Positions 1-59,525 of a stretch of 59,525 nucleotides of DNA are shown in pieces. How positions within the stretch are numbered: position 1 is the stretch's first letter; every line of letters starts with the position of its first letter. The stretch lies in the IMG/VR virus record IMGVR_UViG_3300037234_000303, positions 1 through 59,525 of that record. The stretch is one strand, 5' to 3'. The position numbers were made by a program, and so were the translations under genes. The notes under the pieces were generated by a model, which ran no database searches, was not told the origin of the DNA, and saw nothing but the letters and a program-made list of their open reading frames with translations. This DNA is from a virus.

Positions 1-106
1 CCTCGAAATTGGGGTTGGTTGCGAGCAGTTGGGACATGTTTATGAAGCACATGCCACCCGCTATAAAGGTGATAAAGTGGAAGAAAATCGTTGAAAACTT
101 GTGCAT
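1..106 (-). CDS. Small membrane protein, 3' part cut by the window edge
   Basis: Leftward frame starting at ATG 106 and open to the left edge, giving 35 residues with no stop. It begins MHKFSTIFFHFITFIAGG and carries one hydrophobic stretch at about residues 4-20, as expected for a membrane peptide. Upstream there is only a weak GAGG. The stretch ending MSQLLATNPNF resembles the MSQLRANYNQP segment near the end of the 75-residue protein at 2990-3217, so the two may be distant relatives. Function is unknown. The gene would continue outside the window. Confidence 0.45.
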   Translation of the reverse strand, partial: MHKFSTIFFHFITFIAGGMCFINMSQLLATNPNFE

Positions 107-194
107 TTTGATGCCTCGCTGTGAGTGTTATTTGTAGGGTGGACTCTAAATAGTGACGTAGATGGTCACATTGTTGTGTGCGTACCACAACTCA

Positions 195-470
195 TGTCAC
201 CATGTCACCCCATCATGTCACCCCATAGAGCGTATGAGGTGACATTCGTAACTCATTGATTCTTAAAGGCCATACCGCGTTTGTCACCTTGTCACCTACT
301 TATATATATATATTCAAAGGAGTAGTATATAGAGGGTATATGTGACATATAAGTAAACCCTTAAGTGTCCTTTCGGGCTGGAGGTACGAGGTGACATGGT
401 GACATTTGACGATAAGGGTAATGGGTTCAAGGCTTTAACCCCAATTTCGACGCGGTGACATGGGGTGACA
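195..470. repeat. Cluster of eleven TGTCAC/GTGACA repeats flanking an AT-rich tract
   Basis: TGTCAC occurs at 195, 203, 216, 282 and 290. Its complement GTGACA occurs at 239, 342, 391, 399, 455 and 465. Three pairs are spaced exactly 8 bp start to start (195/203, 282/290, 391/399). The interval 299-356 is very AT-rich and includes an alternating TA run at 301-313. Repeated short sites beside an AT-rich tract resemble an iteron-type replication origin or a multi-site operator. The last two copies lie inside the 3' end of the gene at 427-642. The rest of 107-426 has no convincing gene. Confidence 0.6.
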
Positions 471-642
471 TGGCTGGAGCATATGGGCACCAGCCGTTGG
501 CTCTACCAAGGGTGGCTCCGTGTCTGATGATGGAGCTTTCTCGGAAGTTGTCTGGGTTATCACAATACCAAGTGTCACTGTATGTGATGTACCTTGGTTG
601 TCCATGAGGGCATGTCAAGCAAAGCTCTCTGTCTGCGTTCAT
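427..642 (-). CDS. Cys-containing 71-residue protein of unknown function
   Basis: Starts at ATG 642 behind a GGGG-containing leader and ends in the TGTCAC repeat region, which encodes its last residues. Residues 8-11 form CLTC, with further Cys at about 27 and 52, so a small metal-binding fold is possible. The leader contains TACAGTGGGGT, also present before the open frame at 3637-3891, which suggests a duplicated leader. Its 3' end being made of repeat DNA is unusual. Function is unknown. Confidence 0.6.
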   Translation of the reverse strand: MNADRELCLTCPHGQPRYITYSDTWYCDNPDNFRESSIIRHGATLGRANGWCPYAPAMSPHVTASKLGLKP

Positions 643-688
643 GTCTACAACCCCACTGTATCCGCCCCGGCCCGGTAAGGAATAAATA

Positions 689-710
689 CCCGAGCTCCGA
701 AGAGCCCGGG
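689..710 (-). terminator. UUCG-tetraloop hairpin
   Basis: On the minus-strand RNA a 9-bp stem (CCCGGGCTC with GAGCTCGGG, one G-U pair) closes a UUCG tetraloop and is followed by TATTTATTCC. A near copy is at 3943-3966. It is a stable hairpin between two leftward genes, either a terminator or an RNA-processing/stability element. The U-tract is poor. Confidence 0.5.
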
Positions 711-737
711 ACAGCCTTGGAGGGGCATGTTAGAAAA

Positions 738-784
738 GAGCACTAGCCGGTGCTTTCCTTTAAGCTACCGTCCAGCCAGTGCTC
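738..784 (-). terminator. Intrinsic terminator after the 801-1118 gene
   Basis: GAGCACTAGCCGG (738-750) pairs with CCAGCCAGTGCTC (772-784), with only wobble-compatible differences on the minus-strand RNA. The stem is followed by TTTTCTAA. It is homologous to the terminator at 1149-1192. Confidence 0.65.
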
Positions 785-803
785 AGGTCTAACTATACCA
801 TTA
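772..803. repeat. 32-nt direct repeat, copy 1
   Basis: The 32 bases from 772 to 803 are identical to 1180-1211. Each copy forms the proximal arm of a terminator hairpin and runs into the stop codon of the upstream leftward gene. This suggests that the gene-end plus terminator module was duplicated. Confidence 0.85.
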
Positions 804-1118
804 GTCAGCTGTGTCGCGCTTTGTTTGGAAGGTCGAGTCAGCTGGCCTGAAGTTGTGCATATTGATGTAATCGTTGACACCTTGGTCCGTTGTTGCCGTA
901 CCGCAGTATATGTTCACGTTGTCGTGACGCATCTCAACTGTTACTGGTTCATTAGCTGAGAACACGGGTACTATATGTCCGTGGTTATCCCAGCGTTCAT
1001 TTCCGGTGTGTATCATTGGGAGTGGTGTGTCATGCAGGTGCCCCGCTACACAGGCTTCGTGAGCAGGACAGCCACCACATCCTGTGAAGGGTACAATCAT
1101 TAGTTTGCGTATGTCCAT
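801..1118 (-). CDS. Cys/His-rich 105-residue protein of unknown function
   Basis: The frame opens upstream, but ATG 1118 (MDIRKLMIVPF) is chosen because GGAG lies 8 nt before it. Near the N-terminus is GCGGCPAHEAC followed by GHLHD, a Cys/His cluster that could bind zinc or iron; several further His follow (about residues 52-80). No family was recognised. It is followed by its own intrinsic terminator at 738-784. Confidence 0.65.
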   Translation of the reverse strand: MDIRKLMIVPFTGCGGCPAHEACVAGHLHDTPLPMIHTGNERWDNHGHIVPVFSANEPVTVEMRHDNVNIYCGTATTDQGVNDYINMHNFRPADSTFQTKRDTAD

Positions 1119-1148
1119 GACGATATCTCCATGAAGTAATAAAAGGGA

Positions 1149-1192
1149 GAGCACCGGCCGGCTCCTATTGGAGTTTCCTCCAGCCAGTGCTC
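1149..1192 (-). terminator. Intrinsic terminator after the 1201-2097 gene
   Basis: GAGCACCGGCCGG (1149-1161) pairs with CCAGCCAGTGCTC (1180-1192), and a nested CTCC/GGAG hairpin sits in the loop. The minus-strand RNA continues UCCCUUUUAUU. It shares its proximal arm exactly with the terminator at 738-784. Confidence 0.7.
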
Positions 1193-1211
1193 AGGTCTAA
1201 CTATACCATTA
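1180..1211. repeat. 32-nt direct repeat, copy 2
   Basis: Identical to 772-803. It covers the stop codon of the 298-residue gene and the first arm of its terminator. Confidence 0.85.
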
Positions 1212-2097
1212 CTGGCGAAGTACCTTCGTGAGCTGCAGCGGCTTCGGTTTCTGCCTTCTGTATCTCAATCTCAAGGTCACGTCTCCATGCGACAGCGTAA
1301 TCATCCGCTTCGTTCATGATGGCATCGAAGGCCTTGATGTTTCCAACCAAGTGTGCCTTCTTACTCTTGCGACGATTGTTCTTGAAGAGTCCCTTGCTGC
1401 GTTCGGCATAGACTTCAGCCTTTTCAGCAATCTTCTCCATCGTCGATACTGCATTCCAGCCAGTGAGGACGAAGCCTTCAGTGAACTCACCAGTTGTACG
1501 GGTCTTCAGCTCTGTGAGAGCCTCATCTCCGTGCTTCATAGCGCGTTCAGTGTCGGTATCAGCAACACCATCGAGGTCGGCAGCTGCCTCTTCGATAGTA
1601 ATGCCCATCATCTCTGCATACTCCTCAATCTCATCCTTCGGAGTTTCAGCCTGTACCTGTAACTTGGCCATTACATCGGCGTCATCGGGTACCAGATCAG
1701 GCTTGGTCTGTGTCGCAGCCCAGTTGTACAGGTTCTGCAGCTCATCAACCTGCGCTTCGGTGCGCTTGATGATTTCGCTTAGTACCTGCTGGCGTTCAAC
1801 CTGCTCACCCTTGATTGCATCAGCCATACCAGCGTTCTGGTCAATAAGGCGGATGATGCTACGGGCCAGCTTGAACTTGTAGCTCCAACACAAGGCTCCA
1901 AAGAGGAACGGCTTGTAGGAGTTCTCGCTCAGGTTCTCAACATCTCCGAACCGGCTGATCACGTCTTCGATGATTTCCGTCTTGATGCGGTATTCATCCA
2001 CCCGTCCATCTTCAGAACACTGAATCTGGTCATCCGGGTTGGCAGTGACAGTAGCTTCGGTGATTGCATCGGCTAGTGCTGTGTTTTTCTTGGTCAT
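1201..2097 (-). CDS. Acidic 298-residue early protein of unknown function
   Basis: Starts at ATG 2097 with AAAGGAAAC as ribosome binding site. It is the largest gene of the left block. It is acidic and mostly helical by eye: a Glu/Gln-rich stretch at about 95-120 looks like coiled coil, and a basic patch KNNRRKSKKAH lies near residue 240. No catalytic motif or signal peptide was seen and no family was recognised. Its own strong terminator suggests high expression, consistent with an early host-directed protein, but that is inference. Confidence 0.75.
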   Translation of the reverse strand: MTKKNTALADAITEATVTANPDDQIQCSEDGRVDEYRIKTEIIEDVISRFGDVENLSENSYKPFLFGALCWSYKFKLARSIIRLIDQNAGMADAIKGEQVERQQVLSEIIKRTEAQVDELQNLYNWAATQTKPDLVPDDADVMAKLQVQAETPKDEIEEYAEMMGITIEEAAADLDGVADTDTERAMKHGDEALTELKTRTTGEFTEGFVLTGWNAVSTMEKIAEKAEVYAERSKGLFKNNRRKSKKAHLVGNIKAFDAIMNEADDYAVAWRRDLEIEIQKAETEAAAAHEGTSPVMV

Positions 2098-2137
2098 GAT
2101 AGTGTTTCCTTTGTTTATGGTTAAGGTTATGTGTCTA

Positions 2138-2326
2138 CTACTCTTGCCAAACGACAGTGCGTTTGCTTACTATGGCGATTTGGATATCGAGTTCCTCATC
2201 GCCCAGTTCATGATAGCTGCAGTGGTTGAGTTCCTCTATAGCTATAAGTATGTCCTCAGGACTTTGCGCGACCTGTAGTGCTTCGCAGTGAGCCGAGAAC
2301 GCGTCTGATCCATTTGTTAATTCCAT
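2138..2326 (-). CDS. Acidic 62-residue protein overlapping a membrane-protein gene
   Basis: ATG 2326 is preceded by GGAGG at 8 nt. An earlier in-frame ATG at 2341 actually contains that GGAGG and is therefore unlikely as the start. The product is small and acidic (EDILIAIEELNH, GDEELDIQIAIV). Its first 71 nt overlap the end of the preceding gene in another frame. Function is unknown. Confidence 0.6.
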   Translation of the reverse strand: MELTNGSDAFSAHCEALQVAQSPEDILIAIEELNHCSYHELGDEELDIQIAIVSKRTVVWQE

Positions 2327-2597
2327 TGTATGCGCCTCCAAGCGATTTCGTGGGTTTGATGAAGTAACGTGTCAGGAAGAGCATGCCACTCAACATGAGT
2401 CCACTCATCATTGCTATCATCATACCGCTGACAGTGCCAGCGAATATTGCAATGAGTCCGAACGTCATGAGTACGTCGAGTCCCCCATCTGTGAGTTTAC
2501 GAGTTTGTTTAATCTTGAACAGCTTGAACAGACCCAGCTTTGCCATGATGATGTACATCCCGGTGGCAGTCATTACAGCGAATAGTGCTGATGTCAT
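2256..2597 (-). CDS. Small inner-membrane protein, two to three TM segments
   Basis: ATG 2597 lies 5 nt after GGAGG and overlaps the TGA of the preceding gene (ATGA). The 113-residue product has hydrophobic segments at about residues 3-20, 42-62 and 64-76 and a basic C-terminus (NKWIRRVLGSLRSTTGRAKS). The topology resembles phage accessory membrane proteins of unknown role. It could be holin-like, but the lysis genes are far away at 37.5-39.5 kb. Confidence 0.65.
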   Translation of the reverse strand: MTSALFAVMTATGMYIIMAKLGLFKLFKIKQTRKLTDGGLDVLMTFGLIAIFAGTVSGMMIAMMSGLMLSGMLFLTRYFIKPTKSLGGAYNGINKWIRRVLGSLRSTTGRAKS

Positions 2598-2740
2598 GAT
2601 ATCCTCCGTTCGTCGGTTAGTAGCACCCATCTACCGATACGCAGCCACACCCAGTAGGTGTAGCATTCAACGCGTATCCAGTGATTGGTAGCTATGTTAG
2701 GGTTGCCAAGCGCCATGTCAGGTATGCGTACGAGTTTCAT
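2594..2740 (-). CDS. 48-residue Trp-rich peptide
   Basis: Starts at ATG 2740, overlapping the TGA of the upstream gene, and ends in a TGA overlapping the next ATG, so it is coupled at both ends. It begins MKLVRIPDMALGNPN and is rich in Trp and Arg in its second half (YWVWLRIGRWVLL). It could be a membrane-surface peptide. Function is unknown. Confidence 0.6.
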   Translation of the reverse strand: MKLVRIPDMALGNPNIATNHWIRVECYTYWVWLRIGRWVLLTDERRIS

Positions 2741-2826
2741 GAGGTGTATCTCTTGATTACCCAGATGCAGGCACCGATGACAGCGAGAAGTAGGAACAAG
2801 TCGCCCATGCTGTATAGCATTAACAT
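2737..2826 (-). CDS. 29-residue single-pass membrane peptide
   Basis: ATG 2826 follows GAGAAACC and overlaps the end of the upstream gene. The peptide has a hydrophobic core (LFLLLAVIGACIWVI) and ends KRYTS. The stop overlaps the next start (ATGA). It is one of several very short membrane peptides in the leftward operon. Confidence 0.6.
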   Translation of the reverse strand: MLMLYSMGDLFLLLAVIGACIWVIKRYTS

Positions 2827-2993
2827 GATGGTTTCTCCATATTGAGCTTCTTGCACTTCACGCAGAGGTCAACGAATTCATAGTCAGGCCACTTGGAGCT
2901 CCATCCAGTCTTGAGCTTCTGGATCTCAACGAAGTCACCGCAATGATTGCAGTGTTCCCATTGCTGACCAGTTGAGTCAATGATGCCACTCAT
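2820..2993 (-). CDS. 57-residue putative zinc-ribbon protein
   Basis: Starts at ATG 2993, overlapping the TGA of the 75-residue gene. It contains two Cys pairs, CNHC at residues 15-18 and CVKC at 44-47, spaced as in zinc ribbons. It ends seven nt inside the next small gene. DNA- or protein-binding is plausible from the fold, but no specific family was recognised. Confidence 0.65.
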   Translation of the reverse strand: MSGIIDSTGQQWEHCNHCGDFVEIQKLKTGWSSKWPDYEFVDLCVKCKKLNMEKPSC

Positions 2994-3217
2994 CGTCTGC
3001 CTTCACATGGCTGGTTATAGTTAGCACGGAGTTGGGACATGTTGATTGCTTCTTCCATGTCAATACCAAATCCGGTATCCAGTCTCCAACCGTACTTGGT
3101 TAGACGGATACGTATGGCTTGATTATCGTACTTGCAAAGCATGCAGAGTTTGTCAAACAAAGACTGAAGCATGCGTGTGCCAGTAGGGTCAATGATGTAG
3201 CTGAGATAAATGTTCAT
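2990..3217 (-). CDS. 75-residue protein of unknown function
   Basis: ATG 3217 is preceded by GGAG at 8 nt. The product is a soluble mixed alpha/beta-looking protein with Cys at about 25 and 28 (CMLC). Its stop overlaps the start of the zinc-ribbon gene. The segment MSQLRANYNQP resembles the end of the partial protein at the left edge. Confidence 0.65.
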   Translation of the reverse strand: MNIYLSYIIDPTGTRMLQSLFDKLCMLCKYDNQAIRIRLTKYGWRLDTGFGIDMEEAINMSQLRANYNQPCEGRR

Positions 3218-3221
3218 AGCG

Positions 3222-3338
3222 TTACTCCAAGGTTAGTCCGCGCACCACAACCACACTGATTGCGATATCAACACACACACGGCTACCCTGTGGGAGCTTG
3301 CGAGCACCCCAGTCAGTGCCCAGATAACACCTGAGCAT
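3222..3338 (-). CDS. 38-residue peptide
   Basis: ATG 3338 opens a frame ending at TAA 3222, inside the ribosome-binding region of the next gene (…LTLE then stop over GGAGTAA). It overlaps the 83-residue gene by 26 nt. It begins MLRCYLGTDWGARKLPQG and has a beta-like Val-rich C-terminal half. No clear Shine-Dalgarno was seen, so it may depend on translational coupling. Confidence 0.45.
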   Translation of the reverse strand: MLRCYLGTDWGARKLPQGSRVCVDIAISVVVVRGLTLE

Positions 3339-3564
3339 GGACTAGACGTATCCGTGCCCGAAGACCGGCCCAGTCTCTGAACCATCCGGGTGCATCCTCG
3401 CACATCCATATTTGTTCCCATTCACCGTTGTTGCGGGTGTACAGGGCTACGGTTACTGCGTACTCAGGGCATTCCATCACTGATATCAGGGTGCCTCCCT
3501 TCAGTGCAACCATGCGTGTTGTCACCGAGGGGCGCATCATAAGCATCTTGGGTATGTTGTTCAT
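3313..3564 (-). CDS. 83-residue protein of unknown function
   Basis: ATG 3564 lies 7 nt after GGAG. The sequence looks like a small beta-rich domain (residues about 15-50) followed by a Trp-containing helical tail. It is the first gene after a gap of about 400 bp, so it may be the promoter-proximal gene of the 2.1-3.6 kb cluster. Confidence 0.6.
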   Translation of the reverse strand: MNNIPKMLMMRPSVTTRMVALKGGTLISVMECPEYAVTVALYTRNNGEWEQIWMCEDAPGWFRDWAGLRARIRLVHAQVLSGH

Positions 3565-3942
3565 TGTCCTACTCCATGGGTTCAGCGGGCTCTACCACGC
3601 ACACACATCGTTTACATTTCAACCACATACAACTCTTTAACAACCTTTATCAACCTTGTCTTCCCCACAACCACACCAATTCCACCTCATATCTGTTCGC
3701 CAATACCCACATTCAACCAACCTGCACACAATCAAGGACTTGAAAATTCGGTCTCTGAATAAGGGCCTATAGCATGACCCGGGGCCTCGTCCTTGGTTTT
3801 CTGCAGACGGTTCTCTGTACTCGGTTCTCGGTTCTCGGTACAAGACAGCCATCCGTGCTTGGTCGTATCGAACAAACAGCCATGAGCTCATGACCCCACT
3901 GTAGTCCAGCCTTGCGCCCTTGACCTGAGCACGACAATAAGT
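3565..3942. other. Gene-poor interval with a G-poor tract and one doubtful open frame
   Basis: Between about 3595 and 3740 the + strand is strikingly poor in G and rich in C and A, with repeated CAACC/CCACA words. A leftward 84-codon frame (3637-3891) starts just after TACAGTGGGGTC, a leader motif shared with the 427-642 gene, and ends in a Cys-rich tail. It also contains short CGGTTCTC repeats at about 3810-3840, which suggests non-coding drift. This is probably a leader or promoter region. A broken or very young gene cannot be excluded. Confidence 0.4.
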
Positions 3943-3966
3943 GGCCGAGCTCCGAAGAGCCCGGCC
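3943..3966 (-). terminator. UUCG-tetraloop hairpin, second copy
   Basis: A 10-bp stem (GGCCGGGCTC with GAGCTCGGCC, one G-U) closes UUCG on the minus-strand RNA, just after the stop of the gene at 3973. It is close in sequence to 689-710. It lacks a strong U-tract. Confidence 0.5.
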
Positions 3967-3972
3967 GGGTTG

Positions 3973-4164
3973 CTAGTGACTGACTAACTCGTGGAACAGC
4001 AGCTGCTCGAGGAGCTCTTCGCACAACTCGTGCGTAGTGACTGCGTACTTGAATGCGGCAGTCTTGGCCTCTGGTGACCCGGAAGCATCCGGGTCAAGCA
4101 GATGTGCCAGCCGCTTTTGCTCCTTGAGTAAGTCGCGGATACACGCTTCGTTGTCCGGTGTCAC
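3973..4164 (-). CDS. 63-residue helical protein with GTG start
   Basis: The long open frame extends upstream, but GTG 4164 overlaps the TGA of the preceding peptide (GTGA), and the well-formed protein begins there (TPDNEACIRDLL). It is helical and acidic at the C-terminus (ELCEELLEQLLFHEL). Function is unknown. It is the last gene of a three-gene coupled set. Confidence 0.6.
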   Translation of the reverse strand: MTPDNEACIRDLLKEQKRLAHLLDPDASGSPEAKTAAFKYAVTTHELCEELLEQLLFHELVSH

Positions 4165-4262
4165 GCGAGCAGCGCCTTGATCTTCAGACCAGTGAAGAAG
4201 CGCTTGAAGCCAAGTACGTGGTAGTGGGTGATGAGCTTGATGATTGTGATGAATTTGTTCAT
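4161..4262 (-). CDS. 33-residue basic membrane-associated peptide
   Basis: ATG 4262 is preceded by GGAGG at 6 nt and overlaps the upstream TGA (ATGA). The peptide begins MNKFITIIKLITHY and ends in a basic, hydrophobic segment (RFFTGLKIKALLA). It is coupled to the following GTG-start gene. Confidence 0.6.
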   Translation of the reverse strand: MNKFITIIKLITHYHVLGFKRFFTGLKIKALLA

Positions 4263-4351
4263 GATTTGCCTCCAGAGGCGAGTATGTACAGGATGGCTGC
4301 GAACACGCAGCCAAGGAATATGCCGGTGAAGCCGGCGAGAAAGTCGAACAT
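4259..4351 (-). CDS. 30-residue single-pass membrane peptide
   Basis: ATG 4351 opens a frame starting MFDFLAGFTGIFLGC with a hydrophobic core to about residue 24. Its TGA overlaps the next ATG. Upstream there is a GAGG about 10 nt away. It is similar in kind to the peptides at 2737-2826 and 40786-40869. Confidence 0.6.
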   Translation of the reverse strand: MFDFLAGFTGIFLGCVFAAILYILASGGKS

Positions 4352-4367
4352 GTTGTTAGTACCTCGA

Positions 4368-4396
4368 AGCCTAGCTCCCGGGATGGGAGCTAGGCT
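4368..4396 (-). terminator. Perfect 12-bp hairpin after the 4403-4774 gene
   Basis: AGCCTAGCTCCC (4368-4379) is the exact complement of GGGAGCTAGGCT (4385-4396), with a 5-nt loop, directly after the stop of the first leftward gene. There is no U-run, so it may be a processing or stability hairpin, or an attenuator, rather than a full terminator. Confidence 0.5.
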
Positions 4397-4402
4397 GGTT
4401 AG

Positions 4403-4774
4403 TTAGAACGGGCGTGCTGCGCGCGATGACGGCTTAAGGTCATAGCGCTCATGCTCGGTATCGTTCTCGTGGCCTTTGGCGTAGTTCAGCCAAAGGTTGA
4501 GCTTGTTGCCCTTGAAGACTACGTACCCTTTGTGGTTACGCTTCTCCAGTTCGAGCCCCTCGGCAGCGAAGGTGATGTCGCAGTACGTCCACTTGCGGCC
4601 GCCTATGACCTTGAAGGCGACGCGATGCACACCGTCCTTCTCGCCGAGAGCGATGAGGTGTGTAGGTGCGCCGCCTATCTCTGACCAGTTGCCTGACCAG
4701 CAGCGTGTGCCGGGGAACATGGTGCCGTACAGTGGGTCGAACGTGAACTGCGGCTTGTCTGTTGCTTTGCTCAT
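4403..4774 (-). CDS. First leftward gene, 123-residue soluble protein
   Basis: ATG 4774 lies 7 nt after GGAGG. It is the promoter-proximal gene of the left arm. The protein is rich in aromatic residues (FPGTRCWSGNWSEIGG, RKWTYCDITF) and looks like a compact beta fold, ending RAARPF. No family was recognised. Its position suggests an immediate-early product, which is inference. Confidence 0.7.
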   Translation of the reverse strand: MSKATDKPQFTFDPLYGTMFPGTRCWSGNWSEIGGAPTHLIALGEKDGVHRVAFKVIGGRKWTYCDITFAAEGLELEKRNHKGYVVFKGNKLNLWLNYAKGHENDTEHERYDLKPSSRAARPF

Positions 4775-4890
4775 GGTATACCTCCAAGGTATGTTGGTGA
4801 CTAGGACACTATTGCCCTAACTCACATGATACTTGGCTGTCCTGCGGGAGCTTGCGAGCGCTTAAGATGCAGTTGCTCTTGGGCGGAGAG

Positions 4891-4957
4891 CTTTGTGGAA
4901 AGAACAGGGTTATCGTTCTTTGTGCAAAGAGCGTAGCAGTCTTTGCTTTTGGTGTAG
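4891..4957. repeat. Three related 12-bp sites at 27-28 bp spacing
   Basis: CTTTGTGGAAAG (4891), CTTTGTGCAAAG (4918, palindromic arms CTTTG/CAAAG) and a degenerate CTTTTGGTGTAG (4946). The regular spacing of about 2.6 helical turns suggests protein-binding sites upstream of the leftward genes. Confidence 0.45.
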
Positions 4958-5084
4958 AGGGTCGGGGCCCCCTTTGACTTCGTACGGAGAATCCGAATCC
5001 GAAGTGGGGTGGCCAAGTGGGGAGACCCTATACACCCTCCCAGCCCCGGACAGAGCCAAAATTTTACAAAAATAAAATCGCGCG

Positions 5085-5124
5085 AACGTTGACAATGAGC
5101 CGATGAACGTTGTCAATCGGCTCA
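5085..5124. repeat. Interleaved direct/inverted repeats upstream of terminase
   Basis: AACGTTGACAA (5085) and AACGTTGTCAA (5106) form a near-exact direct repeat 21 bp apart, and their cores TTGACAA/TTGTCAA are also inverted repeats. GAGCCGAT (5097-5104) and ATCGGCTC (5116-5123) are a perfect inverted pair. The two inverted pairs interleave (a-b-a'-b'). The cluster lies just upstream of the rightward promoter. Confidence 0.6.
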
Positions 5125-5140
5125 AGGTCGCCAAAAATCC

Positions 5141-5169
5141 TTGCACTTGGTTCCAAGTTACTGTATGGT
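5141..5169 (+). promoter_or_regulatory. Sigma70-like promoter for the late/structural arm
   Basis: TTGCAC (5141-5146), a 17-bp spacer and TATGGT (5164-5169) predict a start near 5176, about 27 nt before the small terminase ATG. It is AT-rich upstream (5061-5078). Confidence 0.5.
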
Positions 5170-5202
5170 CTTGAAATCCGCAACAAAAAGGGCATAGCAC
5201 AC

Positions 5203-5781
5203 ATGGCCGACGACACAACAAATGAGCTGATCAGGCTCGACGACCAAGAACGGTTGGACGAACTCGCCAAGCGCGACGAGCAAGCGCTCGAAGCTGAGTA
5301 CGAAGGCGCAGAACCACAACCGGACAAAGCTGTTTCCCCGAAGGAACTTCGCTTTCTCAATCACGTGATATCCGGGCTCTCCCGGAGCGCATCAGCAACA
5401 GCCGCAGGATATAACTTCAAGAACCCCTCGAACGGAGCCTCAGCAATCATGAGGCGGCCCGCTGTGAAGGCGATGTTCGCGGAATTACAGGCAGACGCGG
5501 CAGAACGTGCGAGGATAACTCAGGACGACGTGATTGAGGGCATGAAGTCCGCCATCAATGACGCCCAGATGACAAGCGACCCTCAAGCGCAGATCGCTGG
5601 GTGGCGCGAAATAGCGAAGATGCTTGGTTACTATGCACCCAAGGTGCGCAAACTCGAGGTATCCAAGACCGAGGAACGCGCAAGGAAAGAACTCAGTGCG
5701 ATGACCGAGAAGGAACTGATCGACATGGCCGGATCGGAGGACGTGATTGAGGGCGAGTTTAGTCTCGTAGAAGACAAGTAA
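5203..5781 (+). CDS. terS: Terminase small subunit
   Basis: Recognises viral DNA and hands it to the large subunit for packaging. The frame opens at 5110, but ATG 5203 (MADDTTNELIRL) is chosen because it follows AAAAGGG and the predicted transcription start. The 192-residue product has an acidic N-terminus, then a helix-turn-helix-like segment (about 45-85: SPKELRFLNHVISGL, then SASATAAGY), then an oligomerisation-type helical region, as in Terminase_2-type small subunits. It overlaps the large subunit gene by one base (TAATG). The assignment rests on this pattern and the position before terL. Confidence 0.8.
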   Translation: MADDTTNELIRLDDQERLDELAKRDEQALEAEYEGAEPQPDKAVSPKELRFLNHVISGLSRSASATAAGYNFKNPSNGASAIMRRPAVKAMFAELQADAAERARITQDDVIEGMKSAINDAQMTSDPQAQIAGWREIAKMLGYYAPKVRKLEVSKTEERARKELSAMTEKELIDMAGSEDVIEGEFSLVEDK

Positions 5782-7787
5782 TGAGCGAACCAACAGATAC
5801 GGGCGATGACCATGTAAAAGGCAGCATGGAGGAAGGCTACCCAAAATCGCTCCGCACGGCTGCTCATACCAAGCAATGTGTCAGGTGCGAGCGCCAGTTC
5901 ACTGGGATCCAGAAGGGTTTCAACAAACAGATGCCGCACACCAAGCCTATCGAATACCACACGATATGTAAGGTTTGTGAGCACGAAGAAGTGGCCATCC
6001 CTAATTTTAGGCGACAGACAGATCGGAGGGCGTACGACCGGGAGTACAGGAAAGCTGTACAGCGGGCCGCCACCGCGCAGGTGCATGCTGCCAAGGTGCA
6101 GCGTGACAAGAATCTGGCCAAGGCGAATAAACCGGCGCTGGCCCGGGGCGAACTGGTCAAGCGCGAGCTGTCCCGCAGGCGGCTCATCAACTTCATCATG
6201 CGGTTCAACCCCGCGTACAAGCCCGGTTGGGTCCACAAGCTAATTTGTGCAAAATTAGAGTTTTTCAGCAACGCGGTGAGCCTCGAGATGAGCCCCCGGT
6301 CGCTTTTCTTCATGCCGCCTCGTACCGGGAAGTCTGAGATCGCTTCTAAGAACTTTCCGGCATGGCACCTTGGGCACAACCCTACCCACGAGATCATCGC
6401 AGCATCGTACGCTGTGTCGCTGCCGATGGGATTTAGTAGGAAAATCAAGGCCTTAATTGACGACCCGGCGTACAAAGCGATGTTCCCGGGCGTGACGTTG
6501 AACCCGAACGCGCAGGCCACCGAGGGCTGGTACATCAACGCGGGCGGCGGGTACGTCCCGGCGGGCGTCGGGCTGGGTATTACGGGCAAGGGTGCCCACG
6601 TCATGATCATCGACGACCCGGTCAAGGACATGATGGAGGCTGATAGTGAAACAACCCGGAACTCAGTGTGGGATTGGTGGGATTCAACCGCTGAGACCCG
6701 CCTGTCGCCGGGTGGCGGCGTGCTGGGCATCCAGACCCGGTGGAATGACGACGACCTGAGTGGCCGGTTCCTGAACCAAGAGGCCGAGGCCTTGCGCGAG
6801 ATCGAAGAACAGCGCAATGAGATCCTCGGACTGATTTCCAAGGCCAAGGAATCGCGGAATGAGTCGCTTTTGATCGACAAATTGCGCATAGAACTGGACG
6901 ATGTGGACAGATCAGTAGAGGATGTGGTGCGCTGGGACACGTTAAGTCTGCCCGCATTGGCCGAGCACGACGAGTATGTCACTGAAGATGGGGAACTATT
7001 ACTCAAAAAAGAAAAAGGTTCGCGCTTGGTACGCAGAAAGGACGAAGCCCTGCATCCGGAGCGGTACGACGAGTCATTTTACCGTAGGAAGCGCAAAAGT
7101 TCGCAACCTCGCATCTGGAGTGCGCTATATCAGCAGAATCCTGTCCCGGATTCTGGTATATTCTTCAAAGAGGACATGTTCCGGTACGAACCGGTCGTTC
7201 CAGACTACACAAATTGGAATATTTACATAGCTTGGGACTTAGCTATTGGCCAAAAGCACACAAACGATTATACTGTAGGAATAGTTGGTGCTCATGACTT
7301 CGACGACATAATGCATATCATCCATGTCGTACGGGTCAGGACAGATGAGGTCGCAGAGCTTATAATGGGCACTTCGGAGCCATATAAGCGCCAACTGGCG
7401 GCCATAGGAATTGAGCAGGGGCAGATTCAGATGTCGGTTATGCCGAATTTGAGGAAGCTGATGAAGGAGAAGCACTGGTACCCAACGCTGGACGAGACGT
7501 TGAAGCCGGTAACAGACAAGACTGCACGGGCAAGACCGGCTCAAGGTTGGATGCAACAAGGGCGTGTGCTGCTCCCTAGCAACCAGCCTTGGGTCTCTAC
7601 TTTTACGAACGAGCTCCTCCGCTTTCCGGGTGGTGCTCACGATGACCAAGTCGATGCGCTTGCATGGCTCATCCGCATGGTCGCAGAGAAATCGCCTCCT
7701 CGTCGCACACGGGCAGGCAAGAAACCCGACTCTTGGCGGGATAAACTGAAAGCGACGCGGAAGAGTGAGAACCACTTAACCGCTTAA
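5781..7787 (+). CDS. terL: Terminase large subunit (packaging ATPase/nuclease) with N-terminal zinc-finger-like extension
   Basis: A 668-residue DNA-packaging motor. The ATPase has a Walker A-like PPRTGKSE at about 179-186 and Walker B HVMIIDDP, followed by GIQTRWNDDDLSG. The C-terminal RNase H-like nuclease is marked by AWDLAIG, IGIEQGQ and GGAHDDQVDALAW. Before the ATPase lie about 150 extra residues containing CVRC (33-36) and CKVC (63-66), a likely zinc-binding module, then a basic coiled region. Such an N-terminal extension is uncommon in terminases. It starts by one-base overlap with terS and is followed by the portal gene. Confidence 0.95.
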   Translation: MSEPTDTGDDHVKGSMEEGYPKSLRTAAHTKQCVRCERQFTGIQKGFNKQMPHTKPIEYHTICKVCEHEEVAIPNFRRQTDRRAYDREYRKAVQRAATAQVHAAKVQRDKNLAKANKPALARGELVKRELSRRRLINFIMRFNPAYKPGWVHKLICAKLEFFSNAVSLEMSPRSLFFMPPRTGKSEIASKNFPAWHLGHNPTHEIIAASYAVSLPMGFSRKIKALIDDPAYKAMFPGVTLNPNAQATEGWYINAGGGYVPAGVGLGITGKGAHVMIIDDPVKDMMEADSETTRNSVWDWWDSTAETRLSPGGGVLGIQTRWNDDDLSGRFLNQEAEALREIEEQRNEILGLISKAKESRNESLLIDKLRIELDDVDRSVEDVVRWDTLSLPALAEHDEYVTEDGELLLKKEKGSRLVRRKDEALHPERYDESFYRRKRKSSQPRIWSALYQQNPVPDSGIFFKEDMFRYEPVVPDYTNWNIYIAWDLAIGQKHTNDYTVGIVGAHDFDDIMHIIHVVRVRTDEVAELIMGTSEPYKRQLAAIGIEQGQIQMSVMPNLRKLMKEKHWYPTLDETLKPVTDKTARARPAQGWMQQGRVLLPSNQPWVSTFTNELLRFPGGAHDDQVDALAWLIRMVAEKSPPRRTRAGKKPDSWRDKLKATRKSENHLTA

Positions 7788-7799
7788 TGGAGGATTGAA

Positions 7800-9989
7800 A
7801 TGGCAAGTGATTATTCGCAAGTGCAGGAACAGCTAGACCGGTATGTCTACGGACGGGACAACGGTCACACAGAATACTCCGTCAAAGCCCGAATGTGCGA
7901 GGATTTCTTCGAGGGCAAGCAATGGGACGCGGAAGCCAAGGCGAAGCTGGCCCGGGTGCGTAGGCCGGCACTCACCTTCAACAAGATCCTCCCGTCCTGT
8001 GCCGCCATCTTCGGCGAGCACCTGAACAACCAAGCCGACATCGGCTACAAGGCTATCAAGAACGGATCGCAGGAGACAGCCGACGTGCTGGGCCGCCTGA
8101 CCGTCCAGATCAACAACGCCAACGAGATGCATTGGACCGAATCGGAGTTGTTCGCCGACGGGATCATCACCAGCCGGGGCTTCTTGGATGCCCGGATGAA
8201 TTGGGACACAAACATTTTTGGCGAGGTTGACATCAATCTGGCCAACCCGCGCAACGTGGTCATCGACCCAGACGCCGAGGCATATGACCCTGACCAGTGG
8301 AAAGACGTCATTACCAGCAAGTGGCTGAGCGAGAGTGACATCATCATGCTGTACGGCAAAGCGGCAGCGCAGGAGCTGACAGGCAAATCGTCCAGCGGAC
8401 AGTACCTTGGGTACGACTTCATGGACACGCGCCCCGACACCTTCGGCGGCGAGTCCCGCCGGTACCCGGATAGCAGCCAGAAATTCGCCCGTAGGTGGCG
8501 TCAACTCGAGCGCCAGTTCAAGACCATCCGGCGCATGGAGCACTTCGTTGACATGGTCAGCGGCGAGACCCGGATTATCCCCGAGGGCATGCCCCGCGAG
8601 AAGATTCAGCTCATCATGCAGGAGTTCAACGTGCAGGTGATGACCCGGAACGCCGAGGTAATCGACTGGCGGGTCACCGTGGACGACCAGATGGTCCACG
8701 ACGAGCAGAGCCCGTACCAATACTTCACGGTCATACCGTTCTTCCCGTTTTTCCGCCGGGGCCGCACCATTGGGCTGGTGGAGAACATGATCGACCCGCA
8801 GGAGCTCTACAACAAGGTTCGCTCACAGGAACTGCATATCGTCAACACCACAGCCAACAGCGGCTGGAAGGTCAAGACCGGTACGCTCCAGAACATGAGC
8901 ATCGAGGATCTTGAGGAACGTGGTGCAGAGACCGGCCTCATCGCCGAGCTCAGCGACGTCAACGACATGGAGAAGATCACGCCCAACACCGTACCAACGG
9001 GTATGGATCGGATCAGCTTCAACGCTGCGACCGACCTGAAAGAAATCTCCATGGCTTCTGACAGCATGCGAGGATTTGATCGGGCAGACGTGGCGGCCAA
9101 GGCCATCCAAGCCAAGCAGGCACAGGGCAGCACGAACTACACCAAGGTGTTCGACAACCTGAACTACACGCGCAGGCTTCTGGCCAAGCGGGTGCTGAGC
9201 ATGGTGCAGACCTTCTACGTGGAACCCCGCATATTACATATAACGGGCAACAACCCCGGTCAGGACGATGAAGTCATCTCCCTGAACGAGGTAACTCCGG
9301 AGGGTAAGGTAGCCCGGGACTTGACAGTAGGCGAGTATGAGGTCACAGTATCGTCCATACCAGCCCGCGAGACCTTCGAGGAAAGCCAGTTTGACCAAGC
9401 AGTTCAGCTGCGCGAACTCGGCGTTGACATCAAGGACGAGATTCTCGTTGAGAACTCACACCTCGCTCGCAAGCACGAAATCGCCAAGGAGATTTCTGGT
9501 GAGCCAACAGAGGAAGAAGCAGCATTGCAGTCAGAACTCGCCGAGCTCGAAGTGGAAGCCAAGCGTCTCGAGAACCGCAAGTCTGCTGCCGAGCAGAAGA
9601 AGACCGAGGCCGAGGCTGCTCTTACGCTTATTCGGGCTCAGCAGACCGCGCTCGAGGATCCCAACGGGGCGGAAGGCAAGGCTGCTGATGACGACATCCG
9701 CTTGGTAGAGGCCGAGGCCGACCGGGTCGAGCAGATCGCCAAGCTCAGCCTCGACAAGTACGAGATCGACAAGAAGCTGGAAATCGAGCGCGAGAAACTG
9801 GTACTCAAGCGCGAGGAGATTCGCCTCAGTGAGCTATCCATACGGAACGAGGCTATCGCCTCCGCACGGGATGCGAAGCAAAAGGCAATAGACTCGAAAG
9901 AGAAGGCTGCCGCCGATAAGGCGAAAGCAAAGGAATCAAGTAAGGGGGCGTCAGAATCGTCTGGCAAACCGAAGGAAGGAGCTAAATAA
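7800..9989 (+). CDS. Portal protein, P22 type
   Basis: Forms the dodecameric DNA channel at the capsid vertex. The 729-residue length and sequence pattern (early GKQWD, RPALTFNKILP, then GFLDARMNWD and NVVIDPDAEAYD) match the P22-type portal family. The last 150 residues or so are highly charged Ala/Glu/Lys helix, predicted coiled coil, ending KPKEGAK. GGAGG lies 7 nt before ATG 7800. It sits between terL and the scaffold as in other podoviruses, and its TAA overlaps the next ATG. Confidence 0.92.
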   Translation: MASDYSQVQEQLDRYVYGRDNGHTEYSVKARMCEDFFEGKQWDAEAKAKLARVRRPALTFNKILPSCAAIFGEHLNNQADIGYKAIKNGSQETADVLGRLTVQINNANEMHWTESELFADGIITSRGFLDARMNWDTNIFGEVDINLANPRNVVIDPDAEAYDPDQWKDVITSKWLSESDIIMLYGKAAAQELTGKSSSGQYLGYDFMDTRPDTFGGESRRYPDSSQKFARRWRQLERQFKTIRRMEHFVDMVSGETRIIPEGMPREKIQLIMQEFNVQVMTRNAEVIDWRVTVDDQMVHDEQSPYQYFTVIPFFPFFRRGRTIGLVENMIDPQELYNKVRSQELHIVNTTANSGWKVKTGTLQNMSIEDLEERGAETGLIAELSDVNDMEKITPNTVPTGMDRISFNAATDLKEISMASDSMRGFDRADVAAKAIQAKQAQGSTNYTKVFDNLNYTRRLLAKRVLSMVQTFYVEPRILHITGNNPGQDDEVISLNEVTPEGKVARDLTVGEYEVTVSSIPARETFEESQFDQAVQLRELGVDIKDEILVENSHLARKHEIAKEISGEPTEEEAALQSELAELEVEAKRLENRKSAAEQKKTEAEAALTLIRAQQTALEDPNGAEGKAADDDIRLVEAEADRVEQIAKLSLDKYEIDKKLEIEREKLVLKREEIRLSELSIRNEAIASARDAKQKAIDSKEKAAADKAKAKESSKGASESSGKPKEGAK

Positions 9990-11074
9990 TGGCTAAACAT
10001 GATGATGATATCGATTGGGACAATCCCAAAGCCGTTGCTGCTGCACGTGGCGATAACCCTGAGGATGAAGACGGGGTGAGGGAGAACCTCCACCGCACCG
10101 ACGCTGAACAGAAGGAAATCGACGACAAGGCAGAAGCGGACAAAATAGCGGACGACGAAGCCAAGGCTGACGCCAAGAAAGCCGATGAGGACAAGGCTGA
10201 CGACGACAAAAAGGCGGACAAGGACGCGGACAAGGACGCGGACAAGGACGCGGACAAGGACGCGGACACTGACGCGAAAGCCGATGATGACACCGACGCC
10301 AAAGCCGATGCTGCCAAGGAGGGCAAGAAGGAGACGATGATTCCAAAGGCTCGCTTCGATGCCAAGAACCGTCAGAACAAGGCACTGCAGGACCGGCTCG
10401 ACCAGATTGACCGGGACAAGGCTGCTGACGCCAAGGCCGCTACGAACGATGACGCCCGTGGCGTAATCGAGACCGAGTTGACCGAGCTGGACAAGGCGAT
10501 CAACAAAGCCATCTCCGACGACAAGATGGATGAGGCCGCAGCACTGCGCGGTGAGGTCCGTACCAAGGAGCGGGAACTCTGGCAGATGGATATGGACGAG
10601 TCCTCGGACAGCACCACCGACGCCGCCCGGGAGCAGGTTCGTCTGGACATGGCCATCGATCATATCGAAGCCACCCACGACGAGTTCAATCCGGACTCTA
10701 AGGGCTACTCACAGGAAGTTGTGGACAAGGTACAGGAACTGCGCAACGGGTTTGTTGCCACTGGCAGGTACAGCGCCACGCAGGCTCTGCTCCGCGCCAT
10801 GGACTTCGTCCTGCCGAAGAAGGCAATGGACGCCCCTGAGGACGACGCCGACCCGGATGCCAAGGCCAAAAAGGAAGATGAACTCCGCAGGACAGGGCTG
10901 AAGAAGGCCACCGACGCCGCCAACAAAACCCCGGCAGACGCCAAGGGTACGGGTGACGACTCAGACTCAGCTGGCCTGCAGGATACCATCAACGTCGATA
11001 AACTGTCGTACGAGGATATCGCTGCTCTACCCGAGGCTACTCTGAAACGGATGCGGGGCGACATACCGGCCTAA
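9989..11074 (+). CDS. Capsid scaffolding protein
   Basis: A 361-residue, extremely acidic, low-complexity protein between portal and capsid genes, the usual place for the internal scaffold. Residues about 40-105 are Asp/Lys/Ala repeats, including a DKDA tandem encoded by a 12-bp DNA repeat. A conserved-looking IPKARFDAKNRQNKAL segment follows at about 115, then helical coiled-coil regions. AAGGAG lies before the ATG, which overlaps the portal stop by one base. No protease gene lies next to it, so it may leave the capsid intact, as in P22. Confidence 0.85.
   Translation: MAKHDDDIDWDNPKAVAAARGDNPEDEDGVRENLHRTDAEQKEIDDKAEADKIADDEAKADAKKADEDKADDDKKADKDADKDADKDADKDADTDAKADDDTDAKADAAKEGKKETMIPKARFDAKNRQNKALQDRLDQIDRDKAADAKAATNDDARGVIETELTELDKAINKAISDDKMDEAAALRGEVRTKERELWQMDMDESSDSTTDAAREQVRLDMAIDHIEATHDEFNPDSKGYSQEVVDKVQELRNGFVATGRYSATQALLRAMDFVLPKKAMDAPEDDADPDAKAKKEDELRRTGLKKATDAANKTPADAKGTGDDSDSAGLQDTINVDKLSYEDIAALPEATLKRMRGDIPA
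10213..10272. repeat. 12-bp tandem repeat in the scaffold gene
   Basis: GCGGACAAGGAC is repeated in tandem about four times, with a diverged last unit, encoding ADKD units. It is in frame, so copy-number change would lengthen the acidic linker without a frameshift. Confidence 0.8.
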
Positions 11075-11079
11075 ACCGC

Positions 11080-11108
11080 TTGACAAGGACTCGCTCACGG
11101 CTTAGAAT
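11080..11108 (+). promoter_or_regulatory. Consensus sigma70 promoter before the capsid gene
   Basis: Exact TTGACA (11080-11085), a 17-bp spacer, and TAGAAT (11103-11108). The predicted start near 11115 gives a leader of about 150 nt before the capsid ATG at 11266. It is the best host-type promoter seen in the window. Confidence 0.75.
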
Positions 11109-11130
11109 TCAATATATCGAAGCCGTGAGC
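11093..11130. repeat. Perfect 11-bp inverted repeat overlapping the capsid promoter
   Basis: GCTCACGGCTT (11093-11103) and AAGCCGTGAGC (11120-11130) are exact complements 16 bp apart. They bracket the -10 element and predicted start. As DNA this could be an operator. In read-through RNA it would form a strong hairpin, without a U-tract. Confidence 0.7.
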
Positions 11131-11265
11131 GATACAGCGGGGCCCATCGTAACAGCCTGAAAAGAGTCGCATCTCGAATTGTTACACGATACGTAACTAC
11201 GTTGTAGAAACAATCCGAGCCACTGTACGTGGCATTATGCGATAATTTACAGGAGGGACTATAAT
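11131..11265 (+). promoter_or_regulatory. Structured leader of the capsid gene
   Basis: No gene. It contains further complementary segments (ATTGTT near 11178 with AACAAT near 11209; CCAC/GTGG near 11220-11233) and ends in a strong GGAGGGA ribosome binding site 6 nt before ATG 11266. It probably stabilises the capsid mRNA or tunes its translation. Confidence 0.5.
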
Positions 11266-12411
11266 ATGTCCGCTACAAATTTTGCCAATCTGACCAGCCA
11301 CGAAAAAAAGGTTTGGTCTATGGACTTTTGGAACAAGGCTCGCAACATGTCTTTTCTGAACAAGTTCACCGGCGACTCTGAGGATTCACTCATCCAGCGC
11401 ATCACTGAGCTGAAGAAAGATGAGAAGGGTGCTCGCGCCGTCATTACGCTGGTTAACGACCTCGAAGGCGACGGTCGTGCCGGAGATCGTCAGCTGGCCG
11501 GTTACGAGGAAGCATTGACTTCCGAAGAGCAGGTCATCCAGATCGATCAGCTTCGCCACGCAAACCGGAACACCGGTCGCATGGCCGATCAGCGTACCAT
11601 CATCAACTTCCGCGAACAGTCTCGCAACAAGCTGGCCTACTGGCTGTCTGACCGCTACGACCAGATGGGTTTCTTAACCCTGTCGGGTGTTTCGTATGCA
11701 AGTCACACAAACGGTGCAGCTCGTGTCGGTTCTGACCTCGCACTGCTTGAGTTCGCAGCTGATGTTGTTGCCCCTACCAGCAATCGTCTGTTCACAGTCG
11801 ATAACGCTGTAACCAAGGGTCACATCTCGCTGACCAAGCTGAACAGTGACGCTACCTTTACGGTTGCGAACTCTGGCCTCAGCTGGCAGGCACTGGTTAA
11901 CCTGAAGGCAATGGCGAAAGAAATGTATGTTCGCCCCATCCGTACCAAGGATGGTGTTGACTTCTACCACGCATTCGTCACTCCGACTGCAATGGCCTCG
12001 CTGAAAACTGACTCTGATTTCATTCAGATGCAGCGGGATGCTGGCAAGCGCGGCGCGGGTAACGAGCTCTTCAAGGGCACCGACACGGTCTATGTAGATG
12101 GCATCGCCATCTCTGAATACCGTCACGTGTACAACACGAAGGGTCTCGCTTCTGGTTCACGCTGGAAGAATGACGGTACCGTTCATGGTTGTCGTGTTCT
12201 GTTCTGTGGCGCTCAGGCAATGGGCTTCGCCGATATTGGCACACCAACTTGGGTCGAAGAAGATCGCGATTTCGAGAACGTGAACGCTATTTCAACTGGC
12301 AAGATTTGTGGCTTCTTGAAGCCTCAGTTCGAAGGCAAGTTGACCGGCGGCATGGGTTCCGGGGTTGTTGAAGACTTCGGCGTAATCTGCCTCGATGTGG
12401 CAACCAACTAA
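11266..12411 (+). CDS. Major capsid protein, N4-gp56 family
   Basis: The 381-residue shell-forming protein. The pattern (SATNFANLTSHEKKVWS, NMSFLNKFTGDSEDSLIQ, VITLVNDLEGDGRAGDRQL and LLEFAADVVAP) fits the N4-gp56 major capsid family with an HK97-type fold. GGAGG is ideally placed. The codons look well optimised (CTG, GGT, CGT-rich) compared with neighbours. It is transcribed from its own consensus promoter and followed after 14 nt by the decoration-type gene. Confidence 0.92.
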   Translation: MSATNFANLTSHEKKVWSMDFWNKARNMSFLNKFTGDSEDSLIQRITELKKDEKGARAVITLVNDLEGDGRAGDRQLAGYEEALTSEEQVIQIDQLRHANRNTGRMADQRTIINFREQSRNKLAYWLSDRYDQMGFLTLSGVSYASHTNGAARVGSDLALLEFAADVVAPTSNRLFTVDNAVTKGHISLTKLNSDATFTVANSGLSWQALVNLKAMAKEMYVRPIRTKDGVDFYHAFVTPTAMASLKTDSDFIQMQRDAGKRGAGNELFKGTDTVYVDGIAISEYRHVYNTKGLASGSRWKNDGTVHGCRVLFCGAQAMGFADIGTPTWVEEDRDFENVNAISTGKICGFLKPQFEGKLTGGMGSGVVEDFGVICLDVATN

Positions 12412-12425
12412 GGAGGAATGACATC

Positions 12426-12857
12426 ATGGCTTTCGTTCCAAACACCAACAACATCCGTTCCGACGGTGCCCAGCGCAAGATGGTCGCCCGAGGTACGTTC
12501 ACACAGGCTGTACTGGGTGCCGCGTCTGCTGACGTAGCCGTAGTCGGTCTGCCCGAAGGCGCTGTTATCACGGACTGTCACTTGATTGTTGACGTTCTGT
12601 TTGACGGCACCACTCCAACCCTTACCGTTGAGGTTCTTGACCTCGATGGTGCGGACTTGACAGCAGCAGTTGTGCTGGACTCCACGCAGGCAGCTACCGC
12701 TGTCGGCCGGTTCTCCACGCCGATTGTTACTGGCATCGCACTGCCTGAACCTGCAGTCGTCACGGTTAAGAACGACGTGGCTGACAGTACCGTAGGCTCC
12801 GGCGCGGTGGAAGTAGAGTACTACGTCCAAGGCCGTTCGGACGAGAACGCAGACTGA
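12426..12857 (+). CDS. Putative capsid decoration (cement) protein
   Basis: A 143-residue beta-rich protein, mostly Val, Ala, Thr and Asp with few aromatics, directly after the capsid gene and before a strong terminator, so co-expressed at capsid level. The alternating hydrophobic pattern (residues about 25-130) suggests a jelly-roll or Ig-like fold, typical of head decoration proteins. Position and composition support the role, but no family motif was recognised, so a minor head protein remains possible. Confidence 0.6.
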   Translation: MAFVPNTNNIRSDGAQRKMVARGTFTQAVLGAASADVAVVGLPEGAVITDCHLIVDVLFDGTTPTLTVEVLDLDGADLTAAVVLDSTQAATAVGRFSTPIVTGIALPEPAVVTVKNDVADSTVGSGAVEVEYYVQGRSDENAD

Positions 12858-12879
12858 TCTGCTCTCGTAAGTAATGAAG

Positions 12880-12904
12880 GGAGCCCCACCCGGGGCTCCT
12901 TTTT
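12880..12904 (+). terminator. Strong intrinsic terminator
   Basis: GGAGCCCC (12880-12887), a 4-nt loop, GGGGCTCC (12892-12899), then TTTTT (12900-12904). It ends the capsid/decoration transcript, and the next gene starts only 32 nt later. Confidence 0.9.
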
Positions 12905-12935
12905 ATAAGTACCACCAACAAAGAGGAACTGCACA

Positions 12936-13331
12936 ATGAGCGCACAAATGATGTACATGCCCAGAGACTTCGTCTTACATTCAAAATTCGGCCACGCGAT
13001 CCAGTTCGTAGCAAACGAACAGGTCCGAGTGCCGTACCCCGCCATCGACGAAGCAATTGCTATCGGTGCCGTGTTCGCCAACAAGGAAGACCAGAAGATC
13101 CTTGTGGACGAGAAACCAGAACTGAAGACTCCTGATCTGGGTTTCGAACGTGAGCAGAAGTTGTACGATGCCATGCACGAGGTCGCGAAGGAAAACGACC
13201 CTGACAAGTTTACTCCCGGCGGCAAGCCGAAGCTGTCAGTAGTGGTAGAGATGGTCGGTTACGATCTCGACCGGAAGGAAGTCGATACCGTGTGGAAGAA
13301 AGTGATGCAGAGCATTGCCAATGCCGCTTAG
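12936..13331 (+). CDS. 131-residue head/tail-region protein of unknown function
   Basis: Starts at ATG 12936 after GAGGAACTGCACA. The N-terminal half looks beta-rich (FVLHSKFGHAIQFVANEQVRVPYP) and the C-terminal half helical and charged. It overlaps the next gene by 17 nt. Its position between the capsid and connector genes suggests a head-completion or virion role. No family was recognised. Confidence 0.7.
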   Translation: MSAQMMYMPRDFVLHSKFGHAIQFVANEQVRVPYPAIDEAIAIGAVFANKEDQKILVDEKPELKTPDLGFEREQKLYDAMHEVAKENDPDKFTPGGKPKLSVVVEMVGYDLDRKEVDTVWKKVMQSIANAA

Positions 13332-13998
13332 TGCCGACAATCTTGTCGCAATATTTCGCTCTGATATGAGCGATCCGGAGCTCCCCGGTGACGGGGATGA
13401 CTCCGATTCATTATGGCTGGACAGTGAGATCAAAGACTGGCTGGCCGAAGCACAGAACGAATTGTGCGAGCGAGTAGACATTCTATTCGACGCCACCTCA
13501 TACAACATCGCGACTGTAGCGGGTAACTCCCTCTACGCGCTTGATGATGAGATTACCAAGATCCGCCGGGGCAAGGTTGCTGGTGGACGTACTTTGGAAG
13601 CAGTATCGGTGAAGGAGTTGCTGAGGCGCTACCAGCCCACCAGCTACGAGCTGACAATCACCGACTGGGAAGGCATGGTCGGGGAACCGAAGTACATCGT
13701 GACTGACTACGAGGTTGACACGGTGAAGCTGGTACCGGAGCCCGTTGAGATCGAGAACATCGAGCTGCATGTGTACAGGCTGCCGCAATCCACGAACATG
13801 GAAGTACCGAACAAATACAGGCGTGACCTTCTGCACAGGGCGAAGAACTTGGCCTACATGAAGGATGACGTAGATTCACAGGATTTGAACAAGGCCGCTT
13901 ACCACGAGGATCGTTGGGAAGGGGCAATACTTAGGATTGACAGGATGTTCAAGCGGCTCAACCGAGGGCCGCAGGTAGTAGCTTACGCGGGGTTGTAA
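13315..13998 (+). CDS. Head-tail adaptor/connector protein
   Basis: A 227-residue protein placed just after the head genes. The pattern (acidic N-terminus with LWLDSEIKDWLAEAQNELCERVD, then a beta region, then a C-terminal helical RRDLLHRAKNLAYMKDD) fits the SU10/T7-type adaptor proteins that form a ring below the portal. ATG 13315 lies inside the end of the previous gene, implying translational coupling. It ends one base into the next ATG. Confidence 0.65.
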   Translation: MPMPLSADNLVAIFRSDMSDPELPGDGDDSDSLWLDSEIKDWLAEAQNELCERVDILFDATSYNIATVAGNSLYALDDEITKIRRGKVAGGRTLEAVSVKELLRRYQPTSYELTITDWEGMVGEPKYIVTDYEVDTVKLVPEPVEIENIELHVYRLPQSTNMEVPNKYRRDLLHRAKNLAYMKDDVDSQDLNKAAYHEDRWEGAILRIDRMFKRLNRGPQVVAYAGL

Positions 13999-14471
13999 TG
14001 GCCAAGAAGAAGGTACCATACGGCAGAGGACTGGAACGAACGCTCGGCCCGAAAGCTCGGTTCGACAGGAATTTCAAACGTGTCGAACAACTGGTAGCCC
14101 GCGACCCCGAGTTCCGGGCCGGTGCAGCCGGTGCCGAACGCAGACAGAGCTTCCCGAAACGGGTGCTGGCCTCACAGGGCTTCCCCGACAGACGAGTAAA
14201 CCCCCAGCGCATCACTACGGCTCGCCCAAGGCGTGCGGCCGCCCCTAGGCGAGCTCAGGCAGTTCCACGAGCAGTGAGCGGCATAGGCAAAGCACTCCGG
14301 GTATCGCCAATAGCACTCGGGGCCGCAGCACTGCTCCAGCCGCGCGAGCTGGGAGATGCTACAAGAGGCACCCCGATGAACTCCCCGGCAGAGGTCAAGC
14401 GCATCCTCGCAGAGAGGCGTCGTCGTAAAGCACGTCGCATTCCAAGCGGTGTCGTGAGAGGCCTCCGGTGA
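13998..14471 (+). CDS. Arg-rich basic protein of unknown function
   Basis: A 157-residue, strongly basic protein (MAKKKVPYGRGLERTLGPK, RPRRAAAPRRAQ, ERRRRKARR), probably disordered with one more hydrophobic patch at about 105-115. Such proteins in connector cassettes may bind DNA or RNA or act as virion plugs, but this is inference. It is coupled by one-base overlap to the adaptor gene and by GTGA to the next. Confidence 0.7.
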   Translation: MAKKKVPYGRGLERTLGPKARFDRNFKRVEQLVARDPEFRAGAAGAERRQSFPKRVLASQGFPDRRVNPQRITTARPRRAAAPRRAQAVPRAVSGIGKALRVSPIALGAAALLQPRELGDATRGTPMNSPAEVKRILAERRRRKARRIPSGVVRGLR

Positions 14472-15781
14472 CCAAGCAAATCAGGGAGAAGGATCTTGTT
14501 GAACTCACCTTTCCGCTCGGTAAGAATACCGTGGCGAAGGAAACCGACATGCCGGAAGGCTCAGCACGTGAGCTACTGAATGTCGATCTGACCAACACAG
14601 GCAAGCCCAGCCGTCGTAGGGGCTTCACATCAGTTTACTCCGGGGCTGGTATCCACAGCCTCGTCAGCACAAAGCAGCACTCTTTCTTCTGCGAGGGCAC
14701 AGAGCTCAAGCAGTTGTTACCTAATTTCACCGCTACATCTGTAAGGACGGGGCTCGACCCAGCCGTAGGACTCAGCTATGCGGAAGTGGACGGGCGTGTG
14801 TACTATGCAAACGGAAGCCAAAAGGGGGTGATCACAGAGGACGCCGTTAACGCTGAATGGGGCGTGGAAGCTCCGGTGGGGCAGCCTAACCTAGCCGTAA
14901 CAGCGGCTGGTGGACTCGATGCGGGAACGTATCAGGTTGCTATAACTTATGTCTCTGCGGCTGGGGAGGAGTCAGGTACGGGTCGTGCAGCCTTGCTTAC
15001 CCTTCCCAGCAGTGGGGGCATTCTAATTTCGGACATCCCGCAGAGCAGCGCGGATTCCTGTAATATCTACGTCAGCCCGGCAAACGGCGACGTACTGTAT
15101 CTGGTAAAGAACGTCCCTATGGGCACGGCAAGCACCACGGTACAGAGCACAATCAATTTCAGCAGGATGCTGGAAACCCAGTTTATGGAGGAGGTTCCCG
15201 CAGGCCACATCATTCGGCACTTCAAGGGTCGCATGTGGATGGCTGTTGGCGATCTCCTCGTCTTTACCCCATCCCTGAGATATGGGCTCTTTGACCCACG
15301 GCACACGTACTTCCGGTTTCCGGGCAAGATTACGATAGTGCAGCCCGTAGATGATGGAATCTTCGTGGTTTCGGGCGAGAAGACCTATTTCCTGCAGGGC
15401 ACGAATCCTAAAGACATGACGCAGAAGGTGGTGTATCATGAGGGGGCAGTGGAAGGTACCGGCATGTCCGTGCCTCCCAAGGTTCTCAAAGCGGACAACG
15501 ACCTATTGGCCGGGACCGATGCTGAGGACGTACCAGAGTACGTGGCCTATTGGTTCTCATCTGCCGGAGCCGTGTTCGGGTTCCCGGGTGGTACGATCAA
15601 GCCGGTCACTGAGGATAGGATTGCTGTATCGGAATATGGAAACGGTGCCACCCTGCTGCGCGAAGAGGGCGACACACGACAGTTGATTACAGCCTTAACC
15701 AATAAGGGCGATAGAGCAGGGTTTGGCGCGGTGGACACAGCAACTGCTGAGGTTCGTCGCAACGGGGTTGTATTAACTTAA
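14468..15781 (+). CDS. Tail nozzle / P22 gp10-like DNA-stabilisation protein
   Basis: A 437-residue protein starting at GTG 14468 (MTKQIREKDLVEL), overlapping the upstream stop. SARELLNVDLTNTGKPSRRRGF near residue 32 is characteristic of phage stabilisation/nozzle proteins, which have a beta-propeller-like fold that plugs the tail. An Fn3-like insertion (AGTYQVAITYVSAAGEESG) lies at about 155-180. The order adaptor then nozzle matches podoviral tails. Confidence 0.7.
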   Translation: MTKQIREKDLVELTFPLGKNTVAKETDMPEGSARELLNVDLTNTGKPSRRRGFTSVYSGAGIHSLVSTKQHSFFCEGTELKQLLPNFTATSVRTGLDPAVGLSYAEVDGRVYYANGSQKGVITEDAVNAEWGVEAPVGQPNLAVTAAGGLDAGTYQVAITYVSAAGEESGTGRAALLTLPSSGGILISDIPQSSADSCNIYVSPANGDVLYLVKNVPMGTASTTVQSTINFSRMLETQFMEEVPAGHIIRHFKGRMWMAVGDLLVFTPSLRYGLFDPRHTYFRFPGKITIVQPVDDGIFVVSGEKTYFLQGTNPKDMTQKVVYHEGAVEGTGMSVPPKVLKADNDLLAGTDAEDVPEYVAYWFSSAGAVFGFPGGTIKPVTEDRIAVSEYGNGATLLREEGDTRQLITALTNKGDRAGFGAVDTATAEVRRNGVVLT

Positions 15782-15799
15782 ACTTAAGAGGTAATAGAA

Positions 15800-16402
15800 A
15801 TGATTAAAGGTATGAATGAACTGCAGCGCAAAGGGGCTGCCCGGGACATACGCAATGGCGCGTATGAATTTAACGAAGATAATGAGCTGTACCTGCCGAG
15901 ACAGAAGCTGCTTGTTGGTGGAGTATTTGGCTCTGAGGTTCGCCATGGTGGCGTGACTACTCAGGCATATGAGGAAGGCCCAAACATTATCTGTGACGAA
16001 GGCCTGAACCACATTCTGAACGCAGTTCTCCACGGTGAGACTCCAGTTGATCCATGGTACGTCGGTATCCACAAGGCGAACGTCGCCGTTGTTGCTGGAA
16101 CCACGGGTGCCACGGTATCGTCTGCCACCACCGAGATCGTGGGTTCGGATGTAGCTGAAACCGTTCGCGAGACATACGTGGAGGCCGAGTCTACTGCTGA
16201 GTCGCTCACCAACTCCGCGAGCAAGGCATCGTATACGAGTGCAGTTACCATGACCATTTATGGCGCATGGCTGATCTCGACAAGTGCTTTCGGTGACACC
16301 GCCGGTATTTTGCTGGCTGGTTCGTTGTTCGGTTCAAGTCGCCCACTCGTTGATCTTGACGAGCTGTTAGTGACTTACACCATCAACGCCACAAGCACGT
16401 AA
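15800..16402 (+). CDS. 200-residue virion-associated protein
   Basis: Starts at ATG 15800 after AAGAGGTAATAGAA. It is Thr/Ala/Val-rich, with a conserved-looking core (NIICDEGLNHILNAVLHG, then PWYVGIHKAN). This type of protein recurs in podovirus tail cassettes without known function. The C-terminal half is low-complexity beta (about 95-200). Probably structural. Confidence 0.7.
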   Translation: MIKGMNELQRKGAARDIRNGAYEFNEDNELYLPRQKLLVGGVFGSEVRHGGVTTQAYEEGPNIICDEGLNHILNAVLHGETPVDPWYVGIHKANVAVVAGTTGATVSSATTEIVGSDVAETVRETYVEAESTAESLTNSASKASYTSAVTMTIYGAWLISTSAFGDTAGILLAGSLFGSSRPLVDLDELLVTYTINATST

Positions 16403-16411
16403 TCCCCTCTG

Positions 16412-17032
16412 ATGCCCGCACAGCATCAGACAGAGTATTGCCGCGTCGATCCAAAGACTGGTGGTATTCTGGAAGGCCCGATGGCATTGCCCCAAATCTG
16501 GGGCAATGTCAATGGGTTCTGTCACCTCCAAAGAAAAGAGTTAGCCAAGTATCGCTGGTACCCGGTCAAAGAGGACACCACGGTAGTCGTCGCGGAATAC
16601 AGATTGCTGTTCCTCCCTGAGAAGGAACTCGTCTTGAAGCTGCCTGCTGGCGGCGGGAATTACAAACCCAGCACCAAGCACACCATCAAAATGTTGTACC
16701 AGATGTTTGGGTTCTACATTACCCTGCCCTTTTACTCCGACGTAATGGGGGACACAACGTACAGTTTCCCGAACACACATTTCGAACAAAGGCATAGGCT
16801 GAATTGCATAGTTGCCGAGGCGGACTACACCTGCATGGCACAGACGCTCGGACACAAGGAAGTAAAAGTTACAGTGCCGTGTGACAAGATCAAGCGCCTT
16901 GTGAAGGACTCAGTATCTGAATACAACAAGCAGCTTGATAACTTGTTCGCTGGGCTTGAAGATATCCATAACGCCACGGACGCACAGTTGGTCGCCATCT
17001 TGGATACCAACCTATCGGACTACTATGGCTAA
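16412..17032 (+). CDS. 206-residue tail-region protein, possibly chaperone-like
   Basis: Starts at ATG 16412, 10 nt after the previous stop. A segment near residue 40 (FCHLQRKELAKYRWYPVKE) resembles the Leu...Gly-Trp-Tyr-Pro-Val pattern seen in DUF4376-type tail-fibre assembly proteins. The C-terminal 60 residues form amphipathic helices. The following large gene begins inside its last codons. The chaperone assignment is weak. Confidence 0.55.
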   Translation: MPAQHQTEYCRVDPKTGGILEGPMALPQIWGNVNGFCHLQRKELAKYRWYPVKEDTTVVVAEYRLLFLPEKELVLKLPAGGGNYKPSTKHTIKMLYQMFGFYITLPFYSDVMGDTTYSFPNTHFEQRHRLNCIVAEADYTCMAQTLGHKEVKVTVPCDKIKRLVKDSVSEYNKQLDNLFAGLEDIHNATDAQLVAILDTNLSDYYG

Positions 17033-19400
17033 ATGGAAACCCACATATTACAGGACGAACGGACGCCCGGGGGCAACAGCCCCGTTACGTAGGGTCGCCA
17101 CCAAGCTGCTGGAGCAGATGAAGCACCGCAACGAGGAGCTTGGTAACTACGCCAACCCTGTGCAGCGCGTCAGACACGGTGACACCAAGTACATGCTGTC
17201 CTCCCTCCCCGGCTACGACATAGTTGACATTACTGTGCCCTTCGAAGAGGAAGAGGAAGTGGGCGGCAAGGCGGATATCTACAGCGGGCTCTGGGAACCA
17301 ACTTTCCAATCACATAGCCTGCTGCACTACCTGCGCTGGTACCCATCTGGTTATGAGCTTTACAACAGTGACTCCGCAACACCCGCTGGCCTCGGAGCCT
17401 CCGTGGACGGAGCCGCCGACAGACTCCTCCCGGCGTTCATGCCGCCAAACAGGTGGATGCAGAATGACTACACCTACGACCCGGAAGACGAGGAATCCAA
17501 AGAGGAAGCTCCTTGGTTCAAGGACACTGGCCCCGTGGTGTCCGCGACATCAATCCATCCCGGCAAGTACTCTGGTAAGCTCCGCGAGCTGGTACAGATG
17601 CAGCTGGGTTATGGGCTCCTGCCCCAATTCTCTTACTCTGCGAGCAACTCTAACGGCATACACCTCGAGACTTTGGACGAGGACACCACCCGCATATGGC
17701 TGTATCAGATCTCGGCCACCAACGGTGTGGTCATGCAGATCATGATGGACTACAGTGGCGCGAAGTTTGAGGAGGCCGCCGACCTCAAGCCCGGTGAGAT
17801 CCCACCCGAGATAGAAGAAGCAGGGTTCATGGCACTGCAGACTTCCTTCGACAGCACCAAGCCTGTGTACACAAAAGCAGAGTGGGATGCACTCTCGGAC
17901 GCCGAGCGCCCGCCCATCAATGCGGTAACGTTTGTGTTACTATCGGCAGCCTCGTATTTATCCGCCACCTCCGAGTATGGAGCATATGGTGACTATGGCT
18001 GGTCGTTCAACCCAGCGGGCACCAGCGCAGTCATCGTTGGCATGGCATGGAATACTCCGGGGGGTGGTGGCCTCGCTGTCAACTACAAAGCAAATCTGCT
18101 CACGGTAACACTCAACCCCACCGCATTCTCTGCGTCAGTAAGTGGTAGCGGCGATCAACCGTTTCTGATGGACAGCTCGTTTGACCACGTTAAGTTTCCA
18201 AACCCCGACGGAACATTGGAGACTGTGTATTTTTGGAAAGGGGAGAACGGGCTCAAGGGAACACAACCCAGCGCCAGCTACACCGCCCCAATCTACGCAT
18301 ACTACGACCTCAACGGCGACCTTGTACAGTGCGACTATGAGTGGGTAGACGGGACAGCAGCAACGAAGAACGGTGGTTCCGCGTTCCCGCTTACGTGGAC
18401 AGAGACGGTAGCGTGTCGGCAAGCTACAACTTGGCAACCAACGAACTTCCACTACAAAGCCTGTAGCACTGGTGAATCAGGCACCGGCACGTGGGGATGC
18501 AAGCATGGGTTCAACACGAAGATAACAACGCCCGATAGTTATAATGTATATACAGGCTATGCCGTGAAATGGGCACAGGTACACGCATTCGGCTACAAGG
18601 ATCAATCTATATGGTATAACGAATCTTTCTCCTTGAACGTACTGCTCGAATCGGGGCTCACAACCGACGCGTGGCTGAACATAGATGAACACTACTATGA
18701 ACGAAAAGAAGGGTCTTTCAGTGGCTCCACTAAGAGCGTGCTCATAGTACCTAGCTTCGAGCGCTTGGCGTTTTACCACTACAAGAACCTGAACACAACT
18801 ATAACCACCGGGAAGGTACAACACCCGCACACCTTCGCATACGAGCGCGGGGCACCCGTAAGGCAAAATGGGCGCGGTGGTGCCTTGGGTGATGACTGTA
18901 CGTATGCGGGCTGCGGCTGGGCAATCTTTGGGACAGATGGTTCGCAGCACCCAGAACTAGAGACTGCGCCGGAATATTACTTGGCAAAAACTGTCTCCTC
19001 GTTTACAAGAATGCTCGATATATACCCCGCTTGTTCTCCAGTCGAGAATCTGGATTGTTTTGGCTCTCCGACACTCGATGTCTACATAAGTACTCCGGCC
19101 GACCAAGATCCCTACAGCGAGGACAACAACACCTACGTGGGCGGATGTTCCCTGCCAAACGGGGGCAGCATCGCCTTTTCAGAAGACGAGATTGTCAACG
19201 ACAGCGACCCATTTGGGGAAAGCAGCGCTTCTTTTGGGTATCAAAGTGTGGTATCATGTTTTGATACATTCTCGGGCAAGTACATATTTTCTATGCCAAA
19301 TATCGCAATGACAGATCGTAAACATACAGCAGACGGCTTCCCGGATGATATAGTCAAGGTGGCTGTGCTATTCTCTGGTATGCCATACTTCATAGGATAA
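17025..19400 (+). CDS. Large aromatic-rich structural protein, 791 residues
   Basis: The frame is open from 16935, but the first in-frame ATG with sensible protein sequence is 17025 (MAKWKPTYYRT), overlapping the previous gene by 8 nt. The protein is rich in Tyr, Trp, Gly and Ser with several Cys in the C-terminal third (CTYAGCGW, VSCF), an extended beta pattern and no TM segments. It is probably a tail or head-fibre component encoded among tail genes. No family was recognised. Confidence 0.7.
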   Translation: MAKWKPTYYRTNGRPGATAPLRRVATKLLEQMKHRNEELGNYANPVQRVRHGDTKYMLSSLPGYDIVDITVPFEEEEEVGGKADIYSGLWEPTFQSHSLLHYLRWYPSGYELYNSDSATPAGLGASVDGAADRLLPAFMPPNRWMQNDYTYDPEDEESKEEAPWFKDTGPVVSATSIHPGKYSGKLRELVQMQLGYGLLPQFSYSASNSNGIHLETLDEDTTRIWLYQISATNGVVMQIMMDYSGAKFEEAADLKPGEIPPEIEEAGFMALQTSFDSTKPVYTKAEWDALSDAERPPINAVTFVLLSAASYLSATSEYGAYGDYGWSFNPAGTSAVIVGMAWNTPGGGGLAVNYKANLLTVTLNPTAFSASVSGSGDQPFLMDSSFDHVKFPNPDGTLETVYFWKGENGLKGTQPSASYTAPIYAYYDLNGDLVQCDYEWVDGTAATKNGGSAFPLTWTETVACRQATTWQPTNFHYKACSTGESGTGTWGCKHGFNTKITTPDSYNVYTGYAVKWAQVHAFGYKDQSIWYNESFSLNVLLESGLTTDAWLNIDEHYYERKEGSFSGSTKSVLIVPSFERLAFYHYKNLNTTITTGKVQHPHTFAYERGAPVRQNGRGGALGDDCTYAGCGWAIFGTDGSQHPELETAPEYYLAKTVSSFTRMLDIYPACSPVENLDCFGSPTLDVYISTPADQDPYSEDNNTYVGGCSLPNGGSIAFSEDEIVNDSDPFGESSASFGYQSVVSCFDTFSGKYIFSMPNIAMTDRKHTADGFPDDIVKVAVLFSGMPYFIG

Positions 19401-19405
19401 ATGCA

Positions 19406-21394
19406 ATGAGCTCATATTCCGATTTTATAGACGCGTACCTCCCCGATAGTTATTGGCGCTTGGGGGAAACCGTAGGCACCAGTGCGGTAGACAGAGGGGC
19501 AGACAGTCGCAACGGCACCTATGGCAACACACCCCTCCTAAACCAGACATCGCTGACCAAAGGCGACGATGGCTCTGACCCTTCTGTTAATTTTAGGGCG
19601 GCGCAATCTGAGTACGTCAACATTGGTGACTTCCACGACACTTCATACTCCAATGCCGTATCGTGGAATTTCTGGATCCAGACAACGAGTAGCTCGTACG
19701 CGGGGCTCATATCCAAAAAGCAAAATACTTCAGACCAAAAGGGCTACTCCATCTTTATTACAGCGGGTGGTTACATTGAGTGGTGGATTGGTGCCAACTT
19801 CACCACCAATGCCGTCAGGATAACCACCACGGAGTCTCCAGTAAATGATGGGCTACCGCACAACGTCTGTTGCACGAACGATGCCATCGGCTCCGATGCC
19901 TCGATGTTGCATATCTACATTGACGGAGTTGAAGTAGCATTTAGTGTACAGATGAACTTTGTCTCCGTCGCCAGCAGCCACACCCAAACGTTGAGCTTTG
20001 CTGCCGACCATAAAAACACCAAGGACTACTTCAATGGCACGCTGGATGAGATCTTCTTCGTGCGAGAACTGCTATCTGATCAGGACGTGCTGGATATATA
20101 TGCGGAGGGCGCGGGCCTAGTATTCGTAGAAGTGGTGGACTCCGCAGCCACGACTGACTCAGCGTTCGGTACCTTCATCTTCGAGGCGGCCTCTACAGAC
20201 TCGATGGAGCTTGCCGAGGTATTGATCACAGAAGTCGCCAAGGTGTGCATAGAGTCTATCCTGTTTGACAGCAGCCCCGGGCAACTTGCATATATCATCG
20301 ATGCGTTTAATGCCGATACGACTATTATTGAAAAGCTGAACTTAGTCGCGGAGGTAATTGAGGCAGTCAATGCCGCAGACACGGTCGCCAGCGCAGCCGC
20401 CAAGGGAATCTTGGAAGGCTTAGCCATGAACGAGGCATGGGCCGGTAACATGGTGCTGCAGGGCAACATCATGGACACCCTCAGCCTAGCCGAAGTAATT
20501 AGGCTCACGTGGGATCAGTTGGTGGCCGATTCGGTCAGCCTCACAGACCCCGCCTCAGTTTATGCAAGAAAGAGCGCAGTCCTTGCCGAAGCGCTTGTGA
20601 CGGCTGGAATCGTTTCTAACATATACAAAGCTGTCAGCATCGTTACCGAAGCCCTGATCCTGCAAGATGTGGCTGCACGCTTCTTCGAGTTAGCAGCCAC
20701 CGAGAGTGTCAACATTACCGACGCCGATGTGGCTCTGTACCGGGCCGTGGCGGAAAACATAGAAGCAGCTGTGATGGCAGATGCGCTCGCGGGCACCCGC
20801 CGCCTGAGCCTACTAATTTCTGATGAATTGGTAGGTACAGACACCACCAACATCTCCCAGCGCCTCCAAGCAGCTCTTACAGACGACGCAGTTTTTGGCG
20901 GCACGATCGTATTACCGGATGGCGTATTCTCAGCCATCGTGCTGAATACGGAGACCTTGGGTATATCAGAATATACTAATTATCCATTCAACTCCTTCGG
21001 CAAGCTAGGCGCGGACTACCTCGGTGCCTCGGACACGGACATATTCAAGCTGACCGGTGACGACGACGCTGGCACGGACATTGACGCGGTGATCCGCACG
21101 AGCATGACCAACTTTGGCACCAACGTGTTCAAACGGGTACCCAGAGCATATTTAGGGTATACTAGCGATGGTGGAATGATTATGAAGACAATCAGCACCT
21201 CCGGCGGCGTCAAGACCGAGCGCTGGTATGAGCTGACACCAAGAACTGCGGATGCCCATGTGGCAGCCCGCATTCAGCTGGGCAGAGGTATAAAGGCCAC
21301 ATATTGGCAGTTCGAACTAATTAACAAGCTGGGTGCAGACTTCGATATCGACTCGTTGCAGCTGTACCCGATGATCCTTAAACGGAGGGTGTAG
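19406..21394 (+). CDS. LamG/concanavalin-like tail protein
   Basis: A 662-residue protein. Residues 1-235 form a LamG-type jelly-roll: YWRLGET near residue 16, VSWNFWIQTT, DGLPHNVCCTND, LHIYIDGVEV and GTLDEIFFVRELLSDQDV. About 300 residues follow of Ala/Asp/Thr-rich repeats containing LAEVL, ADTV and ADSVSL motifs, then a C-terminal beta domain (KTERWYELTPRTADAHV to the end). Such domains bind carbohydrates, so receptor or capsule binding is likely. It lies between two other structural genes; start ATG 19406. Confidence 0.75.
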   Translation: MSSYSDFIDAYLPDSYWRLGETVGTSAVDRGADSRNGTYGNTPLLNQTSLTKGDDGSDPSVNFRAAQSEYVNIGDFHDTSYSNAVSWNFWIQTTSSSYAGLISKKQNTSDQKGYSIFITAGGYIEWWIGANFTTNAVRITTTESPVNDGLPHNVCCTNDAIGSDASMLHIYIDGVEVAFSVQMNFVSVASSHTQTLSFAADHKNTKDYFNGTLDEIFFVRELLSDQDVLDIYAEGAGLVFVEVVDSAATTDSAFGTFIFEAASTDSMELAEVLITEVAKVCIESILFDSSPGQLAYIIDAFNADTTIIEKLNLVAEVIEAVNAADTVASAAAKGILEGLAMNEAWAGNMVLQGNIMDTLSLAEVIRLTWDQLVADSVSLTDPASVYARKSAVLAEALVTAGIVSNIYKAVSIVTEALILQDVAARFFELAATESVNITDADVALYRAVAENIEAAVMADALAGTRRLSLLISDELVGTDTTNISQRLQAALTDDAVFGGTIVLPDGVFSAIVLNTETLGISEYTNYPFNSFGKLGADYLGASDTDIFKLTGDDDAGTDIDAVIRTSMTNFGTNVFKRVPRAYLGYTSDGGMIMKTISTSGGVKTERWYELTPRTADAHVAARIQLGRGIKATYWQFELINKLGADFDIDSLQLYPMILKRRV

Positions 21395-21396
21395 GA

Positions 21397-23268
21397 ATGG
21401 CGAACAACCCAACAGGCACATGTAGCTTAGTCCAGCACATTGCTGGCGATATTGTAAACGCAGGTTGGACAAAGTGGGGCTCGTATGCGCAGGACGCGTT
21501 GGATGCGACCGAGGAGTTCTTTACTGACATTCAGGAGCTGGAGATCACCCCGGTCCTGACCAACATCGACTTCTCCGTCCCGGCAGAGTTGGGCGTTCCG
21601 TTCGCCAAGCCCATTGCACCGACCGACCCGAACATCACGTTCGGCTCAGTTTCCAGCCCCGGCGATGTGGACGTACAAAATGTGGTGCTCCCGTCGTTCG
21701 ACGATGCTCCGGAAAACACAGCCGTCGCACCCACGATCACTTTACCGAACGCACCGGCCCAGCTCGACGCCGAGGTGCCTAATGACGCACCCACCGCGTC
21801 GGTAGTTACGATCCCCGACGCACCGGTCATCACGCTACCAACCGAACCGACTCTACAGAGCCTGACCTTACCATCTGTTCCTACAGTGTCGTTACCGACG
21901 TTCACTGGGACGCTTCCAGTAAACACAGCGGTGTCACCGGGCAACACGTTTGACTTCGAGTACGAGGACTACACCACACAGATGCCTACGCTGGTATCTC
22001 GCATTCAGGAAATGCTTGCAGGCGGCACCGGGTTACCGGCAGCCATCTGGAACGCACTGTGGGAGAAGGCACGCGGTCGCGAAGACAAGACGGCAGCCAA
22101 GGCAATAGCAGAAGTAACCGACGAGTGGGCAAGCAGAGGGTTCTCGTTACCCGGCGGCGTACTCGACAAGAACATTCAGGGTGTCCGTCAGGACAACCAA
22201 GATGCGAGCAACCAGCTGTCCCGCGACATTGCCATCGAGCAGGCCAAGATGGAAGTCGAGAACATGCGGTTCGCTGTCTCTCAAGGCATTGCATTCGAGG
22301 GCCAGTACCTCAACCTGCATATGCAGGAGATGCAGCTCGCATACGAAACTGCCAAGTACACGGTGGAGGCAGCCATCAGCGTATACAACGCGCAGATCAG
22401 CGCGTACAACGTGGAACTGCAAGTCTACATCGCAGAGACACAGGTGCACCGCACCCTGATCGAAGCTGAGATGGCAAACGTCGAGTTGTACAAAGCCCAG
22501 CTGGAAGGCCAGAAGCTGATCGGCGACATCAACCAACAGGACATCGATTTATATACAGCGAGAATCGGAGCCTTGTTATCCGAAATCGAGATATACAAGG
22601 GCGAGCTGGATGGCGTCCGGACCCTCGTTGAGGTCGATAAGACCCAAGTTGAGTCCTTCACCGCACGAGTGGGCGCGTTCGAAGCTCAGGTCCGAGCAAA
22701 CGAATCCGAGGTCAAAGCATACTCAGCTCGCGTTGCTGCTGAGATGGCCAAGGCTGAGATTTACTCCACAGAGATCGACGCCTTCACCGGGTTGGTCACT
22801 GCATACAAGACCGGTAACGAAGCACAGATCGCAGCCAAGCGGCTGGAGATCGAGAACAACGGCTTCAAGCTCGAGAAGTTCCGGACCAAGGTTGCCAAGT
22901 ACAGTGTCGATATCGACGCCGAAGCCAAGCGCGTTGCGTCGGGCGTCGGTATCTATGAAGGGCAGACCCGCATGTATGCAGCAGAGCTGGGTGCTGAGCA
23001 GGCGCGTGTTGTCGCCGACTCCCGCCAGTACGACTTGGCTCTGGAAACTGCGAAGTCACAAACACAGATCGAGCTGGCAGAAGCCTCGATGAACATCGAG
23101 CAAGTGCTTCGTACTTTGAATCTGGAACTGGACAAGAACAAGACCATCCTGACGGTACAGGCACAGCTCGCAGCGGCCGCCATGTCAGCAGTTAACTTGT
23201 CCGCTTCCATCAGCGAGCAAGCGCAGAACTCTTCGAGTTGCTCGACCAACAACAACTACTCATACTAG
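21397..23268 (+). CDS. Proline-rich plus long coiled-coil virion protein, 623 residues
   Basis: ATG 21397 follows GGAGGGTGTAG at the end of the upstream gene. Residues about 70-185 are Pro/Thr/Asp/Ala-rich and extended (VVLPSFDDAP, TITLPNAPAQ). From about 195 to 600 it is nearly continuous Ala/Glu/Lys coiled coil with recurring (A/V)xxEVxxYxA units. It ends in a Ser/Asn/Tyr-rich tail. It is probably an elongated tail or internal virion component. Role is inferred from composition and position. Confidence 0.7.
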   Translation: MANNPTGTCSLVQHIAGDIVNAGWTKWGSYAQDALDATEEFFTDIQELEITPVLTNIDFSVPAELGVPFAKPIAPTDPNITFGSVSSPGDVDVQNVVLPSFDDAPENTAVAPTITLPNAPAQLDAEVPNDAPTASVVTIPDAPVITLPTEPTLQSLTLPSVPTVSLPTFTGTLPVNTAVSPGNTFDFEYEDYTTQMPTLVSRIQEMLAGGTGLPAAIWNALWEKARGREDKTAAKAIAEVTDEWASRGFSLPGGVLDKNIQGVRQDNQDASNQLSRDIAIEQAKMEVENMRFAVSQGIAFEGQYLNLHMQEMQLAYETAKYTVEAAISVYNAQISAYNVELQVYIAETQVHRTLIEAEMANVELYKAQLEGQKLIGDINQQDIDLYTARIGALLSEIEIYKGELDGVRTLVEVDKTQVESFTARVGAFEAQVRANESEVKAYSARVAAEMAKAEIYSTEIDAFTGLVTAYKTGNEAQIAAKRLEIENNGFKLEKFRTKVAKYSVDIDAEAKRVASGVGIYEGQTRMYAAELGAEQARVVADSRQYDLALETAKSQTQIELAEASMNIEQVLRTLNLELDKNKTILTVQAQLAAAAMSAVNLSASISEQAQNSSSCSTNNNYSY

Positions 23269-23277
23269 GAGAAGGGC

Positions 23278-23901
23278 ATGGCACGCACAGACGATGAACT
23301 TGTACTTGGCTCCGGGCGCGGTGCCCCCAAAACGGAATCTCGCGGACGCTCACTTTCCCGGGCAGCGGCACTTGAACCCAAGGGGAATACACCTATGGAA
23401 CGGGTGGCATCGGGGGCCCTCAGGACTTTCTCGGGCAACAGCCGAGGACTTGGATCAAATGCGCCTATCGAAGGTGGCCGCCCCGATGCATCTGTGGACA
23501 TGCGGGCACTTCGGAAGAAGAAAGCCGAAGGGCTTCGTGGCACAACCAACGTGTCTGACAGCGCCAAGAAGTTGCTCAGTAATGGGGACTTCGCCAAGGA
23601 CTTTGCCCGGCAGGCCAAGGAGATCACTACCCGGCGCGGGCTGACGCGGTCACAGCGTAAGGCTCACATAGGGGCAGCGAAGACCCAACTAGCGGTAAAG
23701 AGCGGCCAGCTCACGGGTGACGCAGCCGAACAAGCACTTGATTTAGCACGCGCTTCCACAGAGAGCGGGTTGACCAGCTCCCAGCGGTCGGGGTTATCAG
23801 ACGCCTCCACCCAGCTTTTAGGAGGCGCAGCGGGCGCAAACAAAGAGGACGATGATGGTGGCGCATTTGAGGAAAGTCTGTTAAAATTCTTTGATATCTA
23901 A
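23278..23901 (+). CDS. 207-residue basic virion-region protein
   Basis: Starts at ATG 23278 after AGGAGAAGGGC. The N-terminal half is Arg/Gly-rich and probably disordered. The C-terminal half is helical with repeated LT(R/S)SQR segments (about 121 and 162). It ends EESLLKFFDI. It lies immediately before the ejection-type proteins. Function is unknown. Confidence 0.65.
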   Translation: MARTDDELVLGSGRGAPKTESRGRSLSRAAALEPKGNTPMERVASGALRTFSGNSRGLGSNAPIEGGRPDASVDMRALRKKKAEGLRGTTNVSDSAKKLLSNGDFAKDFARQAKEITTRRGLTRSQRKAHIGAAKTQLAVKSGQLTGDAAEQALDLARASTESGLTSSQRSGLSDASTQLLGGAAGANKEDDDGGAFEESLLKFFDI

Positions 23902-23913
23902 GGGGTATTGAGT

Positions 23914-26466
23914 ATGAGCATTTTAGACGAACTACGCGCTGGCAGAATCCAAAAGGAACAGCTTAATGACGTTCAGGCGGCTGAGGCGCGGCAGCTGTTG
24001 CTCGACGAGCAGGACGTAAAAATAAAGACAGAACAGGCAGCATCAGAAAAGACCCACAGGTCGGCAGTGCGCCAGCAGGGTCTGAACGAAACCGTCGGCC
24101 CGCAGCCGCAGCGCCCCATACGCAGTGCAGAGACCGGTGCATTCTCCGGCCCCGTTACAGACATCGACCCAGAAGCCAGAGCCACAGTCGCCGCGCAACG
24201 AGCCGGTGACGTTCAACGGGTGGAGGGCTTGGACCGCAACGCAACCCCACAGTTCAAACCAATCACAGCAGAAGCTGGCGCGGAAGCCGCAGCCAGTCGC
24301 GCACGCGGCCCAGCACCGGCCACGCCAACCTCAGGTCGCGCAACAGTAGGCGGCACCGGGTACACCGGAAGCCAGCTCGACGACGTAGCAAGCAAGCCGG
24401 GCATCATTGAACGTGGCCTTCGGGCTGTTGGTGCCACAGGCGCAGCGGATACTCGCGAGGCCGCACGCATCGGCGCACGGGAAGCTGACATCCTCGAACC
24501 AGCCACAGCGAGAGCAGCGGGTGGCGAGCTGGACGTAGAGGAACGTCCTATGTCCAACGCCCAGCAGAAGAAGGTTGACAGTCTGCAAAGCAACATCGAC
24601 ACAGCCGACGAACGCAAGCGCCGGGCACAGCGTACCATCAACACGTCGAAGAACCCGGCGGACGTGGCAGCGGCCAAAGAAGCAATCACCGCAGCGAACA
24701 AAGACATTCAGGGTGCAACCACCCGGCAGGCCACCGTACGTGCAGAAGCACGCACTCCCACTCCAGTTACGGACGCAGTAGAACGCGCCAAGAAAACTGT
24801 GAAGCAGCCAGCAGCCGTTGGTGACGATGTAGTCAACAAGGCGACCGCAGCACTCGACGACACTATTAGTAAGGTTGACGACGCAACCAAGAAAGGGCTG
24901 GAGAAGGGTAAGGGAATATTCAACAGAGCCATCGACAAAGGCAAGGCTGCTTTCGCTGGCCTTAAAGGTGGTGGCACAGCTGCTGCCTCTGCGTCCGTGG
25001 ATGCGGGCGTCGATGAGCTGACAAAGGATATGCCAGAGGGCCCTCAGAAGCGAAGCGCTGTTCGTGCACTTGGCACCTTGGGCAAGGTAGCCGGGGTGGT
25101 CGGACTGGTCGATATGGCTGGCTCCTATCTGCGTAATGTATATGAGACCGACTTCCGTACTGCCAACATCGACCTGATTGAAGGTATTCAGGAACTCGTG
25201 ACGAGTGGCTTGGATACTGCTGAGGCTGTCCGAGCTGGCGAAGTAGGCATGGACGAAGTTGCTGTCGAACTGGCACGCGGCGTCTACGACGGCATAGTCG
25301 GGATTATCCCGTCCATAGTAGACAACGGACAGTTCTTCGCAGGCGAGGCCTTCGACGCAGCCCTAGGTTTGTCTACCGACGAGACGACGGAACCAACAGG
25401 ACTTCGGGAGATTGGCCCGGCACCCGGTACCACTGCGGACCCAGCGTTCGCTGGCGCACGTGATCCCGGCGAACTCCCGGGCGTACCCGGCGAACGCTTT
25501 GATCCGCTTGGCACTCAGCCGTCAGTGGCTCCTGTCACGCAAGAACCGTTCTTGGAGCAGGGCACGCAGGAAGGCCAGTTCGATATTCGCGGTCTGGACC
25601 GAGGCACTGGCACCATTGATGCAACAGGCGCAACGGGTGGCCCGAGTGGCTTTGCCCAGCGCGTAGAAGAGTCACGCAGAGCTGGTGCCTACGAACCCGT
25701 ATCACAGGAACGTAGAGACGAAGCAACTCGCGACTTGGATCGTGTACGCAAGGGCACAGCAGCTTTCCGCGACCTCGCCGCCACCCGTTTGGGTGTCCCG
25801 ACTCAGTACCTTGATGCAGTACGCTCAGGTGCAATGACTCCGCGTGAAGCGAATCTGGCGCAGGCCAAGCAGGCAGCTGCTGGTCATACCGGCGTCACGT
25901 CCCCGAGGGACTTGCAGGCAATGCAGATTGCCGCCGCTGGAGAGAGCCGCGCACAAGCAGAGTTCAACCAGAAGATGGATACCAATTCTATTGAGCGGTT
26001 CAACAACACAGCCACTGAAGTGGCCGACAGCTTCCCACGCATGAGCGAGGAAGAGAAGGCAGAAGTGGGCAGCGGGTTCACTAGCTTCGCGGCTGGTTGG
26101 GTGCCGGAAGGAGTTGACCCCAAGAATCTTTCGCAGAACGACATGCAGACAATTAAGGGCCAGTACATTCTGGCTACATCCTTGGCCAAGTATGGCGAAG
26201 GTTGGTTCCGCTCGCTGCTGCCTTGGAAGGCGGACATCACAGCCGACACTCTGTTTACCAAGGGCGAGAACATATTGGAGTCGATGGAGAGGCAGGGAGA
26301 GTGGTTTGACATTGGTAACGACAACCTCCGGTTTCAGGGTAGAGATTCTGCCGGGGATCCTGTTACACTTACCATTGAGCCTGAGGAGCTCCCGCCCATA
26401 GCGCAGCAGATGATCAATCAGGCTCGCGCTAACTTGGACATTCAACCGCAGGGATTGCAACGCTAA
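23914..26466 (+). CDS. Large internal virion/ejection-type protein, 850 residues
   Basis: ATG 23914 is preferred over TTG 23908 because AGGGG lies 8 nt before it. It is Ala/Arg/Thr-rich and mostly helical, with coiled-coil stretches at about 190-290. A more hydrophobic segment at about 350-460 (GKVAGVVGLVDMAGSYL, then GIVGIIPSIVDN) could contact membranes during DNA delivery. The C-terminal 150 residues look globular. The pair of this gene and the next giant gene resembles podoviral ejection-protein sets. No enzymatic motif was seen. Confidence 0.65.
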   Translation: MSILDELRAGRIQKEQLNDVQAAEARQLLLDEQDVKIKTEQAASEKTHRSAVRQQGLNETVGPQPQRPIRSAETGAFSGPVTDIDPEARATVAAQRAGDVQRVEGLDRNATPQFKPITAEAGAEAAASRARGPAPATPTSGRATVGGTGYTGSQLDDVASKPGIIERGLRAVGATGAADTREAARIGAREADILEPATARAAGGELDVEERPMSNAQQKKVDSLQSNIDTADERKRRAQRTINTSKNPADVAAAKEAITAANKDIQGATTRQATVRAEARTPTPVTDAVERAKKTVKQPAAVGDDVVNKATAALDDTISKVDDATKKGLEKGKGIFNRAIDKGKAAFAGLKGGGTAAASASVDAGVDELTKDMPEGPQKRSAVRALGTLGKVAGVVGLVDMAGSYLRNVYETDFRTANIDLIEGIQELVTSGLDTAEAVRAGEVGMDEVAVELARGVYDGIVGIIPSIVDNGQFFAGEAFDAALGLSTDETTEPTGLREIGPAPGTTADPAFAGARDPGELPGVPGERFDPLGTQPSVAPVTQEPFLEQGTQEGQFDIRGLDRGTGTIDATGATGGPSGFAQRVEESRRAGAYEPVSQERRDEATRDLDRVRKGTAAFRDLAATRLGVPTQYLDAVRSGAMTPREANLAQAKQAAAGHTGVTSPRDLQAMQIAAAGESRAQAEFNQKMDTNSIERFNNTATEVADSFPRMSEEEKAEVGSGFTSFAAGWVPEGVDPKNLSQNDMQTIKGQYILATSLAKYGEGWFRSLLPWKADITADTLFTKGENILESMERQGEWFDIGNDNLRFQGRDSAGDPVTLTIEPEELPPIAQQMINQARANLDIQPQGLQR

Positions 26467-26481
26467 TAAGAGGAACTGCAC

Positions 26482-29400
26482 GTGGCCGGATTAAGAACGA
26501 ATGATCTCAACGATCCTGATTACGTACCACCATCGAAGAACGAGCCCGGCTTTATAACCGGGCTTCGTTCCAGCGCACAGCGTGGTCCTGATGCTGTGCC
26601 CGTCGCGGCACCGAGCGAGTTCGAGAAGGGTTTATCCCGTGGTACTGAAACACTCCAAGCGGGTGTCTTCGGTGCCGTCGAAGCATTGGGTTCCGCTACT
26701 GGTTCTGAAACACTCCAAGAGATCGGTGCCGAGGGCGTGCAGCGCAACCTCGAGGAAGCATCAGCTATCCCAGCAGCAGCGGTCGAGTCAGTATTTGACA
26801 TCAATGACGTGTCAACCTTCTTGGATTGGGCAGCCCACGGTCTGGGTGTCCTTGCCCCGAGTGCTGTCACCATGGTTGGTACCGGCGGAGCTGGTGCACT
26901 GGCAGGTGCCATCACCCGCGCAGGCGCAGCTCGTGTTGCAGCGGCAGGTGCCTTCGCTGGCTCAGCAGTACCAGAGACCGGCCACGCATTCACAGATTTG
27001 AAAGAAGGCGGCGTAGAGAGCCCCGGCGCAGCTGCCCTACAGGGTGGCATCATCGGTTTGCTCGACGTCGCTCCGCAAGCCCACTTACTCAAGATGCTTG
27101 GCACCAAAGGCAAGAAGGGAATCCTTCGCGGTGCAGTGTCAGGCGTCCTCGACCAAGCACCACGCGAGGCTGTGACCGAAGCAGCGCAGGAAGCTGTAGG
27201 TGAGGGATTCCGCAGGGCTATCATAAATCAGGAAGACCCGGACTTCGTAGCCCATTTGATTGAGGCCGGTGCGCTTGGCGCATTGGGTGGTGGCTTTGCT
27301 GGTGGTGTCGGTGGTGCCGCCAAGGGTGCAGCTGGCAGGCTGTTCGATGAAGATGGCGCTATTATAGAAGACCCGGGCATTGCGCCGAGCGCCGATGTAA
27401 CAGCCTTCGACGATGCAGAGCGCATCGCTGCTGAGGAAGGAGACGGTGACCTCGCCGCCTTCGGCCTGACAGAGTTCGATACCAATCCGGCCTTCACAGA
27501 CGTCCCGGTTGACACAGCAGTCAAGACCAAGTTGTCCGGCGAAGCCCGCGAGCGACTTGGGTTAGTACCAGAAGATATTGGTCGGACGCATATCCCGTCC
27601 AGACTCGAACGACTCAACGCTCCGTTCGTAGCCAGACAGCGGGGCGAGCAGCAGGAGTTCGCACAGGAACTTGGTGCCGGTACTCTGTTGGGTGAGATGA
27701 GCAACGCACGGGCAGAGCTCGAGCGCATTATTGAAGACGAGGGTGGCAGACTGTTTACCTTCGGTGAGGATGGCAAGCTCGATACCAGTGCAGCACCAGC
27801 TATTAGTTCGCGTGTAGCAGATGCTCTTGCTTCCGGTAAGCCGGGTGAGCAGGTCGCATCGCGCACGTTGCGTGAACGCTTGGACGAAGCACTTGGTAAA
27901 GCACCCGACGCAATCGCAGAGGCACAGACGGAAGCAGCCATCGGCGAAGAAGTTGATCTCCCATTTCAGAGCGAGACACTGCACGCCAAAGTATCCAGAG
28001 AAGCAGAGCGGCAGTTCCCGAACGACGTAGAGCTGCAACAGCAGTTCATCGACCAAGAGGGCGAGGCCTTATTCAGTCAGCGCTCCGGTGTAGCTGAGAA
28101 CGAGGAGCTGGCTGGCTTACTTGGTATCCCAACTGCGAGCCTCACGAATGAAGATACAGCCCGCATGAAGAAGCTGCGCACCGTGCTTGACCGTGCACAG
28201 CGTGTCGGGTTCGAGAACATCTACGACTTTGAGAAGCCCGGTGAGTTCCTCCGGAACTTCGAGGGCATCAAGACGCCAGCGCTTAGCGAGATCAGCGATA
28301 TACTAAAAACAGGAGACATTGATGCAGAGACCCGGGCAGACTTCGAGAACATCCTCGCCACCAACCGTCCAGAGGGTGTTGACTTCACACTCACCGGGGT
28401 TAACCTTAGCGGGCCGAGACCCATACAGTTCAGCGCACAAGCCAGCTACGATGTCACCGAGACTCAGTTTCGAGTGCCCGGTAGCAACAAGGTCATCAAC
28501 ATATCGAACCTGACCAACGAGGCACGCAAGCAGCGCCAGCGGCAGGAGCAGGTATTCAAGGCCAGTGAGAAGCCGCTCGAAGAAACGGGTAGCGCAACAG
28601 ACACTGCTCGCCTTGCTAATGACGTCATGATGGGTTTGGACATGGCCAGCGAGCAGGGCTTGATTGCTTTGCCGCAGGCATCACGCGAACAAGTACAGGC
28701 GATCATCGCACAGAACGCAACGACACGGTTGGCTAAAGGAGCCAAGAAGACAGAAGCCAAGTACGCAGAGCGTGGTCCGCAGCGGGCAGCGTCACAAAAA
28801 GCTTTGGGCGACTTGGCCAAAATTGTTGGTTTGGACACGATCGTCGAAACCAAGAACAACAGAACCTTTGGGGATGTCATCAAGTCCCTAGGAGTTGGAA
28901 CACCGTTCGCCAAGCGCAGAGAGCGCTCGGATCCAATCACAGAGCTTCCTGACATATCTGAAGATTCGACCATTGCCTTCGATCCAACAGCTTCGGCCAA
29001 AGCCGAGCGCTTCAATCCCCGTAAGGGCAAGGCAGCCAAGGCCCGGCTCGAAGAGCTTCGTACGGACATGACGGGCGCACGCGGTCGCTTGGCCTCAGCA
29101 GACCAAGAGTTTCAGAAACTCCCGGACGGGGTAGCCAAGGATCAGGCAGCCAAGAACGTGGCTCGCCTTGAGAAGGAAGTGCTTCGTTCCGAGCAGGCGC
29201 TCGAACAAACAGAACGAGCAGCGCACCGGGTTGGCATCAGCATCGACTTGGATGTAGACACCGCTCCCATAACTGTGTTGCTTACTGAGCCGCAGATCAA
29301 ATCCCTGAATGCCGCACGTGGTAAACGTGGGATCGAGGAATTCGAATTACTAGGTATCGGTGGGTCTTCCGCGCTGGTAACGCCCGGAGCAACAAAAGAG

Positions 29401-32400
29401 ATCAGGCACACGGAAGATGTACCTCAGTCGCTGATGGACAACACCGGCCTTACCCGCGATCAGATCGGTGCCATGTTCAGTGCCGTTGACGTACTGGTCG
29501 CTGTCCGGGTTACTCCGACAGCAGAGCGCACGTTCCAGCCTGCTCCGCCAGCCAGAGAGCCGACGCAGAAGTACAGGAAGGATGAGGCCTATGTAGCAAG
29601 GCGTGATGAGATTGCCGAGAAGGCCAACGCCATGTTCGACAGTTCCGGCAAGGAACGTGAAAGGCTCAGGGACGAGCTCGACACGTTAAAGAAAAGCCAC
29701 GAGAAGGTTTCGAAGGACACAGCAAAAGCGTGGGTCAAGGACAAGAAGTACGCCAAGAGCCAGACCATCACTCCTATAGAAGCCACGAAGCTGGGCTCTG
29801 CTACCAATGCGTACGCATCTGATATATTCAAGCAGCTCACCAACAAAATAAATGCACCAAAGCATATCAAACTGCTGAGTTCCAAGCAGGCAATATCCGA
29901 GCTGATCAAGGACAACAAGCCCAGTTGGGTTGAACAGATAGCGAACGGCTCCATGCATGGGTTCACTGCCAACCTCAAGGATGGCAGCATCGGCGTGTAC
30001 GTGCGCCCCGGGCTGGACAAGGCACTGACCAGAGAGGTCATGGGCCATGAGGTAGGGCATGCTGTCTACCGCTCGTTCACAGCCACTCTTGATTCGCGAA
30101 CAGCGAAGACCATACTCCAAGAGTATGTCACGTGGCGCAAGAAGCACAGCAAGTCCACCACCACGATTGAAGAGTTGCTCCGTACCAAGAAGCAGCCCAA
30201 GTCATTACTGATTGCCATGGGCAACGCGCAGCGCAACACCAAGCTGCATGAGCTCGAGAAGGACGTTCAGGAATACCTGCTTGACTATGAAGAGTGGTTT
30301 GCTGACAACGTGAGTCGGTGGTTCACAGACCTGAGTACCCCGAAGTCAGCCATGCAGCGGTTCTTCAAAGCCATTGCGGATACGCTGAAGCGCATGCTGG
30401 GCAAAGCCACTCCGGGCAACGTCAACACCCTGCTGGATTCGATAGCGGGTGGCAGGCGGGCATGGGACTTCGCCTTCGAGCCACAGCACATGATGGCCGC
30501 GTCAGCAGCTATCCCGGTACCGGCACCAACAGCCACACTGCTCCGCACGCTGACGGGTGACACGAACTTCATTAAGGAAGCAGCACGGCTCAAGGAGTTC
30601 AGCTACGTTGCCGTCCTCGAGAACCAAGACCCGTACGGTGACGTTATGCATCGTGCGTTCTACCAGTTCCTGTGGAGCGAGCAGCTCACAGAGGAAGCAC
30701 AGGGTCTGATACTCCGAACTGCCCGCAGCAAGGGTATCCAGAACCAGATGCGCACCATCTTCCAGAATGACCGCAAGGCACTCGACTCGCTGTCTGATCC
30801 GATGTCGTCTGCTGCGTATATGTACCAGCTCTGGAAAGCGAACATGCTTGACCTTGGCCAGCGCACTGACAGCTTGTTCCAGAGGATCGCAAAGTTCTTC
30901 CGCGACTTTATGGGGATACTTGCAGATAGTGAAAACTCGATGAATATCTTCCGCCAGCTGGAGACGAACACGTTCCCGATTGAAGCCGAGTCACAGCGCA
31001 GCTCCGTACAGAAGGTTCTGCCTGACTCGATTGCTGCCAACGTGATCAAGACACTTGGCCCAACTTATGAGCTGGCCATGAAGCCCATGCGCTCCTTGTT
31101 CTTCACAGTGGACGAAAGGGTGCGGGCTACAGAGATACCAGCCCTTGTGCAGATCGCCGATCAGTTCCACCTTAAGCCGGGTGAACAGTCAAGCAACCCC
31201 ACTATGTGGAATGCCAAGCAGGAGTTCATTGGCCGCTATGAGAACATCATGCGCCGCATCTTCGAGGGTAAGGACAAAGCCTTCGGTGACGAGACTCTCG
31301 ACTATCTATATGGTGCCAAGGATTTGAAGGATGCACCGGCAGGCGTCACACGTGTTGTGAAGCAGGTGCGTACTCTCATGCGCGAGATGCTCAAGTACCA
31401 GCAGGAAGCGGGCGTGTCCATCAAGGACTTGGGCGCTGACTACTTCCCTTGGGTACTGAACCAAGATGCCATATCTGACAACACAGATACGTTCCGCGAA
31501 GTGCTCATGCAGGACAAGTACACGCAGAACCGGAAAGACTTGGCCGTGTTCGTCAACGTGCGGACTCACATCAACGAGCTGCGCGACCTGTACGACGTGA
31601 CCACCGACTCGCTGTCGAAGGCATTCAAGGATCTTCAAGAGACGGGCGAGTGGAACCTCACGGGTTATGACCCGCAGGCGCTCAGCGACAACAAGCCTAT
31701 AGCGGTTCCCCAGCCAGTCGGCATACACGACGATGTGACCATAGTTGAGTATCTGATCGGGCAGGCCACGTCAGAGGGTGGATTGGACTTCGCCATCAGT
31801 GAGGACAGGCAGGCACCAAGCATCCGGTTCAACAACCCCCGGCTGTTCAAGTTCGTGGATCCCAAGGAGATGAGGCAGTTCCTGTCTGACGATCTGGGCA
31901 TGACCATGTCCATGTACATCTCGCAGGGCGTCAAGCACGCAGAGTTCTCGCGCCGGTTTGGTGAGAACGGCAACGGCCTGAGCTCATTGCTCCAGAAGGC
32001 GGGCGAGCAGGGTGCCACGCGGCAGCAGGTCGATCTGGCCACGAACTATGTTAGAGCATCACTAGGTACTTATGGACGGCAGACGGCTGAGTGGCTGAAC
32101 AAGAAGGTCGGGCTGGCCCTGCCTGAGCATCAGTACTCACCCATCAATGAAGGGCTGAACAAGGCAATGGGCGTAGCCATCGTGTACCAGAACCTGAGGT
32201 ACCTCGCACTGAGTACGCTGACATCCCTCGCAGATGTAATGGGCATAGCGGTACGCTCAAGCAGCCTGAGGGCAACTATTCAATCCATGCGGGCGTTCAC
32301 ACAGCGCAATAAGAACGGATTGGCTGATCTGGGAGAGATGCTGGGCCTCATCGAGCACTCACAGGTCGCTGACGCCCTTGGCTGGCGCTTCGATGGTATG

Positions 32401-33192
32401 CACCTGACCGGCAAGCTGCGCCGCTTCAACGACGGCTTCTTCCGGGTTATTGGGCTGCAGGCATGGACACGCAGCACTCGCCTGATGGGCCTCGCTGCTG
32501 CTGAGTCCTTTATAGTCAAGCACACGCAGCGCCCGGGCAAGCACAGCCAGCGCTGGATGAACGAGCTGAACGTCACCAAGGATGACATCAAGCTCCGGAG
32601 CAACGGCACGCTGAGAGTCCTGTCCCACGCAGAGCGTGGCCAAGCCAGCAAGGAAGAGGTGGCACGCGACGACCGGGTGCGGAATGCCCTGATCCAGTTC
32701 ACAGACGAGGCTATCCTCCGGCCCAACCCGAGCATGAGAACCCTCTGGGGCAGCGACCCGCACTACCAGCTGTTCCAGTATCTCAAGAGCTTCATGTATA
32801 CGTTCCACGAGCGCATCCTCAAACGCTCCGGGCACGAGCTGATGGAAGGCAACTACGCCTCATTCATCTGGCTGATGGGTTACATCCCGGTAATGATCGC
32901 CTCGGACCTGATCAGGGAGACTATCCAATTTGGGGTAGAAGGCGACCCTCGGAAGTCGAATTGGGGCGCTGGCGACTATATAAAGCATGGGGCAGTGCGT
33001 TCTGGGCTCCTTGGCTACGCGCAGCAGGGTATTGACTTTCACACAGACATGAAGTATGGAGGCTATGGGATTGGCGGAATGACCGCAACCTTTGATACAA
33101 TAGCGGCCATACCTGATATACTAACGTTGAAAGATGGGGCTTTGCTCAAGTCGTTGCCCGGGCAGACCGTTTACAAAAACTGGTTGGACTGA
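26482..33192 (+). CDS. Giant internal virion protein (2236 residues) with HEVGH metallopeptidase domain
   Basis: Starts with GTG 26482 directly after GAGGAACTGCAC. The N-terminal 270 residues contain Gly/Ala-rich amphipathic and hydrophobic stretches (SAVTMVGTGGAGALAGA near 130; LGGGFAGGVGGAAKGAAG near 265) typical of proteins ejected into the cell envelope. At about 1189-1193 lies HEVGH with Glu pairs at 1270-1271 (DYEEWFAD), a zincin-like active site. Long helical regions follow, and the last 350 residues include Trp/Phe-rich hydrophobic helices. It is comparable in size to T7 gp16-type or polyvalent injected proteins. Substrate (peptidoglycan crosslink or protein) is unknown. Confidence 0.75.
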   Translation: MAGLRTNDLNDPDYVPPSKNEPGFITGLRSSAQRGPDAVPVAAPSEFEKGLSRGTETLQAGVFGAVEALGSATGSETLQEIGAEGVQRNLEEASAIPAAAVESVFDINDVSTFLDWAAHGLGVLAPSAVTMVGTGGAGALAGAITRAGAARVAAAGAFAGSAVPETGHAFTDLKEGGVESPGAAALQGGIIGLLDVAPQAHLLKMLGTKGKKGILRGAVSGVLDQAPREAVTEAAQEAVGEGFRRAIINQEDPDFVAHLIEAGALGALGGGFAGGVGGAAKGAAGRLFDEDGAIIEDPGIAPSADVTAFDDAERIAAEEGDGDLAAFGLTEFDTNPAFTDVPVDTAVKTKLSGEARERLGLVPEDIGRTHIPSRLERLNAPFVARQRGEQQEFAQELGAGTLLGEMSNARAELERIIEDEGGRLFTFGEDGKLDTSAAPAISSRVADALASGKPGEQVASRTLRERLDEALGKAPDAIAEAQTEAAIGEEVDLPFQSETLHAKVSREAERQFPNDVELQQQFIDQEGEALFSQRSGVAENEELAGLLGIPTASLTNEDTARMKKLRTVLDRAQRVGFENIYDFEKPGEFLRNFEGIKTPALSEISDILKTGDIDAETRADFENILATNRPEGVDFTLTGVNLSGPRPIQFSAQASYDVTETQFRVPGSNKVINISNLTNEARKQRQRQEQVFKASEKPLEETGSATDTARLANDVMMGLDMASEQGLIALPQASREQVQAIIAQNATTRLAKGAKKTEAKYAERGPQRAASQKALGDLAKIVGLDTIVETKNNRTFGDVIKSLGVGTPFAKRRERSDPITELPDISEDSTIAFDPTASAKAERFNPRKGKAAKARLEELRTDMTGARGRLASADQEFQKLPDGVAKDQAAKNVARLEKEVLRSEQALEQTERAAHRVGISIDLDVDTAPITVLLTEPQIKSLNAARGKRGIEEFELLGIGGSSALVTPGATKEIRHTEDVPQSLMDNTGLTRDQIGAMFSAVDVLVAVRVTPTAERTFQPAPPAREPTQKYRKDEAYVARRDEIAEKANAMFDSSGKERERLRDELDTLKKSHEKVSKDTAKAWVKDKKYAKSQTITPIEATKLGSATNAYASDIFKQLTNKINAPKHIKLLSSKQAISELIKDNKPSWVEQIANGSMHGFTANLKDGSIGVYVRPGLDKALTREVMGHEVGHAVYRSFTATLDSRTAKTILQEYVTWRKKHSKSTTTIEELLRTKKQPKSLLIAMGNAQRNTKLHELEKDVQEYLLDYEEWFADNVSRWFTDLSTPKSAMQRFFKAIADTLKRMLGKATPGNVNTLLDSIAGGRRAWDFAFEPQHMMAASAAIPVPAPTATLLRTLTGDTNFIKEAARLKEFSYVAVLENQDPYGDVMHRAFYQFLWSEQLTEEAQGLILRTARSKGIQNQMRTIFQNDRKALDSLSDPMSSAAYMYQLWKANMLDLGQRTDSLFQRIAKFFRDFMGILADSENSMNIFRQLETNTFPIEAESQRSSVQKVLPDSIAANVIKTLGPTYELAMKPMRSLFFTVDERVRATEIPALVQIADQFHLKPGEQSSNPTMWNAKQEFIGRYENIMRRIFEGKDKAFGDETLDYLYGAKDLKDAPAGVTRVVKQVRTLMREMLKYQQEAGVSIKDLGADYFPWVLNQDAISDNTDTFREVLMQDKYTQNRKDLAVFVNVRTHINELRDLYDVTTDSLSKAFKDLQETGEWNLTGYDPQALSDNKPIAVPQPVGIHDDVTIVEYLIGQATSEGGLDFAISEDRQAPSIRFNNPRLFKFVDPKEMRQFLSDDLGMTMSMYISQGVKHAEFSRRFGENGNGLSSLLQKAGEQGATRQQVDLATNYVRASLGTYGRQTAEWLNKKVGLALPEHQYSPINEGLNKAMGVAIVYQNLRYLALSTLTSLADVMGIAVRSSSLRATIQSMRAFTQRNKNGLADLGEMLGLIEHSQVADALGWRFDGMHLTGKLRRFNDGFFRVIGLQAWTRSTRLMGLAAAESFIVKHTQRPGKHSQRWMNELNVTKDDIKLRSNGTLRVLSHAERGQASKEEVARDDRVRNALIQFTDEAILRPNPSMRTLWGSDPHYQLFQYLKSFMYTFHERILKRSGHELMEGNYASFIWLMGYIPVMIASDLIRETIQFGVEGDPRKSNWGAGDYIKHGAVRSGLLGYAQQGIDFHTDMKYGGYGIGGMTATFDTIAAIPDILTLKDGALLKSLPGQTVYKNWLD

Positions 33193-33202
33193 GGAAAGTA
33201 TA

Positions 33203-34726
33203 ATGACAGCTGTTGCCGCAGGGACGACTGACCATGGTTCTATGGATGGACGGAGTGACGACGATCACACCCAGTATCTCCTAGTAAGCGGCTCCCGTGC
33301 AATGACGGGCAACCTCACTGCGAGAGCTATCTACCCTGATACAAATGAATTACGGGACTTAGGCCAAGCTGCCGTTCGCTGGAACCGCTTATTTACGAAA
33401 CAGACAATCTCCGTGAACCTCTCCGGGACCGACCTCGGGACTGCCTCATACGCCACCAATGCTAGTCTGTTTGGCCGAGTGCACAACGCAGGGGGCGGCG
33501 GCACTTGCCATATGCAAGCCAGCGGCTCCGGCTCATTCGCGAGTGGCCACGTATTAAAGAACGGTGTTGGCGCAGGCACTTGCCGAGTGACCTCCTCGGG
33601 CAATGGTTCCTTCTCGTTTGGTTTTGCATACCAGAACGCCACGGGCAAGGACTCGCTTATTCAGGCAAACGGCCATGGTGCATTTACTTTTGGCTTCGCC
33701 AAGAACGGCAGCATTATGTCAACCACCAACGGCACATTCGCTGGTGGTTATGCAAGGGACACGGGCAGTTTGATTTCGGCTGGTGGGTTAGGCTCCCACG
33801 CCACAGGGCAGGCAACAAATGGCTCTACGATATCTGCCAGCGCCCACGGCACCTGCGCCACGGGCTTCTGCAACGGAGCTGCCGGTAATATCCAAGCGGG
33901 TCAGGCTGGTTCCGCTGCACGTGGCATGGCCGACGGACAGGAGATTAAGAGCTCATCTAGTGCCGCATGGGCATCCGGCTACGCCGCCGAAGGGTATGAC
34001 ATACTGGCGTCCGGGCTCGCCTCGTTCGCATCGGGTAGGGCTCAGAGCGCTGATATTGTCGCCAGCGGACATGGGTCTTTCCAGTGGGGCCCCGGCACAA
34101 ACTCCACCCACCAAAGCATGCAGATTGGCGCGAACATAATGCTTGACCCTGCCACGGGTATAGGGATCAAAAATGGATTAGACATGCGCCTGTGGGATTC
34201 CGGCAGCTCTAATTATGTAGGGTTCGTTGCACCGGCGTTAACAGCAAACCAAATATGGACGTTGCCAGCCGCTGACGGCACTGTTGACAAGGTAGTCAAG
34301 ACCAATGGGGCTGGCGAGCTTGACTTTGTCCACATGACGGGTGCAGTGCTCGAAGCGGCCGATAACATTGGAGCCCTAACCGGTAACGACAATTATTTAG
34401 ATTTGCACAATGGCAAGGTCATGGATGCGACTCTCGGTCACCCGCAGTGCCGCGCAGGCAGTATCGTAGGGATCGCGGGCTCAGCAAACATAACTACCTT
34501 CACAGGCGGCGACGAGGTGCAATGTGAAGCTCGCATCAATGGTGTCGTTGCTTTAACAGTTGTCGGGAGCATCTCAGCAACAGGCATATTCACGCAGTCA
34601 GCTATACAAGCAAGGGGCGTGGACACATTTAGCGCGAACGACCACATACAGATGAGTATGTCAACAGTAAGTGGTGCACCAATATGGGAATATCCCTCAA
34701 TAACAGTAGAAGTTGTTTACGACTAA
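33203..34726 (+). CDS. Tail fibre/spike with YadA-like Gly-Ser repeats
   Basis: ATG 33203 follows AGGAAAGTATA; the longer frame from 33134 has no ribosome binding site. The 507-residue product begins with a short domain (DHGSMDGRSDDDHTQYLLVSG) typical of phage fibre N-termini. At about 100-305 it shows nine to ten repeats of 18-25 residues of form xIxASGxGSFAxG, as in left-handed beta-roll trimeric adhesins. The C-terminal part has an IWTLPAADGT motif common in fibres, then a beta domain. Likely receptor binding. Confidence 0.75.
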   Translation: MTAVAAGTTDHGSMDGRSDDDHTQYLLVSGSRAMTGNLTARAIYPDTNELRDLGQAAVRWNRLFTKQTISVNLSGTDLGTASYATNASLFGRVHNAGGGGTCHMQASGSGSFASGHVLKNGVGAGTCRVTSSGNGSFSFGFAYQNATGKDSLIQANGHGAFTFGFAKNGSIMSTTNGTFAGGYARDTGSLISAGGLGSHATGQATNGSTISASAHGTCATGFCNGAAGNIQAGQAGSAARGMADGQEIKSSSSAAWASGYAAEGYDILASGLASFASGRAQSADIVASGHGSFQWGPGTNSTHQSMQIGANIMLDPATGIGIKNGLDMRLWDSGSSNYVGFVAPALTANQIWTLPAADGTVDKVVKTNGAGELDFVHMTGAVLEAADNIGALTGNDNYLDLHNGKVMDATLGHPQCRAGSIVGIAGSANITTFTGGDEVQCEARINGVVALTVVGSISATGIFTQSAIQARGVDTFSANDHIQMSMSTVSGAPIWEYPSITVEVVYD

Positions 34727-34736
34727 AAGGAGCTCG

Positions 34737-35534
34737 ATGATTATGCACGTAATTACAGGAATACCAAGAGCAGGAAGCACACTGCTATGTAACATCCTTG
34801 CGCAGAACCCTGCGTACAAGGTGCAGCACACGTCACCATTGGCTACGTTTGTTAATGGCATAGCGCTGACTGCGAGCATATCCCCAGATATGCAAAACTC
34901 TTATATAGGTGACCAGTCTATGTACCAGCGCATGGTCAGCGCCACCAGAGCTTTTGCTGACGAGTGGAATACGTTTGACACAGAGGCTGAACTTGGGCAG
35001 ACCGTGTGGGACAAGAACCGGCTATGGACAGTCAACACAATGAGTCTGCAACAGCTGTACCCGGAGGCCAAGACGATCGTACTGGTGCGTGACCTGCGCG
35101 ACGTACTGGCGTCGATGGAGAAGCAGCACAGGAAGCAGCCGATGTTTGATGCAACCGTCGATGCCCAATACAAGACGGTATACGCCCGCAGCGCGTCACT
35201 CATGGAACCAGATGGCTTGGTCGGTGCCTGCGTACTCGGCGTCGAAGATATCATACGCAGGAACCATAAGAACGTCATCGTTCTCGCATATGAGGAGTTT
35301 GTCTACAACCCGGAGAAGGCACTGGCGTTGCTCGACGACTTTGAATATGACTTCGAGAACATCGTCAACACAGCGACGGACGTTGACGCACTGAACTACG
35401 ACAAGTTCCCGCACGAGGGCTCTGGCAAGATCGACAAGGGCTACGTTAATTCGTGGAAGGAATTTATAGACCCCGACCTCGCAGACCAGATAAGGTCGTG
35501 GTATCCATTCTACACAAAATCATTGGGGTATTGA
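34737..35534 (+). CDS. Sulfotransferase-family protein
   Basis: A predicted PAPS-dependent sulfotransferase of 265 residues. The 5'-phosphosulfate loop GIPRAGSTLLCNIL lies near the N-terminus and the 3'-phosphate motif IVLVRDLRDVLAS near residue 115; later YEEFVYNPEKAL and a C-terminal WKEF...WYPFYTKSLGY fit the family. Start ATG 34737 follows AAAGGAG; ATG 34743 is an alternative. It lies between two tail-fibre genes, so the substrate may be a virion or host-surface glycan or a tyrosine. The substrate is not determinable from sequence. Confidence 0.85.
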   Translation: MIMHVITGIPRAGSTLLCNILAQNPAYKVQHTSPLATFVNGIALTASISPDMQNSYIGDQSMYQRMVSATRAFADEWNTFDTEAELGQTVWDKNRLWTVNTMSLQQLYPEAKTIVLVRDLRDVLASMEKQHRKQPMFDATVDAQYKTVYARSASLMEPDGLVGACVLGVEDIIRRNHKNVIVLAYEEFVYNPEKALALLDDFEYDFENIVNTATDVDALNYDKFPHEGSGKIDKGYVNSWKEFIDPDLADQIRSWYPFYTKSLGY

Positions 35535-35535
35535 C

Positions 35536-36831
35536 ATGGCAAGATGGTACGACGTTTCTTTTGGCAGCACGAAGACCGGGCTAACTCCGACGTATCGTCA
35601 GTACGATAACACGGGTGCGGAAGTCGTTGCAGCCACGGCTACTGGTGTTGTGGAAGTTGGTGGAGGCGCATACGGTGTCCTCGTAGCCCTCGATGCAACT
35701 ACCACGGGCATCGAATGGGACTCGGGCACGGGTGTGTTCGCGCACGAAGACATTGTGCATCTCGGCAAGGTAGACGACATCTTGTTGGACACAGCGGCTA
35801 TGCAGCCCCTGACTGTCACCATGGACGGGAAGCTTGATACCATCGACACAGAGGTTGGTGTCATTGACACAGAGGTTGGTGTCATCGACGGGATCGTAGA
35901 TGACATCTTGGCGGACACAGCGGCAATGCAGCCCCTGACTGTCACCATGGACGGGAAGCTCGATACCATCGACACAGAGGTTGGTGTCATTGACACAGAG
36001 GTTGGTGTCATCGATGGCAACGTTGATCTCATCTTAGCAGACACAGCGGCGATGCAGCCTCTGACAGTCACCATGGACGGCAAGCTGGACACCATCGACA
36101 CTGAGGTTGGTGCCATCGACGGGGTCGTAGACGCCATCCTGCTGGACACAGATGCTATGCAACCCCTGACTGTCATCATGGACGGGAAGCTGGACGCCAT
36201 CGATACTGTCGTCGATACTGTCTTGGTAGACACAGCGGCAATGCAGCCCCTGACTGTCACTATGGATGGGAAGCTGGATACCATCGACACAGAGGTTGGT
36301 GTTATCGACGGGATCGCAGACACCATCTTGTTGGACACAGCGGCCATGCAGCCCCTGACTGTCACTATGGACGGTAAGCTTGACACCATCGACACAGAGG
36401 TTGGTGTCATCGACGGGATCGCTGATCTCATCTTAGCAGACACAGCGGCTATGCAGCCTCTGACTGTCACTATGGACGGGAAGCTCGATGATACCTTGGT
36501 AGACACAGCGGCCCTTATCGTCCTTGGTCAGGACATCCTGTGGCCTGTATCGCAAATGTCGCCTGTGGTCAACCTTATAATCCCGAAGCTCAACTCCATG
36601 GACGGGAAGCTGAATACCATCGACTCAGAGGTTGGTGCCCTCGATACCCGGCAGATTCTGATCGAGAAGATTCTCAGGAACAAGACTGAGACCGACCCCG
36701 TTACCGGGATAATGACTGTGTACGACGATGACAATGTAACTCCGTTGCTCACAGCCAATTTATATGATGACATCGCCGGAACGACACTGTACAACGGTGC
36801 TGGCGCGGATCGGAGGAACAGGCTGACATGA
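35536..36831 (+). CDS. Tail fibre with heptad-quantised tandem repeats
   Basis: A 431-residue protein. Residues 1-75 form a small N-terminal beta domain. Residues about 80-325 are seven copies of a module containing DTAAMQPLTVTMDGKL joined by variable numbers of IDTEVGV heptads, plus a degenerate eighth copy. The hydrophobic spacing indicates a trimeric coiled-coil stalk. A C-terminal domain follows (KILRNKTETDPVTGIMTVYDD, common in phage tail proteins). The antisense strand is also open across the repeats, which is a by-product of repetition. Its TGA overlaps the next ATG. Confidence 0.8.
   Translation: MARWYDVSFGSTKTGLTPTYRQYDNTGAEVVAATATGVVEVGGGAYGVLVALDATTTGIEWDSGTGVFAHEDIVHLGKVDDILLDTAAMQPLTVTMDGKLDTIDTEVGVIDTEVGVIDGIVDDILADTAAMQPLTVTMDGKLDTIDTEVGVIDTEVGVIDGNVDLILADTAAMQPLTVTMDGKLDTIDTEVGAIDGVVDAILLDTDAMQPLTVIMDGKLDAIDTVVDTVLVDTAAMQPLTVTMDGKLDTIDTEVGVIDGIADTILLDTAAMQPLTVTMDGKLDTIDTEVGVIDGIADLILADTAAMQPLTVTMDGKLDDTLVDTAALIVLGQDILWPVSQMSPVVNLIIPKLNSMDGKLNTIDSEVGALDTRQILIEKILRNKTETDPVTGIMTVYDDDNVTPLLTANLYDDIAGTTLYNGAGADRRNRLT
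35788..36525. repeat. Long tandem repeat array in tail-fibre gene, spaced in multiples of 21 nt
   Basis: The module beginning GACACAG(C/A)(G)GC starts at 35788, 35914, 36040, 36145, 36229, 36334, 36439 and 36502. Spacings are 126, 126, 105, 84, 105, 105 and 63 nt, all exact multiples of 21 nt (seven codons). Copies are nearly identical in DNA. Confidence 0.9.
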
Positions 36832-36974
36832 TCGTAGCACGCGGACTTGGTTCCCCGGGGAGGCTCCTAGCGAGCTCCGGGCTCGGTAGATTCAGCAAGC
36901 GGCTGGTAGCAGGCGGGGCCGCTCGATTCTGCCTGTATATCATACAAACAGTGGTGCGCAGCGTTGAGCGGTGA
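36828..36974 (+). CDS. 48-residue basic tail-cassette peptide
   Basis: ATG 36828 overlaps the fibre-gene TGA (ATGA), with GAGGAAC about 9 nt upstream. It begins MIVARGLGSPGRLLASSG and is basic with a hydrophobic stretch RFCLYIIQTVV. Short proteins of this type recur in phage tail cassettes with unknown role. Confidence 0.6.
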   Translation: MIVARGLGSPGRLLASSGLGRFSKRLVAGGAARFCLYIIQTVVRSVER

Positions 36975-37152
36975 GATAGTACAGTTCAGTCTGCAGCGAG
37001 CGAAAGCCGTGGAATCTGTGGTATCATACATAGAACAAGCAGTTGTGAGCCTGCGCTGTGTGGACACAGGGCGGCAGGCAACGGTATACATTACTCAGAC
37101 CCCGCAGTACACGTGGGATCTGGGTTCTTTTGGTTTAACTGGATGCAGTTGA
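36964..37152 (+). CDS. 62-residue tail-cassette protein, TTG start
   Basis: The frame has no ATG, so TTG 36964 (SGEIVQFSLQRAKAV) is the best start, overlapping the preceding gene by 11 nt. It looks like a small beta domain (VVSLRCVDTGRQATVYIT). Function is unknown. Confidence 0.5.
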   Translation: MSGEIVQFSLQRAKAVESVVSYIEQAVVSLRCVDTGRQATVYITQTPQYTWDLGSFGLTGCS

Positions 37153-37162
37153 GGAGTAAGAT

Positions 37163-37474
37163 ATGGCGGCTAATGAGATACATTTAGAGGACATCGGAAC
37201 CATCTTTGAGATCACTCTGAAGGATGGCGACGCGATCGTTGACCTGCAGCTGGCCACCACGATGGAGATACTGTTCCTCCCGCCCAACAAGGTGGCAGTG
37301 ACACAGACAGCGGTGCACAAGACCGATGGCTCCGACGGCATCATACAGTATACGACCCTCGCCGACGACTTGGATCAGGTCGGCAGGTGGAAGATTCAAG
37401 CGCACGTAATTCTACCGGCTGGCGAGTGGAAGTCAGACGTCGCAGAGTTCAAGGTGCATAGTAATTTAACCTGA
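37163..37474 (+). CDS. 103-residue Ig-like/BppU-like tail protein
   Basis: ATG 37163 follows GAGGAGTAAGAT. The pattern (EDIGTIFEITLKDGDAIVD, then MEILFLPPN, then DLDQVGRWKIQAHVIL) matches the small beta-sandwich found in BppU-type baseplate/fibre proteins and similar phage head or tail attachments. It closes the receptor-binding cassette. Likely structural. Confidence 0.6.
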   Translation: MAANEIHLEDIGTIFEITLKDGDAIVDLQLATTMEILFLPPNKVAVTQTAVHKTDGSDGIIQYTTLADDLDQVGRWKIQAHVILPAGEWKSDVAEFKVHSNLT

Positions 37475-37500
37475 CGTATAATCAACCCGAGGACGGCGCG

Positions 37501-37896
37501 ATGCCCGAAACAGCAGAGATAAGAGGATTAGAAGTGCGAGTGGCTGTACTGGAAAAACAGCAGGCAACTTTTGAACGAAGTGCTATTGGATTTATGCAGC
37601 ACGCTGCGAACGAGGAGAACAGTATCCACGAGAGACTCGACGAAATTGTCTCGGAAGTCCACAAGATTCCCGAGATGGTTAGCAAGAAGATCAACGAGTC
37701 CCGCACCGAGATGCGGAACGAGATTGATAAGGCGCACCCGCGCAGGCACGAGGTAGTAACACCCCGGGCGCTGTATGCGTTCGCCGGTATTCTTGCCGTC
37801 GTGTTGGTAGCCGGGATGACAGTCACCATGGTCGTATGGGACAAGATTGACAACGCGACCCACGTGGAGCAGCCTTATGAGACCCCAACTCGCTGA
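37501..37896 (+). CDS. Coiled-coil protein with C-terminal TM segment (XhlA-like)
   Basis: A 131-residue protein with a charged coiled coil at residues about 5-85 and one TM helix at about 91-113 (LYAFAGILAVVLVAGMTVT), then a short polar tail. This layout resembles XhlA-type haemolysin/holin accessory proteins and also i-spanin-like proteins. It lies directly upstream of the amidase and overlaps its start, so it is probably part of the lysis cassette. Confidence 0.6.
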   Translation: MPETAEIRGLEVRVAVLEKQQATFERSAIGFMQHAANEENSIHERLDEIVSEVHKIPEMVSKKINESRTEMRNEIDKAHPRRHEVVTPRALYAFAGILAVVLVAGMTVTMVVWDKIDNATHVEQPYETPTR

Positions 37897-38371
37897 GAAC
37901 ATCCACAGTATAGTCATCCACTGCTCCGCTTCTCGCGAGGGCAGACCCTTGAGTTTGGCCAGTCTTAATGCCATGCACAAGCAGCGTGGCTTTGCCATGG
38001 TCGGTTACCACAGGGTCATCCTGCTTGATGGCAGCGTGGTTCAGGGTCGCCCATACACCCGGCAGGGTGCCCACGTCGCTGGAAATAATCTCAACACACT
38101 CGGGATCTGTATGGTTGGTGGCTTGGCAGAGGATGGCACCCCGAAGAACACATTCACGTCAGCACAAATGACAGCTCTGGCAGCGGAGCTGATCAATCTT
38201 AAGAAGCTGTTCCCGAGCATCCGCCAGATCACAGGCCACCGGGATTACTCGCCAGACCTCAACGGGGATGGTATCATCACACGTAATGAATGGATCAAGG
38301 AGTGTCCTTGCTTCGACGTTAAAGCTAAAATGGCCGAGTGGGGCATGACCCACTTCATGGAGAGATTATGA
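37877..38371 (+). CDS. T7-type N-acetylmuramoyl-L-alanine amidase (endolysin)
   Basis: Zinc amidase cleaving the glycan-peptide bond of peptidoglycan. ATG 37877 has GGAG 7 nt upstream; the longer TTG-start frame is not needed. In the 164-residue product the Zn ligands are His15 (IHCSAS), His121 (GHRD) and Cys143 (ECPCFDV), with Tyr44 and Lys141 matching the T7 lysozyme catalytic pair. Between His121 and Cys143 sits an EF-hand-like calcium loop (D127, N129, D131, G132, I134, E138). There is no signal peptide, so release needs a holin. The stop overlaps the next start. Confidence 0.92.
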   Translation: MRPQLAENIHSIVIHCSASREGRPLSLASLNAMHKQRGFAMVGYHRVILLDGSVVQGRPYTRQGAHVAGNNLNTLGICMVGGLAEDGTPKNTFTSAQMTALAAELINLKKLFPSIRQITGHRDYSPDLNGDGIITRNEWIKECPCFDVKAKMAEWGMTHFMERL

Positions 38372-38727
38372 ATACATACAGACAGGGCGAAGGCCTAGTA
38401 AAAACATTTCGTGGCACCGCGCCAACGTACCGAGCACCTGATGTCAACGGCGTCATCAAGCCATTGCCACCCGGCGAGATTGCTGGGTACGTCATGTTCG
38501 CACAGCACGAGGGCGACTCGGTCATTGAGAACATTGACATCACGCTGGTAAACGGCGCGTTCAGTGAGCCGCTCAACGTAGATCTGGTATCCCCGGGTAT
38601 GTGGAAGTACTGGTTCAGGACGGTTGACACAATCGGGCAGGAGTCAATAAATTCGGAGGTGTTGACCCTTGAGGTGTTGGCCCCTTTAGCAAACCCGAAC
38701 CCGCCGACCGGGATAGGCATCGCGTGA
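38368..38727 (+). CDS. 119-residue Ig/Fn3-like protein
   Basis: ATG 38368 overlaps the amidase stop (ATGA), with GGAGAGATT before it. The sequence looks like a single beta-sandwich (YVMFAQHEGDSVIENIDITL, then GMWKYWFRTVDTIGQES) ending in a Pro-rich tail. It may be a virion surface or tail component, despite its place inside the lysis cluster. No specific family was assigned. Confidence 0.6.
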   Translation: MNTYRQGEGLVKTFRGTAPTYRAPDVNGVIKPLPPGEIAGYVMFAQHEGDSVIENIDITLVNGAFSEPLNVDLVSPGMWKYWFRTVDTIGQESINSEVLTLEVLAPLANPNPPTGIGIA

Positions 38728-38834
38728 CAAGCTCGCAAAAAGTTTTGGTCGGAGTAGCAGTGGGTATAGGCCTCTCGCTTCTCGCACTCACTATCCTATA
38801 CGGCGCAGCCTTGTACGCATGGCTCGGAATCTAA
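38724..38834 (+). CDS. 36-residue single-pass membrane peptide
   Basis: GTG 38724 overlaps the preceding TGA (GTGA). Nearly the whole peptide is one hydrophobic helix (VGVAVGIGLSLLALTILYGA). It lies between the amidase and the holin, so it could be an antiholin or second holin. Too short for family assignment. Confidence 0.55.
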   Translation: MTSSQKVLVGVAVGIGLSLLALTILYGAALYAWLGI

Positions 38835-38856
38835 CAGGAACTGCACGGAGAATGAT

Positions 38857-39267
38857 ATGGGTTGGTTAACAGCAATAGGTGGATGGTTCATGGGTAGCTC
38901 CGGAGAGAAGAATGCGGAGCTTGCACGGGACACTATACGCGCCGCTGGCACGTGGATTGATGAGCAGAAGTTTACCCCCGAGGAGAAGTCGAAGGCGAAC
39001 CTCGAACTCGCAACGAAGTATGCGAACTTCGTGGATCAGTCGTTGCAGGAGAAAACCGAGCGGTCAAAGACGCGCAGGTCACTCGCTCTATTTATTATAA
39101 GGTTCGAAGGGTTCTTCTTGTTCATGTCAACGGTGATGTACAAGATTGATCCGGAATGGAGCAAGTATATCTACAAGATCGCAGTTGACTCGCCTTGGGG
39201 CTTGTTGACGTTGGGAGTCGGAGCGTTTTTCTTCGGCACGCACTTTCTGAGGGCTTGGAACAGATGA
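38857..39267 (+). CDS. Holin, GTA 3TM type
   Basis: A 136-residue protein with N-terminal MGWLTAIGGWFMG, a charged amphipathic middle (residues 20-70), then two clear TM helices at about 76-94 and 112-130. This matches the holin family with three TMs known from gene-transfer agents and phages. GGAG lies 6 nt before the ATG. Expected to release the amidase through the inner membrane. The following gene overlaps its stop. Confidence 0.75.
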   Translation: MGWLTAIGGWFMGSSGEKNAELARDTIRAAGTWIDEQKFTPEEKSKANLELATKYANFVDQSLQEKTERSKTRRSLALFIIRFEGFFLFMSTVMYKIDPEWSKYIYKIAVDSPWGLLTLGVGAFFFGTHFLRAWNR

Positions 39268-39524
39268 AAAACTTCATACAGAACTTGGTAGCAGGAATCG
39301 TGATGTTGCTGATGAGTTTGGCAGCGTTTGGCGCAACAGAATCCGGTGGCGCGTACAGGCCGGAGAACGTTTTACAGAAGGCCTACGGGCTCTGGGAGAC
39401 CGACGCGAACGGGGACTGGATGTTCTGTGCGGTGTTCCTGACAGAAGATGGGTTGGACATTGAAGCAGCTAAGTGCTGGGCTGTTCCTTATACAGTAACT
39501 GGCACAAAACAAGCGAGGATATAG
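39264..39524 (+). CDS. Secreted 86-residue protein with signal peptide
   Basis: ATG 39264 overlaps the holin stop. Residues 1-24 (MKNFIQNLVAGIVMLL, then SLAAFGA) form a classical signal peptide with predicted cleavage after AFGA. The mature part is a small domain with two Cys (about 54 and 70). It is probably periplasmic. Lysis or envelope role is inferred from position; it has no lipobox, so it is not a typical o-spanin. Confidence 0.6.
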   Translation: MKNFIQNLVAGIVMLLMSLAAFGATESGGAYRPENVLQKAYGLWETDANGDWMFCAVFLTEDGLDIEAAKCWAVPYTVTGTKQARI

Positions 39525-39526
39525 AC

Positions 39527-39709
39527 ATGGCGGGAAGTATAGAGGATTTTGCAGCACAGTTCGGGGTTCGTCCCAAGAAGAAGCCTCAGGGTCTACGGGC
39601 AGAGGTTGTAACCCCAGCTGAAGTTGCGGCGAGGAAAAAGAAAGTGGCTGACAAGCGCAGCCTCCGGCAGAAGATGCGCGACCGGCGCAAAGTGTTGGAC
39701 AACTTATAA
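39527..39709 (+). CDS. 60-residue basic protein
   Basis: ATG 39527 follows GCGAGGATATAGAC. It begins MAGSIEDFAAQFGVRPKKK and is Lys/Arg-rich with a helical C-terminus (RSLRQKMRDRRKVLDNL). May bind nucleic acid or be a small virion protein. No family was recognised. Confidence 0.65.
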   Translation: MAGSIEDFAAQFGVRPKKKPQGLRAEVVTPAEVAARKKKVADKRSLRQKMRDRRKVLDNL

Positions 39710-39724
39710 TCGAGAGGTGGTGTA

Positions 39725-40300
39725 ATGGTAGACAATTTTAGAGGCGGCGAACAGGCGGAAGACGAGGAAGTCAAAAAGTTTGACGCAAAGACACATGCGG
39801 TGACTATGATAGATTTGGTTCACCGGCTGACCCACGATGGGATGGTGTTTAGCTCAACGGGTAAGAACACTGGGCTACTCAACGCGGGCACGGCTGACTT
39901 CTTGTTCGTCACTGGCGCTAACGAGGTTCATTTGACGAAGGTCACAATGTTTCCCGGTGATGGTGACGTGGACTTCGTTGCGTACGAGGATACGGTGACC
40001 TCAGCAAATGGTGGAGAAGTGCCTTTGATTAACGTCAACCGCACGAGTTCCAAGGAACCGCTGGTCAAGCTGTACGGTGCACCGACTGTCACTACCCTCG
40101 GCGACATCATCCACACCACGTGGGCTGTCCCAACAGTTTCCTCGGGTAACGATTCGTCTGGTGTCATGAACGTCTCCCCGGGTGAGGAGTGGGTACTGAA
40201 ACCCAACAGCAAGTACCTGTTCAGGCTCACCAACAACAGCGGTGGTACCATCAGCTACGCGTGGGACATGCTCATGGTTGAGCTTACGTACGAGAATTGA
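39725..40300 (+). CDS. 191-residue beta-rich structural protein
   Basis: ATG 39725 follows GAGAGGTGGTGTA. The acidic N-terminus is followed by an extended beta pattern (residues about 40-190), e.g. HLTKVTMFPGDGDV and KYLFRLTNNSGGTISYAWDM. The latter motif is typical of phage virion proteins found in many structural clusters, for example small head or tail decoration proteins. Assignment as structural is inference. Confidence 0.65.
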   Translation: MVDNFRGGEQAEDEEVKKFDAKTHAVTMIDLVHRLTHDGMVFSSTGKNTGLLNAGTADFLFVTGANEVHLTKVTMFPGDGDVDFVAYEDTVTSANGGEVPLINVNRTSSKEPLVKLYGAPTVTTLGDIIHTTWAVPTVSSGNDSSGVMNVSPGEEWVLKPNSKYLFRLTNNSGGTISYAWDMLMVELTYEN

Positions 40301-40341
40301 TGCCCCACTGAAGCCGGTTCCTAGTTTAATTGGGTGGTTAT

Positions 40342-40620
40342 ATGAGTTGGAAAGAAAAACTAGATGAGTGTACGCACAGTGGCAAGTATCATTGGATTAC
40401 CTGCTGGGGTGGAGCGCATACTCTTGGAGTTTTAGCTTTAATGACGGTGGTGTTGTGGGTGGCACCACCGTTGTTGATTCCTAGTGCCGTGGTGGGATGT
40501 GGTGTGACCCTCGTGCATGAAGGCAAAGGGCCGGGAGACTTGCTAAATAGTACTGATAGGATACTGGACTGGCTGCTGCCTATTATAGCTGCTGTCACAT
40601 TTGTGATAATTTTCCAGTAG
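40342..40620 (+). CDS. Small membrane protein, last gene of the + strand arm
   Basis: ATG 40342 (MSWKEKLDECTHSGKYHW) is preferred to an upstream TTG. The 92 residues carry hydrophobic segments at about 27-56 and 74-90, separated by a polar loop (HEGKGPGDLLNS). It ends at the convergence point with the leftward genes. A holin-like or envelope role is possible but unsupported. Confidence 0.65.
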   Translation: MSWKEKLDECTHSGKYHWITCWGGAHTLGVLALMTVVLWVAPPLLIPSAVVGCGVTLVHEGKGPGDLLNSTDRILDWLLPIIAAVTFVIIFQ

Positions 40621-40628
40621 ATTATCAC
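40603..40628. terminator. Hairpin at the convergent gene boundary
   Basis: GTGATAAT (40603-40610) and ATTATCAC (40621-40628) are perfect complements around a 10-nt loop that contains the + strand stop; the minus gene stops at 40625. The RNA hairpin could act in both directions, but the stem is AT-rich and lacks long U-runs. Confidence 0.4.
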
Positions 40629-40789
40629 GCATAGAAGATATTCTCAGGGCTTCTGCCCACTTCGATCCCGGCGTGCCGGTTCCATACTTTCAGTTGGATA
40701 ATGACCCCACGGTCTGTGGGTAGGACTATGACCACAGGCCATAGGTTGTAGTGCCGGGTTTGATACCAGCATACTTTATAGAGCTTCAT
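40625..40789 (-). CDS. 54-residue protein of unknown function
   Basis: ATG 40789 overlaps the TGA of the upstream 27-residue peptide, so the longer frame from 40843 is rejected. The product begins MKLYKVCWYQTRHYN and looks like a small beta domain. It is the last gene of the leftward operon. Function is unknown. Confidence 0.6.
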   Translation of the reverse strand: MKLYKVCWYQTRHYNLWPVVIVLPTDRGVIIQLKVWNRHAGIEVGRSPENIFYA

Positions 40790-40869
40790 GCGAAGCTCAG
40801 GTAGAGGAGTACCACTGTACCGACGCCGACGCAAAATCCCCACAGCACTCCTGATTCGAATTCGTTCAT
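40786..40869 (-). CDS. 27-residue single-pass membrane peptide
   Basis: ATG 40869 overlaps the upstream stop and its TGA overlaps the next ATG. The peptide starts MNEFESGVLWGFCVG and ends in a hydrophobic helix (TVVLLYLSFA). The tight coupling at both ends supports its being a gene. Confidence 0.55.
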   Translation of the reverse strand: MNEFESGVLWGFCVGVGTVVLLYLSFA

Positions 40870-41030
40870 GACACCGGGGTTTCCAGTTTTGTAACGATTA
40901 TCCGTATGGCGTTGGGGAACGCTTCCTTGGTGACTTTCTTCGCTCGGGTCTTATTCTTTGCTATCAGAATTAGGGACGTGGTCGAGTCAACCCACGAGTT
41001 CCTATAGAATGAGACGCTGAAATATTTCAT
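40866..41030 (-). CDS. 54-residue basic protein
   Basis: ATG 41030 overlaps the upstream TGA. It starts MKYFSVSFYRNSWVDS and has a Lys-rich middle (AKNKTRAKKVTKEAF). The beta-alpha-beta look suggests a tiny ferredoxin-like fold. Function is unknown. Confidence 0.6.
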   Translation of the reverse strand: MKYFSVSFYRNSWVDSTTSLILIAKNKTRAKKVTKEAFPNAIRIIVTKLETPVS

Positions 41031-41269
41031 GTCAGTACCACTTCGCGCAACCGGGGTGAGCTCGGCTCGAACCGGCATTGGATGTGCGAGAGGTAGTCGA
41101 TCATCTTCTGCCTCATTACCCCAGACTCGGAGTTCAGTCCTTCGAGCATGTGCTCAAAGTCCTTGGCGTCAAACAGGATGGCATTGCAACCTTGTCCGCA
41201 GACAGCGCCGCCAATAGGTACCCACGTGGAATCGGCTACTTTGCCGTCTTCATATCTGAGTAACATCAT
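41027..41269 (-). CDS. 80-residue protein of unknown function
   Basis: ATG 41269 overlaps the stop of the HslV-like gene. It has Cys at about 24 and 28 (VCGQGC) and a helical middle (DAKDFEHMLEGL). It follows the protease directly and could be an accessory to it, but only position suggests this. Confidence 0.65.
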   Translation of the reverse strand: MMLLRYEDGKVADSTWVPIGGAVCGQGCNAILFDAKDFEHMLEGLNSESGVMRQKMIDYLSHIQCRFEPSSPRLREVVLT

Positions 41270-41688
41270 TTCTTTTTGCCCCTTCGTCTTACGGTTGTTT
41301 TGTCCCCGGTTCCGGGGTCTACCTTCCCTGCTATCAGGACTGCGTCCTCCGGGCCAGCGCCCGCGTGCATCGCACCAAGAGCTGCCTGTGCGCCCGAACC
41401 AATAGCTGCGAAGCCGTCGGTCAGTTCGAAGAACGATTCGTGTTGGTCAAAACATAGGATGCGGCCATCGCTGGTAAGGATCAGGGCTTCCACTTCCTTC
41501 ATACTCGGTGCCTCGCCCTTGGCTCCCTTCTTCCACCAGTTCACGAATATGATGCACTCGGTGTACGAGCCTGCTATGCCCACGCAGTTACCCTTGTGCT
41601 TGAATACCTTCTGGGCGTGGCACTTGATGTCGCTGGTCAGCAGGGTGTCCCCTGCCATCAGCTGGTGGTTGCAGGCAATAGTTGTCAT
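41266..41688 (-). CDS. HslV/proteasome-beta-like Ntn protease
   Basis: ATG 41688 has GGAG 8 nt upstream; a longer frame to 41772 is rejected. The 140-residue protein begins MTTIACNHQLMAGD, so after Met removal Thr1 is N-terminal as in HslV. Asp13 (in AGD) and Lys26 (in QKVF) match HslV Asp17 and Lys33. Later VGIAGSYTECIIF and FAAIGSGAQAALGAMHAGA match the proteasome-fold core. No HslU-type ATPase gene is seen in the window, so it may act alone, capture host HslU or ClpX, or poison host HslV rings. Confidence 0.85.
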   Translation of the reverse strand: MTTIACNHQLMAGDTLLTSDIKCHAQKVFKHKGNCVGIAGSYTECIIFVNWWKKGAKGEAPSMKEVEALILTSDGRILCFDQHESFFELTDGFAAIGSGAQAALGAMHAGAGPEDAVLIAGKVDPGTGDKTTVRRRGKKK

Positions 41689-41867
41689 TACTGTGCTCCT
41701 AGCATCCGCCAGAATCTTTGCATAAGAAAGGCTTGGGCTAAATGTGATGGCCCGGTCGCTGCCGCACGCCACCTGAAGTTACGGATCTCAACCTCCAGAG
41801 CTGTCCCGGTCACGTGACCGTAATCCCAATACTGGGTGGTGAACTCGTGGTTCTTGGGTGTGATCAT
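41688..41867 (-). CDS. 59-residue protein upstream of the HslV-like gene
   Basis: ATG 41867 overlaps the upstream TGA, and its TAA overlaps the protease ATG by one base (TAATG). It is aromatic- and Arg-rich (TTQYWDYGHVTG, RNFRWRAAATG). Function is unknown. Strict coupling suggests co-production with the protease. Confidence 0.6.
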   Translation of the reverse strand: MITPKNHEFTTQYWDYGHVTGTALEVEIRNFRWRAAATGPSHLAQAFLMQRFWRMLGAQ

Positions 41868-42031
41868 GCGTGTCTCAGGTCGTCGTCCATGCTTTCGATC
41901 AGCTCCTCGAGCTTGACTACTTCGGCGGCAATAGCGTCCGTGTCCACATCCGTGGAATCGTCGCAGGATTGTCCATCTTCATACTGATGGAACTCACCGT
42001 TTAGTATTCGGGCTGACAGTTTTGTGCTCAC
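41864..42031 (-). CDS. 55-residue acidic protein, GTG start
   Basis: GTG 42031 overlaps the preceding TGA (GTGA). It begins MSTKLSARILNGEFH, and the C-terminal half is very acidic and helical (EVVKLEELIESMDDDL). Function is unknown. Confidence 0.55.
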   Translation of the reverse strand: MSTKLSARILNGEFHQYEDGQSCDDSTDVDTDAIAAEVVKLEELIESMDDDLRHA

Positions 42032-42246
42032 GTGGTGACCACTTCGGACTGTGTTTCAATCCAGACTCGCGCGCCACACTTCAAAGGCGCGTGTGGCGAG
42101 TGCACGATCTTGCTCGGACCCTGTATCTCCGCTGTGTGACACTTCCGGTTCTGTTTGTAGTCCTTCACCGTCAGAACTGGGTCGTTCGTCCCGTGGATCC
42201 GGTTGTGTTTTATAACGTGCTGATTGACGTGAATAATAGTCTTCAT
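42028..42246 (-). CDS. 72-residue small protein
   Basis: ATG 42246 overlaps the MazG-like stop. The sequence suggests a small beta barrel (DPVLTVKDYKQNRKCH, then GARVWIETQSEVV) rich in His. The overlapping frame 42056-42286 lacks coupling and is rejected. Function is unknown. Confidence 0.6.
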   Translation of the reverse strand: MKTIIHVNQHVIKHNRIHGTNDPVLTVKDYKQNRKCHTAEIQGPSKIVHSPHAPLKCGARVWIETQSEVVTT

Positions 42247-42524
42247 TGTATGGTTCCCGTTCTGCGTGCAATAACGATGTGATCAAGGACTTTATTCTCC
42301 TTTGCCATGGTGGGACTCGGCACGCCGCCTATTGCCTGCGCGTCCTTTAGCATCTTGACGATGGTCGCAACGTCACAGAGCTCGTCGTACAGTTTTCTTG
42401 CGTTGGTGCAGTTGGTGCCCGGTTTCATGTCCATTTGTCCGAAGCGCAGGAACTTGGTGGTAGCCTGTATTACTTCCGCGCACTCCTCGGCCAAACAAAC
42501 CAAAAGGTGTTCTTGTACGTTCAT
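42243..42524 (-). CDS. MazG-like nucleotide pyrophosphohydrolase
   Basis: A 93-residue all-helical protein with EECAEVIQATTKFLRFG near residue 13 and YDELCDVATIVKML near 45, the ExxE...ExxD metal-binding pattern of MazG/HisE-like pyrophosphatases. It would hydrolyse (d)NTPs or alarmone-related nucleotides. Phages often carry such enzymes to adjust host nucleotide pools. ATG 42524 overlaps the upstream stop. Confidence 0.75.
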   Translation of the reverse strand: MNVQEHLLVCLAEECAEVIQATTKFLRFGQMDMKPGTNCTNARKLYDELCDVATIVKMLKDAQAIGGVPSPTMAKENKVLDHIVIARRTGTIQ

Positions 42525-42724
42525 AGTTGTGGCTCCAATACTTTCTTCAGCCGTGAATAGATATCCACGATTCTTTGTGTCTTTATACCCGGCCGCATTT
42601 CAGTGATCTCATCGACTGCATATTGAGCGGCGCTGCGGAAGTCCTCAATTATTTCTGCCTGCAGAGTTAGGAGCCCCTTGAAATTCTCTATCTCTTGGCG
42701 GAGGCCTATACTTGTGTCCGTCAT
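42521..42724 (-). CDS. 67-residue helical protein
   Basis: ATG 42724 overlaps the upstream TGA. The product is predicted helical throughout (LRQEIENFKGLLTLQAEIIEDF, described here as residues about 9-30) and ends KKVLEPQL. No motif was recognised. Confidence 0.6.
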   Translation of the reverse strand: MTDTSIGLRQEIENFKGLLTLQAEIIEDFRSAAQYAVDEITEMRPGIKTQRIVDIYSRLKKVLEPQL

Positions 42725-42933
42725 AGTGGTCGCTCCAAAGCGTCTGGTAGGTTGGCGAATATCTTGTGGTTAACATACGACCCGTTGTCAAGGTCGGCAG
42801 TCTGCCACCCGAGGCGGGTTGACCACACGTGACGGTCATCTCGCACAAACGATGCGCCAGCCCTCGGGCTCCTTATAACAGCGTAGCCCAGTTTGCGTGC
42901 CAGCGTTTCATCCTGTTCGTGAAAGACTGCCAT
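42721..42933 (-). CDS. 70-residue protein of unknown function
   Basis: Starts at ATG 42933, just after the stop of the upstream gene. It contains GYAVIRSPRAGASFVRDD, then WSTRLGWQTADLDNG, a compact mixed fold. It ends with an ATGA overlap. Function is unknown. Confidence 0.6.
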   Translation of the reverse strand: MAVFHEQDETLARKLGYAVIRSPRAGASFVRDDRHVWSTRLGWQTADLDNGSYVNHKIFANLPDALERPL

Positions 42934-42934
42934 G

Positions 42935-43111
42935 CTAGTTCCTGAACATAATTGTGTTAAGAATATCCACAGCGCATTGCTCTATTGAATGGGCGTTGTG
43001 ATCGATGCTTACACCATCTTCGGTTAGCTCAATGAAATAGCGCCCGTCGTCAGTTTTGTACATCTTTACGCTATCGGCGTTATTAAGCAGTTCCTCTAAT
43101 AAGTCGTCCAT
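42935..43111 (-). CDS. 58-residue acidic protein downstream of ligase
   Basis: ATG 43111 overlaps the ligase stop by one base (TGATG). It begins MDDLLEELLNNADSVKMY and is acidic with a beta-like middle (GRYFIELTEDGVSI). Function is unknown. Confidence 0.6.
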   Translation of the reverse strand: MDDLLEELLNNADSVKMYKTDDGRYFIELTEDGVSIDHNAHSIEQCAVDILNTIMFRN

Positions 43112-44016
43112 CAGTCGAACTCCTTTCTGAATCCTTTGAAGACCGGAAAGCGAGGCAACGTCTTGGCACCAGATGGCTGGTACGTGAACGTCACCGTCGC
43201 TCCCATGTACTTCTTCCGGTCATTCCAGATTCCTTGACGTGTTATGTCGTCGAAACCTGTCCCCACCCTCAACTCTCCCCATTCTGTGTCCAGAACGAGC
43301 GATCCGAGTGTATTCATCGGAATCATGTTCTCTTTATTGGTCGGACGGTCAGTTTTTCCGATCTTGTTCTTTTTTGCCTCGTTGGCGTTGTGCGTACGCT
43401 CATCAAAGCCTATGACCGTACCCTCGGCATCGGAAAAGAACTTAATCTTCACCAGCCAGCCCTGACGCAGTGTGGAGCGACCTTGCTTATATTTGCCGTC
43501 CAAACTGCGCAACATTGCCCCTTCGTAGCCATCAAGCAGTGCTTGCTTGGCAAAAGCGTTGATGGCGGCCATGGTGGTCAGTTTCGTGTGTTCCACGATG
43601 TGAACACAGGTGGGCATCTCCTCAGCGTATTCCATGCGCCACAGTTCGTCGTACCGGAACTGGAACTCGTGGTCCGGAGTGCGGAAGAAATCGAATACGT
43701 GGAACTTGAAATTTGGTGTCCCGGACTTCCGCATCACGTCACCTTGGATCTCGTTGAAGGTGCGCTGTGTTCCGTCATCGTTGTAGGTCATGACTTCCCC
43801 ATCGAGATATTCTGGAGCGAACTGGGCGAGCTGTGTACGGATATGATCGTTCGGTATTGGCTTGAACACACGGCTACAAGGTCCATGTACCGGGTGAGTC
43901 AGGACGCGGATGCCATCGAGCTTCACGGACACAAGGTACGGAAGCATAGCCTCGAGGATCTCGTAGTCGTTCTCGTTCTTGGGTGCCGCGCTAGCGAGCA
44001 TTGGTTTCTTAATCAT
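43111..44016 (-). CDS. ATP-dependent DNA ligase
   Basis: A 301-residue single-chain ligase of T7 type. The adenylated lysine is Lys32 in KLDGIR. Motif III is FHVFDFF, motif IV DGYEGAMLR (about 177-185), and motif V LVKIKFF. The C-terminal OB-type domain ends VTFTYQPSGAKTLPRF. It seals nicks during phage replication. It starts at ATG 44016, overlapping the preceding gene by one ATGA unit. Confidence 0.92.
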   Translation of the reverse strand: MIKKPMLASAAPKNENDYEILEAMLPYLVSVKLDGIRVLTHPVHGPCSRVFKPIPNDHIRTQLAQFAPEYLDGEVMTYNDDGTQRTFNEIQGDVMRKSGTPNFKFHVFDFFRTPDHEFQFRYDELWRMEYAEEMPTCVHIVEHTKLTTMAAINAFAKQALLDGYEGAMLRSLDGKYKQGRSTLRQGWLVKIKFFSDAEGTVIGFDERTHNANEAKKNKIGKTDRPTNKENMIPMNTLGSLVLDTEWGELRVGTGFDDITRQGIWNDRKKYMGATVTFTYQPSGAKTLPRFPVFKGFRKEFD

Positions 44017-44279
44017 GGGTGTAGTCCCGGTAGTCCTGTCATAAGGGTGCGCATGTCCAGCTTCTTGGGTTTCCGGCGCTTGATGTTCTTGGCAAGCCTT
44101 CTTTCTGCTTCTGTATGGCCATGAATGAACGTCCGAACAAACCGTTCTATGATCGTGATGAGTTGGCGCGGACGCGACTTGGTCAAGGTATCTTGCATGA
44201 TGATTTGGTTGAAGTCAGCAATTACGCGGCCATCAGCGGTCAGCGCCTCGATCCTTATTCTGTATTCAGTGGTGATCAT
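44013..44279 (-). CDS. 88-residue protein upstream of ligase
   Basis: ATG 44279 lies shortly after a GGAGCACC stretch. The product has a beta-rich start (MITTEYRIRIEALTADGRV) and a basic C-terminal half (RRLAKNIKRRKPKK). It may bind DNA or RNA. The stop overlaps the ligase ATG. Confidence 0.6.
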   Translation of the reverse strand: MITTEYRIRIEALTADGRVIADFNQIIMQDTLTKSRPRQLITIIERFVRTFIHGHTEAERRLAKNIKRRKPKKLDMRTLMTGLPGLHP

Positions 44280-44421
44280 GCTTTGGTGCTCCTTGTGGGA
44301 ATAGCATCTCGTGAAATCTTCGCTCCAGATCGTGGAGCAGTATAGCTACCTTCGCTGACTCGGCACGTTCTGCGCGGGTCAGCCCGAGGGCTTGCCCTTC
44401 ATATTTATCGGCCTCCGACAT
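44266..44421 (-). CDS. 51-residue helical peptide
   Basis: ATG 44421 lies inside the end of the upstream gene, and the frame runs 14 nt into the next one. It starts MSEADKYEGQALGLTRAER and ends in HDHH. It contains the next gene's ribosome binding site. Function is unknown. Confidence 0.55.
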   Translation of the reverse strand: MSEADKYEGQALGLTRAERAESAKVAILLHDLERRFHEMLFPQGAPKHDHH

Positions 44422-44836
44422 GGTATTCCTCCAGTTCTTTGTCAGCGATGTCCAGCCTCTTATGCAGCGAGTTCATACACTGCAGGAAGTTGCTGTACGT
44501 CACCCAGCGGACTGAGGGCGTCTCACACGGTTCGTGGATATGGTAGCTCAGTTTGGGTTTGAGAGCTTTCTCGTACTCTTCGCACTTGACCTTCAGTTGC
44601 TTGAGCGTGTACTCAAGTCCAACATTGTCGTCCTTGAGATGCACGCACTTCTTCGCCCAGTCTTTCTCGCGATCCAGAACAGCTCGAAGTTTGACCTTGA
44701 GGTTGTCCACATGCCGAGTTAAAATCTCCTCGCGCTTGGTTGCCTGCCCAAGATGAGCGAGCGCTATGTCAATACTAGATTCCAGTCCTGAGTTCTGGAG
44801 ACGCAGGCCTTGTATTATTTGCTCTTGTGGAGTCAT
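44405..44836 (-). CDS. 143-residue coiled-coil protein
   Basis: ATG 44836 is preferred to ATG 44863 because AAGGA lies 8 nt before it. Residues about 10-95 are heptad-rich coiled coil (REEILTRHVDNLKVKLRAVL); the C-terminus has a Trp/Tyr-rich segment. Its first 62 nt overlap the end of the upstream gene in another frame. Function is unknown. Confidence 0.65.
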   Translation of the reverse strand: MTPQEQIIQGLRLQNSGLESSIDIALAHLGQATKREEILTRHVDNLKVKLRAVLDREKDWAKKCVHLKDDNVGLEYTLKQLKVKCEEYEKALKPKLSYHIHEPCETPSVRWVTYSNFLQCMNSLHKRLDIADKELEEYHVGGR

Positions 44837-45059
44837 ATCTGTATTCCTTGTGGATTCGGGCATCTGGGTAATACTCCTTCAGTTCTTTTGCTGTCAACGG
44901 GTACTTGCGCCCATCGACGCATTCAAACCATGCTTTTGTAAACTGCCGGTTTACCTTTTTACCGCAGAGCATCACTGCCTTGTCGGTGTCGAAGGCCTCA
45001 GTCCAGATTTCCTGAATCTGTTTGCCCGCGTATGGCTTTGTTCGATTTTCTTTTTCCAT
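44775..45059 (-). CDS. 94-residue protein of unknown function
   Basis: ATG 45059 follows GAGGAAGCCAT. It is basic and mixed alpha/beta (KAVMLCGKKVNRQFTKAWFE, then KYPLTAKELKEYYPDA). Its last 62 nt overlap the next gene. No family was recognised. Confidence 0.6.
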   Translation of the reverse strand: MEKENRTKPYAGKQIQEIWTEAFDTDKAVMLCGKKVNRQFTKAWFECVDGRKYPLTAKELKEYYPDARIHKEYRYDSTRANNTRPASPELRTGI

Positions 45060-45094
45060 ATGGCTTCCTCGGTGGACCCCATGATTGTGCGGCC

Positions 45095-45430
45095 CTACGC
45101 CCGAGCTTTCGGAGGAACTGGGCGTTCGATATCCACGCTTCCTTTATCTTCATCAAGTAGATCGTACAAGACTTGGTGGATGCGAGCGTTGTGCCCGACC
45201 GTTTGCCTCACACGCCTCATGGCAATTTTGATTATTGAGTTCGCAGCTGCCCTCCGCTCCTTATGGAGTATAGTGGGTGTCAGCTGGATCACGTTGGTTG
45301 GGCCTACCTTGGCAGCTAGGTCGTCCCGCTCTTTGGTCCTGATCTGCAGTACCCGCTGGTAGTCCATAGCGAGGGCTTGCGCCTTCTCACACAGGACTTT
45401 GTACTGGGCTAGGTCTTTGGAAGTGCACAT
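45095..45430 (-). CDS. 111-residue helical basic protein
   Basis: ATG 45430 lies 22 nt inside the end of the upstream gene. It is mostly helical (DLAQYKVLCEKAQALAMDY; NSIIKIAMRRVRQTV) and ends in a Pro/Arg tail. Function is unknown. Confidence 0.65.
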   Translation of the reverse strand: MCTSKDLAQYKVLCEKAQALAMDYQRVLQIRTKERDDLAAKVGPTNVIQLTPTILHKERRAAANSIIKIAMRRVRQTVGHNARIHQVLYDLLDEDKGSVDIERPVPPKARA

Positions 45431-45678
45431 GGGTTGTTCAATGCTCTCGTTAACAGCGTGACTATAGCACCGGCCACGTCTATGTACGCGTCCCCGTACG
45501 TGGTGGCATCGTTCGATATCTCGATACGTTTGTTCGAACCTATCTTCAGGAAGATGGCTGCTTGGCCATCCGACGTCCGAGTGCGAGATACCCGGACTGT
45601 GACTGTCCGCGCTTCGTCGATCTCCACCTTCTCTTCGTAGGTGTTTTCCTTGAGTAAGAACTCTTCAGCACTTGACAT
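45409..45678 (-). CDS. 89-residue beta-rich protein
   Basis: ATG 45678 has GGAG 8 nt upstream; the GTG one codon earlier is less likely. The protein shows alternating beta strands (EKVEIDEARTVTVRVSRTR, then AAIFLKIGSNKRIEIS) and a C-terminal helix. Function is unknown. Confidence 0.6.
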   Translation of the reverse strand: MSSAEEFLLKENTYEEKVEIDEARTVTVRVSRTRTSDGQAAIFLKIGSNKRIEISNDATTYGDAYIDVAGAIVTLLTRALNNPCALPKT

Positions 45679-45892
45679 CACTTCGTCTCCAGTAGTTGTT
45701 GCATGTGATACAGCAAATGTTTTCGTACGAGCTCATGATGAGATGGTCGTCGCTGACCGGGCAAACGAATGCCCGGTCCATGCGCAAAGCTATTCCCTTC
45801 CTTGGGGCAAGCTTATCCATCTTCCCTGTGGCTTCCTCGGGTAGCACTTTGATCTTTACTCCGAAGCAGCCTTCTGCTTTCTTGGTTGTCAT
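45665..45892 (-). CDS. 75-residue putative zinc-binding protein
   Basis: ATG 45892 follows GAGGAAGTC and overlaps the DHH gene stop. Cys/His occur as FVCPVSDDH (about 43-51) and CCITC (60-64), plus a terminal Cys, suggesting a small zinc finger. Function is unknown. Confidence 0.6.
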   Translation of the reverse strand: MTTKKAEGCFGVKIKVLPEEATGKMDKLAPRKGIALRMDRAFVCPVSDDHLIMSSYENICCITCNNYWRRSDVKC

Positions 45893-46707
45893 GACTTCCT
45901 CGGGTTCTTAATCGAGAACCCTGCTGCGTTCTTGTGTCCGCCGCCGCCATACTTCTTTGCGATGGCTGATACATCCACGTCCTCGTGCTGCCGGGAACGC
46001 AACGAGTAAACCGTTTTGTCAGGCAATACGATGAAGCCTACTGCGTATGGACATTTCTTGTGGTTGTCCAGTGCTGTGTTCAGAGCATCGGAGATCATAA
46101 ACCCGGGGAGGTTGTAGACCGGAACCACCTCGTCAGTTATAAAGAACTTACGTGGCGGGCCTCCGATGATGCGGTCAGTCTGCACTTCCAGATAGCGTTG
46201 AATCGCATCTCCTTCGGCGATGAGTGGTCGTACCTCGTATAAGAACTGAGCCCAATCTTTCCAGCTCTCGTACATTCCGAGAGCCCGGTGAATCTTCTTG
46301 GAGCCGTGCATGTCGAACGTCCAGAGATCCCGGTCTTGAATATGGCGAAGTAGGGGCGGCACTTCCCTGTCGGGGTGGAAAAACTTCCACGTGAGTACCG
46401 CACCTGACTGATCCATGTCGAAGTGCACCTTTATGTTGGGGTGATCGACAAGTTCAAGGTCAGCTTTCGCAGTCTTGTGGTGATCCAGTATCTGGATGAA
46501 CGATGCGTGTTCAGCCATAGCAAGGAGTATGTCTGCGGGATAACTGAAGTCAACGATGTAAATCATCGCACCCGGTTCTGTCTCGGGGACATCTTCCCCG
46601 TACTGAACTGGGATATATTCGGCGCTGTCGCCGAATGTCAGGTAAGCAGCTAGTGCGGACCCTGCACCATCAGTGCAGTTGGCGTGGTAAAGAACATATG
46701 TTTTCAT
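45889..46707 (-). CDS. DHH-family phosphoesterase
   Basis: A 272-residue protein with the four DHH motifs: CTDGAGSA (Asp13), DFSYP (Asp53), ILDHHKTA (Asp75-His77) and the C-terminal DHHA1 motif GGGGHKNAAGF (about 254-264). This family includes NrnA-type oligoribonucleases, cyclic-dinucleotide phosphodiesterases and RecJ. The compact size fits NrnA or pApA-like enzymes better than RecJ. It could recycle nanoRNAs or degrade signalling nucleotides; the substrate is not determinable from sequence. It is the first gene after the tRNA-like element. Confidence 0.8.
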   Translation of the reverse strand: MKTYVLYHANCTDGAGSALAAYLTFGDSAEYIPVQYGEDVPETEPGAMIYIVDFSYPADILLAMAEHASFIQILDHHKTAKADLELVDHPNIKVHFDMDQSGAVLTWKFFHPDREVPPLLRHIQDRDLWTFDMHGSKKIHRALGMYESWKDWAQFLYEVRPLIAEGDAIQRYLEVQTDRIIGGPPRKFFITDEVVPVYNLPGFMISDALNTALDNHKKCPYAVGFIVLPDKTVYSLRSRQHEDVDVSAIAKKYGGGGHKNAAGFSIKNPRKS

Positions 46708-46728
46708 GCTGCTTCCTCGTTATTGGTA

Positions 46729-46795
46729 TCCACAGGCTGGATTCGAACCAGCGACACAGGGCGCGTCCCCTGCTCTACCGCTGAGCTACTGTGGA
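46729..46795 (-). tRNA. tRNA-like element with shortened anticodon arm
   Basis: The minus strand gives a perfect 7-bp acceptor stem (TCCACAG/CTGTGGA), D-arm GCTC-loop-GAGC, and a canonical T-arm GCTGG TTCGAAT CCAGC. Between D- and T-arms there are only 19 nt, four fewer than needed. The best anticodon arm is AGGG/CCCT around a 6-nt loop GACGCG that lacks U33. CCA is not encoded; ACC follows. It is probably a degenerate tRNA or a tRNA mimic; an anticodon cannot be assigned. Confidence 0.6.
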
Positions 46796-47013
46796 TGGTG
46801 AAATAAGGCAACGGGTGCACTTAATTTAGGGCGATCAACCCATCGTTCGCGTTTGACCCATGACAAGCGCCGTGCATTCCTAGAACATCCTCGTTGCTGG
46901 AGTGATCAAAAAAGACCAGCTAGTCGCGCACTAAGCAACGGCTAACTGGTCAATATGAGAACAGTATTCAGTTATTGAAAGGTCTTGCCCTGCTCTAAGG
47001 CGACCTTGCTGTG
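46796..47013. other. Intergenic region between terminator and tRNA-like element
   Basis: Holds the intrinsic terminator at 46908-46951. An 18-codon leftward frame (ATG near 46878, preceded by CTAGGA) is too short to support as a gene. No convincing promoter for the genes downstream of the terminator was found, although they need one unless antitermination operates. Confidence 0.45.
46908..46951 (-). terminator. Intrinsic terminator of the replication block
   Basis: On the minus strand GACCAGTTAG pairs with CTAGCTGGTC (10 bp, one G-U) and is followed directly by TTTTTT. It would end leftward transcripts coming from 47-59.5 kb before the tRNA-like element. Confidence 0.85.
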
Positions 47014-47532
47014 TTACTCGCCGCCGCCGTTATCAGCAGGGGCTTCCTTCTCGTACCGGGCATCAACGACGCGCAGCAGACCTTCCTTCTCGGTCTCCAG
47101 ACGTACGCGGTGAGCAGTAACGGCCTTGCCGTCGCCCAGACCGACCAGTTCCTTCAGCTTGGCGTCGATGTTGCGGACGTAGCCAAAGATCTGGTCATCG
47201 GACATGTTGCCGACGTCGGTGTTGTGGTAGTACTCGATGGTTTGAAAAGCTGGTTTGTTCGTGTTCATGAGATCAATTTCTCCATTCTTGAGGTTGAGGT
47301 TGTGACGCCCGATTCGAAGATCGAACAAGTCGTCGTATTCAGTACCATGTACTGCGATCACGTCGAAGTCTCTGCCGAGGACACCACCAACCGGATAGGT
47401 AATCATACCTTCCGGTGTTTCGGGGTTGAGCAAGTGCTGGATAATACCGTTATGCCAGATGGCAGTACTGGTACGATCACTCATGCCCACGTCCACTTCA
47501 ACCACTTCTCCGTTTCGGAGTGTGTATTGCAT
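47014..47532 (-). CDS. 172-residue protein of unknown function
   Basis: ATG 47532 follows AGGAGAAACAA. The N-terminal half looks like a beta domain (QYTLRNGEVVEVDVG; TYPVGGVLGRDFDVIAV); the C-terminal half is helical and charged, ending in GGGE. It is the last gene before the terminator. No family was recognised. Confidence 0.7.
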   Translation of the reverse strand: MQYTLRNGEVVEVDVGMSDRTSTAIWHNGIIQHLLNPETPEGMITYPVGGVLGRDFDVIAVHGTEYDDLFDLRIGRHNLNLKNGEIDLMNTNKPAFQTIEYYHNTDVGNMSDDQIFGYVRNIDAKLKELVGLGDGKAVTAHRVRLETEKEGLLRVVDARYEKEAPADNGGGE

Positions 47533-47546
47533 TTGTTTCTCCTGCG

Positions 47547-47687
47547 TTATGCCGGTCGCCGCGTGCGACCAATCCTTTCGAAAGTTCCTTCCAGTATCTT
47601 CGTCTCTTTGTGTCTTCGTTTTCTTTGTATGAATAGCGTAATTGCTGTGACGGCAGAAACTGCCAGAATAGCTATTGCTGCTCTCAT
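47547..47687 (-). CDS. 46-residue membrane peptide
   Basis: ATG 47687 has AGGAG 8 nt upstream. It has an N-terminal hydrophobic helix (AAIAILAVSAVTAITLFI) followed by a strongly basic tail (QRKRRHKETK, RIGRTRRPA), suggesting inner-membrane anchoring with a cytoplasmic basic tail. Function is unknown. Confidence 0.6.
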   Translation of the reverse strand: MRAAIAILAVSAVTAITLFIQRKRRHKETKILEGTFERIGRTRRPA

Positions 47688-47701
47688 ATGCTGTGCTCCT
47701 C

Positions 47702-48466
47702 TTACGCGGTCACAGCTCCGCTCAGTTCAGCCATACACTCATTATCGAGTGTCTGGTGTAATCCCAAAGTGGTCTTCGGGAGTCTGGCAAGCTTACCCTT
47801 CACGACTTCTGTGGTCGCGTTGAATAATGTCCATGCCGATCCTTCTCCGTACTCGTCGTGCGTCGGCTTGTCATAAATGTCTATGATCTTGCCAACTTCC
47901 TGCGTCGTGATTAGATTATCACGATACAGATCTACGACGATCTTTTCTGCACGCAGGTCTTCCAACTGATGAACCTTGTAGGCTTCATAGCGGGTTTCCT
48001 GATTCAGATAAAGCTGGTTGAGCTTACCGACGCCTTGCTTGAAGAGCATCGGAAGTTTCTGCAGCACACTCGTTGTGTGCTTGTGTTTGAAGTTGACCTC
48101 ACCACTGAAGGCGAGGTTGTCACAAACAAACACCTGAGCGCCCGCTACCATACTGGCTGCGAACGACTTGCAGTGTGAGTTCCGGAACCCGACGACCAAC
48201 CCGTACTCTTCTGTCTCCAGATAGTCGGCGTTAACTTGGGCAAGGCCGAAGTAGTTGCTTCCTTTCCGACTGACAGCGTGCACTGCCTTCATGACCTTAT
48301 AGCCAGAGTCGGTAAGGGCGTCCATCATAGTCTGAAAGACGACGGTGTGGTCAACCGGGTTCCAGATGCCTACTGGATCTGGGGTCTTGATTTGCTGGAG
48401 CGCTTCGTACTCGACGTGGTGTCCACCACAGTGGAGCATCAAGTTCGCTGTGAGATCTTTATGCAT
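47702..48466 (-). CDS. DUF932 family protein
   Basis: A 254-residue protein matching the DUF932/phage-plasmid family pattern: YGLVVGFRNSHCKSFAAS near residue 88, AGAQVFVCDNLAFSG near 108, then KHKHTTSVLQKL. The family is common on phages and plasmids and its function is not established. ATG 48466 lies inside the end of the upstream gene by about 28 nt. Confidence 0.8.
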   Translation of the reverse strand: MHKDLTANLMLHCGGHHVEYEALQQIKTPDPVGIWNPVDHTVVFQTMMDALTDSGYKVMKAVHAVSRKGSNYFGLAQVNADYLETEEYGLVVGFRNSHCKSFAASMVAGAQVFVCDNLAFSGEVNFKHKHTTSVLQKLPMLFKQGVGKLNQLYLNQETRYEAYKVHQLEDLRAEKIVVDLYRDNLITTQEVGKIIDIYDKPTHDEYGEGSAWTLFNATTEVVKGKLARLPKTTLGLHQTLDNECMAELSGAVTA

Positions 48467-48852
48467 GCTTCAACCCTCTCTTTGTAATACTTGTTGTAGT
48501 AATTGGACTGTATATCGCTGTTGTCCAGTCGTTCCCGGATGTCCGGGTGTAGCCAAAACTTCTTGACCCGTTTGTTGCTGGGTACCATTGCAATGACGTT
48601 GTCCCATGCATATAGATGCAGATTGCGCGAGTATGCACCGCTGTTTGCTCGGTAGCGCATTTCGCCCGTGCTGAGATAGGCCAAGTACCCTTCGTAAATG
48701 AGTCTGTGCCCCGGGGTATCCGCTACTATGATCCAGCGTTCCTTGCTGTTGTTGGGCGTATCTTCACCGGGGCGGCGCTCACTGTCCATGAACTCGATCA
48801 TGGCTGGCTCAACGCCCTCGGGGAGAAGCATGTCCTTATAGAGAAGCAACAT
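48439..48852 (-). CDS. Paralogue A of a tandem gene pair, 137 residues
   Basis: ATG 48852 follows AGGTAAAGCTC inside the end of its paralogue. It shares with the upstream gene an MLxxKDxML(L/I)P start and, near residue 70-90, a LRxxxxxxSRxxxLHxYAW(D/E)xV core and similar C-terminal helices. No known family was recognised; possibly a small beta-alpha domain with two duplicated specificities. Confidence 0.7.
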   Translation of the reverse strand: MLLLYKDMLLPEGVEPAMIEFMDSERRPGEDTPNNSKERWIIVADTPGHRLIYEGYLAYLSTGEMRYRANSGAYSRNLHLYAWDNVIAMVPSNKRVKKFWLHPDIRERLDNSDIQSNYYNKYYKERVEACIKISQRT

Positions 48853-49234
48853 GAGCTTTACCTATGAAGTCCTGAAAGTCTCCTGAGTGCCATTTACTGG
48901 CAAACTCAGGGTCAGCGATTATGTCCTGTGCTCCCGGTGATATCCACCCGGTGCCCAGCTTCCGCTTGGCCTTGGCTGATGGCATCAGGCAGTACACGTG
49001 TTCCCACGCATACATGTGCAGCTGGTAGGGCCGCGAGTTGCACTGCGAGTGGACACGGAGCTCACCGTTCGTTGGTGAGATGTGCACAGTGTCATGGCAG
49101 AACCGGTAACCGATGGCTTCGGGTATATACATACCCACGACGAAGCGACTCTTGCCTTCGTCTTTGAGGATGAAGGCCAGTAGCTCCCGGTCCATGTCGT
49201 GCGGGATGAGCATGCCTTTGTCTTTAACTAACAT
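48836..49234 (-). CDS. Paralogue B of a tandem gene pair, 132 residues
   Basis: ATG 49234 (MLVKDKGMLIPHDMD) is chosen over the longer frame to 49279 because it aligns with the start of paralogue A and lies after GGTGG. The core SRPYQLHMYAWEHVYCLMPS aligns with SRNLHLYAWDNVIAMVPS in paralogue A. It overlaps the rIIB-like gene end by 11 nt, so it is translated with the rII pair. Function is unknown. Confidence 0.7.
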   Translation of the reverse strand: MLVKDKGMLIPHDMDRELLAFILKDEGKSRFVVGMYIPEAIGYRFCHDTVHISPTNGELRVHSQCNSRPYQLHMYAWEHVYCLMPSAKAKRKLGTGWISPGAQDIIADPEFASKWHSGDFQDFIGKAHVASL

Positions 49235-49973
49235 AAACGGCCACCTTCTCCACGTCTTCCTTGTTAAGCTGCTTGACAACAGTGTACTCGCAGGTACGCA
49301 TCTTCGAGTTCTTGTAGTCGGTGGGCACGGACACCACGTTCATCGGATGTACCTTGATGAGCATGATTGTGTTTCCGCCGATCGAGTTGCCGAGGTAGCC
49401 ACCTGAGCAGACATGCAATCCAGCGGCGCAGGTCTTGTTGCGATCAGCTACCACCTTGGCACGATCCATCTTGATGGTCTTGCCCGGGGAGTTGTCAAAC
49501 GTCCCTGACCAGCCGTCCTTGAAGTCGGACCTCACCTTCTTGTAGGCGAGGAAGTGACCGTCGATAGTGACCGGCAGGCTGTTGGTTTCCAAGAATCCGT
49601 ATAGATCCTTTTTTGCCTCTTCGGACGGATTTAGGTTGATATTAGCCAAAAAAGTGACCATTGGCCCCGGGTCAAATCCCTGCTCGCGCATGGATATGAT
49701 GCGGTCAACCAGCGCGTTGTGCAGAGGTCTCCACTTGTCAAACTCATCGTCGCGGTGCATGATAGTCCGGCCTTCAACTCTGAGTGTCTGCTCGTCGTTG
49801 ACCCAGTCCTTGATGTCCCTGTCCTTGTTGATGAGTGCAATAGCCGTCGTCTCATCACCCCGACGTAGCGCGATCAGAACTTCTTCTGCGCATGCGTGGT
49901 CTTCCAACGAGCAAGTAGCAATTGTGTTGTTGGTGATGATCGTTACGGACTGGTTGTTTATTACATGAGCCAT
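49224..49973 (-). CDS. rIIB-like protein
   Basis: A 249-residue protein adjacent to and coupled with the rIIA-like gene, as in T4. The region from about 130 (GFLETNSLPVTIDGHFLAYK, then DRNKTCAAGLHVCSGGYLG) matches the conserved C-terminal half of rIIB proteins. In T4, rIIA and rIIB block RexAB-type exclusion and act at the host membrane; the mechanism is not settled. ATG 49973 shares a base with the rIIA-like stop. Confidence 0.85.
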   Translation of the reverse strand: MAHVINNQSVTIITNNTIATCSLEDHACAEEVLIALRRGDETTAIALINKDRDIKDWVNDEQTLRVEGRTIMHRDDEFDKWRPLHNALVDRIISMREQGFDPGPMVTFLANINLNPSEEAKKDLYGFLETNSLPVTIDGHFLAYKKVRSDFKDGWSGTFDNSPGKTIKMDRAKVVADRNKTCAAGLHVCSGGYLGNSIGGNTIMLIKVHPMNVVSVPTDYKNSKMRTCEYTVVKQLNKEDVEKVAVYVS

Positions 49974-51964
49974 TAGCTTCTCCGGTGTATCAATGTGAGG
50001 ACGTCTTCTACGTATTTTGTCTTGCTGGTCTGGTAGCCATAGAGGCTATCCACGATCGCGAGCAGTCCATAACCCTTGACGATCTTCTTGTCTCGGTTTT
50101 CAATCTGCAAGTCAGTCATCGGCTTCAGCTTCCAACCCAACAGGTCTGTGATGGCGACACGGTGTCTGTACAACGTCTGCGTGACGACGTGGACTTGCGC
50201 TTCGATAGTGAGCGCGAGTTCTTTCCACTTCTTCTTGTCCACGTTATGCTGAAACGCATTGATCCAAGAGATAGTGGATCTGTGTAAGAACCCTGCGTTG
50301 TAGCGCTCTTCTGTGTCGATGACTTGGATCATCCGAGCACGTGTATGTTCCTGCAGAGTTGGCAGTGTGATGTGCTTCTGCTTGCGGCGCAGAGACTTCG
50401 GTATACCGACTATGTTCACACCTTCGAATGCGCTCAATAACTCGTAGGACTTCCGATCTTCCGGGTTGTCCCAAGGCTCGGAGCCACCGCCACTCAATGG
50501 AGCCCAGCAGGTATTCTCAAGAGCGTTGATCTCTTCGAACGAGCTGGTCAGGCTCTTCCACTCGCGGCTGTTCGAGCGTAGCTTGAGCTGTACCTTGTTA
50601 CGGGAGACTGACTTGTAGGTCACGTCATCCTTGTCCGGCATAGGCAGGCTCTCGGTGGAGGACCAGTCCTTCTGCTCTGAGTCCTTGAGGAACTTCTCCA
50701 TCATCTTCATGTCGTTGAACAGGATGTATTCCTTACCACGGTCGCTCAGTAGCAGGGTCTTCATTTTGATTTTGTTGAACTTGACAGCTGGGTCATAGAA
50801 GATAACTTCACTGTCCAAGGCGTCTTGTACACTGAGCGACATGTATCGAGCGAATGAGATGGAGAGAGCGTCGGACTTGGTGAGGCTGAACTGGCCTGAT
50901 ACTTTACAGCAGTGGCCATCCCGCCCGTATTCGAAGTCACGGATGAGTTCCTTCTTCTTCCACGACAGGGTGTCGAAGTCCACGTTGGCTTGGTTGGACA
51001 GAGTGATGCCCATCACACAAGCTTCGAGGAATGTCTTGCACCCAGCGATTTCATCCGAGGTATCCTTCGCGATCCGGTCTGTCACGCGCTGGAGCACTTC
51101 AATGATTTGTCTCTGGGACTTCTTATCGTACGACAGGGCTTCACGTGAGGCCTGAATGTCGATGTCGCCAATGCCACAGAAGATGTCCAAGCGTGCATTG
51201 TTCAGCAGCTTGTAGAATTTGGTCTGTATCTCTTGGTTGAGTGCTGACTTGTCCAGCCTGTAAGCAATCGGACCCATGATGACCTTCGGGTGGCTGGCGC
51301 TGGTTTCACGCATCCCGTACTCGTCTCTCTTCAGTGAGTACTTGACGTTGTACACTTCGATGTCTGGTGCCTTGTAGGAACCTGCGGGGAAGTAGCTGAG
51401 CACAGCTTTGGCTTTGTTGGAGAACGTGTAGAAGTCTTCCTGCTTAACAGGAATGATGTACTGAATACCACGGTCTTCGTCGGACTCGCAGTGCTCCACC
51501 ATCGCGATGGAGGGTTGCCCGTCTTCTTGGATCATGCATAACCATGTGTATTTGACTCCTTCCCAGAACGAGAGGAGCGTGAATGTGTCCGTGTAACTAA
51601 ACGGCGTCTTTGAACCCAACCCTAATCCACCAATTGCTTCGTTGTCGTGATTTTTGTCGGATCCAAAGAACGTCGTATAAAGCTTTTGGATGGTTTCCGG
51701 AGACATACCGATACCGTAGTCCCTGATTTCAAACGCAGGGTTCATGCGGCTAGGAAGAGTAAGTAGAAACGGGCGTTCCTCTTTGGCCTGCTTGTGGGCA
51801 TCGAGCGCGTTGGCACTCAGTTCCCGGACAATGGCGAGAGGCTTGTCGGTGTACAAGTTCGAGGACAGAATCTGGAACGCCTTTGCAGACGCTTCAATCG
51901 TGAAGCCAGTTGGTTTGGCCGTGAACGTTGTCTCGATATTACGCTTTTGGATATTCGTTTCCAT
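49973..51964 (-). CDS. rIIA-like GHKL ATPase-domain protein
   Basis: A 663-residue protein with an N-terminal GHKL (Hsp90/histidine kinase-type) ATP-binding domain: ELSANALDAH (Asn52), EIRDYGIGMS (Asp82) and GGLGLGSKTPFSY (about 112-124). The long C-terminal region is helical and of unknown structure. It is slightly shorter than T4 rIIA. Together with the rIIB-like gene it forms a likely membrane-associated host-defence-antagonising pair. GGAG lies upstream of ATG 51964. Confidence 0.88.
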   Translation of the reverse strand: METNIQKRNIETTFTAKPTGFTIEASAKAFQILSSNLYTDKPLAIVRELSANALDAHKQAKEERPFLLTLPSRMNPAFEIRDYGIGMSPETIQKLYTTFFGSDKNHDNEAIGGLGLGSKTPFSYTDTFTLLSFWEGVKYTWLCMIQEDGQPSIAMVEHCESDEDRGIQYIIPVKQEDFYTFSNKAKAVLSYFPAGSYKAPDIEVYNVKYSLKRDEYGMRETSASHPKVIMGPIAYRLDKSALNQEIQTKFYKLLNNARLDIFCGIGDIDIQASREALSYDKKSQRQIIEVLQRVTDRIAKDTSDEIAGCKTFLEACVMGITLSNQANVDFDTLSWKKKELIRDFEYGRDGHCCKVSGQFSLTKSDALSISFARYMSLSVQDALDSEVIFYDPAVKFNKIKMKTLLLSDRGKEYILFNDMKMMEKFLKDSEQKDWSSTESLPMPDKDDVTYKSVSRNKVQLKLRSNSREWKSLTSSFEEINALENTCWAPLSGGGSEPWDNPEDRKSYELLSAFEGVNIVGIPKSLRRKQKHITLPTLQEHTRARMIQVIDTEERYNAGFLHRSTISWINAFQHNVDKKKWKELALTIEAQVHVVTQTLYRHRVAITDLLGWKLKPMTDLQIENRDKKIVKGYGLLAIVDSLYGYQTSKTKYVEDVLTLIHRRS

Positions 51965-51984
51965 GGGTACTCTTGACTCCTGTA

Positions 51985-52617
51985 TCAGTGTTTTTTGTAA
52001 ATGACTTTCGTAATCTTCGGATCCCAGCAGGCTCTACAATCACCACACTTGTTACCGTTGGTGTCTGCGGGACAAATCCATCCATTCGTTTTGCTCGCGT
52101 CTGGCTTGGTGTGAACCTCTGCCATCAGCGGTGCGTTTCTCAAATCCTGTTTAGGATCGATGATCGCATTGGTCAACCTGATCTTTAGGTTGGCCGGTAT
52201 CTTGTGCTTGCAATCCCTGATGAGCTTGTGCTCTTGGGTTGGCAACCAGAAGTTGATCTCGGGCATCTGTGCAGCTATCAAGATGATCTTCAATAGGTGC
52301 GGTCTGCCTTGTATATCGCCTGAGTCCAACCATCTGAAGTGCGTTAGCTTCTCCTTGGTCAGGCTCACTACCATCGCTTCAACCCATCGAGGGTGAAAGA
52401 TGCCTTCATATCGTACGTCCTGACTGTTCCTTACAGCTGGGAAGTTGTAGTTCCCTTTGCAAGCGTAACAGATTGAACATGTTGTTCCTTTTTGGCTGCG
52501 CAGTCTCCTTCCTATCTCGCAGTGTTTGGGGTCTATGCCCCATGACGGACACGGCATCTTAGCCGGTCTACTTAGTTTTCCTGCTATCTTTATTGCTTCC
52601 TTGTATGTCAAGGCCAT
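51985..52617 (-). CDS. Gp88-family Cys-rich phage protein
   Basis: A 210-residue protein resembling the mycobacteriophage gene product 88 family: CPSWGIDPKHC near 23, GTTCSICYACKGNY near 44, then WLDSGDIQGRPHLLKI near 95 and a C-terminal CPADTNGNKCGDCRACW cluster. Seven or more conserved Cys suggest iron-sulfur or zinc binding. The family's activity is unknown. ATG 52617 has GGAG 7 nt upstream and overlaps the end of the nuclease-like gene by 50 nt. Confidence 0.8.
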   Translation of the reverse strand: MALTYKEAIKIAGKLSRPAKMPCPSWGIDPKHCEIGRRLRSQKGTTCSICYACKGNYNFPAVRNSQDVRYEGIFHPRWVEAMVVSLTKEKLTHFRWLDSGDIQGRPHLLKIILIAAQMPEINFWLPTQEHKLIRDCKHKIPANLKIRLTNAIIDPKQDLRNAPLMAEVHTKPDASKTNGWICPADTNGNKCGDCRACWDPKITKVIYKKH

Positions 52618-53017
52618 CGAGGTACTCCGCCCATTCGAGCTCAGTCCATTTGTGGTCCTTGATCAGGAACCTTTTCGACGTAGTGTGCTTTGACATCCAT
52701 TGCTCGCCGCGTAGCACAATACAACCCTTTGGGTAACCTGCTACGACTGCAACTTTGACTCCGTTCCTATTCGCTCTCTCCAGCCAGTTTTGTTGCAGCA
52801 TACTCAGGTGTGTCTTCTTCTTTGTGTCGCAGAGATCAATTTCTTCGGGCTCTTCGGGGTACCACTTGTATTCGACCCACAACTCAGCTCTCAATCTACC
52901 CTCGTAATAATAATCGGGCGTGCCGTTCGTTGAGGTCAATCCCATCGCCTGCTTGTAGAGGACGGGGGAAATCTTTCGATGAATTCTGTTTATGAAGTTG
53001 CGTTCTGGCTTGGCCAC
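52568..53017 (-). CDS. VRR-NUC/PD-(D/E)XK-like nuclease
   Basis: A 149-residue protein with GTPDYYYEG near residue 32 and LWVEYKWYP near 46, fitting the PD...ExK active site of VRR-NUC-type nucleases, then LQQNWLERANRNGVKVAVV near 75. Starts with GTG 53017 after GAGGAGC. It likely processes DNA or host chromosome ends. It lies close to polymerase and helicase genes. Confidence 0.65.
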   Translation of the reverse strand: MAKPERNFINRIHRKISPVLYKQAMGLTSTNGTPDYYYEGRLRAELWVEYKWYPEEPEEIDLCDTKKKTHLSMLQQNWLERANRNGVKVAVVAGYPKGCIVLRGEQWMSKHTTSKRFLIKDHKWTELEWAEYLDGLDIQGSNKDSRKTK

Positions 53018-53184
53018 ATTTTTGCTCCTCGGTAACCGGCCACGAATACAGGCAGGTTGGCTTCTTCATTCCAGCCGCACATCATGTGTCCGGGCATACC
53101 TGCTTGCTCGCAGTTGCAACGCTCCAAGTCGTCGTCTTGCGGTGTATAACCGGTGGCAATGGCAAAGTCTTCAATTGTAATCAT
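52990..53184 (-). CDS. 64-residue Cys-containing protein
   Basis: Starts at ATG 53184, right after the hairpin at 53192-53215. It has CNCEQAGMPGHMMCGW at about 23-38, a possible small metal site. It overlaps the next gene by 28 nt. Function is unknown. Confidence 0.55.
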   Translation of the reverse strand: MITIEDFAIATGYTPQDDDLERCNCEQAGMPGHMMCGWNEEANLPVFVAGYRGAKMWPSQNATS

Positions 53185-53191
53185 CTTAAAC

Positions 53192-53215
53192 TAAGCCCCG
53201 GTTGCCCGGGGCTTA
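53192..53215 (-). terminator. Strong hairpin between leftward genes
   Basis: TAAGCCCCGG (53192-53201) and CCGGGGCTTA (53206-53215) form a perfect 10-bp stem with a 4-nt loop. On the minus strand it is followed by GTTTAAG, a weak U-tract. Likely a partial terminator or processing site. Confidence 0.6.
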
Positions 53216-53218
53216 CCT

Positions 53219-53368
53219 TTACATCGTTAACACGCTTGCTGGTTGCTGTGCTGGAACTACGTCCAGTGTCTTCGTCTCGCGAACTACGACGCGAAACTGC
53301 TTCCAGCTGAGAGGGTGCTCGTCATTGAAGTCCTCCGGGATGAGCGAACTCATACCGAAGATCATCAT
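53219..53368 (-). CDS. 49-residue peptide
   Basis: ATG 53368 (MMIFGMSSLIPEDFND) opens a frame to TAA 53219. The frame continues open upstream through the end of the previous gene (…FNELNVAQRTVF), so an earlier TTG start at 53392 is possible. It ends just before the hairpin. Function is unknown. Confidence 0.5.
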   Translation of the reverse strand: MMIFGMSSLIPEDFNDEHPLSWKQFRVVVRETKTLDVVPAQQPASVLTM

Positions 53369-53391
53369 GAACACCGTGCGTTGCGCTACAT

Positions 53392-53679
53392 TCAACTCAT
53401 TGAACCTGAGTCGATGCGTGCCTTCACACGGTCGAGAGCCCTTTGCCGCTTCTCCAGTAAAGAATCGATATCCTTTACCTTCTTCTGAGCACCACGCAAC
53501 TCCTGATTTGCAGTCGTACGCGATTTACGTATCTCAGTGATCTCGCCGCGAATTTCCTTAGCCTGATTCCTCAGGGCAGTCATATTCGCTGATCGTTTAG
53601 CGACGGGCTTCTTCACCTTTGCGGAGACTTTCTCCGTTGGGGCGTCCAAAATAAACGAGCCTTCTTCTCGCTTGCTCAC
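53392..53679 (-). CDS. 95-residue coiled-coil protein, GTG start
   Basis: GTG 53679 overlaps the upstream TGA (GTGA). The N-terminal 30 residues are Lys-rich; the rest is a long coiled coil (EIRGEITEIRKSRTTANQEL). It could scaffold replication proteins, but this is inference. It ends ARIDSGSMS. Confidence 0.6.
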   Translation of the reverse strand: MSKREEGSFILDAPTEKVSAKVKKPVAKRSANMTALRNQAKEIRGEITEIRKSRTTANQELRGAQKKVKDIDSLLEKRQRALDRVKARIDSGSMS

Positions 53680-54443
53680 TTCCGTTTAGCAGCTGCCCTA
53701 CGCTTGGGCGGGGCTGCTCTGCGCTTGGTGCCGTTGTCGTTCTGAACCTGAGGCTCAGCCGTCAGCACACCAATTGCTTCCGAACGCCGCATGAAATCCT
53801 CGCGATACTGCTGATTCGGCGTCGTCTTACCAAAGGACAGGGTGAACCCTGCGCCACTGGCTACGATACTGAGCTCAACGATCACGCTGACTGGAGGCTT
53901 CTTCATACGAGCAGCCACACCAGACACAAAAGAGTTGAAGCTCTTCAGGCCAGTCGGGCTAACACGGATGTATGCAAGCTCATCGTCGTCAGTGGAGTTA
54001 GGCGGCAGGACAGCCAGCAACTTGGTGTTCTTGCATGCCTTGCCTGCACCGTCGCTACCGAACTCGTTGTTCGGGCACTTGGAGCATTCGTCGGCTTCCG
54101 GATCTTCGACCCGTTCGCTTGGCACCATGAGGCCAATGTCCTTGTTGATCGCCCAGCAATCCGGCGGAGCGATGTTACTCGGATCATACTTGCCCCGGTA
54201 GAGCGAGTTGACCGAGATGTAGTCCACAACGACAACCTGCATTGGTGACTCCGACTGACCCAGATTGGGAATGTCGAAGTACTCGCCATTCTTCTGGTCC
54301 AGCTTGATGAAGTTACCACCGCTGCTGTCGATCGTGGAGGCTATGCCTGCTGCTTCTGCTTCCAGTTCCGCATCGATGTTCGCGGGGAGCTGGTCGCCCT
54401 TGCCTACAGCCATGTCCGTTCCTGCTTTCTTTCGTGCTACCAT
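53676..54443 (-). CDS. Putative ssDNA-binding protein with Cys cluster, 255 residues
   Basis: ATG 54443 follows GAGGAATAGATAAT. The central region has beta strands and aromatic residues, and a Cys cluster at about 119-137 (ADECSKCPNN; GKACKNTK). A helical region and a very basic tail (RRAAPPKRRAAAKRK) follow. Proteins of this kind next to phage DNA polymerases are often single-stranded DNA-binding or replication accessory proteins. No diagnostic OB-fold signature could be verified by eye. Confidence 0.5.
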   Translation of the reverse strand: MVARKKAGTDMAVGKGDQLPANIDAELEAEAAGIASTIDSSGGNFIKLDQKNGEYFDIPNLGQSESPMQVVVVDYISVNSLYRGKYDPSNIAPPDCWAINKDIGLMVPSERVEDPEADECSKCPNNEFGSDGAGKACKNTKLLAVLPPNSTDDDELAYIRVSPTGLKSFNSFVSGVAARMKKPPVSVIVELSIVASGAGFTLSFGKTTPNQQYREDFMRRSEAIGVLTAEPQVQNDNGTKRRAAPPKRRAAAKRK

Positions 54444-54444
54444 A

Positions 54445-54825
54445 TTATCTATTCCTCAATGAAATCGTCGTTTTCTCGAATGTCACCACACCCGGTGGTG
54501 GCTTGTGTCCACGGCTTTTTTCAATGTACTCGCGGAATGCTGCCTGCGCTGGTCGTCTCTCCAGCATGTACAGCTGGTTGGTTTTACGCAACCATTTGTG
54601 GAAGACGTCCCAATCTTGGACGTTCGCCACGTTTGTAACTTTGATCGATGCGGATGCAATGTCGGATGCGCCACTGGTCATGCCAGTCGCTTCCAACGAT
54701 GCGATGAGACTGGCTTGTAGTGCTTCGTAATCCAGTCCGAGCTGCTTCTCTTCCTTTGCAAGCTCACGCCTGCGTTCTCGGATGTCATGCATCTCGTCGA
54801 TTAAACTGCCTAGTGCTTCGGCCAT
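54445..54825 (-). CDS. 126-residue helical replication-region protein
   Basis: ATG 54825 follows AGGAACTTATT. The first 45 residues form a coiled coil (RERRRELAKEEKQLGLDYEA); the rest includes a conserved-looking DWDVFHKWLRKTNQLYML and a Pro-rich C-terminus. It lies one base upstream of the putative SSB gene. Similar small proteins accompany phage SSBs. Function is unknown. Confidence 0.65.
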   Translation of the reverse strand: MAEALGSLIDEMHDIRERRRELAKEEKQLGLDYEALQASLIASLEATGMTSGASDIASASIKVTNVANVQDWDVFHKWLRKTNQLYMLERRPAQAAFREYIEKSRGHKPPPGVVTFEKTTISLRNR

Positions 54826-54834
54826 AATAAGTTC

Positions 54835-55095
54835 CTAATGTTGGTGTGCGGTTGAGATTGCGAAGATGGGCTTCTTGTCGTCTGTGTCCACCACGTGCAA
54901 TATTAATTCGGGCGACGGGATTATAAACATCGGGTTCACACTCTCCATCTCGGCGGACTCAACAGCTGCGATAACTATGCACGGAGCGCCATTGATTTCT
55001 GCTTCAACCGCTCCATACGGATTCTCAGTCAGGTATTTCATAATTTCCTGTACCCGCTCGTTGACTTCTTCGTTACTTAGAATATTCGTTTGCAT
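54835..55095 (-). CDS. 86-residue protein between polymerase and SSB-like genes
   Basis: ATG 55095 lies 23 nt inside the polymerase gene end. It is acidic and mixed alpha/beta (EVNERVQEIMKYLTENPYGA, then INGAPCIVIAAVESAE). Function is unknown. Confidence 0.6.
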   Translation of the reverse strand: MQTNILSNEEVNERVQEIMKYLTENPYGAVEAEINGAPCIVIAAVESAEMESVNPMFIIPSPELILHVVDTDDKKPIFAISTAHQH

Positions 55096-56986
55096 ATCCG
55101 CCCTCTGCTGCTAGTGGTATATCTTCGTACCAGCTCTTGCTGGTGGAGAAGCACTCGAGACCAAAGTCTAGAGCTTTCTGCGCGTCTTTGGTGGGCGCTA
55201 GATACACCGCCTCATCGTGCGTCATCATAACGATACGATAATGTTCAGCGATCTCAAGCATCTGTTCACCTACGATGATGCGAGCGATTGCTTGGGTCAG
55301 GTTTTCTGTGAACAGGCCACCGTATATCTTGGTGTAGTGCATGCCGTTCCAGTACTCGAACCCCATTTCTCGGTTGTCAATCTGCCTTCTTTGCATCTCG
55401 AGTGCTGGGTAGTGCAGGGTCAGTCCATTAGGTAACGTCACCTCTTCGTGATTGAATGACACGAGGTCTTTCAAGTGGTAGCGTTCCTGTCCCTGCCCGA
55501 GCTTCTCTCGTTGCATTTCGTACAGTCTGTTGTTCATGTATTTCCACAGCTGCACGATTTTATAATTTCGTTCCCGGTACACGCGGACGCCTTCTTGGGC
55601 TTTCTCTTCAGAGATGTTTACCTTCGCGCCCATGGATCCAGAGGCTAGGGTGTAGCGGTACTTCTCCCAGCCCATTCCGAAGCCAAGCCCCAGAATTCCC
55701 ACCTTGCCTACGAACCTTTCATTCTTTTGTTTCTTCGTGACGGTGTGGCCAAACAATTCTGATGCGTACTCGCAGTACGGGTCTCTATTTGGGTCGGCAA
55801 ACACATCCAGCAAGTCCTGCTGACCAGCAAGCCATGCCACTACACGAGCTTCAATCTGACCTGAGTCAACTACTATGAGCTTCTGACCCTTCGGTGCCAA
55901 GATGCATTTACGCAGCACGCCTTCCCTTGGGAAGTTCTGCGGGTTCATCTTGTCGCCCCCTGTCCAGCGGTAGGTGTGAGCCTTCCCGTAGTTCAGGTAG
56001 ATGGGTAGTGTTGGATTACAGTGTAGCAGTAGCTTCGTTGCTTTTGATTCTTCAACTGTGGACTTCACAATTAAGCGAGCCTCACAGATTTTGCGGATGT
56101 CTTTGTCCGGGTGGACCTGTAGCTCTTGGAAAGCAAGGTCCGTTTTTGCAAAGGCAGGCTTGATGTTGCCTTTCTTCGTTTTCTTCATTGGTACTGTCAC
56201 GCCCAAGTCAGTCATTGCGGTGGCCAATTTCTTGTCCGACCGCAGAATGCCCCGGCACTCTTCCATGCGAGCCTCGCCTCTGATGGAGCGAGGGATCTTA
56301 AACAGGGGTGCCGTGCTCTTGACCACGCGTCGGTTACGCTCAATGATGCGTGACAGTTCTGTTCGTGCTGTTGGCTTGTCCACGTCGAGCACTGGCTCAG
56401 CGAACATCCGCACGGTTATGTCTATGAGGTCGAGTTCATCGTCCGGGAACCCTTCCGCGTACATGATGTCGAACAGCTCCAATGTAAGCTCAACATCTCG
56501 CTTACAGTAGTCGCCCAAGTCTTTTTCCAGCCCGGGGAGCAAGTCACGGAGCCCCTTTGTCTTCATCAGGATGTTCTTGAGCTTGTTGCCAAGTCCGTAG
56601 TACTCGGCGACTGCGTCTAAGCTGTTGTAGATGGTGCTGTCTATCCATACCCGGGCCATGCTCAGGGTGTCTAGCCAATAAGCAGGAGTGTGCCCATAGT
56701 GATGAGTAAGTATAAGCCCATCAAAATGTGTATGATGAGCGAGCAGCGCCGTTGTCGCCCAATCAATTTTTGCAAGTTTTTCTTCAAGGTCGTCATGTGT
56801 GATCCAGTGTTGCCTGCGTTCGTTGTGGTTTTGTATACCGACACCATGAGCCTTGAACTGCTCATCACGGATATACTCGCTGGTGGACATCTTCTTGAGC
56901 GTATACTCGGTGCTAAAGAATGTCTCCCAGTCAAACGACATGACCGTTTTGATACCGCGCTCTCTTAGGAAGTTCGGTACTCTCAT
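55073..56986 (-). CDS. Family A DNA polymerase with 3'-5' exonuclease
   Basis: The 637-residue replicative polymerase. The exonuclease N-domain has FDWET (Asp19, Glu21), HFDG (Asp89) and YCKRD (Asp164). Polymerase motif A is VVDSGQIEARV (Asp374, Glu379, Arg381), motif B RFVGKVGILGLGFG (Arg424, Lys428), and motif C MTHDEAV (His590-Glu592). There is no 5'-3' exonuclease domain, like T7 polymerase. The O-helix residue equivalent to E. coli Phe762 is Leu432. It overlaps the small gene upstream by ATGA. Confidence 0.95.
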   Translation of the reverse strand: MRVPNFLRERGIKTVMSFDWETFFSTEYTLKKMSTSEYIRDEQFKAHGVGIQNHNERRQHWITHDDLEEKLAKIDWATTALLAHHTHFDGLILTHHYGHTPAYWLDTLSMARVWIDSTIYNSLDAVAEYYGLGNKLKNILMKTKGLRDLLPGLEKDLGDYCKRDVELTLELFDIMYAEGFPDDELDLIDITVRMFAEPVLDVDKPTARTELSRIIERNRRVVKSTAPLFKIPRSIRGEARMEECRGILRSDKKLATAMTDLGVTVPMKKTKKGNIKPAFAKTDLAFQELQVHPDKDIRKICEARLIVKSTVEESKATKLLLHCNPTLPIYLNYGKAHTYRWTGGDKMNPQNFPREGVLRKCILAPKGQKLIVVDSGQIEARVVAWLAGQQDLLDVFADPNRDPYCEYASELFGHTVTKKQKNERFVGKVGILGLGFGMGWEKYRYTLASGSMGAKVNISEEKAQEGVRVYRERNYKIVQLWKYMNNRLYEMQREKLGQGQERYHLKDLVSFNHEEVTLPNGLTLHYPALEMQRRQIDNREMGFEYWNGMHYTKIYGGLFTENLTQAIARIIVGEQMLEIAEHYRIVMMTHDEAVYLAPTKDAQKALDFGLECFSTSKSWYEDIPLAAEGGYANEYSK

Positions 56987-57159
56987 GTACGCCTCTTGTA
57001 ATTCATCATTGCTGTCTGTCTCTCTGCCTCGGTCTCGAACTTGAGGGTGATGATGCGCCCATGTGTGCAGAAGAACTTCAACCAGAACTGCTTGTCGGTC
57101 TTGCTGACCGCGATCACGTGGTCTGGATTGACCATGGTTTCATCTGAGACGTGTATCAT
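56983..57159 (-). CDS. 58-residue protein upstream of polymerase
   Basis: ATG 57159 overlaps the upstream TGA, and its TGA overlaps the polymerase ATG. The beta-rich start (VIAVSKTDKQFWLKFFCTHG) and helical end suggest a tiny alpha/beta fold, similar in look to the 65-residue protein upstream. Function is unknown. Confidence 0.6.
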   Translation of the reverse strand: MIHVSDETMVNPDHVIAVSKTDKQFWLKFFCTHGRIITLKFETEAERQTAMMNYKRRT

Positions 57160-57353
57160 GCGTTCACCAGTTGATCTGTTTTAGTTTGTTCCATAAGTTT
57201 GTTCATCGCTTGTTTTGCTTCGTCCACATTGGTGCACACGACGGTCACTACATCATTATTGGTGCAGGTAATTTTGACCACAGAAACAGTTCGCTCTGCT
57301 AGGACTACTTTGTCCATATTTATTATGATGTTATCCGCGATACGTAGGAACAT
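57156..57353 (-). CDS. 65-residue protein, possible relative of its neighbour
   Basis: ATG 57353 overlaps the upstream TAA (TAATG), so the much longer frame to 57632 is rejected. Strands (NIIINMDKVVLAERTVSVVKI, described as residues about 8-28) precede a C-terminal helix (DEAKQAMNKLMEQ). The fold resembles the 56983-57159 product. Function is unknown. Confidence 0.6.
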   Translation of the reverse strand: MFLRIADNIIINMDKVVLAERTVSVVKITCTNNDVVTVVCTNVDEAKQAMNKLMEQTKTDQLVNA

Positions 57354-57994
57354 TATTTGATACTCATCAGGGTGAATGGACGTAACTCGGTAGCGGCGTC
57401 CTTTATGTCGCTTCTTTCGAGCTTCAACTTGGACGGCACCTTCTTGGTCATGGTTGCTTTGCCTGATGCCATCACAGTCGCAATCGTGTTTGTAGCGTCG
57501 AGGACGATGGCCGTTAACTGCTTCTGTCTGTCCGCTCCAGCGTTGGCTCCCGGGAATTCTTGTGATCGGATTCGCAGGCTGTCGGGGTCGTCCAGATTCT
57601 TGAGGAATACTACGATGCCTGCCGGGCTCCACAGATGTCTTTGCTGACTTGCGAGCAGCGGAACTATGATCATCTCGTCCGGTTCACCTTCGTCAGGTTG
57701 GTACCGGGTGATGGAGAGCATGCGCTTCAAGTTTGGGTTGTCGGATTGTAACCCGATGAGCATTTCATCACTGAGGAGCTGAAACGGATGCAGCTCCTTG
57801 ATTGAGGGCATGGTGTCCATGTCCACAACCAGCAGTTCCTGTGCCAGCATGTCCAAGTGCAGGTGCTTGCAACCTTCTTTGTATTTGTCGGAGTTGCGTA
57901 CACTGAAGTCACCTAGGTCCTGTTCGAATGAACCCAGTGCTCCGAGGGAGCGTGTGACATCATAGAAGTCTTCTGCTTGGAATTTGTGGCTCAT
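57353..57994 (-). CDS. 213-residue protein of unknown function
   Basis: ATG 57994 follows GGAGAAAGAA and overlaps the stop of the 41-residue peptide. It is acidic with mixed secondary structure (HLHLDMLAQELLVVDMDT; DEMIIVPLLASQ; LWSPAGIVVFLKNL). It lies in the replication block. No motif was recognised. Confidence 0.7.
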   Translation of the reverse strand: MSHKFQAEDFYDVTRSLGALGSFEQDLGDFSVRNSDKYKEGCKHLHLDMLAQELLVVDMDTMPSIKELHPFQLLSDEMLIGLQSDNPNLKRMLSITRYQPDEGEPDEMIIVPLLASQQRHLWSPAGIVVFLKNLDDPDSLRIRSQEFPGANAGADRQKQLTAIVLDATNTIATVMASGKATMTKKVPSKLKLERSDIKDAATELRPFTLMSIK

Positions 57995-58116
57995 TTCTTT
58001 CTCCGAAAAATAGCGCTGGGGCTACCAAACTCTTCGCGGATGTTCCGCATCAGAATCATGACGCGCAGCACTACTGCCAGAGTCACACTTACATTCATGA
58101 AGATGCGATAGTACAT
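57991..58116 (-). CDS. 41-residue membrane peptide
   Basis: ATG 58116 overlaps the upstream TAA by one base and its TGA overlaps the next ATG. An N-terminal hydrophobic helix (FMNVSVTLAVVLRVMILM) is followed by a basic tail ending RRKK. Function is unknown. Confidence 0.6.
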   Translation of the reverse strand: MYYRIFMNVSVTLAVVLRVMILMRNIREEFGSPSAIFRRKK

Positions 58117-58403
58117 TACTTACCTCGCTTCTGTTTGGTCACTTTCACTATGTCCTTGGAGCCTTTTACCAGCTGGATTTCTACACCCAGAGCTTCTTGC
58201 AGTTGGTCGAAAGCATGTTGCAGAGTTAACTTGTGTTCTGCGGGCCCGATGTACGGGTAAAAGAGCGCCAACCGTTCGTTTACGGGTTCGCCTTTCGCAT
58301 CCACTACCGGGATTGAGATGGTGGGTTCCTTCGGGGCCTGTGTGGAGGCTAGGCATTGTTCTATTACGCCCAGTCGTGTACGTAATTTCTTTATTCCAAA
58401 CAT
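58116..58403 (-). CDS. 95-residue protein of unknown function
   Basis: ATG 58403 follows GAGGAAATACAT. It begins with a basic helix (MFGIKKLRTRLGVIEQ), then a Pro-rich linker and an acidic helix, ending in KVTKQKRGK. It is coupled to the downstream membrane peptide. Function is unknown. Confidence 0.6.
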   Translation of the reverse strand: MFGIKKLRTRLGVIEQCLASTQAPKEPTISIPVVDAKGEPVNERLALFYPYIGPAEHKLTLQHAFDQLQEALGVEIQLVKGSKDIVKVTKQKRGK

Positions 58404-58417
58404 ATGTATTTCCTCGG

Positions 58418-58801
58418 TTATGCGGCTTCGGCGCGTGCGGCCAGAACCTTCTTGTTTTGTGTGTAAGGCTTTGTACGCACGTTGATGGTGCTAACTTCGT
58501 TGCACCGGCGGCATATCACTCGTGCTTTTTGTTTGTCCGCTTCGATGTCGAAGTAGGTATACAGGACGTCGTTCAGGTGGCCAATCTTCTCTTCTGAGAA
58601 TGGCTTCCGGTCGTTGCACTTTACGCTGGTGCGGTTGATCTTCGTCTTCCGCCGGGTGCCACCTTTGCCAGAAAATGGCAGTGGCATGTACCCGGGCATG
58701 TAGGGCAGTCGGGGCTGGTTCGCTAATGATTGGGAGATGCCCATTGCTGCTGCCAGCCGGCTCATCAGTGTTGTTTTGTTCGAGGTCATTCGGTTGTCCA
58801 T
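58418..58801 (-). CDS. 127-residue basic protein with CRRC motif
   Basis: ATG 58801 has AGGAG 8 nt upstream; GTG 58810, overlapping the previous TGA, is an alternative. A Pro/Gly-rich N-terminal half precedes a basic domain with Cys at about 62 and CRRC at about 97-100, possibly metal- and nucleic acid-binding. Function is unknown. Confidence 0.6.
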   Translation of the reverse strand: MDNRMTSNKTTLMSRLAAAMGISQSLANQPRLPYMPGYMPLPFSGKGGTRRKTKINRTSVKCNDRKPFSEEKIGHLNDVLYTYFDIEADKQKARVICRRCNEVSTINVRTKPYTQNKKVLAARAEAA

Positions 58802-58806
58802 AGGAT

Positions 58807-58995
58807 TCACTCCTGTTCCTTTAGAGGTTGGGTTTCGATACGCAGTACATTGTCCATGGGTATGGTTGTTGCTGCGTCGGTATCTACCTGAACTACGGTT
58901 ACGAGTTTGTAGCCTTCACTGTAGTGAGCGGCTCGTTTTGCCACGATATTTACTACGAGGAGGTCTTTTGTGTAGATTCTTATTCTGCATCTCAT
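58807..58995 (-). CDS. 62-residue protein downstream of helicase
   Basis: ATG 58995 overlaps the helicase TGA. It is a small beta-rich protein (KDLLVVNIVAKRAAHY; YKLVTVVQVDTD). The stop can couple to a GTG start of the next gene. Function is unknown. Confidence 0.6.
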   Translation of the reverse strand: MRCRIRIYTKDLLVVNIVAKRAAHYSEGYKLVTVVQVDTDAATTIPMDNVLRIETQPLKEQE

Positions 58996-59525
58996 TCGAG
59001 GAACTCCAGTAGTTCTTGCATTCGTATGTCCTTGCCTTCCATGACTGAGAATACTTTCTCGTCAGCGGTGTTACGGGCGCAGATCATTATGTTCTCAGTC
59101 AGGAACTCTTGGCCAGCACGATAACATCGCGCTAGTCCCTGCCTCATTATGTCGGGGCGATAAGTCGGAGAAGCCCAAATGGACGCAGTCGCCCGAGTGA
59201 GTGTAAGCCCGTGCGCAGCCGACTCAGGCTGTAGGAACAGAGTTTGATAGTCACCCGCTTGAAATCCTCGTACAATGCTATCTCGCTTTTTGTCAGGCAC
59301 AGAGCCGTGTATCGATTCATAACTAATTCCCTCTTTGTCTGCTAGTTTCTTAAGTTCTTCGAGTTGATGCTGCCAAGTGAAGAACACAATACTGTGATCC
59401 CTCTCCTTGACCAGTTCGATCACCAGCTGTATCCGCTCCGGGAATAGGCTGATCTTGTTTCCTGCTGCTGAGTACACTGAACCAGATGCTATCTGAATCA
59501 GCTTCCCAGCTAGTACGGCCGCGTT
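58992..59525 (-). CDS. SNF2/DEAD-type helicase, C-terminal part (cut by window edge)
   Basis: 178 residues, open at the right edge and ending at TGA 58992. The first residues NAAVLAGKLIQIASG match the linker before the second RecA-like domain of SNF2-type helicases. Then come IVFFTWQHQLEELKKLA (motif IV region), IHGSVPDKKRDSIVRGF, LFLQPESAAHGLTLTRA (motif V) and MRQGLARCYRAGQ (motif VI arginine finger). It probably unwinds or remodels DNA during phage replication. The N-terminal ATP-binding half lies outside the window. Confidence 0.88.
   Translation of the reverse strand, partial: NAAVLAGKLIQIASGSVYSAAGNKISLFPERIQLVIELVKERDHSIVFFTWQHQLEELKKLADKEGISYESIHGSVPDKKRDSIVRGFQAGDYQTLFLQPESAAHGLTLTRATASIWASPTYRPDIMRQGLARCYRAGQEFLTENIMICARNTADEKVFSVMEGKDIRMQELLEFLE

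Follow-up and report, generated by a model that had tools for sequence, protein, structure and literature searches.

A PPH-family proteasome-like Ntn hydrolase gene in a variable region of a viral contig related to Pseudomonas phages

Proteasome-like proteins of phages have been described as the PPH family, whose members are about 140 residues long, occur in Caudovirales, and lack both helix H2 and a propeptide (Fuchs, Alva and Lupas 2021, PMC8665760). The published members, with WP_042125023.1 as representative, keep the catalytic equivalents of Thr1, Asp17 and Lys33 and of the oxyanion Gly47 (PMC8665760). We found no report of biochemistry, activity or an experimental structure for any member of this family. 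Among proteins of the same fold, HslV receives the tails of HslU in a docking pocket that comprises Phe54, Phe57, Gln114 and Ala79/Lys80 (PMC6429459). The betaproteobacterial proteasome homolog BPH has no unfoldase, has lost the HslU residues, and did not bring down HslU in pull-downs; it bound proteasome inhibitors but showed no activity on standard peptides or casein (PMC5777263).

Here, we describe a PPH gene in a linear viral contig, IMG/VR record IMGVR_UViG_3300037234_000303 (positions 1 to 59,525), the whole of which, 59,525 nucleotides, we call the window. Its kin are the Pseudomonas phages KPP25 and phiR18 (portal 38% and DNA polymerase 37% identity), along with a 67-kb phage, G007, to which identity is 75% for the major head protein (MCP), 70% for the polymerase, and 47% for RIIA. 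Genomes of the relatives measure 64-67 kb, and the right edge of the contig cuts through a helicase gene; the contig is a linear fragment, and part of the genome lies beyond it.

The gene, its fold and its family

Three overlapping ORFs of 80, 140 and 59 amino acids lie at 41027-41867, all on the minus strand, as an initial annotation of the sequence had described. The 140-residue product of the middle ORF (41266..41688, minus strand) matches PHROG 1040, "peptidase HslV family", over residues 1-135 (E 1.5e-30); on this profile evidence the ORF is genuine and the match is not due to chance. A Shine-Dalgarno AGGAG (41696..41700, minus strand; ctAGGAGcacagtaATG) stands 5' of the ATG (41688-41686), and the protein begins MTTIACNHQLMAGD, with the nucleophile Thr directly after Met1. 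With an ATG and its Shine-Dalgarno immediately before this Thr, there is no propeptide. The start MTTIA is found in 98 of 107 PPH sequences, a count partly biased by the search peptide. A longer reading from a GTG at 41772 (168 amino acids, with a 28-residue propeptide) was dropped, since a good Shine-Dalgarno precedes the internal ATG and the relatives nearly all start with MTTIA.

Used alone as a query against viral contigs, the window PPH found no relative, and its relatives there were recovered using the CcrSC and Kikimora sequences as queries. The resulting alignment (A2) joins the window PPH to 81 proteins from IMG/VR contigs (n=82), to which it is 26-40% identical; a mixed alignment (A1) gave no usable conserved block. 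Relatives are mostly 139-170 residues long. The family is widespread, tblastn with two PPH relatives having retrieved overlapping sets of 380 and 318 phage records. The Pfam Proteasome model scored the window PPH at 17.8 bits, below its cut-off of 22.4, and no NCBIfam model, that of HslV included, matched it at E 0.01, while among family members 35 match the archaeal proteasome beta model of NCBIfam and 18 the HslV model.

The residues expected of a threonine hydrolase are in place. Thr1, Asp13 and Lys26 (numbered after removal of Met), which the initial annotation had likened to the HslV catalytic set, are indeed present and are kept in 82/82 sequences of A2. The GSG motif is likewise retained, as had been noted, with both glycines in all 82 sequences and the serine in 82% of them. 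The oxyanion-hole glycine (Gly37 with Met, Gly36 in T1 numbering) is present in the window PPH and in 66% of A2. Counted with Met, the window residues are Asp14, Lys27, Gly37, Ser98, Asp124 and Thr127, the last two belonging to an Asp-x-x-Thr-Gly stretch (Asp124, Thr127, Gly128) that we take to resemble the Asp166/Ser169 motif of proteasome beta.

AlphaFold2, run with A2, models the monomer with a pLDDT of 95 and a pTM of 0.89. The model is a beta sandwich of two beta-sheets in which helix H1 (42-53) is followed directly by a strand (66-71); there is no H2, and both H3 and H4 are shortened. In line with this, the conserved Gly40 and the GSG motif are 57 residues apart in PPH and 75 apart in HslV. 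Foldseek placed BPH (E 7e-9), HslV (E 1e-8) and proteasome beta subunits as the top matches of the model, and a sequence profile search of the PDB returned BPH (E 1.4e-11) and HslV (E 2.7e-11). For residue comparisons we used hhalign, since adding HslV to the PPH alignment with MAFFT proved unreliable; PDB entry 1e94 served to confirm the E. coli HslV sequence.

Because every published PPH feature that could be tested was found (length, triad, oxyanion Gly, loss of H2, no propeptide), the window protein, assigned by the published description and PHROG 1040, is a new sequence within an already known and common phage family. In sequence and predicted fold it is about equally close to BPH, proteasome beta and HslV, and is better called PPH than HslV. 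Of the earlier label, "phage HslV/proteasome-type protease", the proteasome-type Thr-hydrolase survives, and the HslV name gives way to that of the PPH family, which has no H2.

Genomic setting

The gene lies in a region (37973..44710) in which almost no gene has a match in G007, though the flanking structural and replication genes do: of window genes 38-60 only gene 56 (42935-43111) was matched, and weakly, whereas G007 retains, in syntenic order, the window's structural genes (37163-37896) and its replication genes (from about 44.8 kb). PPH itself is absent from both KPP25 and G007. Since these relatives do without it while the flanks are syntenic in G007, PPH is, by gene-content comparison, an accessory gene in a variable region of this phage. 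Its absence from these relatives suggests that it is dispensable for the virion plan that the lineage shares. Within the window it is placed towards the 3' end of a long operon on the minus strand, which includes replication genes as well, and lysis genes are close by.

The variable region holds lysis genes, PPH, a DNA ligase and many small ORFs, and one of its proteins partly matches a nucleoside triphosphate pyrophosphohydrolase family. Outside it, 34737-35534 (plus strand), among tail or receptor-binding genes, encodes a 265-residue protein whose N-terminus (ITGIPRAGSTLLCNIL) looks sulfotransferase-like by eye. The 431-residue product of 35536-36831 (plus strand) is made up of repeats, each a few tens of residues long (DTAAMQPLTVTMDGKLDTIDTEVGVIDG).

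The small neighbours of PPH are both orphans. The 59-residue ORF (41688..41867, minus strand) lies 5' of PPH and shares 1 nt with it as a stop/start overlap; it has no PHROG or PADLOC match, no tblastn match in 50,697 phage records, and against Pfam only a sub-threshold one. The 80-residue ORF (41027..41269, minus strand) lies 3' of PPH, which it overlaps by 4 nt; it has no tblastn match in the same 50,697 records, none in 8 related contigs and none in PADLOC, and its sole PHROG match has an E of 0.28. Around 105 other PPH genes no ORF corresponds to either neighbour. The initial annotation had proposed that the two might be an adaptor or an inhibitor translationally coupled to the protease, a role that we discarded, since the searches turned up no homologue of either and neither is seen next to the other PPH genes. 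The overlaps themselves are real, and we also discarded them as special evidence of coupling, since 1-4 nt overlaps are ordinary in the local operon (10 of the 12 junctions between window genes 47 and 59). A 4-nt overlap with the upstream ORF is found in 61/105 PPH relatives, the upstream ORFs being of many different kinds.

Absence of a partner ATPase

The initial annotation reported that the window has no unfoldase gene even though the catalytic set is kept. The observation holds: searches with the Pfam AAA_2 family (HslU/ClpX type) and the general AAA family gave no match in the window, but as the contig is incomplete, absence from the phage genome is not proven. The lack is no peculiarity of this phage. 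AAA_2 was found in 0/15 records (14 GenBank PPH phage records and the window contig), the same search being positive in 14/14 control genomes; the general AAA family exceeded its Pfam cut-off in 4 of 15 PPH-carrying records. Moreover, the hhalign comparison places Ile46 and Val49 of PPH opposite Phe54 and Phe57 of HslV and leaves HslV 66-86 largely unpaired. With no AAA_2 in the PPH phages tested and the HslU-docking residues absent or replaced, a missing ATPase is to be expected, and from these genomes and alignments it looks like a rule of the family and not an oddity of this phage.

The puzzle of the missing ATPase is thereby removed, the PPH family generally going without one, and the question becomes what a proteasome fold that has neither H2 nor an unfoldase cuts. 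Even the label "peptidase" is unproven for PPH, since its close relative BPH is inert on standard substrates.

An ATPase-like gene of another kind is present in the window: a RIIA homolog (49224-51964, minus strand; PHROG 612, E 2e-104) has a GHKL ATPase-like domain and is not an unfoldase. The 249-residue protein that follows it is RIIB-like by eye.

Possible function and comparison with known systems

In light of PPH being an accessory gene, what might its product do? We think it probable that PPH is an accessory, ATPase-independent Ntn hydrolase, for which host takeover is likelier in this phage than capsid maturation. Met1 would be removed by the host methionine aminopeptidase, Thr being a small second residue, and the exposed Thr1 would then serve as the N-terminal nucleophile, which Lys26, together with Asp13, would activate. 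The predicted protein is a minimal beta-type core, with two beta-sheets, H1, short H3 and H4, and no H2; it is probably homo-oligomeric and need not resemble the HslV dodecamer. Comparative genomics supports its working without an AAA+ unfoldase, and for want of one its substrates would be peptides that are unfolded, flexible or specifically recognised, not folded proteins fed to it at the expense of ATP. Most likely it would target a host or defence-related protein in the infected cell, cleaving or modifying it, because the gene is accessory and is placed with replication genes, towards the 3' end of the long minus-strand operon. It is gene position and patchy presence, and these alone, that make host takeover the most likely role. 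If PPH is a host-directed protease, it would be a useful addition to the known takeover tools of phages.

More tentatively, PPHs as a whole may be processing enzymes that are specific to phages, need no ATP and have a defined protein target: a protein of host defence or quality control or, where the gene sits between scaffold and capsid genes, a virion precursor. Such an enzyme could have a quaternary form unlike those of known proteasome homologs, because H2 is gone.

Non-degradative chemistry is one way in which PPH could depart from a protease: a proteasome fold may serve a specific ligase or amidase, as in connectase, a monomeric ligase. In both PPH and connectase the H1/H2 helix pair differs from the usual one (PMC8665760), and the inactivity of BPH on standard substrates would fit such an enzyme. 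We consider this unlikely, given that the AlphaFold2 model of PPH has no connectase-type two-helix insertion and that no connectase is listed among the 60 top-ranking sequence matches in the PDB.

An enzyme with the fold and catalytic residues of HslV but no ATPase of its own might instead recruit host HslU, or another AAA+ unfoldase, to form a hybrid, ATP-dependent protease that the phage redirects, as the initial annotation had suggested. The alignment speaks against such hijacking: the loss of the largely unpaired region, which helps form the HslU-docking pocket, and the replacement of both phenylalanines (pocket as in PMC6429459) are joined by the shortened Gly40-GSG spacing and by the lack of HslU in BPH pull-downs, which leaves the hybrid improbable.

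We also doubt that PPH processes a phage precursor, such as a scaffold or head protein, in the manner of a prohead-type protease. In some relatives PPH does sit within the head module: it comes directly after a scaffold or head-assembly gene in the IMG/VR loci L029, L030 and L037 (PPH at 3001, 1947 and 3001), with MCP downstream in L030, and lies after TerL and before the portal gene in L060 and L066. A recognised head or packaging gene is found within about 3 kb of PPH in 41/105 loci, a share that we estimate to be only roughly the chance level in small genomes. A general linkage to the head module was discarded, as this share is not clearly above chance and the tree shows 20 label changes; head-labelled PPHs are scattered on it, yet more clustered than when the labels are shuffled. 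PPH adjoins lysis genes in Sciku and Proteus RS51pmB, and in BarnCat a capsid maturation protease is annotated in addition to PPH. PPH thus appears to be a mobile accessory gene, with a separate head-associated role possible in some lineages. In the present phage the cleavage of a scaffold, another earlier proposal, finds no support: PPH lies about 29 kb from MCP (11266-12411), on the opposite strand, and is absent from close relatives that have the same capsid.

Many of the bacteria that PPH phages infect have hslVU, and PPH shares the fold of HslV, so that it might disable host HslUV by co-assembly or unproductive binding of HslU; this last suggestion of the initial annotation is very improbable, as a pure poison needs no Thr1, Asp13 or Lys26, yet these are kept in 82/82 sequences, and the docking and ring-contact elements are altered in PPH.

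Host takeover by an ATPase-independent PPH remains our preferred reading, and the known systems resemble this locus to different degrees. In the Salmonella jumbo phage pSal-SNUABM-04, HslV-like genes have likewise been reported without HslU, but that phage is a jumbo phage and carries two copies annotated as HslV (PMC7823757). HslV (ClpQ) shares the fold, the catalytic residues and the GSG motif; it differs in its length of about 175 residues, in keeping H2 and the HslU-docking residues, and in having HslU as its partner, and it lacks the proteasome-like Asp-x-x-Thr-Gly of the window PPH. BPH is the best profile and fold match and, like PPH, has no known partner ATPase; in contrast to PPH, it is ~40 residues longer, has H2 as well as a long acidic pore loop, is encoded by a bacterial gene, and forms a 14-mer. 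Closest of all are the other members of PPH/PHROG 1040, which share with the window protein a length of 140 residues, the lack of a propeptide, the triad, the oxyanion Gly, the loss of H2, and an occurrence in tailed phages without an unfoldase, and which differ from it after TTIA, where they usually have YRDG and the window protein has CNHQ.
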